From: Synechococcaceae cyanobacterium
Lineage (GTDB): Bacteria; Cyanobacteriota; Cyanobacteriia; PCC-6307; Cyanobiaceae
Reading direction: 5' to 3'
DNA length: 40,847 nt
NCBI GenBank assembly: GCA_947458155.1
Contig: CANGZM010000002.1
Coordinates: 1 to 40,847 of the forward strand
In this document: positions 1-40,847 of the stretch, in pieces
How positions within the stretch are numbered: the first letter of the stretch is position 1
Layout: every line of letters starts with the position of its first letter
Position numbers and translations under genes: made by a program
The notes under the pieces: generated by a model
Told to the model about the DNA's origin: nothing
Database searches by the model: none
Seen by the model: only the letters and a program-made list of their open reading frames with translations

Positions 1-1937
1 AGACTTTGGGCAAGAGCTTTCGGATTTGCACAAGGCACTACATCACCCGTGACTCCGGGATGAACCAGATCCTCGGCACAACCGACAAGATCACTGACAA
101 TGGCCGGAAGCCCACAGGCCATTGCCTCATTTACAACAAGCCCCCAGCTCTCACCATGGTCTGAAGGGAGCACAAGGCAATCACTAACGGCATAAGCACT
201 GGGAATCTCGGATTGGTTTAGAAAACCCACGAAGGAAATCGGCAGTTTTAGAGCTGCGGCTTGGCTGCGACAACTAACCTCCATCTCACCAGTGCCGACC
301 ATAAGGAGATGCAAAGGACGATCAAGGATAATACCTTGGGCCTGAACCAAGGCAAAAGCATCCAAAAGGTCCTGCGGTCGCTTCTTGGGCTGAAACTTAC
401 CGGCGAAGAGGAAACAAAAAGCATCTAATGGGATCTGCCATCGAGTGCGTAATTCATTGGTTTGAAGACGAAATGTAGTGGCCCTATTCAAAAAATAACT
501 GTTATCCACAAAATGGGGAGAGGGTACCATCCGCGAGGAGGGAATGCCATTAAGGCGACACCAGCGAGCATTGGCGGAGCCTACCGTAAGCACCCCATCA
601 ACACCCATGAAGAGTACGCGATAAATCAAGTTAAGGATCCAGGGTCGAGGACGAAAGTCATTGGAATCCATCCTTAACAATACTGGAATTCGACTCAGTT
701 TAGCTGCAATGAATAATTGGACCAGACCTAAAAAATGCCACCCTGTCAACAGCAATACAGAAGGACGGTCACCGTAGGGTCCCCAGCCCAGTTCTCTGCC
801 TGGATGACGAAGCCAAACGCCGCGATAACCACTGGTGATGCCCAAACCACGACCACTGGATGCCTGATGCCACCGATATCCGTCCAGCAGAGGGACATCC
901 CAGGTGAAGGCTTTACCAAAACCCAACCCTTGGGTTTCGGCCGAAGGCAAAGTGAGATAAAGCACATCGGCATCGATAACGGGATCGTCACTGAGCTGCC
1001 GAAACAAGGGTGAGTGATACTGGATCGGATGGCTGCTGGCAATCAAAAGACGGGTACGCTCTGAAGGCAGCAGGGCCGGGCCCCTGGAAAAAAGCTTTAG
1101 AGCCCAGAAAAGCCCACGAATCTCGGCCAAAAGAGTCAGAGGGATCCACCAAGGATGACAAAAATGGTATCGAGTCCGCACTGAGCGCCCAAAATCAGCC
1201 AAAGAACCTGCCAAGGCCGGGCCGAGAGATTGTGTGCGAAACCGATAGTAATAACGACCAACAGCATGGTCGGGTTTAATCGTTGAAAGATGTTCGCCAT
1301 AACTGCGAGTTCCACCACGTTCTGTCTTGAGATGACGAATCAGGGCTGAGGGCTCATATCTAACCGGAAAACCTGCTTGACGCCAACGGTATGCAAATTC
1401 AGCCTCATAACGGTATGCAACACGCACGAAGTTGTCGTCAAAACCGCCCAAAGACAACGCCAACTTTCGTGGCAGAGAGAAATTGCAACCTATAAAATCA
1501 AGGCACTCACGTGGCTGAAGTGTATTGAAAGTGAAGGGCTGTTTATCTTCCGACTCCGGTCCATCCGTATGCCAAGGCTGAATTACTCTTCCAGCTAATA
1601 AAGCGTTAGGAGTGCGCTGACCAGCGTTAAAGTGAGCCTTAAGGAGAAAGGGATCAGGAATGATGTCATCATCAAGAAACAACACACGCTCTCCAATAGC
1701 CTGTTCAAGGGCAACATTCATAGCAATGGTGATGGAGGGTCTCTGGAGCCTTAACCACCGCAGCCGCCCCTGACGCTGCCAGTTCCTTAACGCCGCTTCG
1801 GTAGGTGCATCGTGCCTCAGGGTCTGATCCACCAAAAGGAAATCAACCGTTGGTGGGTCGAGGGCCAAAAGGGCCTCAATCGTCTCCACCAGGATCTGAT
1901 CGCGGCCGTAACTTGGAATGGCGACGGTAAGATTCAT
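1..1937 (-). CDS. GT2-GT1 fusion glycosyltransferase, C-terminus cut by window edge
   Basis: One uninterrupted frame runs from the ATG at 1937 to base 1, giving 645 codons with no stop, so the gene continues off the left edge. Residues 1 to about 290 are a GT2 (GT-A fold) domain: it opens MNLTVAIPSYGRD and has the metal-binding FLDDDIIPD with Asp at 89-91. From about residue 298 a second enzyme begins with LLIASSHPIQYHSPLF, the usual N-terminus of a group 1 (GT-B) transferase. It carries the donor-binding E-x7-E (Glu596 and Glu604) followed by NEAMACGLPAIVSD. I translated every line and saw no frameshift, so this is a true fusion or a very old join. The start shares one base with the upstream stop (TGATG), so translation is probably coupled. 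It should add two sugars in succession to a lipid-linked glycan at the inner face of the membrane. The sugars are unknown. Confidence 0.9.
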   Translation of the reverse strand, partial: MNLTVAIPSYGRDQILVETIEALLALDPPTVDFLLVDQTLRHDAPTEAALRNWQRQGRLRWLRLQRPSITIAMNVALEQAIGERVLFLDDDIIPDPFLLKAHFNAGQRTPNALLAGRVIQPWHTDGPESEDKQPFTFNTLQPRECLDFIGCNFSLPRKLALSLGGFDDNFVRVAYRYEAEFAYRWRQAGFPVRYEPSALIRHLKTERGGTRSYGEHLSTIKPDHAVGRYYYRFRTQSLGPALAGSLADFGRSVRTRYHFCHPWWIPLTLLAEIRGLFWALKLFSRGPALLPSERTRLLIASSHPIQYHSPLFRQLSDDPVIDADVLYLTLPSAETQGLGFGKAFTWDVPLLDGYRWHQASSGRGLGITSGYRGVWLRHPGRELGWGPYGDRPSVLLLTGWHFLGLVQLFIAAKLSRIPVLLRMDSNDFRPRPWILNLIYRVLFMGVDGVLTVGSANARWCRLNGIPSSRMVPSPHFVDNSYFLNRATTFRLQTNELRTRWQIPLDAFCFLFAGKFQPKKRPQDLLDAFALVQAQGIILDRPLHLLMVGTGEMEVSCRSQAAALKLPISFVGFLNQSEIPSAYAVSDCLVLPSDHGESWGLVVNEAMACGLPAIVSDLVGCAEDLVHPGVTGDVVPCANPKALAQS

Positions 1938-2851
1938 CACAAACTGAAAAGCTTTAAACGAGCCTTCATGTGAAGTGGGTTCAATTCGAGAGCTTGCCTA
2001 AAATATTTGACGGCTAACTGGGGATGTTCTTTCTCAAGGCAGGCAGCTATAAAATAAGCGCCATTCGCCGCCCCTTGGCGCCGTCCTTTAGCAGGCGAAT
2101 TCTTACAATTAACCGAAAGAGTCTCAGCCTTAGCCAACCACGATGATTCAGATAAACCCTGGCGACGAGCATGGGTGAGATTTACGATATAGGAATGAAA
2201 CTGATCTTGTTCCTTACGGCGGGAACCACTTATCGAACCAGGGGCCACCGTGGCTTCATAGAGAATGTGAGGCACAACCCTATGGCGACCGAACTCGACA
2301 AGCCTCGTCCATAGATCAATGTCTTGGGCATAATGAAAAGCAAGGCGATAGCCCCCTACTTGCTCGTAGGCACTTCGGAGCATCATTACTGCACCGTGAT
2401 GAGCAGGACCTGTCAAACCATCGGCCAGGGAGGCCTCGTCGGGCGCGTTGACTGTAAGTGTGGCACCTTCGGGCACCAAAAGACGCACAAAAGTGGAGCA
2501 CAGTGATGCTTCGGGATCAGCCTTAAGACAGGCAACCTGGGCAGCAAGTCGACCTGGTAATGACCGATCACCAGAATCTTGGCGGGCCAGGTAAGTCCCC
2601 CGGGCCAGCTGACAACCTTCGATCAAAGAAGCGGTCAAACCCCGGCCAGATCGCTGCAGCACCACCAAGCGAGGATCTCGAGTGGACCAGTCTGCAAGGA
2701 GTTCGGCAGTGCCATCGATGGAACCGTCATTGATGACGATGATTTCAAGGTCCACTCCCTGCTGGGTGGTCAAGGACTCCAGGGTATCAGCAAGCTCAGG
2801 TCCACCGTTGCGGACACCCATAACCACAGAAACCAGGGGAGATTCAAGCAT
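1937..2851 (-). CDS. GT2 family glycosyltransferase with TPR-like tail
   Basis: 304 residues. The N-terminus LVSVVMGVRNGG, the IIVINDGSIDGT nucleotide-binding strand (Asp42) and LARQDSGDRSLPGRL match the GT2 family, which transfers a sugar from a nucleotide-sugar donor. The usual D-x-D-D metal motif reads D92-S-G-D95, so the central Asp is replaced by Gly. I believe this variant occurs in other GT2 members, so the enzyme is not necessarily dead. The last 35 residues (from about 270, including AVKYFRQALELNPLHMKARL) look like a single TPR-type helical repeat, perhaps a docking element for neighbouring transferases. Both ends overlap neighbours by one base in TGATG junctions. Acceptor and sugar cannot be told. 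Confidence 0.9.
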   Translation of the reverse strand: MLESPLVSVVMGVRNGGPELADTLESLTTQQGVDLEIIVINDGSIDGTAELLADWSTRDPRLVVLQRSGRGLTASLIEGCQLARGTYLARQDSGDRSLPGRLAAQVACLKADPEASLCSTFVRLLVPEGATLTVNAPDEASLADGLTGPAHHGAVMMLRSAYEQVGGYRLAFHYAQDIDLWTRLVEFGRHRVVPHILYEATVAPGSISGSRRKEQDQFHSYIVNLTHARRQGLSESSWLAKAETLSVNCKNSPAKGRRQGAANGAYFIAACLEKEHPQLAVKYFRQALELNPLHMKARLKLFSL

Positions 2852-3861
2852 CAGCTGCCCCTCCGTAACGATAACAATCTATAACCGGAAAGGATGAGTC
2901 GTGCCGCTTTGGACCAACCCAAAAGATTTCCTAGAATGCCATAGATAAGATAATCGGGGCCAATTCGACGGGCAGGCGTCGATGCACGCCTTGCCAAAGC
3001 AAAAAGGTCCTTGGAGGCACTTTCTAATCCAGCAAACCCACATTGGCGACTTAACAGAAAAGTCGAACGAGCGAAATGGGCCATTTCGGGTTTGCGCGAG
3101 TCCATTCCAGCAGCAATCGCTGATAGAAAAATAGATTGGCGAGCTGCTGCACGATCAAGAAGTTTGCGGGGGTCCTCGGTACCCCCCGTACTGAGATGCT
3201 CTGAAGCCAAATGGATACGCCTGACAGAAACGTCTTCGTTCACCCAGCAAAGGCATGCACCAGTTGCGCCCGCACGGGCGTCATATTCCCAGTCCTCCTC
3301 GTTGAGCCAAGCCCGCCAAGGGCCAATGCGTTCGAGAAGACTGCGCCGGTAGAGGGGGCTACTCGTGGTCCACCAACGTTCGACCAGCAACAACGGGAAT
3401 AAATGCCGATGGAAACGTCCGGTTTGGCGCATGGGCCCTACACGCTGTAGGGGTAGGTTGGAATAATTTTCCTCATAACTGCGGCCGTAGCAGATTTGAG
3501 CCTCTGGGTTTGCGACAAGAGCGGCCACCTGGTAACTGAACTTTTTGGGCAGCAGCAAATCATCGCTGTCAAGAAACTGTACGAAATCCCCCCTTGCCAG
3601 CTCAAGTCCGTGTTGTCGAGCCGGTCCAGGACCGGCATTGGCCTGACGAACCACCTTAACCAGATCGGGCCAACGACGAGACAAATCAGCGATAACATTG
3701 GGCGTTTCGTCAGTAGAACCATCATCTACAATGATAACTTCTACGGGTCTGTAAGTTTGGTTAATAACACTATCAACAGAATCCATCAAGAGGTTGGCCC
3801 GGTTGTATACGGGTATCACAGTGCTCACTAGCGGCCCGTCATGGCCAATCTGTCTAGTCAC
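2851..3861 (-). CDS. GT2 family glycosyltransferase
   Basis: 336 residues. It begins with LVSTVIPVYNRANLL, has VIIVDDGSTDET (Asp46-Asp47) for the nucleotide and FLDSDDLLLPKK (Asp98, Asp100, Asp101) for the metal and donor. These are the three standard landmarks of a GT-A inverting transferase. The middle has a conserved LNEEDWEYDARAGATGA, where the ED motif usually supplies the catalytic base. No membrane segment is obvious, so it should work in the cytoplasm on a membrane-bound glycan intermediate. It starts inside the stop of the upstream gene (ATGA, 4-base overlap) and ends in a TGATG junction with the next GT2. The sugar transferred is unknown. Confidence 0.92.
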   Translation of the reverse strand: MTRQIGHDGPLVSTVIPVYNRANLLMDSVDSVINQTYRPVEVIIVDDGSTDETPNVIADLSRRWPDLVKVVRQANAGPGPARQHGLELARGDFVQFLDSDDLLLPKKFSYQVAALVANPEAQICYGRSYEENYSNLPLQRVGPMRQTGRFHRHLFPLLLVERWWTTSSPLYRRSLLERIGPWRAWLNEEDWEYDARAGATGACLCWVNEDVSVRRIHLASEHLSTGGTEDPRKLLDRAAARQSIFLSAIAAGMDSRKPEMAHFARSTFLLSRQCGFAGLESASKDLFALARRASTPARRIGPDYLIYGILGNLLGWSKAARLILSGYRLLSLRRGS

Positions 3862-4874
3862 AATAAGGGCCCTCTTGATAAGTTCAGAGCCGCTATTCGA
3901 TCCCCAGCAGAGCTTTGCATGATTTCTCTACATCGGAGAATGTTGGGGTTGTCCAAGTCATCCTTAAGCGGTTGACTTCGATGCCAAAGATGGACAATTG
4001 GCTCATAACCCCAAATCCAAGTGGGAAGCGTAAGGCAACGATCCCAAAACTCATTGTCTTCTCCGCCCCAACCAACAAAACCTTCGTCCATTCCTCCAAT
4101 AGCCTCAAAACCCATGGTGCTTATGGCCATACTACCACCAGCCTCCAGGTTCTGAACAATATAATCAGGGGGAAAAGAATCATATCCTACAAGTCCGTTT
4201 TGGACTTTTTTACTGTGGCTCTCAGTGAGATAAAAGATATAACGTTTAGGATTGATTACTTCATAACCCCTGCTACGGCGCTCAAGAATACGACGACAAT
4301 AACCAGTTGGCACCAACATGTCATTGTCATGCAGTAGCAAAGTCTTGCCTAAAGCATTACGGGCACCCACATTGAATGTCTGGGATCGGTTATATGGTGC
4401 TGAAGCTTCAGCCAATGGAGCCATGACATGGCGGACCCAGTCCGGTAAATCGTTGGCAATCTCGGAGACAGCCGCCTGCTCAATCACAAGACACTCAAGG
4501 TGGACATCCTGCTGGGCTGCCAGGCTGGCTAGGGTCGCCAGCAGCAAAGGCAGTCTCTCGCGGCCGCGATGTCCGATCAAAACGCTGATTTCCGGGGGAG
4601 ATGGGGAAGCTGGGGAAGCTGGACGGGTTGGAGCGCACCTAATCGGAGCGTGCTCAAGGCAGCGACGCAAAAGCCTCTGACCAAGATTGGGTTGGAATTT
4701 AGGGGCATGCAACCTGGAGGTATAGGGCCAACGGCAGTAGAAACCTGTGCCATCAGGAGCTCTTTCCAGGCGCTCCATACGATTAGCCAGAGCTAGGTAC
4801 TCAGGGGTTGGACTGCGCAGGGCCCTCTCGTACCGCCAACGATCCTTTAACCAGACGCCTAGTTGTTCACGCAT
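3858..4874 (-). CDS. GT-A glycosyltransferase, galactosyltransferase-like C-domain
   Basis: The open frame reaches back to 5066, but those first 64 codons lie inside the upstream gene. I place the start at the ATG at 4874 (MREQLGVWLKDRW), which overlaps the upstream stop by 8 bases (ATGCGTGA) like the other cassette junctions. That gives 338 residues. After a variable N-terminal part of about 90 residues come ISVLIGHRGRERLPLL, LLLHDNDMLVP (Asp183, Asp185, the D-x-D metal site) and a GWGGEDNEFWDR motif at 268-279. The WGxED signature is the conserved block of the Glyco_transf_7C (beta-1,4-galactosyltransferase-like) domain. The donor may therefore be a UDP-hexose such as UDP-galactose, which the galE product in this window could supply. 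That link is inference. Confidence 0.85.
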   Translation of the reverse strand: MREQLGVWLKDRWRYERALRSPTPEYLALANRMERLERAPDGTGFYCRWPYTSRLHAPKFQPNLGQRLLRRCLEHAPIRCAPTRPASPASPSPPEISVLIGHRGRERLPLLLATLASLAAQQDVHLECLVIEQAAVSEIANDLPDWVRHVMAPLAEASAPYNRSQTFNVGARNALGKTLLLHDNDMLVPTGYCRRILERRSRGYEVINPKRYIFYLTESHSKKVQNGLVGYDSFPPDYIVQNLEAGGSMAISTMGFEAIGGMDEGFVGWGGEDNEFWDRCLTLPTWIWGYEPIVHLWHRSQPLKDDLDNPNILRCREIMQSSAGDRIAALNLSRGPLL

Positions 4875-6186
4875 GGGTTTCAAGCTGAGTGGCCATGGAA
4901 AGCAGACGACCATTGTCACCGGCTCCATGCAGGGAATGGGGCCATTCGCTCCCCGCTGAAAGATGGCGAAAATTGAGACGAAGAATACGGCGGAGGTACT
5001 CAGCCTTTGTAACACCAAGCCAGATATCAAACCTTCCACTGGGGATAGTAGCAGCAAATCGCACAAACTCGGGGTAGTCCAAAGGCAGGGGAGGAAGTTC
5101 CAAACTTAAACTAAAAACCTTTAGCCAGGCTGCCAGAGAAGCTGTGTCCGAATACCGATGGCGGACCATTTCGAGGGCTGAGTTAGTCAGAGATGTTCGC
5201 AAGTTGGAATCGAGAAGCTTGGCAATGGCCGAGGCTGCCGCTTCGCAGTCACCTACAGGAAACAAAAGGGCGGTTTGTCCATCTTTAAGGGCCCCTTCAG
5301 CGCCGGAACCCACATAACGACTACTCACAACTACTAGACCAGCTGCCATAGCCTCCCAAGCCACAATCGGGCCCGTTTCCCAGCTAGAAGTAATCAACAG
5401 CACGTCACTTTGATCATAGACTTGGTGCTGAAGTTGATGCCTATCCAGGCGACCCAGCCAGCGTAAATGCCCCGAACGAATCCAGGGTTGAAGCTGTTCC
5501 TGGAGGCTGGTCGCTTCAGGGCCATCACCCGCCAAAGATAAACAGAATGGAAGTGAAATGCGATCCAGGCGATTAAGTATCGATGCAAGATCGTGAACAC
5601 GTTTTTGAGTTTGCTCAAAACGCCCCACCCAGGCAAGTCGCAAACGATCACCAGACTTGGGAAGTAGCAACTTGGATGTTGGCATTTTGACACCGTAAGG
5701 TGCGTAAAATATCCTTTCATTCGGTATAAATGACTCTTGCGCAACTAAAGCACTAGTAAGCTTATTCGTAACCACAACTGCATCAACAATAGCGCGAAAC
5801 TGACGCAGATCTTCGAGATAATCAGCCTCAATAGCATGAAGCGTAATAATCAATTTTCCAACCAGACCGCCACGTAGCCGTAGTCTAGCTACCGCAGGAT
5901 AAAGGGCAGCTATATTGACACCGACAATCAAATCAGGCTGGATAAAAACAATACAATTAACGATGCATTGAATTCTACCTTCCTGGCTACCAGTTGGATT
6001 ACGCAGGCCAATACAAGCCAACTCTGGATATGCCTTTTTATAAGATTCAAAGCAGTGAAACACTCCATCCGGTACAGCAACAGTGACATCATGACCCTCT
6101 CTCCTGATACCTGGCACCAGATCAGCCAGCCAGTCTTGAACTCCGCCGAGGAGGTAGGCTGAGGGGGCAAAGAACAGGATCTTCAT
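4867..6186 (-). CDS. GT1 (GT-B fold) glycosyltransferase
   Basis: 439 residues, a normal size for group 1 (GT4-type) transferases. The N-terminal domain opens with MKILFFAPSAYLLGGVQDWL, whose GGVQ loop contacts donor and acceptor. The C-terminal domain starts near LRLAWVGRFEQTQKR and carries SSWETGPIVAWEAMAAG with Glu270 and Glu278 (E-x7-E), which binds the donor diphosphate and ribose. About 70 extra residues after LAAWLKVFSL have no recognised domain. The start overlaps the upstream stop by 4 bases (ATGA); the end overlaps the next start by 8 bases. It is probably a retaining transferase in the same glycan pathway. Substrates are not identifiable. Confidence 0.92.
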   Translation of the reverse strand: MKILFFAPSAYLLGGVQDWLADLVPGIRREGHDVTVAVPDGVFHCFESYKKAYPELACIGLRNPTGSQEGRIQCIVNCIVFIQPDLIVGVNIAALYPAVARLRLRGGLVGKLIITLHAIEADYLEDLRQFRAIVDAVVVTNKLTSALVAQESFIPNERIFYAPYGVKMPTSKLLLPKSGDRLRLAWVGRFEQTQKRVHDLASILNRLDRISLPFCLSLAGDGPEATSLQEQLQPWIRSGHLRWLGRLDRHQLQHQVYDQSDVLLITSSWETGPIVAWEAMAAGLVVVSSRYVGSGAEGALKDGQTALLFPVGDCEAAASAIAKLLDSNLRTSLTNSALEMVRHRYSDTASLAAWLKVFSLSLELPPLPLDYPEFVRFAATIPSGRFDIWLGVTKAEYLRRILRLNFRHLSAGSEWPHSLHGAGDNGRLLSMATQLETHA

Positions 6187-7088
6187 GAAAACTGGCGATC
6201 TGGAAAAGACAAACCCTGTTGAATCTGAAGGGGTTTTAACGAGGACAAAGAGACAGGAGAAATGGGCTGAACAGGTTTAACAAAACCATGAATCTGCTTA
6301 ATATAAACTCCTTCGCCGTCAGAAGATCTGGCCCAAAGACGATAAAAACATTCTTCATTTGCAGTCGTGTATTTTCCCCACGTACGACCAGAAACATCGT
6401 CAAACGAGGTGTTTTTGGGTTGATGATTGCAGTGATGAAGATAAGGGCAAGGGATGTTGCTAATTGCAACTCCCGCAAGACCCAAGCGGGCCGTGTAATC
6501 CATATCCTCGAAACCAATGCCCAGAAATGAAGGCTCAAAAATGCCAACTTTATCAACAACTGTAGAAGCAATGATAAAATGAGACCAAGTATGATTTAAA
6601 AGAGTAAGACTAACGCTATTCCAATTAAACTTTTCCGCCCAACGCCTGATCCAAGAATCTACACGTAGATCATCATTAAGGATCCAGAGAGGTTTATTCT
6701 CAGCTGCCTGAAGCATTTCATTCCATAGAGTTGTCAAGCCACACGGGCGATCATGAAGGACAAAAATATGATGCGCGGGTGCGTGATCACATAATTCTGA
6801 TTGAAGCCGCGCAAGGTAATCAAGCTGCTTATGAGAATCCGGAAAACCATTCACTGTTACAACGATTGGGACATCCGGGAAAAGATAAGAAAGCGATTCG
6901 TAAAGAGGTTTAAAAAAATCATCGTAACGTTCGACATAGGTTGTAATGCCAATAACAAACTTTCCACTTAAATTTAGCCTATGAGGCATCAGCTTGATTG
7001 GAATCAGTCTTTTGGCCGCGTGAACTCTCGCCAGGCCAAAACGATACAAATAAAAATTAAAATTGGGCTTGGGCTTGTGCTTGGTCAT
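6183..7088 (-). CDS. GT2-like glycosyltransferase
   Basis: The frame opens at a TTG at 7109, but the ATG seven codons later (MTKHKPKPNFNF) is the better start, giving 301 residues. No clear Shine-Dalgarno precedes either. FVIGITTYVERYDDFFKPL is a diverged GT-A N-terminus, PLWILNDDLRVDSW supplies an N-D-D metal motif at about 138-140, and LGIGFEDMDYTARL resembles the C-terminal ED acceptor loop. The fold therefore seems intact although overall similarity to standard GT2 enzymes looks low. The end overlaps the next start by 4 bases. GC content is lower than in the cassette genes to its left. Role inferred: one sugar addition in the cell-surface glycan. Confidence 0.8.
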   Translation of the reverse strand: MTKHKPKPNFNFYLYRFGLARVHAAKRLIPIKLMPHRLNLSGKFVIGITTYVERYDDFFKPLYESLSYLFPDVPIVVTVNGFPDSHKQLDYLARLQSELCDHAPAHHIFVLHDRPCGLTTLWNEMLQAAENKPLWILNDDLRVDSWIRRWAEKFNWNSVSLTLLNHTWSHFIIASTVVDKVGIFEPSFLGIGFEDMDYTARLGLAGVAISNIPCPYLHHCNHQPKNTSFDDVSGRTWGKYTTANEECFYRLWARSSDGEGVYIKQIHGFVKPVQPISPVSLSSLKPLQIQQGLSFPDRQFS

Positions 7089-7128
7089 GGTAGAAAAAAA
7101 CAAAAGCAATTAGAAACGTTTATGGTTG

Positions 7129-8232
7129 CTATAGGGAATCAATTGCTCTGCTTAAGGCTGGGAATCGATCGCTAGGCATGATATAGTCATGAAAGCAACG
7201 TCTACAGTTCTCACGCATCTGGTTGAGGTTAGATCCAATATATGAGATGGCCTCCAGAAACTCTGTGTAATCCGAAACAACTACACCACACTCATATCTA
7301 GATACAAAAGCAAAACTTTCCTGTTTACTACATATAATCGGAACTCCCATAGCAATAAACATACATAATCGATTCGAGCTGATTCCCATTTTTTGGAATT
7401 GGGGCGCTTGGTTAGTATATATGGCCATGCCAATGTCGAACCCGACAGCAGACCTCCATGCCTCATTCCAGCTAAGCCGATCACGTTGTAGGAAAACACG
7501 GTCTATAGAAGGCATATTCTCTAAAAGAAAAAGAGCGAGTGGATCTACTCCCAAAGGCTGAATAACTGCATAGAGTTCAGGGCGGTCTTGAAGTGCACTA
7601 ATCAACCAATCCGCACCTAGGGTCAAATTGAATCCGCCAGATGATGCTACTACCAAAGCCTTCTCAGGGATCTGCCATTGTTGACGAAGTTGTTTTCGAT
7701 AATCTATAGACGGTACAGGAGGCTTATGAAAACAGCCTGGATAGACAATAATTTGAGATTGGGATCGTAATGGCACATATTCACGCAGCAGCGAGATGCG
7801 CGATTGATCATTGACGATGTTAAATTTCGCATTCTTCATAGCCCAACGACAGAGTTTTTTCCATCGCTCCGAACTATTACCTCGATAGCTACCTGACTTA
7901 ATCTCGTCAGCCAATACAAATGATTTCTTTTGAAGCAAAAATGCCAACAGACCCACAACAGCCAATGGATCTTCACTAGTTCCAGAGATGCAACGAATAC
8001 TCCACCAAAATGGATCAAGAATGGCTTTAGCAACCCAACGAAATGAATAACTAGCAGCGTGGGTAACAACATTTGGCCCATATTCTGTCGGCGCAGATGT
8101 TAAGTTAGGCGAAAAAATGTGAACCTCATAATCACTTGCTATTAGCGCTTCAATAATAGCACGATTGGGAGGAGAATAAAGTAGTTCAGGAATTAGAAGA
8201 AAGTGGGCAGCGCGCTTAATTGACTTAGTCAT
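7129..8232 (-). CDS. putative GT-B glycosyltransferase
   Basis: 367 residues from an ATG without an obvious Shine-Dalgarno. The layout suggests a two-domain GT-B enzyme: an N-terminal strand AAHFLLIPELLYSPPN, a short 'YEVHIFSPNL' strand typical of group 1 transferases, a linker YPGCFHKPPVP, and a C-terminal domain with ALVVASSGGFNLTLGADWLI and MGISSNRLCMFIAMGVPIIC. The last has the S-N-R-x-x-x-F-I-A-M-G-V-P pattern where group 1 enzymes place their second conserved block. A canonical E-x7-E is not evident, so the assignment is by overall pattern. The gap to the next cassette gene is 40 bases and to the previous one 42, longer than elsewhere in the cassette. Confidence 0.7.
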   Translation of the reverse strand: MTKSIKRAAHFLLIPELLYSPPNRAIIEALIASDYEVHIFSPNLTSAPTEYGPNVVTHAASYSFRWVAKAILDPFWWSIRCISGTSEDPLAVVGLLAFLLQKKSFVLADEIKSGSYRGNSSERWKKLCRWAMKNAKFNIVNDQSRISLLREYVPLRSQSQIIVYPGCFHKPPVPSIDYRKQLRQQWQIPEKALVVASSGGFNLTLGADWLISALQDRPELYAVIQPLGVDPLALFLLENMPSIDRVFLQRDRLSWNEAWRSAVGFDIGMAIYTNQAPQFQKMGISSNRLCMFIAMGVPIICSKQESFAFVSRYECGVVVSDYTEFLEAISYIGSNLNQMRENCRRCFHDYIMPSDRFPALSRAIDSL

Positions 8233-8274
8233 AGAGTGAAATAAATAAGTTTATGGGAAGCGAAGGAAACAGAC

Positions 8275-8607
8275 CTAAAGAGTTAAAAAAGCTTCTGGAG
8301 GACCACGAACTTTAAACCGAATAGAAAGATCTTGTTTGTTCAGTATATTATCAGATAAAAGTCGAAAACAAAAAAGATAGTTAAAATCCGCTGAAAAATC
8401 TTTTCTGCCATCGTCGGTATCATGAGTAGACTGGGATTGGATAGATCTCGGATCGTAGCAATTATGATAATAAGTGATAAATTCAACAAAGCTATAAGAG
8501 TTACCGAGACCATAGCACAAATACATCAATTGATCTGAACAAACTGCTGGAGGGTTAGAAGGTTTAAAAAGGGGTTTGCAAACAAGTTTAGACATCAAGA
8601 CATTCAT
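8275..8607 (-). CDS. hypothetical protein in glycan cassette
   Basis: 110 residues, not recognised. It is Cys/Tyr-rich in the middle (LMYLCYGLGNSYSFVEF, ITYYHNCYDP), has a polar stretch SIQSQSTHDTDDGRKDFS, and shows no signal peptide or clear membrane helix. It starts 9 bases after the stop of the upstream orphan and is followed after 42 bases by a GT-B gene, so it is probably co-transcribed. The two neighbouring orphans could be the two halves of one broken gene, but I cannot join them into a known family. Base composition is very AT-rich. Confidence 0.45.
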   Translation of the reverse strand: MNVLMSKLVCKPLFKPSNPPAVCSDQLMYLCYGLGNSYSFVEFITYYHNCYDPRSIQSQSTHDTDDGRKDFSADFNYLFCFRLLSDNILNKQDLSIRFKVRGPPEAFLTL

Positions 8608-8616
8608 AGCAAACTA

Positions 8617-9192
8617 TCAAAATCCGTGTTCTGACAAAGTAGCTGGCATAATATGAGTTTCATGAAGTCCATTAACAACGAATTCAAAGTGATGTAACAA
8701 TCTGTTTCTGTTCGAAAACAATGCAACATTGCGAGCTTTTTTGATCAGTTTTGTTTTAAAAAATACAAACAAACTGTCAGGCATATTAAGATCAGGCATA
8801 TTAAGATCAAAATACTGGGTAATTAGACTACAGTAAATATCGTCAATCGATACCACTACAAATAACCTATGGATTTTAATCATTACAAACAATAGCCAGC
8901 GAGCATATAGTATTTCTTTAGAGATAGCAATCAAAGAATAAATAGCCAAATTATGATACATCAAAATGCTAATTCCTTTTGGTGGAGTAAGTGCCTTGTC
9001 AATCATTTCAATGACAAGAGAATGTGCAATTGTTGCTAATTTATCCAGTAAATTATTGTCAAAAATAAAGGAAAAATTTTTATCTCCTTTGGTAGTATCC
9101 GTGAGAGAACTGAGGCAATGGGAGAAGAACAGCTGTCTATTCCATCTAATTATATCAACAAAAATTGACATTATGGAATTATGACTAATCAT
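8617..9192 (-). CDS. hypothetical protein coupled to a GT2 gene
   Basis: 191 residues, not recognised. Its ATG lies in the stop of the upstream GT2 (ATGA, 4-base overlap), the same coupling used by real genes in this cassette and the best argument that it is translated. It is hydrophobic in the centre (YARWLLFVMIKIHRLFVVV, about residues 97-115), which could be a membrane-associated helix or a buried strand. It contains a duplicated pentapeptide (LNMPD twice), produced by a 15-base tandem repeat at 8781-8810. One sampled 60-base line (8881-8940) is 32% GC. A segment reading ILMYHNL recalls polysaccharide deacetylases, but none of the other deacetylase motifs follow. Confidence 0.5.
   Translation of the reverse strand: MISHNSIMSIFVDIIRWNRQLFFSHCLSSLTDTTKGDKNFSFIFDNNLLDKLATIAHSLVIEMIDKALTPPKGISILMYHNLAIYSLIAISKEILYARWLLFVMIKIHRLFVVVSIDDIYCSLITQYFDLNMPDLNMPDSLFVFFKTKLIKKARNVALFSNRNRLLHHFEFVVNGLHETHIMPATLSEHGF
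8781..8810. repeat. 15-base tandem duplication inside orphan CDS
   Basis: The unit gcatattaagatcag/a occurs twice head to tail (ggcatattaagatca, ggcatattaagatca, give or take a base in phase). It keeps the reading frame and doubles the peptide LNMPD. It looks like replication slippage and is of recent origin because the copies are identical. Confidence 0.8.
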
Positions 9193-10121
9193 TTATTGGT
9201 GGGCGTTGGGAAAAGATGAAGTTTCTTCAATAAACGGACAGGAAGACTCGAATTAAAAGTCCATAATTGCGCCTCTAACTCTGAGTTTCGTTCTACTAGA
9301 GAAGAAACCAGTACCTTGAGTTCGTCAAAAAGGCCGTGCTTAGCATATATATATGCTAATTCTTGGTTGGTTTTTCTTCGAAATTTAACAGTCTTTACTT
9401 CTGGATAATAACGCATAACACCCAATTTCTGATCCAATGTAGCAGGATTACAAGTGGTTGAAAACTTAAACCAAAGATCGTAATCCATCAAGAGTGTCAA
9501 GCTTTCGTCTACCCCACCCACCCTTTTCCACAATGCCGATCTCCAAAAACAAGATTGTTGCATAATCCAGCGATCATTTTTCCAGTCCAGCAATGCCTCC
9601 AGATTTAAAAACCGCTGGGGAACGAAACGTAAAAAATTCTGCTCCATAGAAACAACCTCACCAGCCCCAACTAAAAACTCAACTCTTGGATCAGAGAAGG
9701 CTTCGGCTACTTTTGACAGTGCTCCTGGGAGATAAAAATCATCAGAATTAAGCCAAGCAAAAATATCCCCAGTTGCCCGCTGGAATCCCCTATTTATTGC
9801 TTGTGACTGACCCTTGTCAGGTGCTGAAGTGACATGAGCTAAATAGGGTCTATAACGGTTTATAACATCAAGAGTAGTATCATTACTTCCACCATCCATA
9901 ATGATAATTTCATAATAGGGGTAATCTTGATTGATGATTGAAAAAATTGTATCTTCAATCGTATCACCTTGATTCAAGGTTGGTATAACTATTGAAATTT
10001 TCAAGCTACGCTTGGGATCGCCATGAGCTTTGCTTTGGGGAAGCGGTGGCTCTTGTAGAGATAGTGAAGAAGGCCAGCCATAGAGAGGCTCTCTTGATAA
10101 ACATTGATAATTTGATGTCAT
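9189..10121 (-). CDS. GT2 family glycosyltransferase
   Basis: 310 residues. After a 40-residue leader rich in Pro/Ser comes KISIVIPTLNQGDTIEDTI, then EIIIMDGGSNDTT (Asp76) and IFAWLNSDDFYLPGAL (Asp127-Asp128). SAPDKGQSQAINRGF is the loop typical of the WcaA/GT2 subgroup that uses UDP- or dTDP-sugars. The start lies 8 bases after the stop of the AsnB-like gene, and the stop overlaps the next start (ATGA). The protein is cytoplasmic, probably acting on a polyprenyl-linked glycan. The sugar is unknown. Confidence 0.92.
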   Translation of the reverse strand: MTSNYQCLSREPLYGWPSSLSLQEPPLPQSKAHGDPKRSLKISIVIPTLNQGDTIEDTIFSIINQDYPYYEIIIMDGGSNDTTLDVINRYRPYLAHVTSAPDKGQSQAINRGFQRATGDIFAWLNSDDFYLPGALSKVAEAFSDPRVEFLVGAGEVVSMEQNFLRFVPQRFLNLEALLDWKNDRWIMQQSCFWRSALWKRVGGVDESLTLLMDYDLWFKFSTTCNPATLDQKLGVMRYYPEVKTVKFRRKTNQELAYIYAKHGLFDELKVLVSSLVERNSELEAQLWTFNSSLPVRLLKKLHLFPTPTNK

Positions 10122-10129
10122 GATAGATT

Positions 10130-11686
10130 CTATAAATTATGACGTTGAAGATTTTGCTTCCAATAAATCATAGTTAACAGAAAAGCTAGGGTGCGAGTCC
10201 TATCATTGCCTGATTTGTGGCTGCTAAGAATAGATGTAACCAAGACTGGATCAATTAAATCATCTATAGATTGTCGGTTGGAATAAATAAAATCCTGGAG
10301 AATAGGATCACGGTACCATTCAGAACTTAAGTCATAGCTAATATAGGGGGTTCTTCGCATTGCAGATGTCCAATAAAAAGGTGGAGCTTTCTTAAGCATT
10401 CTGTTGGAAACGAAACCATTCTCTTCTGGAAAATCTAATAATTTTGACATATTCATACTAATCGCATACCTATGCCAATTGGATCCTAACTTCCATGTTG
10501 CTGGCAGATTCCAGATTTGGTCAATCCAACGACGACTATGAAAGGGAGATCGCCATCTACTAGAGTCCATATACATCTTAATGCCATTAGCATAAAAGTT
10601 AGGTACCCGTTGTTCAAAATAATAACGGGTCAAACCAGGCAAAAATTTCTGTTTACAATAACTAGTAAGTCTATGCGCCCGGGAATCAATGCCTTGGGGG
10701 GATAGTTGTTCCGCGAATTGACTATGGAGTGACGATAACTCATTGGACAGGAATGTAGGATGACGATTGAGTTTCATATTCCAGAATCTTTGAAGGGCTA
10801 AATTAGGATTTAACGCTGCAATTTGGCCTAGTTGACCTTTGTCAAAATAATATGAACGAGCAAATTCTCCTAATGTGCCAACAAAGAAGCTACTGTTAGC
10901 TGGAATCTGGGCCTTTAAAGGGTAGAGGTAAGTATGCCAATGCCAAGCGGTCTTAGTACCATTAGTTATATATGAAATCCTGGCAGCATGCTCAAAAAAA
11001 TCATTAATAGTGATTCTAACCAAGTCATGGGTTAAACTATATTCGGATGCAATCGCTTTGGCCGTTCTTACATCAGAGCACTGATCATTACCCATTGTAA
11101 TCAAATGGGGCTGAATTCCCTGCTGTAACATTGATCCCAAAATGACCCTGGAATCAAACCCCCCAGACAGGGAAAGATAGGGATTATTTCCCGACCAAGT
11201 CGACACTTCTAGATTCATCGCTTTTACAGCAGCGTTTGGATCCGGACGAAGCGGGGGAATTGAATCTATATAATATTTGACGTCTAGATTGAGTTGACTA
11301 TTTCTATAGTAAAGGCTGGTCCCTGGAGGGACTCGTCTGATTGACGGATGTAATGTTTGATTATTTGTAAGATTTTCAAGTTGACATAAATCACCCAAGG
11401 AAGACCAATTCCATTGCCAAGGCAAAGATGCTTGATTGAGAATATCAATAATCTTAGTTCCGTGGTAAAACCGTTGGCCATCATAATAATAGTAATAATG
11501 CATGGCTCCTACAGGAGAAGTGATAATCGCGCATTCGTTATCACCCTCCAAGATTAAAACATATTCACCGCTTATATCTCTGAGTGCCTGAACTCCTTGG
11601 TTTAGAAATAATTCAAGCAGTTGCTGGTCGGAATATTTAGTGTAGCCAATTTGCCGCAAACTTTGAATAGTTGTATCGCTCATCAT
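10130..11686 (-). CDS. asparagine-synthetase-like protein lacking the glutaminase cysteine
   Basis: 518 residues. The C-terminal part is an AsnB-type synthetase domain: LSLSGGFDSRVILGSML at 171-187 holds the SGGxDS pyrophosphate loop (174-179) that binds ATP. The N-terminal 130 residues match only the second half of a class II glutamine amidotransferase domain (SPVGAMHYYYYYDGQRFYHG, then VPPGTSLYY). The first roughly 50 residues, including the catalytic Cys that must follow the initiator Met, are absent. A stop codon (TAA) lies one codon upstream of the start, so no longer form in this frame is possible. It may use free ammonia or another amine, or may only adenylate a carboxylate such as a uronic acid in the glycan. 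It is the first gene of the cassette. Confidence 0.85.
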   Translation of the reverse strand: MMSDTTIQSLRQIGYTKYSDQQLLELFLNQGVQALRDISGEYVLILEGDNECAIITSPVGAMHYYYYYDGQRFYHGTKIIDILNQASLPWQWNWSSLGDLCQLENLTNNQTLHPSIRRVPPGTSLYYRNSQLNLDVKYYIDSIPPLRPDPNAAVKAMNLEVSTWSGNNPYLSLSGGFDSRVILGSMLQQGIQPHLITMGNDQCSDVRTAKAIASEYSLTHDLVRITINDFFEHAARISYITNGTKTAWHWHTYLYPLKAQIPANSSFFVGTLGEFARSYYFDKGQLGQIAALNPNLALQRFWNMKLNRHPTFLSNELSSLHSQFAEQLSPQGIDSRAHRLTSYCKQKFLPGLTRYYFEQRVPNFYANGIKMYMDSSRWRSPFHSRRWIDQIWNLPATWKLGSNWHRYAISMNMSKLLDFPEENGFVSNRMLKKAPPFYWTSAMRRTPYISYDLSSEWYRDPILQDFIYSNRQSIDDLIDPVLVTSILSSHKSGNDRTRTLAFLLTMIYWKQNLQRHNL

Positions 11687-12015
11687 GACTTAAATAAATT
11701 TTGTGAGAGAGAAATGCCAGGGAAATTTTTTAACTTTAGAATGAATTTGGGATCGTGACTAAACTTCATAACTTGAAATCGATCTTAACACTATCCAAGT
11801 TGAAGCATTAACTCCTCAAGTTCGTCCCGAGCGTGATTCCTACTGACTATACCACGAATGTTTTCAGCCTGCTTGAGAGAAGGCCTTCAGGCAGCCTGAA
11901 AAATTCCAGCATAATGGTGAGGCACAGGGCTGGATGCCCACTAGAATAAATTAAGTCATCTGCTGGTGTCGGCAAGGATAATCGATATGATTTTCCTGAG
12001 CAAAGGAACTCCATA
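11687..12015. promoter_or_regulatory. divergent AT-rich intergenic region
   Basis: 329 bases separate the leftward glycan cassette from the rightward TIGR03790 gene, so promoters for both should lie here. For the rightward gene I see a possible -10 hexamer TATGAT at 11986-11991 without a good -35 box, and a Shine-Dalgarno AAGGA at 12003-12007, 8 bases before its ATG. No convincing leftward promoter could be picked by eye. A short perfect inverted repeat lies at 11886-11900. Confidence 0.5.
11886..11900. repeat. perfect 7-bp inverted repeat, 1-base spacer
   Basis: ttcaggc-a-gcctgaa lies midway between the divergent asnB-like and TIGR03790 genes. It could be an operator half-site pair or a small stem-loop. 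No T-run follows in either direction, so it is not an obvious terminator. Confidence 0.5.
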
Positions 12016-13104
12016 ATGCATATATTCAATCACTTTAAAAATGCCATGAGGCCTAGTATGTGGTTACTGTTGACGGGCTGCCTATTCATCAATTCAGACG
12101 TAGGACATAATCGCAAGCACATGCTATCTGAATCAATGCCGGCAAAAGGTATTGATTCCAAAAATTTGGCTGTGATTATAAATGATCAGGATCCTTATAG
12201 TGTGGAGATTGGCGCCTTTTATGTCAAAGAGAGATTAATTCCGAGCAGTCAGGTCATTCATATATCCTTACCTACCGGTGTCAGTGAATTATCAGTATCT
12301 CAATTCCGTTGGATTTTGCGAGATGTAAACAAGCGAGTCCCTAAGCATATTCAAGCGTTTGCATTGGCTTGGACGAAACCCTATCGCGTTGGCTGCCAAT
12401 CGATCACCAGCGCCTTCGCCTACGGAATAGAACCTGGCCTTTGCCAACGCTCATGTAAAACAACGCGTTTGAATCCCTATTATGCAAGGGGTGATGTCTA
12501 TAGACCATGGGAAGAATTAAAGCTTCGTCCAACAATGTTACTGGCTGCCAGCAACATTAATCTGGGTAAGACTTTAATTCGCAAGGGCTTATCTTCTGAT
12601 AGCAGTGCACCGGGGGGAACAGGCTATTTAATGAGTACCAGTGATCCCGCCAGAAACAGTAGAGCCTCACTATTCGAGGAAGCTAAACAAAGTGTTGGCA
12701 ATAAATTTAAGATTAAAATAGTTCACTCTGATACTTTAAGCAACGCCCAGGATATTATGGTTTATTTTACGGGATTAAAATGGGTAGAAAAGATTAATAC
12801 AAACCATTTTTTGCCCGGTGCTATCGCCGATCACCTTACATCTTTTGGAGGCAATCTGACAGACACTAGTCAAATGAGCGCATTAAGATGGCTTGATGCT
12901 GGCGCAACTGGAAGCTATGGAACCGTTGTAGAGCCATGTAATTATACTGCCAAATTTCCGCATCCTGGTTTATTTTTGACCTACTACCTTAGAGGAGATA
13001 CCCTAATTGAGGCCTATTGGCGCAGTGTCGCAATGCCAGGACAAGGACTCTTTATCGGCGAACCACTCGCCCGACCCTGGGCTCCTAAAACCTCAGAAGA
13101 ATAA
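12016..13104 (+). CDS. TIGR03790 family protein, putative lipoprotein
   Basis: 362 residues from an ATG with a good Shine-Dalgarno (AAGGA, 8 bases upstream). A basic start and hydrophobic stretch end in LLLTGC, so Cys22 is a plausible lipobox cysteine and the mature protein would be a periplasmic lipoprotein. The body matches the uncharacterised TIGR03790 family: NLAVIINDQDPYSVEIGAFY near residue 50, an LPTGVSELS segment, AWTKPYRVGCQSITSAFAYG, DAGATGSYGTVVEPC, and the C-terminal GEPLARPW. The biochemical function of the family is unknown. It sits alone on the plus strand between two minus-strand sugar operons, so a role in surface glycan export or display is possible but unproven. It ends 3 bases before the convergent galE stop. 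Confidence 0.8.
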   Translation: MHIFNHFKNAMRPSMWLLLTGCLFINSDVGHNRKHMLSESMPAKGIDSKNLAVIINDQDPYSVEIGAFYVKERLIPSSQVIHISLPTGVSELSVSQFRWILRDVNKRVPKHIQAFALAWTKPYRVGCQSITSAFAYGIEPGLCQRSCKTTRLNPYYARGDVYRPWEELKLRPTMLLAASNINLGKTLIRKGLSSDSSAPGGTGYLMSTSDPARNSRASLFEEAKQSVGNKFKIKIVHSDTLSNAQDIMVYFTGLKWVEKINTNHFLPGAIADHLTSFGGNLTDTSQMSALRWLDAGATGSYGTVVEPCNYTAKFPHPGLFLTYYLRGDTLIEAYWRSVAMPGQGLFIGEPLARPWAPKTSEE

Positions 13105-13107
13105 AGC

Positions 13108-14166
13108 TCAGGGGTGGCGTTTCTGATGCCAAGCCCATGCGTGAGCCAGAATCGTCTCAAGGTCAGGATAGCGGGGACGCCAGCCAAGCTCATTATGAGC
13201 CTTAACTGAACTAGCGACAAGTTGGGCCGGATCACCAGACCTTCTCTTGGCCACATGGGCGAGTAATCCGCGTCCAGTGACTTTCTTGGCTGTTTCAATA
13301 ACTTGCTGCACTGAATAACCCGTGCCATTACCAAGATTATAGATAAGTGGCTGGGAAATCACCTCCTGCTTTTCTTGTAAACGCCAGATCCTTTCCAAGC
13401 CAAGTACATGAGCATCGGCCAAATCCGAAACATGAATATAATCTCTTATACACGTCCCATCGGGAGTTGGGTAATCATCTCCAAAGATTTGAAGGTAAGG
13501 CTCTCGGCCACTCATGGCATCAAGAACTCTTGGGATTAGGTGTGTTTCCGGATCATGATCTTCACCGATTTCTGCCGAAGGATCCGCACCAGCAGCATTA
13601 AAATAACGGAAAATTACGCTAGGCAATTTATAAGCACTTGCAAAATCAATTAACAGTTTTTCTACCATCAACTTACTTTGGCCATAGGGATTTATAGGAT
13701 TCTGTTGATGATCTTCAGTCATGGGAATCTGTTGCGGCGGTCCGTAGGTTGCACATGTGGAAGAGAAAACTATGGGTATGGGCAATTTGCCTTGTTCTTT
13801 CGCCAAGGCAAGAATGACTTCAAGAAGTGTGAGAGTATCACCCAGATTATTTCGATAGTATTTGGCAGGATCACTGACAGATTCACCAACGTAAGCATAG
13901 GCTGCAAAGTGAATCACCGCCTCAATAGGCTTGCCTTCCATGCTTGTGCCTTGAACACAAGGGTGATTCCCACGCAGCAGAGCTTCAAGCATGGGCGTAT
14001 CACCGAGCTGACCACACGCAAGAGGAACCTTCAGGACTTTCTCGACAATCTCACGATGTCCATAGACGAGGTTGTCCAAAACAACCGGTTCGTGGCCGGC
14101 TTGAGTAAGGGCAAGAACGGCATGGCTGCCGATGTAACCCGCTCCACCAGTAACAAGGATTCTCAC
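13108..14166 (-). CDS. galE: UDP-glucose 4-epimerase
   Basis: 352 residues, the normal length for GalE. It interconverts UDP-glucose and UDP-galactose in the cytoplasm through a tightly bound NAD. The N-terminal Rossmann motif GGAGYIGS is at 7-14, DNLVYGHRE follows the second strand, and the catalytic set is SSTCATYG (Ser136/Thr137) with Tyr161 and Lys165 in NPYGQSKLMVEK. FRYFNAAGADP and the C-terminal RRSGDPAQLVASSVKA segment are also typical. The ATG overlaps the stop of fcl by 4 bases (ATGA), so the two are one operon. It can supply UDP-galactose to the neighbouring transferases. Confidence 0.96.
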   Translation of the reverse strand: MRILVTGGAGYIGSHAVLALTQAGHEPVVLDNLVYGHREIVEKVLKVPLACGQLGDTPMLEALLRGNHPCVQGTSMEGKPIEAVIHFAAYAYVGESVSDPAKYYRNNLGDTLTLLEVILALAKEQGKLPIPIVFSSTCATYGPPQQIPMTEDHQQNPINPYGQSKLMVEKLLIDFASAYKLPSVIFRYFNAAGADPSAEIGEDHDPETHLIPRVLDAMSGREPYLQIFGDDYPTPDGTCIRDYIHVSDLADAHVLGLERIWRLQEKQEVISQPLIYNLGNGTGYSVQQVIETAKKVTGRGLLAHVAKRRSGDPAQLVASSVKAHNELGWRPRYPDLETILAHAWAWHQKRHP

Positions 14167-15155
14167 AGGCGTAAATCCTCACCGCGATTAAGACTAGCAA
14201 CGTAATCCATCACGGTTTGCTTAAGTCCGATGTCCAAGGTGATTGAAGCTTTCCAGCCGAGGGAAGCCAGCCGTGAAACATCAAGCAATTTGCGTGGGGT
14301 GCCATCTGGCTTGCTGGAGTCCCATGTGATGCATCCGGTAAAACCAACCGCCGCAGCGACGCTCTCAGCCAATTCCTTGATTGACACATCCGAGCCCGTA
14401 CCCACATTCATAAACTGAATCTCATGGAGATCAGGCTGCCAATGCTCAAGACAGAATAGGACAGCATCGGCAAGATCGTCCACATGTAAGAACTCTCGGC
14501 GAGGCGTCCCACTTCCCCAGCACTCCACTGTGGGGGCGGATAACTTATGAGCCTCTTGAAAACGCCTAATCAAAGCCGGTAGAACATGACTGTTTGTAGA
14601 ATGATAATTATCCCCCGGTCCATAAAGATTTGTAGGCATTAAACTTAAAGCATCAAATCCATACTGAATACGCAATGCACGACACAACTGAATTCCAGTT
14701 ATTTTAGCTATAGCATACCATTCATTGGTAGGCTCTAGAGAACCTGTTAATAGTGACTCCTCGCGAATAGGCTGCTCCGCAAACTTAGGGTAAATACAAC
14801 TACTTCCTAAAAACAATAACCTACGGGAGCCAGATCGCCAAGCGGACTCAATGACATTGTTTTGTATTTTTAGATTTTCAAGCAAAAAATCGGCCGGGTA
14901 GGTGTTATTGGCCTGGATGCCACCGACTTTTGCGGCTGCAAGTACAACGACATCAGGGCGATTAACAATAAACCATTTAGAAACAGCGTCAGCATCAACA
15001 AGATCGACATCTTGGCGGGATACTGTGAAGATATTCCCGTAGCCTCTCTTCTGGAGACAGCGAACGATGGACGAACCAGCCATCCCCCTATGACCAGCCA
15101 CAAAGATTCTGTCTTCGGGACGCAGGAGCGTTGTCATGGGTTGAACATCTGCCAT
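14163..15155 (-). CDS. fcl: GDP-L-fucose synthase
   Basis: It converts GDP-4-keto-6-deoxymannose to GDP-L-fucose (3,5-epimerisation and NADPH reduction). The frame opens at a TTG at 15179; I prefer the ATG at 15155 (330 residues), although the ATG at 15137 is equally possible because none has a clear Shine-Dalgarno. RIFVAGHRGMAGSSIVR is the hallmark N-terminus (GHRGMAGS about 21-28), AAAKVGGIQANNTYPADFL is highly conserved in the family, and the catalytic Ser/Tyr/Lys are in LGSSCIYP and NEWYAIAK (Tyr147, Lys151). GTPRREFLHVDDLADA is also diagnostic. The partner gmd, which makes the substrate, is not in the window. It is the first gene of the fcl-galE operon. Confidence 0.95.
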   Translation of the reverse strand: MADVQPMTTLLRPEDRIFVAGHRGMAGSSIVRCLQKRGYGNIFTVSRQDVDLVDADAVSKWFIVNRPDVVVLAAAKVGGIQANNTYPADFLLENLKIQNNVIESAWRSGSRRLLFLGSSCIYPKFAEQPIREESLLTGSLEPTNEWYAIAKITGIQLCRALRIQYGFDALSLMPTNLYGPGDNYHSTNSHVLPALIRRFQEAHKLSAPTVECWGSGTPRREFLHVDDLADAVLFCLEHWQPDLHEIQFMNVGTGSDVSIKELAESVAAAVGFTGCITWDSSKPDGTPRKLLDVSRLASLGWKASITLDIGLKQTVMDYVASLNRGEDLRL

Positions 15156-15217
15156 TGGCTGGCAATAAGACCTGAACAACTATACGCTCTGATTCCGGCA
15201 TTCCAAGCAAAAATCAT

Positions 15218-15281
15218 CAGTCGCTCCCGATCCAGTCGCTCCCCCAATGGCCGTGATTGAATCAGCATGAAATCTTTCATG
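15218..15281. repeat. short repeats upstream of fcl
   Basis: In the 174-base gap before the LpxB-like gene, cagtcgctccc occurs twice (15218 and 15233) with a 15-base period. An inverted repeat catgaaa-tc-tttcatg follows at 15266-15281. The latter could be a stem-loop or operator in the fcl promoter region. No other feature was seen in this gap. Confidence 0.5.
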
Positions 15282-15329
15282 GTTAGCTGAGTAAAGCAAT
15301 AAGCAGATTGTGCATGAACAATGATTAGC

Positions 15330-16712
15330 TCATTCCAGTTTGCGCTCCTTGGGCCCGATCTCCTGTTCTAACCAATCCATCTTTTTTGGCGAACCAGCCC
15401 ATGGGACCTGGATCGGCCGATATCTCGCCGCCCTCGGTTGAATCGTTCCTGGTGGCACTAGATCCACGACCATTTCAGCCAAGGACTTTACCGCCCCAGG
15501 CTTTCCCCGTAGGGAGCGAAGGTCATCGCGCATCAGCGCTAGCTTTTCCGGGTGTCTAAGCCACTGTGCCGCTTCGGCAGCGATACCAGCAGGGGTGATG
15601 CAGCCCACATGCTCTGGAACCACGCTGCGGCCTGCTGAGATGTTGGGCCAGGCGAGAAAACCCCTATGCCTCAGCCGCCAAGCTGTCAAGGCCACACCAA
15701 CAAGTCGCCGCAACAATGGCAGCCTTGCTAACAGCCCCATCCAACCGTCCCAAGCCTGCATGACCTCCAGGTGCTGGGTGGGAAGAAGTACCATCATAGG
15801 CAACCCCAGAGCCCCGAGTTCCGCAGTGTTTGCCCCCACCGTGGTCAGGGCAAGCGAGCACTGACTCAAGATTGCATGGGCCGGGTGCTCCTGCACCAAA
15901 ACGATGGCCTGGCCCCCGGCAGTGCGAAGGACATCACGACCGCTGGGATCTTCACTGCGCTCCAAAGTTGGTTGGCCACCTCCAAAATGTGTCGTGATCG
16001 AATTTGATGGTCCGGCAAATGCCATCAGCTCTGCCACGGAGGTGGTTGGGGCCACCGGCAGCAAAAAGCGACATCCTGGTCGCAGACTGGCCAGGCAATC
16101 GGCGGTCTGCAGCAAAAACGGCATCCCCACTTGAAGCTTGGCCCGCTTCGAACCCGGCAAAAGGGCGATCCATTCCCCCTCAGCCATGGCGGAATCTTCC
16201 GTCTGGCCTTTGTCAAGATCCGCCATCAAGTCACCGACCACCTGGGCTCGACTGCGCCAGCGGGGGGCCAACCGAGACGAGGCCGCAGAGCCCATCAGGG
16301 CCAAGCGATCATTCCAGCGGGGCCAGCGGGCCACCCATTCGGCGTAGGTGAGATGGCGATAGCCGAGGCGGGCCGCAAGCAAGACCGTCCAGAATTGGTC
16401 ACCACCTAGAAAAACCACAACACCTTGACGCGGCCAAGGTCCGTGGCGACCTGGCCTCAAAAGCAACCACCAGAAGCGAACGGCGGGCAACACCCGCTCG
16501 AAAAGCTCCCAACGCCTGGCGACCGCAGCTTCCTGGCCTGTGCCATTGGGACATGGAACAAGCACAAGGTGCAGGGCGCAAATTGCATGGGGGTAGCAAG
16601 GGCGCAGGGCCCACTGATCATGCAACCTGAGCGCCAAAGGTCTGACCCAGGTGCTCAGCTCACCGGGCCCATTACTCACCAAAACAATGGCGGCCTCTGC
16701 CTGAGAAGACAC
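15330..16712 (-). CDS. lipid-A-disaccharide-synthase-like protein (LpxB-like)
   Basis: The open frame extends to 17261, but that would read through a tRNA gene and into accC, so the true start is downstream of the tRNA. The GTG at 16712 (VSSQAEAAIVLVSNGPGEL) gives 460 residues and puts the conserved SNGPGE motif at the N-terminus as in the family. Other LpxB-like marks are VVFLGGDQFWTVLLAARLG, VGDLMADL, WIALLPGSKRAKL, and TTVGANTAELGALGLPMMVL in the C-terminal GT-B domain. It resembles cyanobacterial LpxB-related proteins rather than true LpxB. These are usually annotated only as related to LpxB, and the acceptor is unknown. It begins 40 bases after the 3' end of tRNA-Leu on the same strand. 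Confidence 0.8.
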   Translation of the reverse strand: MSSQAEAAIVLVSNGPGELSTWVRPLALRLHDQWALRPCYPHAICALHLVLVPCPNGTGQEAAVARRWELFERVLPAVRFWWLLLRPGRHGPWPRQGVVVFLGGDQFWTVLLAARLGYRHLTYAEWVARWPRWNDRLALMGSAASSRLAPRWRSRAQVVGDLMADLDKGQTEDSAMAEGEWIALLPGSKRAKLQVGMPFLLQTADCLASLRPGCRFLLPVAPTTSVAELMAFAGPSNSITTHFGGGQPTLERSEDPSGRDVLRTAGGQAIVLVQEHPAHAILSQCSLALTTVGANTAELGALGLPMMVLLPTQHLEVMQAWDGWMGLLARLPLLRRLVGVALTAWRLRHRGFLAWPNISAGRSVVPEHVGCITPAGIAAEAAQWLRHPEKLALMRDDLRSLRGKPGAVKSLAEMVVDLVPPGTIQPRAARYRPIQVPWAGSPKKMDWLEQEIGPKERKLE

Positions 16713-16752
16713 AAAAATGTCTCGACGTGGGAGGGACTTATCAAAAAAATCA

Positions 16753-16834
16753 TGCGGATGGCGAGACTTGAACTCGCAAGGCCGAAGCCACACGCCCCTC
16801 AAACGTGCGTGTCTACCGATTCCACCACATCCGC
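16753..16834 (-). tRNA. tRNA-Leu (anticodon GAG)
   Basis: An 82-base class II tRNA folds by hand. The acceptor is GCGGATG paired with CATCCGC, with discriminator A and no encoded CCA. The D arm is GTGGAATCGGTAGACAC, the anticodon stem CACGT/GCGTG encloses TTGAGGG with anticodon GAG, a long variable arm TGGCTTCGGCC follows, and the T arm is GCGAG-TTCAAGT-CTCGC. The long variable arm and A73 fit leucine. It reads CUC and CUU codons. A run of seven T follows directly (16742-16749 region). Read as protein, this segment produces a spurious extension of the LpxB-like frame. Confidence 0.95.
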
Positions 16835-17021
16835 ATAAATGGCACGAGCACCAGGATATCTGATGAACGAGCTTCTCCGAGCTTCGGCAAAGCCGCAAGC
16901 TCTCGAAATATACCCTTCCACCGGACCCGTCCTCCAGCCACTGGCCACGGCAACACCCAGGCCTGGCCAGGGTAAGCGCTGATACAGTCTCCCATGGCCT
17001 ACCACGCCGGACGCGAAAGGG

Positions 17022-18371
17022 ATGCCCATCGGCAAACTGCTGATCGCCAACCGTGGCGAGATTGCCTTGAGGATCCTGCGCACCTGCCGCGAGATGGGCA
17101 TTGCGACGGTGGCAGTTCACAGCACCGTGGATCGCAATGCCCTGCATGTCCAGCTGGCCGATGAAGCCGTTTGTGTGGGGGAAGCCCCCAGCAGTCGGAG
17201 CTATCTGAATATCCCCAACATCCTTGCGGCCGCCACATCCCGGGGAGCAGATGCCATTCACCCCGGCTACGGTTTTCTAGCGGAGAACGCCAATTTCGCT
17301 GAAATTTGCCAAGCCCACTCCATCACCTTTGTCGGACCCTCGCCGGAATCGATCCGAGCCATGGGAGACAAATCCACTGCTAAGCACACGATGCAGCGGG
17401 TAGGGGTGCCCACCATCCCAGGCAGTGAGGGTCTGCTGGACACGCCTCAAACCGCAGCCCGACTGGCTGAAGCGATGGGATATCCGGTGATGATCAAGGC
17501 CACAGCTGGTGGCGGTGGACGGGGCATGCGCCTTGTCCCCTCGGCCGAGCAGCTTGAATCCCTGTTCCGCGCAGCCCAAGGCGAGGCCGAGGCCGCCTTC
17601 GGCAACCCAGGTCTCTACATGGAAAAATTCATCGACCGGCCTCGCCATGTCGAAGTGCAGATCCTGGCCGATCGCCATGGAAATGTGGTGCACCTCGGTG
17701 AGCGCGATTGCTCTGTGCAGCGGCGCCACCAGAAACTGCTGGAAGAGGCCCCCAGCCCAGGACTCTCGACCGATCTGCGTCAGCGGATGGGCAATGCGGC
17801 GGTGTCAGCGGCCCGCAGCATCGGCTACGAGGGGGCCGGCACGGTCGAATTTCTACTGGACCGCAGTGGACTTTTCTACTTTATGGAGATGAATACCCGG
17901 ATTCAGGTGGAGCATCCTGTCACCGAAATGGTTACGGGTATTGATCTCATCGCCGAACAGCTGCGGATTGCCGGCGGTGAACCAATCAGTGTGCTTCAAG
18001 AAGAGATCCAGATCCATGGCCATGCAATTGAATGTCGTATCAATGCTGAAGACCCAAGTCACAATTTTCGACCCGCCCCTGGTCGTATCACTGGTTGGTT
18101 GCCTCCTGGCGGTCCTGGTGTGAGGGTCGACAGTCATGTGTATACAGGTTATGAAATCCCACCTTTCTATGATTCTTTGATCGGCAAATTGATCGTCTGG
18201 GGAGTTGATCGCGATGCCGCCCTGCGGCGCCTGCGGCGGGCCCTATCGGAATGTGCCATCACAGGCATCCCCACCACCATCGATTTCCACCTCGCCCTGC
18301 TCGATCGGCCAGAATTCCTGCGTGGTGACATCCATACCAAGTTCGTCGAGCAGGAAATGCTCTCCCCCTGA
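17022..18371 (+). CDS. accC: acetyl-CoA carboxylase, biotin carboxylase subunit
   Basis: 449 residues, the standard AccC length. It carboxylates biotin on AccB with ATP and bicarbonate in the first committed step of fatty-acid synthesis. It begins [16 protein letters not shown] (N-terminal carboxylase domain). The ATP-grasp domain has [12 protein letters not shown] (glycine-rich lid near residue 159), [20 protein letters not shown] and the catalytic [14 protein letters not shown] (near 288-301). The C-terminal domain starts near [12 protein letters not shown]. It is divergent from the tRNA-Leu/LpxB-like unit and ends 19 bases before the convergent yggT stop. The ATG at 17022 is the only start consistent with the family N-terminus. 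Confidence 0.98.
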
Positions 18372-18390
18372 CAAGGCAGCGAGTGGCAAC

Positions 18391-18711
18391 TCAGGCAAGG
18401 TTCGCGCTGACTTGTCTCAACAACTGGGTGACGAGGCCCTGCTGGCCCACCAGCAGCTCCCGCACAAGGCTGGTGAGGCCCACCCAAATCACGGGGGCCA
18501 CATCCACGCCGCCGATCGGTTGGATCCAACGGCGAGTCGGGGCCAACAACGGCTCCGTCGGCACCCGAATCCAACGTAGGACGCCCCGTTCAAGGTCCAG
18601 CTGGGGATACCAGGTGAGAACGATGCGGAACAAGAACAACAGGGTCCAGAGCCCGAGCACGGCGCCGAGACCGAACTGGAGCGATTGCAGCGCCGCAGGA
18701 GTGGCCGTCAC
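18391..18711 (-). CDS. yggT: YggT family membrane protein
   Basis: 106 residues from a GTG start (VTATPAALQ). It has two hydrophobic segments: [19 protein letters not shown] (about 14-32) and a C-terminal one around [26 protein letters not shown] and [17 protein letters not shown] are the diagnostic YggT pattern. In cyanobacteria and plastids the family (CCB3-like) is linked to cytochrome b6f maturation or nucleoid distribution. The exact role here is not known. It is convergent with accC and divergent from psbX. Confidence 0.9.
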
Positions 18712-18795
18712 AAAGCTCTAAGCGAACAGGACCTGATCGTAGGAAGTGAGCGGGCACTGCCTAGGATCGCCTGCGTTAACAGCGGCCTCACTGCC

Positions 18796-18918
18796 ATGAC
18801 CCCTTCCCTGGGCAATTTCCTCAACAGCCTCGTCTTGGGCGCCATGATCGTGGTCATACCCATTTCCATCGCCCTCTTCTTCATCAGCCAGAACGACCGC
18901 GTGGATCGGCGCCTCTGA
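18796..18918 (+). CDS. psbX: photosystem II protein PsbX
   Basis: 40 residues from the ATG at 18796. The frame is open for 37 codons upstream, but the conserved PsbX N-terminus ([16 protein letters not shown]) fixes the start. One transmembrane helix spans about residues 9-30 ([20 protein letters not shown]), followed by the conserved SQNDRVDR tail. PsbX is a single-helix subunit at the edge of PSII near cytochrome b559 and helps plastoquinone turnover at QB. It lies 73 bases upstream of ycf66 on the same strand, an order I associate with picocyanobacteria. Confidence 0.96.
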
Positions 18919-18991
18919 GCCCGAAGCAGCGGGAAATTCGTCCTGACGTTGCCTAGAGTGGTGACAACCTGGAGTCTTGTGAGATCCGACC

Positions 18992-19954
18992 TTGGTCAAC
19001 GCCAGCCTTAATTGGGCCAGTATCGTCGGCATCGTGCTGGCGGTAGGTGGAGCTTTCCTTTATTTCATGAGGAACTTCAAACCTGCCCTCGCCAGGGATT
19101 ACGACGTTTTTTTTGCGGCCATAGGCCTGCTATGTGGCGGAATTTTGTTCTTCCAAGGCTGGCGACTCGACCCGATTCTGCAGTTCGGCCAATTCCTTTT
19201 AGCTGGAACCACTGTTTTCTTCGCTTACGAAAGCGTCAGGTTGCGGGGCATCACTACAGAGCAGGCACGCCGCTCATCATTTTTTGATGACGAGGAGCCC
19301 CAGCCTCTGCGCAGTCGTGGTGGGGGCGAGTTTGGGCGGGACTGGGATCGAGAACGGGACGTCGACCGTTTCGAGGATCAAGACTCCAGTCGACGTCGGA
19401 TACCCACCCGGCAAGAAGAGGATGATTTTTACAGGCCTCGGCGCTCCAGCCGGGCCGCGATCCCTGAACAGGCCGCCAGCCGCTTGGGTGCACGCTCGGA
19501 TGACTGGGATCCAGAACCCAAGCGGGGTCCCTTGGCGGATCCCCAGGACACCAGCCGCTACCGCCCTGTTCCAAGCTCCCGTAGCGGCAGCGGCAGCCAA
19601 GAATTCGGTGAGCGCCGCCGAAATCGTGACGGACTACAGGACAACAGGCGCGGTAGCCGTCCAGCGCCTGGCACCGATGCAGCTTCCCGATCCAGCCGCA
19701 GGCCCGATCCAGCCAATTCACCGGCTTCCTCTCGTCTTTCGCCAAGTGGCGTTCCTGAGGGGACCCCCCTGCGTGGCAAACCCATGGCGACCAATGACTT
19801 GAGTGATGCTGATTACTCCCCCCTTTCAGGGCCGCCTACCCCCCGGAGCCGTCCTGACAGCCCGAGCGCAGCAACTCCTACTGCCGCATCCCGCGATCCC
19901 AGACCCTCCCGCGGCCCCAGCAGCAGGGACAACAGCTCCCGCTTTGACGATTGA
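18992..19954 (+). CDS. ycf66: Ycf66 family protein with long disordered tail
   Basis: 320 residues from a TTG start (VNASLNWASIVGIVLAVGG); an in-frame stop lies four codons upstream, and the family N-terminus matches here. Three membrane segments fall in residues 1-80: SIVGIVLAVGGAFLYFM, DVFFAAIGLLCGGILFF and FGQFLLAGTTVFFAYES. EQARRSSFFDDEEP ends the conserved domain. The remaining 220 residues are low-complexity, rich in Arg, Ser, Asp and Pro, and probably disordered. Ycf66 occurs in cyanobacteria and some plastids; its function is unknown. Its stop overlaps a TTG start of the next gene by 4 bases (TTGA). Confidence 0.92.
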   Translation: MVNASLNWASIVGIVLAVGGAFLYFMRNFKPALARDYDVFFAAIGLLCGGILFFQGWRLDPILQFGQFLLAGTTVFFAYESVRLRGITTEQARRSSFFDDEEPQPLRSRGGGEFGRDWDRERDVDRFEDQDSSRRRIPTRQEEDDFYRPRRSSRAAIPEQAASRLGARSDDWDPEPKRGPLADPQDTSRYRPVPSSRSGSGSQEFGERRRNRDGLQDNRRGSRPAPGTDAASRSSRRPDPANSPASSRLSPSGVPEGTPLRGKPMATNDLSDADYSPLSGPPTPRSRPDSPSAATPTAASRDPRPSRGPSSRDNSSRFDD

Positions 19955-20508
19955 GAGTCTGGGTGAAGCCCCTGGTTCTGCTGGCGATCAACCTTTTTGT
20001 TGTGGGCTGCGGCGATCTTGGCTTGTATCGGCGACGGGCAGGTCCTGCCGGTCTTGCCTTTGCTGGCCAGGACAGAGAACAGCCTGCCCTCAGCGGCCAG
20101 GGTGAATGGTTGGTCAGTGTTGTCGAGCGCCACGGTCGTCAGTCCCTGATGATGCAGGCCCAGCCCTCAGGCCAAGAGGTGCCGCTGCCGTCCCTGCGCC
20201 GCTTTGAACCCCATGATTCCCCCTCCTTGAGCTGGAATGGCCGCTACCTGGCTCTGGTGGGCAAGCAGGGTGGCAGGAGTCGAGTGCTGATTTTGGATCG
20301 GGCCAGCGGCCGGTTGCTGCCGTTACAACTTCCAGGAGATCTCCAACCCGAACAACTGAGCCTGGCCCCTGATGGACGCCGTTTGGCTCTTGCGGGGAGT
20401 ACCAGGGGCCGCCGTCTGGTCCAGGTATTTGACTTGGCCAAAATGATTGAACCGGATTTACCTAGGGGGCTGGCCATCGGCACCATGGTCAACCCCAAGG
20501 TCCCATGA
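19951..20508 (+). CDS. TolB-like lipoprotein, first of a pair
   Basis: 185 residues from a TTG overlapping the ycf66 stop by 4 bases. KPLVLLAINLFVVGCGDLG is a lipoprotein signal peptide with Cys at about residue 20. The mature part shows beta-propeller-like repeats of the TolB type (LSGQGEWLVSVVERHGRQSL, LSWNGRYLALVGKQGGRSR, LAPDGRRLALAGSTRGRR). Full TolB has about 430 residues and six blades, so this is a three-blade fragment or half-propeller. It may pair with the next protein. In picocyanobacteria such proteins are annotated as conserved hypothetical; the role is unknown. Confidence 0.8.
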   Translation: MRVWVKPLVLLAINLFVVGCGDLGLYRRRAGPAGLAFAGQDREQPALSGQGEWLVSVVERHGRQSLMMQAQPSGQEVPLPSLRRFEPHDSPSLSWNGRYLALVGKQGGRSRVLILDRASGRLLPLQLPGDLQPEQLSLAPDGRRLALAGSTRGRRLVQVFDLAKMIEPDLPRGLAIGTMVNPKVP

Positions 20509-21017
20509 TCAAAGGGGGATGGAGCCACAAAGCCCTGCGACTGGGTTTGGTCGCTGGGGGGATGGGGGCACTGGCAAGCCTGACTGGCTGCATGGGGACC
20601 GCACCCCAACCGGTCTTCCCCCTGGATCGGCGCCTGGAGGAGCTGGGTCCCAGCCGAGACCCGAGCCTGGCGGGGCCTTGGCTGGCCCTGATCTCCAACC
20701 GACCCGGCCGTGACCAGGTAGTACTGCTGAATGTGGAAGATCAGCGGCCGGTGCCCCTACCCGGTCTCAACCGGCCGGATGCCCAGCCGTTGAGTGTGGG
20801 GGTGGAAGCAAAGGGCGAACGGTTGGCTCTTGTAAGGCAGTTGGAGGGAAGAACCGAATTGCTGCTCTACCGGCGTCGCCTGATGAGCAGCCAATTGATC
20901 GCCATCAATCCCCCAGGGGTGCCCAGGCGGGTGATGCTGCGGGCCGATGGCCGGGAATTGGCGGTGGAAGTCAGCCGCGATGGCCAATGGCAGGTCGACC
21001 TGATCGAAATTCCCTGA
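20505..21017 (+). CDS. TolB-like lipoprotein, second of a pair
   Basis: 170 residues whose ATG overlaps the stop of the previous lipoprotein by 4 bases (ATGA). The signal peptide ends in the lipobox ASLTGC, with Cys at about 29. The mature part again has TolB-like blades: GPWLALISNRPGRDQVVLL, VEAKGERLALVRQLEGRTE and LRADGRELAVEVSRDGQWQ. Together with the upstream gene this could make a six-bladed propeller from two polypeptides. It ends 23 bases before the convergent hli stop. Confidence 0.8.
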   Translation: MIKGGWSHKALRLGLVAGGMGALASLTGCMGTAPQPVFPLDRRLEELGPSRDPSLAGPWLALISNRPGRDQVVLLNVEDQRPVPLPGLNRPDAQPLSVGVEAKGERLALVRQLEGRTELLLYRRRLMSSQLIAINPPGVPRRVMLRADGRELAVEVSRDGQWQVDLIEIP

Positions 21018-21040
21018 CCGGACTTGGGTCTAGCCAAGCC

Positions 21041-21277
21041 TCAGGGCACCAGGCCGGCCCAATGCAGAAAGCTGTCGCGACTGAGGGTTTCGATCAGCAC
21101 CACTGCTGAAAAACCAACCATGGCGAAACGGCCATTCACCCTTTCGGCGTAGGCACTCCAGCCGAATTCCGGCACATCACCAGTGGTGGCACTTGTGGCC
21201 GGGGGCACCGGCACAGCGTCCGCCCGGGGCTTGGCGTCGAAATTGTCGGTTGATTCTAAAGGCGTGGAGGGATTCAT
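21041..21277 (-). CDS. hli: high-light-inducible one-helix protein
   Basis: 78 residues with a polar N-terminal half and a single transmembrane helix that carries the chlorophyll-binding signature ERVNGRFAMVGFSAVVLIE (about 47-65). ExxNRxAMxGF is the shared motif of Hli and LHC proteins. Hlips bind chlorophyll and carotenoid and protect photosystem assembly intermediates. The gene starts 7 bases after the ABC transporter stop, so the two are almost surely one transcript. No separate promoter is visible. Confidence 0.95.
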   Translation of the reverse strand: MNPSTPLESTDNFDAKPRADAVPVPPATSATTGDVPEFGWSAYAERVNGRFAMVGFSAVVLIETLSRDSFLHWAGLVP

Positions 21278-21284
21278 AGGGGCT

Positions 21285-23285
21285 TCAGCGACCGAATTGA
21301 TAGCTGGAGGATGGCATCAGACGCCAGGCGCCGGTGCCATCCAACTCCAGCACGGTGTCGTGATAATCGCGCAGGGTGGGGCGGTGGCCGACGCTGACAA
21401 AACCCATGTCCAGAGCGACGAGCATCCCATAGAGAGCCTGTTCTGTTGTCACATCCAGGGCACTGGTGGCCTCATCCAGCACGACAAAGCGAGGCGAGTT
21501 AAGCAGCAACCTGGCAAAACCCAGACGCTGTTGCTCTCCCAGGGAAAGCAGCCGGGGCCAGTCCTGCTTGATATCGAGATCGGGATAACGGCGCACCAGG
21601 TCTGGCAGACGCACCTGTTCGAGAACATGGCGCAACTGGTCATCACTGAACTTTTCAGGAGACTGGGGGTAGCAGAGCTGCTCCCTCAGGCTGCCGAGCA
21701 ACATATAGGGCTTCTGCGGAATGAACATCAGTTCACCCACCGGCGGCCGCTCGACCTGGCCCGCTGCCGGAGTCCAGAGTCCGCTTACCAAGCGCAAAAA
21801 TGAGGTCTTGCCACAGCCCGAAGGCCCTACCACTAGCAGGCGATCGCCTGGTGCAATTGTCAAGCTGAGATCACGGATCAGGTGACGTCCACTGCGAGGA
21901 GGCACCAGATCGGCATGGCGCAGCACAATCGCGTCGCTGAACTGACGGGCATCAACCGCCGAAGCTGGGACGAGCGATGGATCGAGGAGATCGTGACCCC
22001 CAGCCAGGGAATCGATCTTGCTTTGGAACCCTTCCAAGCGACTGATGGAAGCAGAGAATGCCGCCAAGCGATCAACATTATTAACGATGTAACTGACGGA
22101 AAAGAGAACCTGAGAAAAAGCAATGCTGGCCTGACCAAAGACACCAAAATCGACTTGCTTGGCAAAGTAGATTGGAGCAATAACCAACCATGGAAGAAAA
22201 CGTGAGAAATAATCGTAGGAACGCTGAATCACACTGATGAGAGCTTCCCAAACAATCAGCCGGTTGTAGTTAGTGATCGCTCCGCCAAGGCGCCTCTGGG
22301 CTTCCTTGCCTTCCTGGGCTTCACCTCGATAAAAAGCAATCGACTCAGCATTGTCACGGATATGAACAAGCCCGTAACGGAAATCGGCTTCAAGCTTGAG
22401 CTGTTGATAATTGAGCGCCACCAGACGCCGACTTGCAAAAACAATCAAAGCAGTACCGGAAACCGCATAGACAAGTAGCAACAGAGCCAATCTAGAATTA
22501 ATACTCCAGAGCACCAGAATGAAACTGACAAAGGTAAGCAAGGCGGATAGAATCTCCACCGAGACACTCAGGCTTGTATTTGTGAAACTCGCAGTATCCT
22601 GGGAGATGCGCTGGTCAGGGTTGTCGATCTCCTCGGTGCTTTCGTCATTAGGATTCAGCTCGTAATAGGCACGATTACTCAAATAACGTCCCAAGAGACG
22701 ACCACTTAACCATTCTCGCCACAACAAACCAAGGCGGGGAATCAGATAGGCCTGCAACGCTCTGATGGGCAGAGCCAGCATCAGACAGAACGCATAGATG
22801 GCGACCGTTTTCCAGAAACCATCCTGGTCGTAAGCCACCAGAGAGTTATCGACATTGCGAGCGACGAAGCTGATGCCGACGTTGATGCCATTGATAACCA
22901 GTATCAACAGAGCAATCACCCCAAGCAACACCCAAGGAACCCAGCGCCCCTGTCGCAACTGGCCGCGATAGAGCCAAAAGCAAAACACCCCTGCCGCCAT
23001 CAAGCCCAAGAGCAACCAACCGATCGGGCCAGCCCATAGGGCAGCCACCTGCTGGGGGACACCTGGCAGGAAGCGACCCTGCAGCTGCGGAATCAGGGCA
23101 CCGCTGAGGGCTACTGCCCCCGTCAGCAGCACAAGGGTCAAGCCGACCACAATGGCCAGCAAGGCTGCCAGCAACAGGAGAAAGGAACCACCTCCTGTCC
23201 TTCCCTCTTCCAAGGGAAGGAAGTAGGGCTGGGCAAGCCGCTGCAGTTTGCCCAGCTGTTCGCGCAGGGCCTTGGCGGGATTCAT
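21285..23285 (-). CDS. ABC transporter, fused permease and ATPase (SbmA/BacA-like)
   Basis: 666 residues. The frame begins at a TTG two codons earlier, but the ATG at 23285 (MNPAKALREQLG) is preferred. An N-terminal membrane domain has about six helices and ends in the ABC_membrane_2 signature region (NPDQRISQDTASFTNTSLS). Then comes an ABC ATPase with Walker A VVGPSGCGKTSFLR near 481-494, signature SLGEQQRLGFARLL near 578 and Walker B FVVLDEATSALD near 595. SbmA/BacA-type exporters and ABCD-type carriers move peptides, cobalamin or acyl groups; the substrate here is unknown. It is followed at 7 bases by hli. Confidence 0.93.
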   Translation of the reverse strand: MNPAKALREQLGKLQRLAQPYFLPLEEGRTGGGSFLLLLAALLAIVVGLTLVLLTGAVALSGALIPQLQGRFLPGVPQQVAALWAGPIGWLLLGLMAAGVFCFWLYRGQLRQGRWVPWVLLGVIALLILVINGINVGISFVARNVDNSLVAYDQDGFWKTVAIYAFCLMLALPIRALQAYLIPRLGLLWREWLSGRLLGRYLSNRAYYELNPNDESTEEIDNPDQRISQDTASFTNTSLSVSVEILSALLTFVSFILVLWSINSRLALLLLVYAVSGTALIVFASRRLVALNYQQLKLEADFRYGLVHIRDNAESIAFYRGEAQEGKEAQRRLGGAITNYNRLIVWEALISVIQRSYDYFSRFLPWLVIAPIYFAKQVDFGVFGQASIAFSQVLFSVSYIVNNVDRLAAFSASISRLEGFQSKIDSLAGGHDLLDPSLVPASAVDARQFSDAIVLRHADLVPPRSGRHLIRDLSLTIAPGDRLLVVGPSGCGKTSFLRLVSGLWTPAAGQVERPPVGELMFIPQKPYMLLGSLREQLCYPQSPEKFSDDQLRHVLEQVRLPDLVRRYPDLDIKQDWPRLLSLGEQQRLGFARLLLNSPRFVVLDEATSALDVTTEQALYGMLVALDMGFVSVGHRPTLRDYHDTVLELDGTGAWRLMPSSSYQFGR
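21840..21847. repeat. HIP1 palindrome GCGATCGC (one of four seen)
   Basis: The cyanobacterial HIP1 octamer GCGATCGC occurs here and at 28562-28569, 33023-33030 and 37328-37335. All four are in the core region; none was noticed in the glycan part (1-15.2 kb). Counted by eye. Confidence 0.7.
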
Positions 23286-23418
23286 GCACAACGGCGATTT
23301 GCGCCATTGTCGCCGTTAGCACGCAAGCCAGTAAGCCCCAGGGCGCGGATTATGGGGCGGCACGCTGGCCCGCCCCCCCCTGCCCTGCTGACAACCTGCA
23401 GGGCCAAGGGTTCAGGGA

Positions 23419-23766
23419 TCAGCCCGGGGGCCAGCTCAGGGCGCGACCGCCGATGACATGGACATGCAGGTGGAAAACGGTCTGACCCGCCTCTGCGCCG
23501 CTGTTGATCACGGTGCGCCAACTGTCGAGACCCTCCTGCCGAGCCACCTTGGCGGCCACCAACAACAGATGGCCCAGCAGCGCCTGATCCTCAAGACCTG
23601 CCTCAGCCAACTCGGCGATGGGCTGGCGGGGAATCACCAGGGCATGCACCGGCGCCTGGGGATTTACATCCCTAAACGCCAGGCAGAGATCGTCGCTGTA
23701 AAGGGCCTCGCAGGGTATTTCGCCCCGCAGGATGCGCCCAAAAATCGTGTCCGCACTGGCACTCAT
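23419..23766 (-). CDS. HIT family nucleotide hydrolase (HINT type)
   Basis: 115 residues from the ATG at 23766; the longer open frame adds a 46-residue low-complexity head with no family match and overlaps the divergent comM region. It has DTIFGRILRGEIPCE, DDLCLAFRDVNPQAPVHALVIPR and the catalytic histidine triad FHLHVHVIGGR near residues 98-103. HINT proteins hydrolyse AMP-lysine and related phosphoramidates in the cytoplasm. It reads divergently from comM with a 117-base gap. Confidence 0.95.
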   Translation of the reverse strand: MSASADTIFGRILRGEIPCEALYSDDLCLAFRDVNPQAPVHALVIPRQPIAELAEAGLEDQALLGHLLLVAAKVARQEGLDSWRTVINSGAEAGQTVFHLHVHVIGGRALSWPPG

Positions 23767-23883
23767 CGAAATAGGAGCTCTGAGATCAAGGCAACCGGCA
23801 GTGCCCTGGCAATAGGGCCATTCTGCCCATGATGCCCGTTGGTACAGGGGGTGGCACTTACTTACCAGAGACATGCTTCCCCT

Positions 23884-25458
23884 ATGGCCCTGGCCCACTG
23901 CCACAGCGGCGCCCTGAGGGGGGTGGAGGCGGTCGCCGTGCGTATTGAGGTGGACATCGGCCCCGGCTTGCCCGGGCTACAAATGGTGGGCCTGGCCGAT
24001 GCGGCGGTCCAGGAATCGCGGGAACGGGTGCGGGCGGCCCTGCGCAACAGTGGCCTACGGATGCCGCTGAACCGGGTTGTCGTGAGCCTGGCCCCAGCGG
24101 ACCTGCGCAAGGAGGGCCCCGCCTTCGACCTTCCCATCGCCCTCGGCCTCCTGCTGGCCAGCGACCAAATGCCTACAGAGCGCATGCAAGGGATTTGGAG
24201 TGCGGCAGAGCTCGGACTGGACGGCCGTCTGCGGCCGATCCGTGGGGTGCTGGCTCTGGCCCTGGCGGCCAGGCGCCTGGGGGCTCGGGGGCTACTGGTC
24301 GCCGCCGGCAATGCCGCCGAGGCCGCCTTGGTGGAGGGACTGCGGGTGTGGGGCGCCCACGATCTGCCTGGCGCCCTTGAGCAACTGGCCGATCCGGAAC
24401 GCCCCCTGTGCCTCCCCCCCAAAGCCACGAAGGCGCACCCAGCCCCGCCGGTCCTCGACCTGGCGGATGTAAGGGGCCAAGGCCATGGCAGGCGAGCCTT
24501 GGAAATCGCCGCCGCAGGAGGCCACCACCTGCTGCTGGTGGGCCCCCCCGGCAGTGGCAAAACCATGCTGGCCAGGCGATTAGCCGGCCTGCTGCCAGCA
24601 CTGCCCCAGGAAGAAGCCCTGGAACTGACCCAACTTCATTCCGTGGCCGGTCTGTTGGAGGAGGGCGCAGGCCTGATTCGCCATCGCCCTTTCCGCAGTC
24701 CCCACCACAGCTGTTCAGCAGCGGCGTTGGTTGGTGGGGGAAGCCGGCCGCGACCAGGGGAGCTCAGCCTGGCCCATAGGGGCGTGCTCTTTCTCGACGA
24801 ACTAACGGAGTTTCGCCGGGAGGTGCTCGACCAGCTCAGGCAGCCATTGGAGGCACGGGAGGTGTGGATCAGCCGGGCGCGGGACCGTTGTCGCTTTCCC
24901 TGCGCGATCACCCTGGTGGCCGCCACCAACCCCTGTCCTTGCGGCTGGTGGGGGGATCGGGAGCGGGAATGCCGCTGTCCAGAAGGGGTCCGGCGGCGCT
25001 ACTGGGGACGGCTCTCAGGGCCGCTCCTGGATCGCATCGATCTGCAAGTGGTGATGCAAAGGGCCCAGCCCAGGGAGCTGGTTTCCGCCCTGGATGTCAG
25101 GGTGGAGGAAGGGCCCAGGGGGGAATTAGGAGTAGATGGACCGGAAACAACAGCCCAGGTGGCAAGCCGGGTGAAGACCGCCCGAGCGCGGATGGTCAGC
25201 CGTAACCCCGGGGGCTGCTCCAACAGCGACTTACCCGCTGCTGCCCTCAAGGAGGTGCTGGGGCTAGATCAAGCCTGCGTCAACCTTTGGGAAGCGATCA
25301 TCACGCAGCGGCGTCTTTCAGCCCGCAGCTCCGATCGCATCTTGCGGGTGTCGCGCACCCTGGCCGACCTCAAAGGGGTCAGGACGGTCGGAGCCGGGGA
25401 AATTTCCGAAGCCCTGGGATACCGAAGTTTTGACCTGACAACTCGGGAAGCAGGCTGA
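23884..25458 (+). CDS. comM: YifB/ComM Mg-chelatase-like AAA+ ATPase
   Basis: 524 residues from the ATG at 23884 (MALAHCHSGALRGVEAVAV); the TTG at 23839 adds 15 residues without family match. There are three parts. An N-terminal ChlI-like domain (VDIGPGLPGLQMVGLADAAV) comes first. The AAA+ core has Walker A LLVGPPGSGKTMLARRL near 217-233, HHSCSAAALVGGG and the Walker B region GVLFLDELTEF. A C-terminal Mg_chelatase_C domain holds SGPLLDRIDLQV, LSARSSDRILRVSRTLADL and the AEISEALGYR type end. ComM is a branch-migration helicase that extends integration of incoming DNA during natural transformation. It suggests competence potential in this organism. Confidence 0.95.
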   Translation: MALAHCHSGALRGVEAVAVRIEVDIGPGLPGLQMVGLADAAVQESRERVRAALRNSGLRMPLNRVVVSLAPADLRKEGPAFDLPIALGLLLASDQMPTERMQGIWSAAELGLDGRLRPIRGVLALALAARRLGARGLLVAAGNAAEAALVEGLRVWGAHDLPGALEQLADPERPLCLPPKATKAHPAPPVLDLADVRGQGHGRRALEIAAAGGHHLLLVGPPGSGKTMLARRLAGLLPALPQEEALELTQLHSVAGLLEEGAGLIRHRPFRSPHHSCSAAALVGGGSRPRPGELSLAHRGVLFLDELTEFRREVLDQLRQPLEAREVWISRARDRCRFPCAITLVAATNPCPCGWWGDRERECRCPEGVRRRYWGRLSGPLLDRIDLQVVMQRAQPRELVSALDVRVEEGPRGELGVDGPETTAQVASRVKTARARMVSRNPGGCSNSDLPAAALKEVLGLDQACVNLWEAIITQRRLSARSSDRILRVSRTLADLKGVRTVGAGEISEALGYRSFDLTTREAG

Positions 25459-25537
25459 AGGGACCAAGCAATCTGGAAAGATCCAACCTGGGGAATCCTT
25501 CGGCGAACATTGCCAGAACTTAATTACAACCGGTGAG

Positions 25538-25553
25538 CAGCCAAGCTTGGCTG
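25538..25553. terminator. perfect 16-base palindrome after comM
   Basis: cagccaagcttggctg is identical to its reverse complement. It lies in the 239-base gap between the convergent comM and rpsU ends. It can form a stem of about 6 bp with a 4-base loop and could end transcription from both sides, but no T-run follows closely, so this is tentative. Nothing else was seen in the gap. Confidence 0.4.
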
Positions 25554-25697
25554 TTTGCATGGAAAGCCCCCGGGAGCAACACATGGAAGCCGATCGTCGA
25601 GACCAGCAGATGGTTCTGCCCAGAGCGTTCGTTGCGAGTCAGCCTTAGCTAAAACCTGTGCTGCAAACAGCAGGCAAAGGGGAGCGGAGGCCCAAAC

Positions 25698-25868
25698 TCA
25701 ACGGCGACGGCGACGCTGTTGAGCTTTGCGCTTGTATTTCTCAGTGGGGGTCTCGTGGTGGCGCAGCCGCTTGAGGTCGGCGAAGATGCCGGCCTTGGAG
25801 ACCTGGCGCTTGAAGCGGCGGAGGGCCGATTCGATCCCTTCGTTTTCGCCGACGGTGACCTGGGTCAT
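25698..25868 (-). CDS. rpsU: 30S ribosomal protein S21
   Basis: 56 residues, typical of cyanobacterial S21. The protein reads [19 protein letters not shown], then [20 protein letters not shown], then [17 protein letters not shown], all standard S21 features (RRFKRQV core and Arg-rich end). S21 binds the 30S platform near the anti-Shine-Dalgarno and helps initiation. It is downstream of the DUF3747 gene on the same strand with a 52-base gap, and convergent with comM. It is too short for ordinary ORF length filters. Confidence 0.97.
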
Positions 25869-25920
25869 GAAAGGCTTTGTGAACGCAAACAGTCAGGCAA
25901 CCTAGCAAGAGGGGGTTTCC

Positions 25921-26526
25921 TCAGCGGGTGGTGGCGGCTGCGCCGCTTACGGCAGAAGGCCAAGCGGCGCTGAAAAGATAAACGTGGCCGAGGTTGCGGC
26001 CCTTGAACTGCCGGCGCATCAGCCGCCAACCCGGCTCCAGCTCAAACTTCAGGAAACCGCCGGCGCTGCCGAAGGTGCGGGCCACCATCATCTCGGGCCC
26101 CGCTCCCGCCCGAGTCGGCATGGCCATTAAATAGGTGTCACTGGGACTGCGCACCACCGTGAGGCGATAGCTAGAGGAAAGGTCGCGATCGGCAACCCGC
26201 AGCGAGTAGCCATTGGCGTCGATGTAGCGGGCGCAGACACCGGTGAAATCAAAACTGGCCAGCAGGGGATTCACCGCCGCCGGTCGCCCCTCCGCGACGG
26301 CGAAGCAGGGACGGCCGCCCCGTACCTGCTCGTAGATGTTGAGCTGATAACGGCTACCGCTACCAATCGGCGCCGCCACCACCAGGAAGCGGCCCTGGTC
26401 CAGCTCCCCTGCCCCAAACAGGGACTGGCTGCGCGACGGCAGGCCACCGACAAGGGACGCGAGCGGGAGCAGGGTCGCCAGACCCAGGGCAGGGAATCGG
26501 GCTGGGCGAAGGGCCGAGGGGAACAT
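25921..26526 (-). CDS. DUF3747 domain secreted protein
   Basis: 201 residues from the ATG at 26526 (MFPSALRPARFPALGLATLL); the TTG nine codons upstream is less likely. Residues 1-35 form a signal peptide. The mature part matches the cyanobacterial DUF3747 pattern: FGAGELDQGRFLVVAAPIG, YQLNIYEQVRGGRPCFAV, VNPLLASFDFTGVCARYIDA, NGYSLRVADRDLSSSYRLTV. Function unknown; the signal peptide points to the periplasm or outside. It lies just upstream of rpsU on the same strand. Confidence 0.85.
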   Translation of the reverse strand: MFPSALRPARFPALGLATLLPLASLVGGLPSRSQSLFGAGELDQGRFLVVAAPIGSGSRYQLNIYEQVRGGRPCFAVAEGRPAAVNPLLASFDFTGVCARYIDANGYSLRVADRDLSSSYRLTVVRSPSDTYLMAMPTRAGAGPEMMVARTFGSAGGFLKFELEPGWRLMRRQFKGRNLGHVYLFSAAWPSAVSGAAATTR

Positions 26527-26620
26527 GGAGGCAATCGCGGCAGGACAGATCAAAGTGGCCGTCTTTCAGATAGATCGGGCTGGCAGGGCCAGGGCTGGCA
26601 AGACCAGTAAAATCCGGTGC

Positions 26621-26818
26621 TCAGGTCTGCTGATTGCTGCGGATAGCGAACAACAAAGCCAGGAGGCAACCGGGAATACTGGCCGCCAAAATCAGGCGTG
26701 TAGTCACCACTCCAAGATCGGGTTGGCCGTAGGCCAGCTCAAACACCGACCCTGTGGCGGCAATGCCGAGCACACAGGCCAGGGCGAGCAAAACGCCGGC
26801 CAAGGGTTTCATCGGCAT
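26621..26818 (-). CDS. small two-helix membrane protein next to def
   Basis: 65 residues (start could also be the ATG two codons in, at 26812). Two hydrophobic segments, LAGVLLALACVLGIAATGSV (about 6-25) and LILAASIPGCLLALLFAI (about 42-59), are linked by a short polar loop. It starts 9 bases after the def stop on the same strand, so it is probably co-expressed with def. Not recognised. The clean two-helix pattern and spacing support a real gene. Confidence 0.65.
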   Translation of the reverse strand: MPMKPLAGVLLALACVLGIAATGSVFELAYGQPDLGVVTTRLILAASIPGCLLALLFAIRSNQQT

Positions 26819-26827
26819 GGGGAAGGC

Positions 26828-27433
26828 TCAGGGCAGCGACTGGACGTGGTCGAGTTCGAAACCATGCTGCCGCAATTCGGTGCTGAGGCTGGCGGTGTCT
26901 GTGACCCGATCCACGAACAACACACCCTTGAGATGGTCCATCTCGTGCTGAATGCAACGAGCCAATAGTCCATCGGCCTTCAGGCGCCGGGCGCGGCCCA
27001 TCTCATCACGGAAGCTGACCTCAACCACGGACGGCCGCACCACTTGCAGATAGACCCCAGGGATGCTGAGACAACCCTCCTCATAGGTATTGCAGGAGGC
27101 CCCGGCGGCGGTGATTTCCGGGTTGATCAAAACCAGTGGGGGGGTAGCCGCCTCTTCTAGATCGAGATCGATAACCAACAGCTGCTGATGCACCCCAACC
27201 TGGGGAGCCGCAAGGCCGATGCCGCGGGCGGTGTACATGCTGCGCAGCATCTCCCGAGCCAGCTCGCGCACTGCCTCATCCACCTTGCCGATACGGCGGG
27301 CCGTCTGGCGAAGCTCCTGCTCCCCGAGAGTGTGGATGCGCCGCGATGGGTCTTCGGAGGGCTCCTTGGGCACAAGCATGGTCTTGTTGCCCTGCTCGGC
27401 ATTGCGGGCCATCTGGGCGAAGCTGCGCGCCAA
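26828..27433 (-). CDS. def: peptide deformylase
   Basis: 201 residues from a TTG at 27433. I keep this start because its first residues (ARSFAQMAR) align with the N-terminus I know from picocyanobacterial Def proteins of the same length; an ATG at 27412 is the alternative. The three PDF motifs are present: GIGLAAPQVG, EEGCLSIPG (metal Cys) and QHEMDHLKG (HExxH). It removes the formyl group from nascent protein N-termini. It is divergent from the S9 peptidase gene with 54 bases between starts. Confidence 0.96.
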   Translation of the reverse strand: MARSFAQMARNAEQGNKTMLVPKEPSEDPSRRIHTLGEQELRQTARRIGKVDEAVRELAREMLRSMYTARGIGLAAPQVGVHQQLLVIDLDLEEAATPPLVLINPEITAAGASCNTYEEGCLSIPGVYLQVVRPSVVEVSFRDEMGRARRLKADGLLARCIQHEMDHLKGVLFVDRVTDTASLSTELRQHGFELDHVQSLP

Positions 27434-27487
27434 AGAGACACCTAAAACAATGGGATTAATTCTAGGGTCCTGAAGTCGGAGGCACCG

Positions 27488-29443
27488 GTGACAGCAAGGG
27501 GTAAGGGGGCACCGCTCTCAGCGTCTATAGCCCTGGGATCAATAGCGGTTCCGAAGGAGCCGCTATTGGCCCAAGGACGCCTTTTTTGGCTGGAACAACG
27601 TCCCCAGGAGAATGGTCGCACCACCTTGATGGGCTGCGGGATGCGGGGTCAGCCCCCCCGGGACCTCACGCCCGGCCCGTGGAACCTGCGTAGCCGCATC
27701 CATGGATACGGCGGCGGCGCCTACACGGTGGACGGCACGATCGCGGTGTTCGTCCATGACGGTGATCGTTGTCTTTGGCGACTGGATCTGTCGGCGGGGT
27801 TGGAACCAGGGCCGGAGGTGGTGGCGGTCGGTCCGCCACGCCAGCTGACAGCGCCTTGGGAGCAGGGGGCAAGGGCCTTCAGCGACGGACTGATCGATCG
27901 GACCCGGGATCGCTGGATCGGCGTGATGGAGCTGGGGGGAGAAGACTTTTGGGTCGCGGTCCCCCTGGAAGGCGGCAAACCCCAAACCCTGCATCGCCCA
28001 ACTGACTTCTGTGGCTACCCGGTGCTAAGTCCCTCGGGAACCCATCTGGCCTGGGTCGAATGGCAACAACCCCACATGAGCTGGGAGCGAAGCAGCCTCT
28101 GGCTGGGGCGATTTGATACCGATGGCTCCCTGGTCGACGTCCGCCCGATCGCCGGTTCCGTTGGGGCCGCGCCGGTGGCCATTTCAGTGTTTCAGCCCCT
28201 GTGGGCTGGGGATGATCTGGTGGTGGCCAACGACCGCAGCGGTTGGTGGAACCTGGAGGTTCTGCGGGACGCCGAGCATCTGGCCAATGGTGCCGAACCC
28301 CACTGGCAACCCCTGCTGACCCTGGAGGCCGAATTCGGTGCTCCCCAGTGGATCCATGGGCTGCGCACCAGTGCCTGGGACGGCCAACAACTGATTGCCG
28401 CAGCCTGCCGCCAGGGCCAGTGGGAGTTGGGCAAGGTACCCGTGGAGCCGGAGCCGTTCCCAGGTGAGGGCCACGGGCCCACAGTACCTGCGGCCTGGCA
28501 CCCCCTGGCCCTCCCCTTCGATGACCTGGCGGGCCTATGCGCCGAGAACGGCACCTTGGTGGCGATCGCCAGCGGACCCACCGCGACGGCAGGCCGACTT
28601 GAGCTGAACCTGCATGACCTGAGCTGGAGCCATACCCCGGCGGCGTCCGCCGTCGGTCCCCGCAGGGACCAGCAATTGCCACAAGCCCTCTGGTTTAAGG
28701 GAGCCTCGGGCAGGCCCACCCACGCCTGGTTTCATCCACCAGAGGGGGGCCGGCACCAGGGAGCACCCCTACTGGTGAAGGGCCACAGCGGCCCCACCGG
28801 CATGGCCCGCACCGGGCTGAGTGCGGCAATTCAGTTCTGGACCAGTCGGGGCTGGGGGGTGCTGGATGTCAATTACGGCGGCTCGACCGGCTTCGGCCGT
28901 GCCTATCGCCAGCGACTCGATGGGCAGTGGGGCGTGGTGGATGTGGCAGACCTGGTCGCCGCGGCCCAGGCCGTGCTGGCCCAGGGCTGGGCGGATCCTC
29001 AGCGGGTTGCAACCGAAGGGGCCAGCGCAGCGGGGTTCACCGTGCTCTCTGCCCTGGGCCAAACAGCCATCTTCAAGGCTGGGGCTTGTCGCTACCCGGT
29101 CACCGATCTGGCGGACCTAGTGAAGGTGGGCCACCGCTTTGAGGCCCACTATCTCGATGGGCTGGTGGGCCCCTGGCCCGAGGCGCGTGATCTTTACGGA
29201 GCCCGATCGCCCCTGAACCAGGTAGAGCGGCTACGCACGCCCCTGATTCTTTTCCACGGTCTTCAAGATGAGGTGGTGCCCGCCTCCCAGACTGAACGGC
29301 TGGCCTTGGAACTGTCGAGAAGGGGGGTGCCCGTGGAACTGCATCTCTTCGCCGAGGAGGGCCATGGGTTTCGCGCCAGCGCCGTGCAGATCCAGGTGCT
29401 GGAGGCGACGGAGGCCTTCTTCCGCCGCCACCTGAAACTTTGA
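27488..29443 (+). CDS. S9 family prolyl-oligopeptidase-type peptidase
   Basis: 651 residues from a GTG. The N-terminal 400 residues are a beta-propeller (repeated blades such as LSPSGTHLAWVEWQQPHMSW). The C-terminal alpha/beta hydrolase begins near GAPLLVKGHSGPTGM. The nucleophile elbow is TEGASAAGFTVL (Ser near 512), with Asp in FHGLQDEVVP near 593 and His in AEEGHGFR near 624. It is a cytoplasmic acyl-peptide or oligopeptide hydrolase. The nucleophile elbow is GASAAG rather than GxSYGG. The stop overlaps gltS (TGATG). Confidence 0.93.
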   Translation: MTARGKGAPLSASIALGSIAVPKEPLLAQGRLFWLEQRPQENGRTTLMGCGMRGQPPRDLTPGPWNLRSRIHGYGGGAYTVDGTIAVFVHDGDRCLWRLDLSAGLEPGPEVVAVGPPRQLTAPWEQGARAFSDGLIDRTRDRWIGVMELGGEDFWVAVPLEGGKPQTLHRPTDFCGYPVLSPSGTHLAWVEWQQPHMSWERSSLWLGRFDTDGSLVDVRPIAGSVGAAPVAISVFQPLWAGDDLVVANDRSGWWNLEVLRDAEHLANGAEPHWQPLLTLEAEFGAPQWIHGLRTSAWDGQQLIAAACRQGQWELGKVPVEPEPFPGEGHGPTVPAAWHPLALPFDDLAGLCAENGTLVAIASGPTATAGRLELNLHDLSWSHTPAASAVGPRRDQQLPQALWFKGASGRPTHAWFHPPEGGRHQGAPLLVKGHSGPTGMARTGLSAAIQFWTSRGWGVLDVNYGGSTGFGRAYRQRLDGQWGVVDVADLVAAAQAVLAQGWADPQRVATEGASAAGFTVLSALGQTAIFKAGACRYPVTDLADLVKVGHRFEAHYLDGLVGPWPEARDLYGARSPLNQVERLRTPLILFHGLQDEVVPASQTERLALELSRRGVPVELHLFAEEGHGFRASAVQIQVLEATEAFFRRHLKL

Positions 29444-30900
29444 TGCCCTTCCTGGAACGGACTGAAACCGGTCCCCTCCTCGCGGCCCTGGCCAAGCCGC
29501 TGCTGCCCCTGGCCCTTTTGGCAGCGCTGCTGGTGGTGGGCCGCTGGATCGGCCAGGGCATCCAGATGAAGCGCCTGGGCCTGCCCGAATCCCTGCTGGC
29601 CGGGGGCCTCGGGCTGCTCCTGGCCCCCGGTGGCCCCTTGCCGGTGCTGCCGCCAACGGTGGTCTCCTTCTGGGCCGAGCTGCCCCTGGCACTGTTAACC
29701 CTGGTTTTCGGCTCCTTGCTGGTGGCCAAACCCCTGCCCAAGCCAGGTCCCCTCTGGCGGCCTCTGCGGGCCCAGATCCTGCTGGCACTGGTACTGGCCT
29801 TCGGTCAGTTCCTGGTGGGGGCCCTGGTGGTGGGGTTGGTGCTGCAACCGTGGCTGGGGGTGAGTCCGGTGATGGCCTGCCTGATCGAGGTGGCCTTTGA
29901 GGGGGGCCATGGATCGGCGGCGGCCATGGGTCCCACCTATGAGCGACTCGGGCTGGTGGGGGGTCAGGACCTGGGCCTGGCCATGGCGACAGTAGGTCTA
30001 TTGACGGCCAGCCTGATGGGCGGGCTCCTGGTGGTGTGGGGTCGCTGGCGCGGCTGGCTGGCGACCCCACCATCCCAAGGTGAAGCCCAGTTGGCGGAAA
30101 CGAAGCCGGTGTTGGCTGCCCAGGAGAAACCGGACGAAAGTCCTGGAAAAAGCCCGCCGACTCCTGACGCCGCACCCTCCTCCACCGCACCAGCCCTGGC
30201 CGCCCAACCTGGGCCCTGGGCGGCCGTAGCCCGCTGGCTAGGGAATCTGGGCCTGGCGGGGGTGGCCGTGGCCCTGGGCTGGGGGGCCCAGCTGCTGCTG
30301 GGACTGGCGGCAAATCGCTTGGGGGGAGGCGTGGCCGTTTTGGTGAGCGTCCTGCCGGTGTTTCCCCTGGCCCTGCTCGCTTCCTTGCTGGTGCGCTGGG
30401 TGCTCGAACGCTGGAACCTGACGGACTGGGCTTCGGCACCAGTGCAACAACGCATCGGCACCTTGGCGGCCGATCTGCTGATTGTGGCCGCAACCGCCTC
30501 CCTGAACATGGGACTCCTGACCCGAAGCTGGCAGCCGCTGCTGGCCCTTTCTCTGGCGGGGCTTACTTGGAATCTGGGGGTGGTGGTCCTGCTAGGGAAA
30601 CGCCTGATGCCGGCGCCCTGGTTTGAACGCAGCCTGGTGGAATTTGGCCAGGCAACCGGGGTTATGGCCAGTGGCCTGCTGCTGTTGCAGATGGCCGAAG
30701 CGGAGGGCCGAACAGAGGTGCTGACTGCGTTTTCGATCAAACAACTGCTGCTGCAACCCCTGCTGGCGGGAGGCCTGATCACAGTGGCGGCGCCCCTGGC
30801 GGTGGCTAGGTGGGGCCTGCCGGCCTGGGGGGGCCTGTGCCTGGCGGTGGTGCTTGGGGCCGGGGGCCTGGGGCTATGGCTGGCCAGGGTGGAGGTCTGA
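29443..30900 (+). CDS. gltS: sodium/glutamate symporter, GltS family
   Basis: 485 residues from the ATG at 29443, which overlaps the peptidase stop by one base. About ten hydrophobic segments form two inverted halves. The diagnostic VAFEGGHGSAAAMGPTYERLG lies near residues 148-168 and the second half has related glycine motifs. E. coli GltS is about 400 residues. The extra length is mainly a Pro/Ala/Glu-rich linker at about 206-259 between the halves, predicted cytoplasmic. It should take up glutamate with Na+; other substrates are possible. Coupling with a peptidase hints at peptide-derived amino-acid use. Confidence 0.88.
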   Translation: MPFLERTETGPLLAALAKPLLPLALLAALLVVGRWIGQGIQMKRLGLPESLLAGGLGLLLAPGGPLPVLPPTVVSFWAELPLALLTLVFGSLLVAKPLPKPGPLWRPLRAQILLALVLAFGQFLVGALVVGLVLQPWLGVSPVMACLIEVAFEGGHGSAAAMGPTYERLGLVGGQDLGLAMATVGLLTASLMGGLLVVWGRWRGWLATPPSQGEAQLAETKPVLAAQEKPDESPGKSPPTPDAAPSSTAPALAAQPGPWAAVARWLGNLGLAGVAVALGWGAQLLLGLAANRLGGGVAVLVSVLPVFPLALLASLLVRWVLERWNLTDWASAPVQQRIGTLAADLLIVAATASLNMGLLTRSWQPLLALSLAGLTWNLGVVVLLGKRLMPAPWFERSLVEFGQATGVMASGLLLLQMAEAEGRTEVLTAFSIKQLLLQPLLAGGLITVAAPLAVARWGLPAWGGLCLAVVLGAGGLGLWLARVEV

Positions 30901-30912
30901 AACCACAGGCCT

Positions 30913-33072
30913 TTAGCGCACCATGGCGGGCACGTTGCCCCCATCGACCGTGAGCACGGCGCCGGTGGTGCGTTCCATGCCGGCCAGGGCCACAAAAGCG
31001 GCGGCCACATCAACGGCTCGCACCTCAGCGCCGAGCAAATTGCCGCCCATGTAGGAGGCCTCGCTAATGCCCCGGGCGGCGGCCCGATCCCTAATCATGG
31101 CGTCATCCAAGAGACCGGAGCGGATACGATCTGCATTAATGGCGTTGACTCTCACGCTGGCATCGCCGCCCTCAAGGGCGTATTGGCGCATGAGGGCGAG
31201 CAGGGCAGCCTTACTAGTGCCATAGGCACCGAAGTTGGCCCCGGGGTTGAGGGCTTGCTTGCTGACGTTGAAGAGCAACTGGCCGCCTAGCCGGCCGTTG
31301 GGCGCGGCTTGGCCGTTGCTGGCAATGGAAGACCGGTCCTGGGCGCGGAACACGGCCATTGCCGCCTGGGCGACGGACTGGTGGGAGAAGAAATTGAGCT
31401 CGAAACTGCTACGCAGCTCCGCGTCGGGCAGATCGGCCATGGCGCCGGTCCAAGCGGCTCCAGCATTGCTAACGACGATATCGACCCCGCCGAAGTGGGC
31501 GCAGCAGTGATCAAAGGCGGCACGCACCGCTGCAGAGTCGGTGACATCGCAGCGCAAGCCCAGGGCGCGGGGGCCGCAGGCGGCGGCCACGGCGGCGGCG
31601 CGCTCGCCATCGAGGTCGATCACGGCCAGGTCGGCGCCGGCGGCCGCAAAGGCCCGAGCCGTCGCTTCGCCGATCGCCCCGCCGCCGCCAGTGACCAGTA
31701 CTACCTGACGGGCCAGGGGCTTCTCGGCAGCCTTGCCGAGTTTGGCCTGCTCCAAGCTCCAGTACTCCATATCAAAGGTGTCGTCCTCATTGACGGGCCG
31801 AAAGCTGCCGATGCTCTCGGCCGCCACCAAAGTGGTGGCCCAAGCTTCAGCGATGTCGGCGGTGACCGCGGCATCGGCGGCGGAGCGGCCCACACCGATC
31901 AGGCCATGGCCAGGCAGGGCCAACAGGCGCGGCAGGGGATCAAGGGGGGTTTTACCGCCGCCGACGCGCTGGTTCTGGCGGTTGAAATAGGCCCTGTAGT
32001 TGGCCAGATAAGTTGCCAGGGCAGCCTCCACCTGGGTTCCCCAGGCGACCACGGCCCCGGGATCAACGGCGGCCCGGTCGGCAGCGGCGGGGGGAGGGGG
32101 CAGCACCAGGGGCCAGGCCTTGGTGCGAATCACATGGTCCGGGGTGGCCACGCCCCGACTGGCCCAGTCCGGCAAACGGGCGTCATCCACGACGGAGCGG
32201 GTTAGGGGGGTGTCGCGCAGCGCCAAAATCCAATGGGCGGGACAGCCAGCGGTGACGGCGGCCCGGCCCAGGGCCCCCCGCAGAATTGGCAACAACGCCG
32301 CCGCAGGCGCCGGGGGCTCCGGCAAGGCCACCGCCTGGAGCGTGCACCGACCCTGGCCCAGGCATTCTTCGGCCTGCCGCACCAGCTCGATCATGCGGCT
32401 ATAGCTCTGCTCGGCCGTGGCGCCAAAGGAAAAAAGACCATGCTGCAGCAGCACCATGCCCTCCAGCTCAGGCCCCCCCTTGGCGAGACGCCGGGCCTCG
32501 GCGGCTTCCCAAGCAGCGGCGCAGGCCTTTGCCAACGCAAAACCGGGCATCACATAGGGCACCAGGGCGACCCGCTCCCCAAACACCTCTCGGCACACCT
32601 GGGCAGCATCGCTCTGGTCGGCGAGGGCCAGCAGGGCGGTGGAGTGGGTGTGATCGACAAAGGTGTGGGGCAGAAAGGCATGCAGCAGGGCCTCCACCGA
32701 GGGGTTAGGGGCCGCGGGATCGATCAGGTTCTGGCGTTGGGCGGCCACCATCGCCTCATCACTGAGAGCATCAAGTACCCGCAGGGCGCGCAGGGGTTCA
32801 AGGCGCACCGCTGGATGGCCGGGGGGCTCAATGGTGCCCAGATCCCAGCCACTGCCCTTGACGCATAGGACGGAGATCGGTTCACCGAGCAGGCCCACCA
32901 CGGTGGTTTTAACGGAAGTATTGCCACCGCCATGGAGCACCAACTGGGGATCCGCCCCCAGCAAGCGGGCGCTGTAGGTGCGCAGGGCCAGATCGGGGCC
33001 CACTCCCTGGGACCCGTAACGGGCGATCGCCTCATGGGCGTCGCTATCCGACCAGCGGTTTTGGACGGGCAT
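30913..33072 (-). CDS. bifunctional class II aldolase / short-chain dehydrogenase (RhaD-like fusion)
   Basis: 719 residues. The N-terminal half is a class II aldolase/adducin domain: VLHGGGNTSVK, the FVDHTHSTALLAL zinc histidines and MVLLQHGLFSFG. The C-terminal half is an SDR: VTGGGGAIGEATARAFAAAG near 458-477, NAGAAWTG, and catalytic Tyr/Lys in GAYGTSKAALLALM near 612-625. This architecture is the TIGR02632 'rhamnulose-1-phosphate aldolase/alcohol dehydrogenase' family, which cleaves deoxyhexulose-1-phosphate and oxidises lactaldehyde. The real substrate in cyanobacteria is uncertain. It is convergent with gltS (12-base gap), and a sampled line (31561-31620) is 83% GC. Confidence 0.9.
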   Translation of the reverse strand: MPVQNRWSDSDAHEAIARYGSQGVGPDLALRTYSARLLGADPQLVLHGGGNTSVKTTVVGLLGEPISVLCVKGSGWDLGTIEPPGHPAVRLEPLRALRVLDALSDEAMVAAQRQNLIDPAAPNPSVEALLHAFLPHTFVDHTHSTALLALADQSDAAQVCREVFGERVALVPYVMPGFALAKACAAAWEAAEARRLAKGGPELEGMVLLQHGLFSFGATAEQSYSRMIELVRQAEECLGQGRCTLQAVALPEPPAPAAALLPILRGALGRAAVTAGCPAHWILALRDTPLTRSVVDDARLPDWASRGVATPDHVIRTKAWPLVLPPPPAAADRAAVDPGAVVAWGTQVEAALATYLANYRAYFNRQNQRVGGGKTPLDPLPRLLALPGHGLIGVGRSAADAAVTADIAEAWATTLVAAESIGSFRPVNEDDTFDMEYWSLEQAKLGKAAEKPLARQVVLVTGGGGAIGEATARAFAAAGADLAVIDLDGERAAAVAAACGPRALGLRCDVTDSAAVRAAFDHCCAHFGGVDIVVSNAGAAWTGAMADLPDAELRSSFELNFFSHQSVAQAAMAVFRAQDRSSIASNGQAAPNGRLGGQLLFNVSKQALNPGANFGAYGTSKAALLALMRQYALEGGDASVRVNAINADRIRSGLLDDAMIRDRAAARGISEASYMGGNLLGAEVRAVDVAAAFVALAGMERTTGAVLTVDGGNVPAMVR

Positions 33073-33366
33073 GGCAGGAAAGCTGCAGGGCCAAGAGGCT
33101 AGGGGGCAGGCGGGCTGGCATCTCCCCGGGGCACCACCGCAAGGGCGGTGTTGGCATTGATCCTGGCCATGAAAATTAGCTGGGCAGGCACGGACCCGTT
33201 GTCCTGGGCTCTATCAAGGGACGCATGGGCTAATCGAGCGGCCGGAGGCGGGGTCGGCAACCCCCAGGCAAAAACAGTGTTTAAAAAAGCAAGAAGTCTG
33301 TCTAATCTGAGCGGGGAGTCCCTAGCTCCCACCGACCAAACGTCCCCAGATTCTTCACACCGCTCC
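33073..33366. promoter_or_regulatory. divergent promoter region, aldolase/dehydrogenase and htpX
   Basis: 294 bases between divergent genes. A small hairpin caccgc-aagg-gcggtg lies at 33135-33150. An AT-rich stretch at 33282-33302 (aaaaacagtgtttaaaaaag) could belong to the htpX promoter. No sigma-32-like element was convincing. Confidence 0.4.
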
Positions 33367-34266
33367 ATGGCGCTTCGCACGCTGCTGTTCTTGCTCACCA
33401 ACCTGGCGGTGATGCTCACGATCTCGTTGATCTTGAATGTGCTAACGGCCATTGGCTTGCTCCCCCCGGATCTGCCCCTGTTGCCGCTGCTGATCGGTTC
33501 GTTTTTCTGGGGCGTGGTGGGAGCCTGGATCTCCCTGCAGTTTTCCGCCGAATCGGCCAAGCGGATGATGGGCATCCAGCTGGTGGGACAGGGGGGCGGC
33601 GGCGCCGAGCGCTGGCTCAATGACACCGTGGCCGGGCTAGCCCAACGGGCTGGCGTGCCAATGCCCGAAGTGGGAATCTATGAATCTCCCGAATGGAACG
33701 CCTTCGCCACCGGCCCCTCCCCCAGTCGGGCGTTGGTTGCGGTGTCCACCGGCATCCTGCAGGGCATGCCCGAACCAGAACTGGAAGCAGTGCTTGCCCA
33801 TGAGATGAGCCATGTCAGCAATGGCGACATGGTGACGATGACCCTGCTACAAGGGGTGATCAACGCCTTCGTGATGTTCCTGTCGCGGGCTGTGGTTTTT
33901 CTGCTGCCCAATCGCTCCAACGAGGAAGGGAGGCAATACGGACCACCCCCGACGATGCTGCTCGTGTGGCCCCTGGAGATTCTGTTGGGTGTGTTGGGTT
34001 CGCTGGTAACGGCTTGGTTCTCCAGGCACCGGGAATATCGGGCCGATGCCGGGGCCGCCCGCCTCACAAACCCCGAAACCATGGCAAGCGCCCTGTCCCG
34101 GCTCGGAAATATGGAGAATCTTCAAGATCCCCGTGACGAACCTACCCTGGCGACCCTGAAAATCAACGAACCCCCAGGGTTTCTACGGCTGTTCGCCAGC
34201 CACCCGCCGATCGAAAAACGCATCCGGGCCCTGCGCCAGATCAGCCCCAAATCCACTCTTTTCTGA
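33367..34266 (+). CDS. htpX: zinc metalloprotease HtpX
   Basis: 299 residues from the ATG at 33367 (MALRTLLFLLTNLAVMLTI); the frame is open upstream but the family N-terminus with its first membrane helix starts here. Two N-terminal helices (3-25 and about 34-58), then zinc motif LAHEMSHVSNGD with HEMSH at 145-149, two further helices, and the third zinc ligand Glu in SRHREYRADAGAARL near 223. HtpX cleaves misfolded inner-membrane proteins and works beside FtsH. SHPPIEKRIRAL near the end is conserved. Confidence 0.96.
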   Translation: MALRTLLFLLTNLAVMLTISLILNVLTAIGLLPPDLPLLPLLIGSFFWGVVGAWISLQFSAESAKRMMGIQLVGQGGGGAERWLNDTVAGLAQRAGVPMPEVGIYESPEWNAFATGPSPSRALVAVSTGILQGMPEPELEAVLAHEMSHVSNGDMVTMTLLQGVINAFVMFLSRAVVFLLPNRSNEEGRQYGPPPTMLLVWPLEILLGVLGSLVTAWFSRHREYRADAGAARLTNPETMASALSRLGNMENLQDPRDEPTLATLKINEPPGFLRLFASHPPIEKRIRALRQISPKSTLF

Positions 34267-34413
34267 ATTTGCCCCTGTACTTGCCCCCCTTCTGCAGCCG
34301 CTTGCTTTCGGATCTGGTTTCTGGGGGCCTTTGTGGGGTAAGGACTTCGCTAATCCAGCGAGATGAAGACCCTCACCCAAAATGAAACTGCAAGGATTAA
34401 GGCCGGAGAACCC

Positions 34414-34620
34414 ATGGCCACACGGTCCTCAGGTCGGCTGGATGTCAGAGATCAATATAAATTGATCACATTTAAATGTGGGCCAGCTGCTACAAGCTGC
34501 CGCGACTCCCGAAGAGTTGCGACTTGGCTTGCAAAACCTACTGAGATAAAAAATGTAAAGGTTGAAAAAGTTACTTCATTCCTTCAGACAGCCGCAAGTC
34601 AAATAGCAATGCCAATATAG
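34414..34620 (+). CDS. hypothetical small protein
   Basis: 68 residues from the ATG at 34414, which has a Shine-Dalgarno (GGAGA at 34405-34409). The frame is open for 17 more codons to an ATG at 34363. The protein is basic and polar with two cysteines (KLITFKCGPAATSCRDSRR) and a Lys/Val-rich segment NVKVEKVTSFL. No family recognised. It lies between htpX and the convergent ctaE stop (26-base gap) and is more AT-rich than both, so it may be a genuine accessory gene or a chance frame. Confidence 0.4.
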   Translation: MATRSSGRLDVRDQYKLITFKCGPAATSCRDSRRVATWLAKPTEIKNVKVEKVTSFLQTAASQIAMPI

Positions 34621-34646
34621 AGTCATAAAAACCTGAACCAGCAATC

Positions 34647-35306
34647 CTAAAGTAGATAAATAATCCCAAACAGAACGACCCAAATGCCATCAACAAAATG
34701 CCAGTACAATTCAGCGGCTTCCAGGCCAAAATGGGACTCACGATTGATCGCACCACCGGAGCGGGCTTGCCACCAAACTATCAAAATCATCATTACACCT
34801 AGGGTCACATGCAAACCGTGAAAACCAGTCAAAACATAAAAGGTGCTAGCAAAAAGATTGGATGTGAGTCCAAAGGGCAACTTGAAGTATTCCAGCATCT
34901 GACTTGCCAAAAAAGCTGCCCCCATCGCTGCGGTGATCAACAACCACAAGCGACAACCAAAGGCATCGCCTAGGCGCAATTTCCGGGCCGCACGGTGGAA
35001 TGTCAAGCTGCTGGCCACCAACAGGGCCGTGTTGATAGTAGGGAGCATAAGCTCAAGGTCATAAACACCGCCGGGGGGCAAGGGATTGACGGCTCGGAAG
35101 GTTAGATAGGCCGCAAACAACCCGGCAAAGGTCATGCCATCGCCGACAAGAAAAAGGACCAAACCAAACATCCGGAAATCGCCGTGATGCTCTTCGTGAT
35201 CTCCTGATTGGTGCTGGTCGCTGGTGGACTGCAGCTCTGGGGTCGACTCGATCGCCTGGGCAGTCATTGAGGTGGTGGTACTGGAAGCGGAAGAGAGACT
35301 GGTCAT
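34647..35306 (-). CDS. ctaE: cytochrome c oxidase subunit III
   Basis: 219 residues from the ATG at 35306, whose start overlaps the ctaD stop by 4 bases (ATGA); a longer frame lies inside ctaD. After a polar Ser/Thr-rich head of about 50 residues come five membrane helices: DFRMFGLVLFLVGDGMTFAG, LMLPTINTALLVASSLTFH, GCRLWLLITAAMGAAFLASQ, LTGFHGLHVTLGVMMILIV and HFVDGIWVVLFGIIYLL. FHGLHVT and WHFVDGIW are subunit III signatures. It binds lipid and supports proton uptake of the terminal oxidase. Confidence 0.96.
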   Translation of the reverse strand: MTSLSSASSTTTSMTAQAIESTPELQSTSDQHQSGDHEEHHGDFRMFGLVLFLVGDGMTFAGLFAAYLTFRAVNPLPPGGVYDLELMLPTINTALLVASSLTFHRAARKLRLGDAFGCRLWLLITAAMGAAFLASQMLEYFKLPFGLTSNLFASTFYVLTGFHGLHVTLGVMMILIVWWQARSGGAINRESHFGLEAAELYWHFVDGIWVVLFGIIYLL

Positions 35307-36919
35307 GGGGTGGTCTCCACAAGTCCATAGCCGTAGGGATGTTCCACATGGGGAGCCGGCCCAGCCCAGTTTTCTACCGGCGGCGGTGAACTGGTGAGCC
35401 ACTCCGGCGTCAGAGCACGCCAGGGATTGTCACCGGCCAGCCGACCATGCCAGGCGCTGTGGATGACGTTGATCAGAAACGGCAAAGTGCTTAGTGCCAT
35501 CAGTAAAGCCCCCACACTGCTGATCTGATTCATAAGGGTGAATTGGGGGTCATACTCAGAAACTCGGCGAGGCATCCCATTGATTCCCAGCCAGTGCTGG
35601 GGCCCAAAACAAAGATTAAAACCGACAAATGTGAGTACAAAATGAAGGACACCTAAAGGCTCATTCAGCATCCGACCGGTAAACTTTGGATACCAGTGAT
35701 AAATAGCACTGAAGATGATAAACACAGTTCCTCCATAAACAATGTAATGGAAATGGGCCACCACAAAATAAGTATCATGCACATGAATATCGAAGGGCAC
35801 CTGGGCAAGGGCTACACCAGTTATACCTCCAAGTACAAAGTTAACTATAAAAGCACAGGCAAATAGTATTGCACTATTGAGGGCAATCTTACCTCCCCAC
35901 AGAGTGGCCAGCCAATTAAAGAATTTGATACCTGTCGGAACAGCAATGAAAGAAGTGGCAATCGTGAAAAACAGGCGCATCCATGGCGGCGTACCACTGG
36001 TGAACATGTGATGGGCCCATACTATGAGTCCAAGAAAAACAATCGCCAAAATAGAATAGACCATGGTGGTATAGCCAAACAGCGGCTTGCGGGCATGGAC
36101 AGGCAAAATTTCACTGACGAGGCCAAAGGCCGGCAAAACCATAATATAAACAGCTGGATGGGAATAAAACCAGAAAAGGTGTTGATAAACGACCGCATTT
36201 CCCCCAATAGTTGGATTAAAGAATCCAGTATGGGCAACAATATCGAATGCCAACATCACCAAAGTTCCAGCCAGAACTGGGGTGGACAGCACCACCAAAA
36301 CACTGGTACCCAGCATGGCCCAGCAGTACATAGGTAACTGCATCATCTTCAAACCGGGCCTCCGTAATTTCAAGATGGTTACAATAAAGTTAATGCCACC
36401 CAATATTGAGCTTCCGCCCAAAAGCAAGACACTAAAGATCCAGATCAACTGGCCTAGGGCTGGCGTCCTAAGGCTAAGGGGGGGATAGGCGGTCCAGCCA
36501 GACTGGGAGGCACCACCTATGAAAAAGCTAGCAATAAGTAGTAGACCAGCGGGGGGAATCATCCAGAAGGCAACGGCATTGAGCCGGGGGAAAGCCATGT
36601 CTCGCGCGCCCACGTAAAAAGGAATAAGATAATTCCCGAAGGCACCATTGACTACGGGCACGATCCAAAGAAAAATCATAATCGTGCCATGCATGGTCAG
36701 AACTTCGTTGTAAATCTCACGGCTTAGATAATCAGATATGGGCGTGGCCAACTCGGTTCGGATCATCCCCGCCAACACACCACCAACCAAATAAAACAAA
36801 AATCCCGTCACAAGATACTGAATACCTACGACCTTGTGATCGAGACTGAAACTCAAATACCGCAGCCAACTACCATGGTTAGGAAGCAGGGAAACGGACA
36901 TTTCTGTGGTGGATTCCAT
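35303..36919 (-). CDS. ctaD: cytochrome c oxidase subunit I, A2-type
   Basis: 538 residues from the ATG at 36919 (a TTG two codons upstream is less likely). Twelve membrane helices with haem a and a3 ligands in TMHGTIMIF and VVAHFHYIVYG, and CuB ligands in YSHPAVYIM (near residue 250) and WAHHMFTSG. The active-site helix reads YSHPAVY instead of HPEVY, which marks the A2 subtype without the proton-channel glutamate. It reduces O2 to water with electrons from cytochrome c6 or plastocyanin via subunit II. It is 18 bases downstream of ctaC. Confidence 0.97.
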   Translation of the reverse strand: MESTTEMSVSLLPNHGSWLRYLSFSLDHKVVGIQYLVTGFLFYLVGGVLAGMIRTELATPISDYLSREIYNEVLTMHGTIMIFLWIVPVVNGAFGNYLIPFYVGARDMAFPRLNAVAFWMIPPAGLLLIASFFIGGASQSGWTAYPPLSLRTPALGQLIWIFSVLLLGGSSILGGINFIVTILKLRRPGLKMMQLPMYCWAMLGTSVLVVLSTPVLAGTLVMLAFDIVAHTGFFNPTIGGNAVVYQHLFWFYSHPAVYIMVLPAFGLVSEILPVHARKPLFGYTTMVYSILAIVFLGLIVWAHHMFTSGTPPWMRLFFTIATSFIAVPTGIKFFNWLATLWGGKIALNSAILFACAFIVNFVLGGITGVALAQVPFDIHVHDTYFVVAHFHYIVYGGTVFIIFSAIYHWYPKFTGRMLNEPLGVLHFVLTFVGFNLCFGPQHWLGINGMPRRVSEYDPQFTLMNQISSVGALLMALSTLPFLINVIHSAWHGRLAGDNPWRALTPEWLTSSPPPVENWAGPAPHVEHPYGYGLVETTP

Positions 36920-36937
36920 GGCCAAATGGTTGGTGGT

Positions 36938-37768
36938 TTAGGCGACAGGGGGCGTGTTTTTAGTGACCCACTGATCAAAATCCCCGCGGTCGTGGACCAC
37001 AACGGAGGTGCGCATGCCACCGTGATAAGGACCACAGAGCTCGGCGCAGATGATGGGGTAGGTACCTGGCCTATTGGCGGTGAAGGTGAGCACCGTTGGC
37101 TGGCCGGGAATAATGTCTTGCTTAATACGGAACTGGGGAACCCAGAAGGCATGGATGACATCATTGGCCTTCATCCGCAACTCCACCTTCTCACCTTCTG
37201 GAACATGCAGTTCTCCAGTAGTAATATTGCCAGTGGGATAGTGGAAAATGAAAGCAAACTGGAGGGCAGTTACATCCACGGTCAAATCAGCACTTTCGCC
37301 TGAGACAGAGCTGATGCCACCCCAGACGCGATCGCCAGAGCCTGGATCGCTTGCAGGCATTGAGTGCACAACGCTGTGGTCGGCCAAGGGAACCATGCCC
37401 CCCATGCGCTCATAAATATTGTAACTATATAGACCTACAAACAAAACCACTACGGCGGGAATAGCAGTCCACACAATCTCCAGAGGCAAATTACCTTCAA
37501 TGGCCGCTCCGTCGCCGAAGTCACCCGCTTGGCGACGAAAACGCACCAAGCTGTAGAGCAACAATCCACAAATTCCTAAGAACAGCATCGTGCCGATGCT
37601 AAATAAAACCCGAAACAATTCGTCATAAACGGGGGCATTTACACTGGCCTGCAGGGGCAGCATGTCAACCCTTTGGCCGACGACAAGGCCAATCAATATC
37701 AGGCCGACGGAGACCAAAAAAGTGATCACCGAGGCACGTAAGGTCAAGGTTTTCAACCCATTCGGCAT
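36938..37768 (-). CDS. ctaC: cytochrome c oxidase subunit II
   Basis: 276 residues. Two N-terminal membrane helices (about 11-31 and 53-75, the second followed by VRFRRQAGDFGDG) come before the cupredoxin domain. The CuA site is in PIICAELCGPYHGGM near residue 240, with His in NDVIHAFWVPQF. The aromatic patch that takes electrons reads QFAFIFHYP, so both positions that are often Trp are Phe here. It is the first gene of the ctaCDE operon on the minus strand. A weak AGGG lies just before the ATG. Confidence 0.96.
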   Translation of the reverse strand: MPNGLKTLTLRASVITFLVSVGLILIGLVVGQRVDMLPLQASVNAPVYDELFRVLFSIGTMLFLGICGLLLYSLVRFRRQAGDFGDGAAIEGNLPLEIVWTAIPAVVVLFVGLYSYNIYERMGGMVPLADHSVVHSMPASDPGSGDRVWGGISSVSGESADLTVDVTALQFAFIFHYPTGNITTGELHVPEGEKVELRMKANDVIHAFWVPQFRIKQDIIPGQPTVLTFTANRPGTYPIICAELCGPYHGGMRTSVVVHDRGDFDQWVTKNTPPVA

Positions 37769-37863
37769 TCACCCTATGAAGAAGGGAACGAGAACGCTGG
37801 CCTGGCAGCTGAATATGTGGAAAAGCTGATCAAAGTCACTGCCTAGGGTGCCTTCAGCCGCGT

Positions 37864-37959
37864 TCAGCCGCCTGCGGCAAAGGTGAATAACAGGACGACC
37901 GAGAGGAGCATGCCCGGCAAGAGCAAAAGAACCAACTGGCCCAAGTCGTGAGGAGTCAT
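37864..37959 (-). CDS. candidate 31-residue single-helix membrane peptide
   Basis: ATG at 37959, TGA at 37864. The peptide begins MTPHDLGQLVLLLLPGMLL and continues SVVLLFTFAAGG, one hydrophobic helix over residues 7-28 with a short acidic/His N-terminus. It lies 95 bases upstream of ctaC on the same strand. No Shine-Dalgarno is seen, but most genes here lack one. The shape resembles small photosystem or cytochrome complex subunits, though I cannot match it to PetL/M/N, PsbX or others. Evidence is pattern only. Confidence 0.45.
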   Translation of the reverse strand: MTPHDLGQLVLLLLPGMLLSVVLLFTFAAGG

Positions 37960-38078
37960 GTCCAGATGGCACGGGAGCTCAAGCCTAATCAACTTGCCTT
38001 CTTGAGAATACTTGTTGATTTCTTGGCCCAAGGCGACCGAACTTTCCTTAGCTAGGGGAGTTCCCCTGCCGATCCGCC

Positions 38079-38342
38079 ATGGAGCTCCCGCAGCCCTATC
38101 AGTTCCGTTGCACCCTCACCTTTGGGGACATCTACGCCCAGATCATCGTCTGGCTGCTGGTGATCTTCGTCAGCCTGGCGGCCGGGCTGGCCCTGATGGG
38201 GGCCAACAACCCCATTTTCGCCCTGGTGGTGGTCGGCATGATCTTCGTATTGTCTCTGCCCTTCCTGCTCTTCGCCTTCATCACCACCCTGCTTAACCAC
38301 ATCGCCCTCGACCCTGCCCCAAACCAGGAGCAGCCCTCCTGA
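38079..38342 (+). CDS. small two-helix membrane protein
   Basis: 87 residues from an ATG. A polar N-terminus (MELPQPYQFRCTLTFGD) precedes two hydrophobic helices: AQIIVWLLVIFVSLAAGLAL (about 20-39) and FALVVVGMIFVLSLPFLLFAF (about 47-67). Then HIALDP and a Pro/Gln tail follow. It is on the plus strand, divergent from ctaC. The family is not recognised. Codon use fits the surrounding GC-rich genes and the two-helix layout makes it likely real. Confidence 0.7.
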   Translation: MELPQPYQFRCTLTFGDIYAQIIVWLLVIFVSLAAGLALMGANNPIFALVVVGMIFVLSLPFLLFAFITTLLNHIALDPAPNQEQPS

Positions 38343-38807
38343 GATCTCGTTGGACCCCATCGGCAGCTGACCGAGCTGACCCGTTCGTAGCTAGATGGTC
38401 TACGGGATGGCTTACCGCAGGTTTTGCGACCACGTTGAGCCGCCATCGGGATCTTGTTGCTGGGGCCCAATTTGTCATTGTTGCCCAAAGCGCAAGGGGA
38501 AGCCTTGACCTTCCCCTTGGGCTTTGGATAAATCGAACAATCAAGCAACAGCGGCTTTGCCATCAAAAGTTGAGCATTGGTGTCAGTGACAAACTTTATT
38601 GATTAAATCGATTCAAACAAAGCATTTCACTGACCGATCTCGGTCTATAGAATTGGCATTCTTTTGCCGCTCTAGTTCACTAACAAGCTTCAGCCCAGCC
38701 CCCCAAAACAATCACCAGGAGCGAAAGCGGCTGGCAATGCCGTCCGGCGTTTAGTCCTTCAACTGTTGCTGTCAGGGCCGAGGCTGGTGCAAGTACGAAA
38801 CCCCCCA
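38343..38807. other. intergenic region with a long hairpin, no gene seen
   Basis: 465 bases between the small membrane protein and the alcohol dehydrogenase homologue. The only strong structure is the inverted repeat at 38485-38527. Minus-strand frames covering 38132-38566 overlap the membrane-protein gene and show no family pattern. The right part (38580-38700) is AT-rich and could hold the promoter of the next gene. Confidence 0.6.
38485..38527. terminator. long imperfect hairpin
   Basis: Arms ccaaagcgcaaggggaag (38485-38502) and cttccccttgggctttgg (38510-38527) pair over 18 positions with one mismatch and a 7-base loop (ccttgac). This is far longer than needed for a terminator and no T-run follows. 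It could be a palindromic repeat element, a terminator for the gene at 38079, or a small structured RNA. Confidence 0.6.
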
Positions 38808-39827
38808 ATGCACGCCATCGTCGCCACCCGCGCCCTGCCCAACAGCAATCCCCTCGCCTTTGAACCGCGCGAGCTGGCCGATCCCAGCCCAGGCGAGCAG
38901 GATCTGCTGATCCGCGTTGAGGCCCTGGCGGTTAACCCGGTGGACGCCAAGGTGCGCGCCTCCATGCCCATGGAGCCTGGCGCAGCAAGGATTCTGGGCT
39001 GGGATGGGGCCGGGGTGGTCGAGGCTGTGGGTGGAGCAGTCCGTGGTTTCTCCCCTGGTGACGCTGTCTTTTTTGCCGGTGACATCAGCCGTCCAGGCTG
39101 TTATGCCCAAAAGGTGCTGGTGGATGGCCGCCTTTGTGGTTTCAAACCGGCCAGCCTCTCCTTTGGCGAAGCCGCCGCCCTACCCCTCACCTCTCTCACC
39201 GCCTGGGAGGCCCTGTTTGAGCGCATCGGCCTTGACAGCGAAGGCGCGGATGCAGGTCGCAGTCTGTTGATTCTCGGTGGTGCCGGCGGCGTCGGCTCGA
39301 TTGCCATCCAGCTGGCCCGTCGCGCCGGCTTGATAGTTATCGCCACGGCCTCGCGGCCGGAAAGCCGCGCCTGGTGCCTTCAACTGGGGGCAAACCACGT
39401 GGTCGACCACAGCCAACCCCTGGCACGCCAGTTAACGGCCCTGGGCTACAGCGAAGTCGACGTGATCGCCAATTTCAGCAACACCGACACCTATTGGAAC
39501 GTGATGGCGGAGTTAATCAAACCCCAGGGGGCAATCGTCTGCATTGTGGGCAACCTGAACCCCATCGATCTCAACGTGCTCAAAAGCAAAAGCGTGCGCT
39601 TCGCCTGGGAATTCATGTTCACCCGCCCGCAATACCGCACCGCTGACATGGCGCAGCAGGGCGTGATCCTGGGCATCATCAGCCAGTTGGTCGACAGCGG
39701 CGTCCTGCGCAGCACCTGCCACGATCGACTCAGCCCCATCAACGCCGACACCCTGGGCCAAGCCCATGCCCACCTGGAAAGCGGCCAGGCCATCGGCAAG
39801 CTGGTTTTGGAGGGGTGGAGCAAATAG
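38808..39827 (+). CDS. zinc-type alcohol dehydrogenase / quinone oxidoreductase family protein
   Basis: 339 residues from the ATG at 38808; a TTG at 38766 adds 14 unrelated residues. The N-terminal GroES-like domain (LIRVEALAVNPVDAKVRAS, ILGWDGAGVVEAVG, GDAVFFAG) is followed by a nucleotide-binding domain with SLLILGGAGGVGSIAIQLAR. The metal-binding cysteines of true zinc dehydrogenases are not evident, so it is more likely an NADPH-dependent quinone or enone reductase (QOR/TIGR02817 type). The reaction is unknown. Confidence 0.9.
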   Translation: MHAIVATRALPNSNPLAFEPRELADPSPGEQDLLIRVEALAVNPVDAKVRASMPMEPGAARILGWDGAGVVEAVGGAVRGFSPGDAVFFAGDISRPGCYAQKVLVDGRLCGFKPASLSFGEAAALPLTSLTAWEALFERIGLDSEGADAGRSLLILGGAGGVGSIAIQLARRAGLIVIATASRPESRAWCLQLGANHVVDHSQPLARQLTALGYSEVDVIANFSNTDTYWNVMAELIKPQGAIVCIVGNLNPIDLNVLKSKSVRFAWEFMFTRPQYRTADMAQQGVILGIISQLVDSGVLRSTCHDRLSPINADTLGQAHAHLESGQAIGKLVLEGWSK

Positions 39828-40771
39828 CCTGGCTCAGTTCCACCTGGGCTGAGATCTGGGTGTCGCCATAAAGAGATCTCAATACATCCAATCACGATCA
39901 ATAAAAATAAAAAAATTTAGATTAACCCACTGCGGTGAATTCCTTGGACAGCATTTTGCAAAAAATTGACTAGATTGAGCCCTTTTCATGGATTAGTGAA
40001 ATTCTCGCAGCAACCCTCACGTACGTTTTTGACGCGCCCTTGCCTGCGCAACGTTCCCAAACAGGGCAGTCCGTCTCAGGACGGCCTTTTGACTATTTTT
40101 TGTTAGGGTTTAGAAAAAATCACGCTCCCTGGCCATACGGACTCCAGCCCCGCGTCGATGGATTGTCACACTTTCGGGCGACGCATCGCCCGAACAGATC
40201 GCTGAGGGCTTACGTACCAGGAGCTCCGTGGTCGAGCAGGTCCTGGGGGCCTTAGGTGTGATCACTGGACAAGGCCAATCACAGCACTGTGGTGAAATTG
40301 AAGTCTTTGTCGGGTCTCCAGTCCATTGAGCCTGATCAGCCGATCCAACTACCTGAGCCCAGCACTGGCATAACTTGGTGACAAGAATTCTTACATTTTA
40401 TTTCTTTGCCGGGCCATGAGCTGATTACGTAAAGGAATGCGCAAGGCTTTGGCAGATGCCAAGTTCAGACAGTTTTGCCTCTGCTATAGATCTGTTCAGC
40501 CCGGATGATAAGGATCCAACTTGTAGCGATTTATTTGTTGCCGCCGATGGCGCGGTTACCTCATTGCGTGTGGGTGAATGCTGTGGGTGAGATCAAAACA
40601 GCCCGCCCTTGGGATCACCTTCCATCGCTGGTAGCAAAACTCCGTCTCGCCCTCGAGAAAGTCATCATTAAGATAAATTGTTCACAACAACGCACGATGT
40701 AATGCTTCCCCGTTTGCATCCCTTGGCTACAATTCGCTGTGCCAATAGGGATAGCCTACTTTGTTGGCGGT
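39828..40771. other. long intergenic region without convincing gene
   Basis: 944 bases. Frames at 40040-40255 and 40505-40702 show no family pattern, and codon use does not resemble the neighbours. Seen: two gagatct words at 39851 and 39874 that can pair, a terminator-like hairpin at 40071-40090, an inverted repeat ttggca-ga-tgccaa at 40449-40462, and a TTGACT at 39966 that could be a -35 box. It may hold a small RNA ending at the terminator, but no known RNA family was recognised. Confidence 0.6.
40071..40090 (+). terminator. candidate Rho-independent terminator
   Basis: ccgtc-tcag-gacgg is followed by cctttt and then a second T-run a few bases later (tattttttg, about 40095-40103). It would end a rightward transcript that starts somewhere in 39830-40060, either read-through from the dehydrogenase gene or an independent small RNA. 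Confidence 0.5.
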
Positions 40772-40847
40772 TTAGCGCTGGAGGTTGATGGCTCCAGGCC
40801 GCAGAAATTGTTGAACGATCATCAACAGGCTGTCATCGTCCAAGGCG
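40772..40847 (-). CDS. C-terminal end of unidentified protein, cut by window edge
   Basis: The last 24 codons (from 40846) read ALDDDSLLMIVQQFLRPGAI and then NLQR, ending in a TAA at 40772-40774. The frame is open to the edge and the composition is protein-like. Too short to assign a family. Confidence 0.5.
   Translation of the reverse strand, partial: ALDDDSLLMIVQQFLRPGAINLQR

Follow-up and report, generated by a model that had tools for sequence, protein, structure and literature searches.

Two adjacent open reading frames (ORFs) on the reverse strand of a 40,847-nucleotide stretch of a Synechococcaceae cyanobacterium genome (contig CANGZM010000002.1, positions 1 to 40,847; hereafter the window) are very probably, at a probability of about 0.88, the two halves of one decayed family-2 glycosyltransferase (GT2) gene (8275–9192), which has been drifting nearly neutrally since its function was lost in the window lineage. 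As expected of a pseudogene, an intact orthologue at the same locus covers all of the fragments, the window copy carries disabling mutations and its dN/dS is near 1, while the PF00535 profile match and the acidic HSD/HAD motif of a functional GT2 are both absent from it. A decayed GT2 gene is ordinary in kind, and the preservation of its reading frame is one small oddity. The window genome is represented by one metagenome-assembled genome (MAG) of 276 contigs, 85% complete.

One reading frame interrupted by two adjacent stops

The 5′ ORF (8617–9192, reverse strand, 191 codons) corresponds to the N-terminal GT-A part of the intact relatives and the 3′ ORF (8275–8607, reverse strand, 110 codons) to their C-terminal part. 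As the initial annotation had described, the ATG of the former (9192–9190) overlaps the TGA stop of the upstream GT2 gene (9191–9189) as ATGA, and 9 bases (8616–8608) lie between its own stop and the start of the latter. Since the starts at 9192 and 8607 share a frame, the pair forms one frame interrupted by TGA TAG. Reading from 9192 down to 8275, the first 191 codons are followed by TGA and TAG, then by two further codons and the ATG that opens the 110-codon ORF, so that the whole is a single frame of 305 codons in which two stops are internal. This second ATG (8605–8607, reverse strand) is an ancestral internal methionine codon, invariant in relatives, and not an evolved start. The AT-richness that had also been pointed out was borne out, the GC content of the combined region being 0.328 vs 0.394–0.427 in the four nearest neighbours (AsnS, GT2, GT4 and GT2b; that of the next neighbour, GT4b, is 0.495). 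Neither the 191- nor the 110-residue protein alone matched Pfam, even at E ≤ 1, so that the lack of resemblance to a known family held for the fragments as they stand but not for their intact relatives, which match PF00535.

An intact orthologue in a conserved operon

In 24 further genomes of the genus a single open gene of about 294 codons extends across both fragments, an observation that the initial annotation had itself named as pointing to pseudogene fragments instead of orphan proteins. With a profile of six intact proteins the gene was open in these 24 genomes and stops were seen only in the window genome, where the intact-relative profile gave one match (8290–9171, E 4e-62) with one TGA and one TAG inside it. 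When each fragment was searched separately across the order, the two matched side by side in the same genomes, and no stop separated them. A first scan of genome contigs with the window 191-residue protein as query had given no match because this protein is too diverged. Gene order was identical in 22/22 loci checked (Asn-synthase-like, GT2, intact gene, GT4, GT2, GT4), the intact gene being placed between the orthologues of the window GT2 and the window GT4 in every case. The nearest relative (L040/G305, a Lake Pavin MAG, JAPLIC010000036.1), with 85% DNA identity over the window and 79–87% identity in neighbouring operon proteins, has the frame intact and the same ATGA start, indicating that the start of the 191-codon ORF is ancestral. 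A contig break falls within the gene in the Synechococcus sp. UW140 MAG (G236), but the two contig ends have 149 identical bases in common, and once they are joined the frame is continuous. The orthologues in L040 and G236 share operon position and colinear full length with the window copy (L040 also the ATGA start), but each is one open gene with its catalytic and invariant residues, whereas the window copy has two internal stops, has lost its terminal stop and has about half of the invariant residues replaced. No intact second copy of the GT2 gene was found in the window genome assembly (85% complete); a search of a plasmid collection gave a chance match only and a search of a phage collection with the intact orthologue gave no match.

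The gene upstream of the pseudogene is an intact GT2 (9189–10121, reverse strand), whose stop overlaps the pseudogene start in the same way in L040. Changes in it are mildly in excess on the window branch (33 vs 13, P 0.0045; dN/dS 0.19 vs 0.12), which possibly represents early relaxation. Downstream lies an intact and constrained glycosyltransferase gene, GT4dn (7129–8232, reverse strand), with a branch dN/dS of 0.09. The products of this gene and of 6183–7109 (reverse strand) are conserved operon proteins that are glycosyltransferase-like by context and gave no Pfam match above cut-off. The asparagine-synthase-like gene (10130–11686, reverse strand), which heads the conserved glycan operon, has only a partial Asn_synthase match (27 bits, residues 173–243), and its best NCBIfam matches are likewise partial and lie far below cut-off. 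Its divergent start is adjoined by a gene on the forward strand (12016–13104) for a 362-residue protein with no Pfam match above cut-off, about 80% conserved in the two nearest relatives; it is a real uncharacterised gene.

Family and fold of the ancestral gene

The intact gene is a family-2 glycosyltransferase as judged from its profile match and predicted fold. Intact relatives scored 40–47 bits against Glycos_transf_2 (PF00535; cut-off 23.3), and AlphaFold2 predicted a structure for the L040 protein (alignment of 20 sequences) with a pLDDT of 86.6 and a pTM of 0.87. A Foldseek search with this model, which carried out on the intact protein the fold search that had been proposed for the fragments, listed 50 matches, all of them GT-A-type glycosyltransferases (E about 1e-9 to 1e-8), among them PcManGT, glucosyl-3-phosphoglycerate synthase, WrtF and SpsA. 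The intact gene has in common with GT2 (PF00535) structures such as mycobacterial glucosyl-3-phosphoglycerate synthase and WrtF the ancestral fold and the N-terminal nucleotide-sugar-binding domain, although these structural matches are remote (TM-score by query length 0.36–0.47); unlike members of the GT2 family, the window fragments are without any PF00535 match. Homologues from Burkholderiaceae/Caenimonas and Acidobacteria are 40–45% identical to the cyanobacterial proteins; the window copy, at 30–32% identity to most of its own genus, is farther from them than these are. Burkholderiaceae/Caenimonas and Acidobacteria also have the intact GT2 subfamily (L060–L064), which carries a THYHNWY motif near its C-terminus, and this spread suggests horizontal transfer of the glycan gene. 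A stop in one Acidobacteria homologue (L062) was considered as an interruption and rejected, being a slightly earlier natural end.

Lesions and loss of constraint in the window copy

In a codon alignment with G236 and L040 the tandem in-frame stops TGA TAG (8614–8619, reverse strand) replace CGA (Arg) and TGG (Trp), the latter tryptophan being invariant across the family. Both are transitions (CGA to TGA, C>T; TGG to TAG, G>A) and they divide the gene about two thirds of the way along. The window copy also carries an in-frame 15-base tandem duplication (GATCTTAATATGCCT twice; 8779–8808, reverse strand) that adds five codons and is absent from the relatives, a specific deletion of one codon, and at the 3′ end (8275–8286, reverse strand) a loss of the ancestral stop (TGA to TTA) with a three-codon extension to the next TAG. 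The HSD/HAD motif reads ISK, H90 and D92 both being replaced; D92 is invariant in the family and from its position in the GT2 pattern is probably the catalytic or metal-binding aspartate. Residues invariant in all intact cyanobacterial copies were kept at 57 of 107 sites, a proportion close to that at variable sites (94 of 189). Polarized changes were mostly from GC to AT (57 vs 23), which accounts for the AT-richness of the fragments.

Identity between the window copy and G236 was 0.495 where neighbouring genes predict 0.793 ± 0.019, and the nucleotide excess over those genes affected every codon position (+0.15, +0.18 and +0.11 at positions 1, 2 and 3). Outgroup-polarized relative-rate tests gave 102 unique amino-acid changes in the window copy against 10 in L040 (P 2e-20), and 64 against 4 when compared with G236; the same count of window vs L040 changes was roughly balanced in five neighbours (from 27:39 to 33:13). 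An earlier codon model that relied on distant outgroups had reached saturation and gave no information, and its place was taken by one using the nearest sister L040 and neutral branch lengths from the five neighbouring genes (1,881 codons). With this model, dN/dS was 0.79 on the window branch and 0.11 on other branches (lnL +118 over equal rates), and was 0.09–0.19 for the five neighbours on the window branch. A neutral simulation reproduced the hydrophobicity, the charge and the mean BLOSUM62 of the changes. The 5′ part had a dN/dS of 0.91, indistinguishable from 1, and the 3′ part one of 0.62, which rejects 1 (lnL difference 5.2), indicating that some constraint lasted longer in the 3′ part, which fits a stepwise loss. 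From these results the two options left by the initial annotation can be separated: two novel orphan proteins (glycan-modifying or scaffold) are not supported, as the fragments descend from a GT2 glycosyltransferase and have lost essentially all constraint on their residues, and its other suggestion, a decaying gene, is upheld by the single frame, the two stops and the comparison of synonymous and nonsynonymous change that it had called for.

A frame more open than drift predicts

The window copy resembles bacterial pseudogenes (interrupted coding sequences) in its nonsense substitutions, its loss of constraint and its GC to AT drift, but differs from them in unusually long persistence and in a frame that is open for the extent of its drift; pseudogenes in Salmonella are reportedly removed fast (PMC2916853). 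When neutral change was simulated from L040 until the observed identity was reached, 7–9 stops were expected, as compared with the two adjacent stops observed, and two or fewer appeared in about 1–3% of runs (P about 0.01–0.03) if release was placed at 75–90% identity. The intergenic stretch of about 330 bases between AsnS and G12 showed about eight indels between the window and L040, an approximate count from a single pairwise alignment, and at this ratio some 15 indels or more would be predicted for the gene, whose net changes are all in frame, with no net frameshift. Low gap costs gave many compensating indels inside the gene, but as these are alignment-dependent they were kept out of the evidence. 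The deficit of both stops and indels means that the open frame has outlasted what pure decay would predict. Nonsense mutation may have come late, at the end of a long period of relaxed constraint; chance, or selection on the translation of the operon, may also be the reason.

Selection of this last kind would mean that the enzyme is dead and that the open frame, not the amino acids, has been kept for ribosomes reaching and coupling to the constrained downstream transferases, the tandem stops being tolerated because an ATG lies a few codons further on. The deficit of stops and frameshifts despite near-neutral residue change, the retained ATGA overlap and the strong constraint on the downstream GT4 (dN/dS 0.09) would all agree with this. 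However, no Rho gene was found in the assembly (85% complete), so that classical Rho polarity is unavailable as an explanation, and the 42-base gap between the ORF and the next gene leaves no direct stop–start coupling downstream; the stop statistics are moderate and the placement of indels is ambiguous in so diverged a stretch, and we consider this reading unlikely. It is much less probable that the fragments have been co-opted as two new small proteins that are separate and translationally coupled: their open frames are long, disruptions are few and the starts are suitably placed for coupling, but the substitutions resemble neutral change in their codon positions, severity and composition, dN/dS is about 0.9 in the 191-residue part, the second ATG is an inherited methionine codon and no similar split was seen in any other genome searched.

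A functional gene expressed by stop-codon read-through or recoding has a precedent in the isolated in-frame stops that are widespread in bacterial genes, often with dN/dS below 1 (PMC7918605), but the dN/dS of about 0.8 in the window copy, its tandem pair of two different stops and its loss of the catalytic residues make this explanation very hard to credit. Equally implausible is a sequencing or assembly artefact which, although the genome is a MAG in 276 contigs and incomplete, would have to produce about 100 dispersed unique substitutions that cannot be read errors, next to five neighbouring genes (Asn-synthase-like, GT2, GT4, GT2b and GT4b) that are open and evolve normally.

Implications

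If the ORF pair is a decayed GT2 gene, its ancestor would have stood third in a surface-glycan operon that is conserved in Cyanobium/Synechococcus-type cyanobacteria, and loss of its function in the window lineage would have allowed the stops, the loss of the terminal stop, the 15-base duplication, the codon deletion and the drop in GC content to accumulate. The glycan made by the operon would then presumably lack the step catalysed by the lost enzyme. Any translation of the message that still takes place would be expected to give two inert fragments, the second by re-initiation at the former internal methionine codon 12 bases past the start of the stops. The result takes two apparent novel protein families off the list, and illustrates how, when a single genome is read, far-advanced decay can make one gene look like two orphans. 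The combination of far residue drift with a kept frame bears on whether position in an operon protects the reading frames of dead genes.
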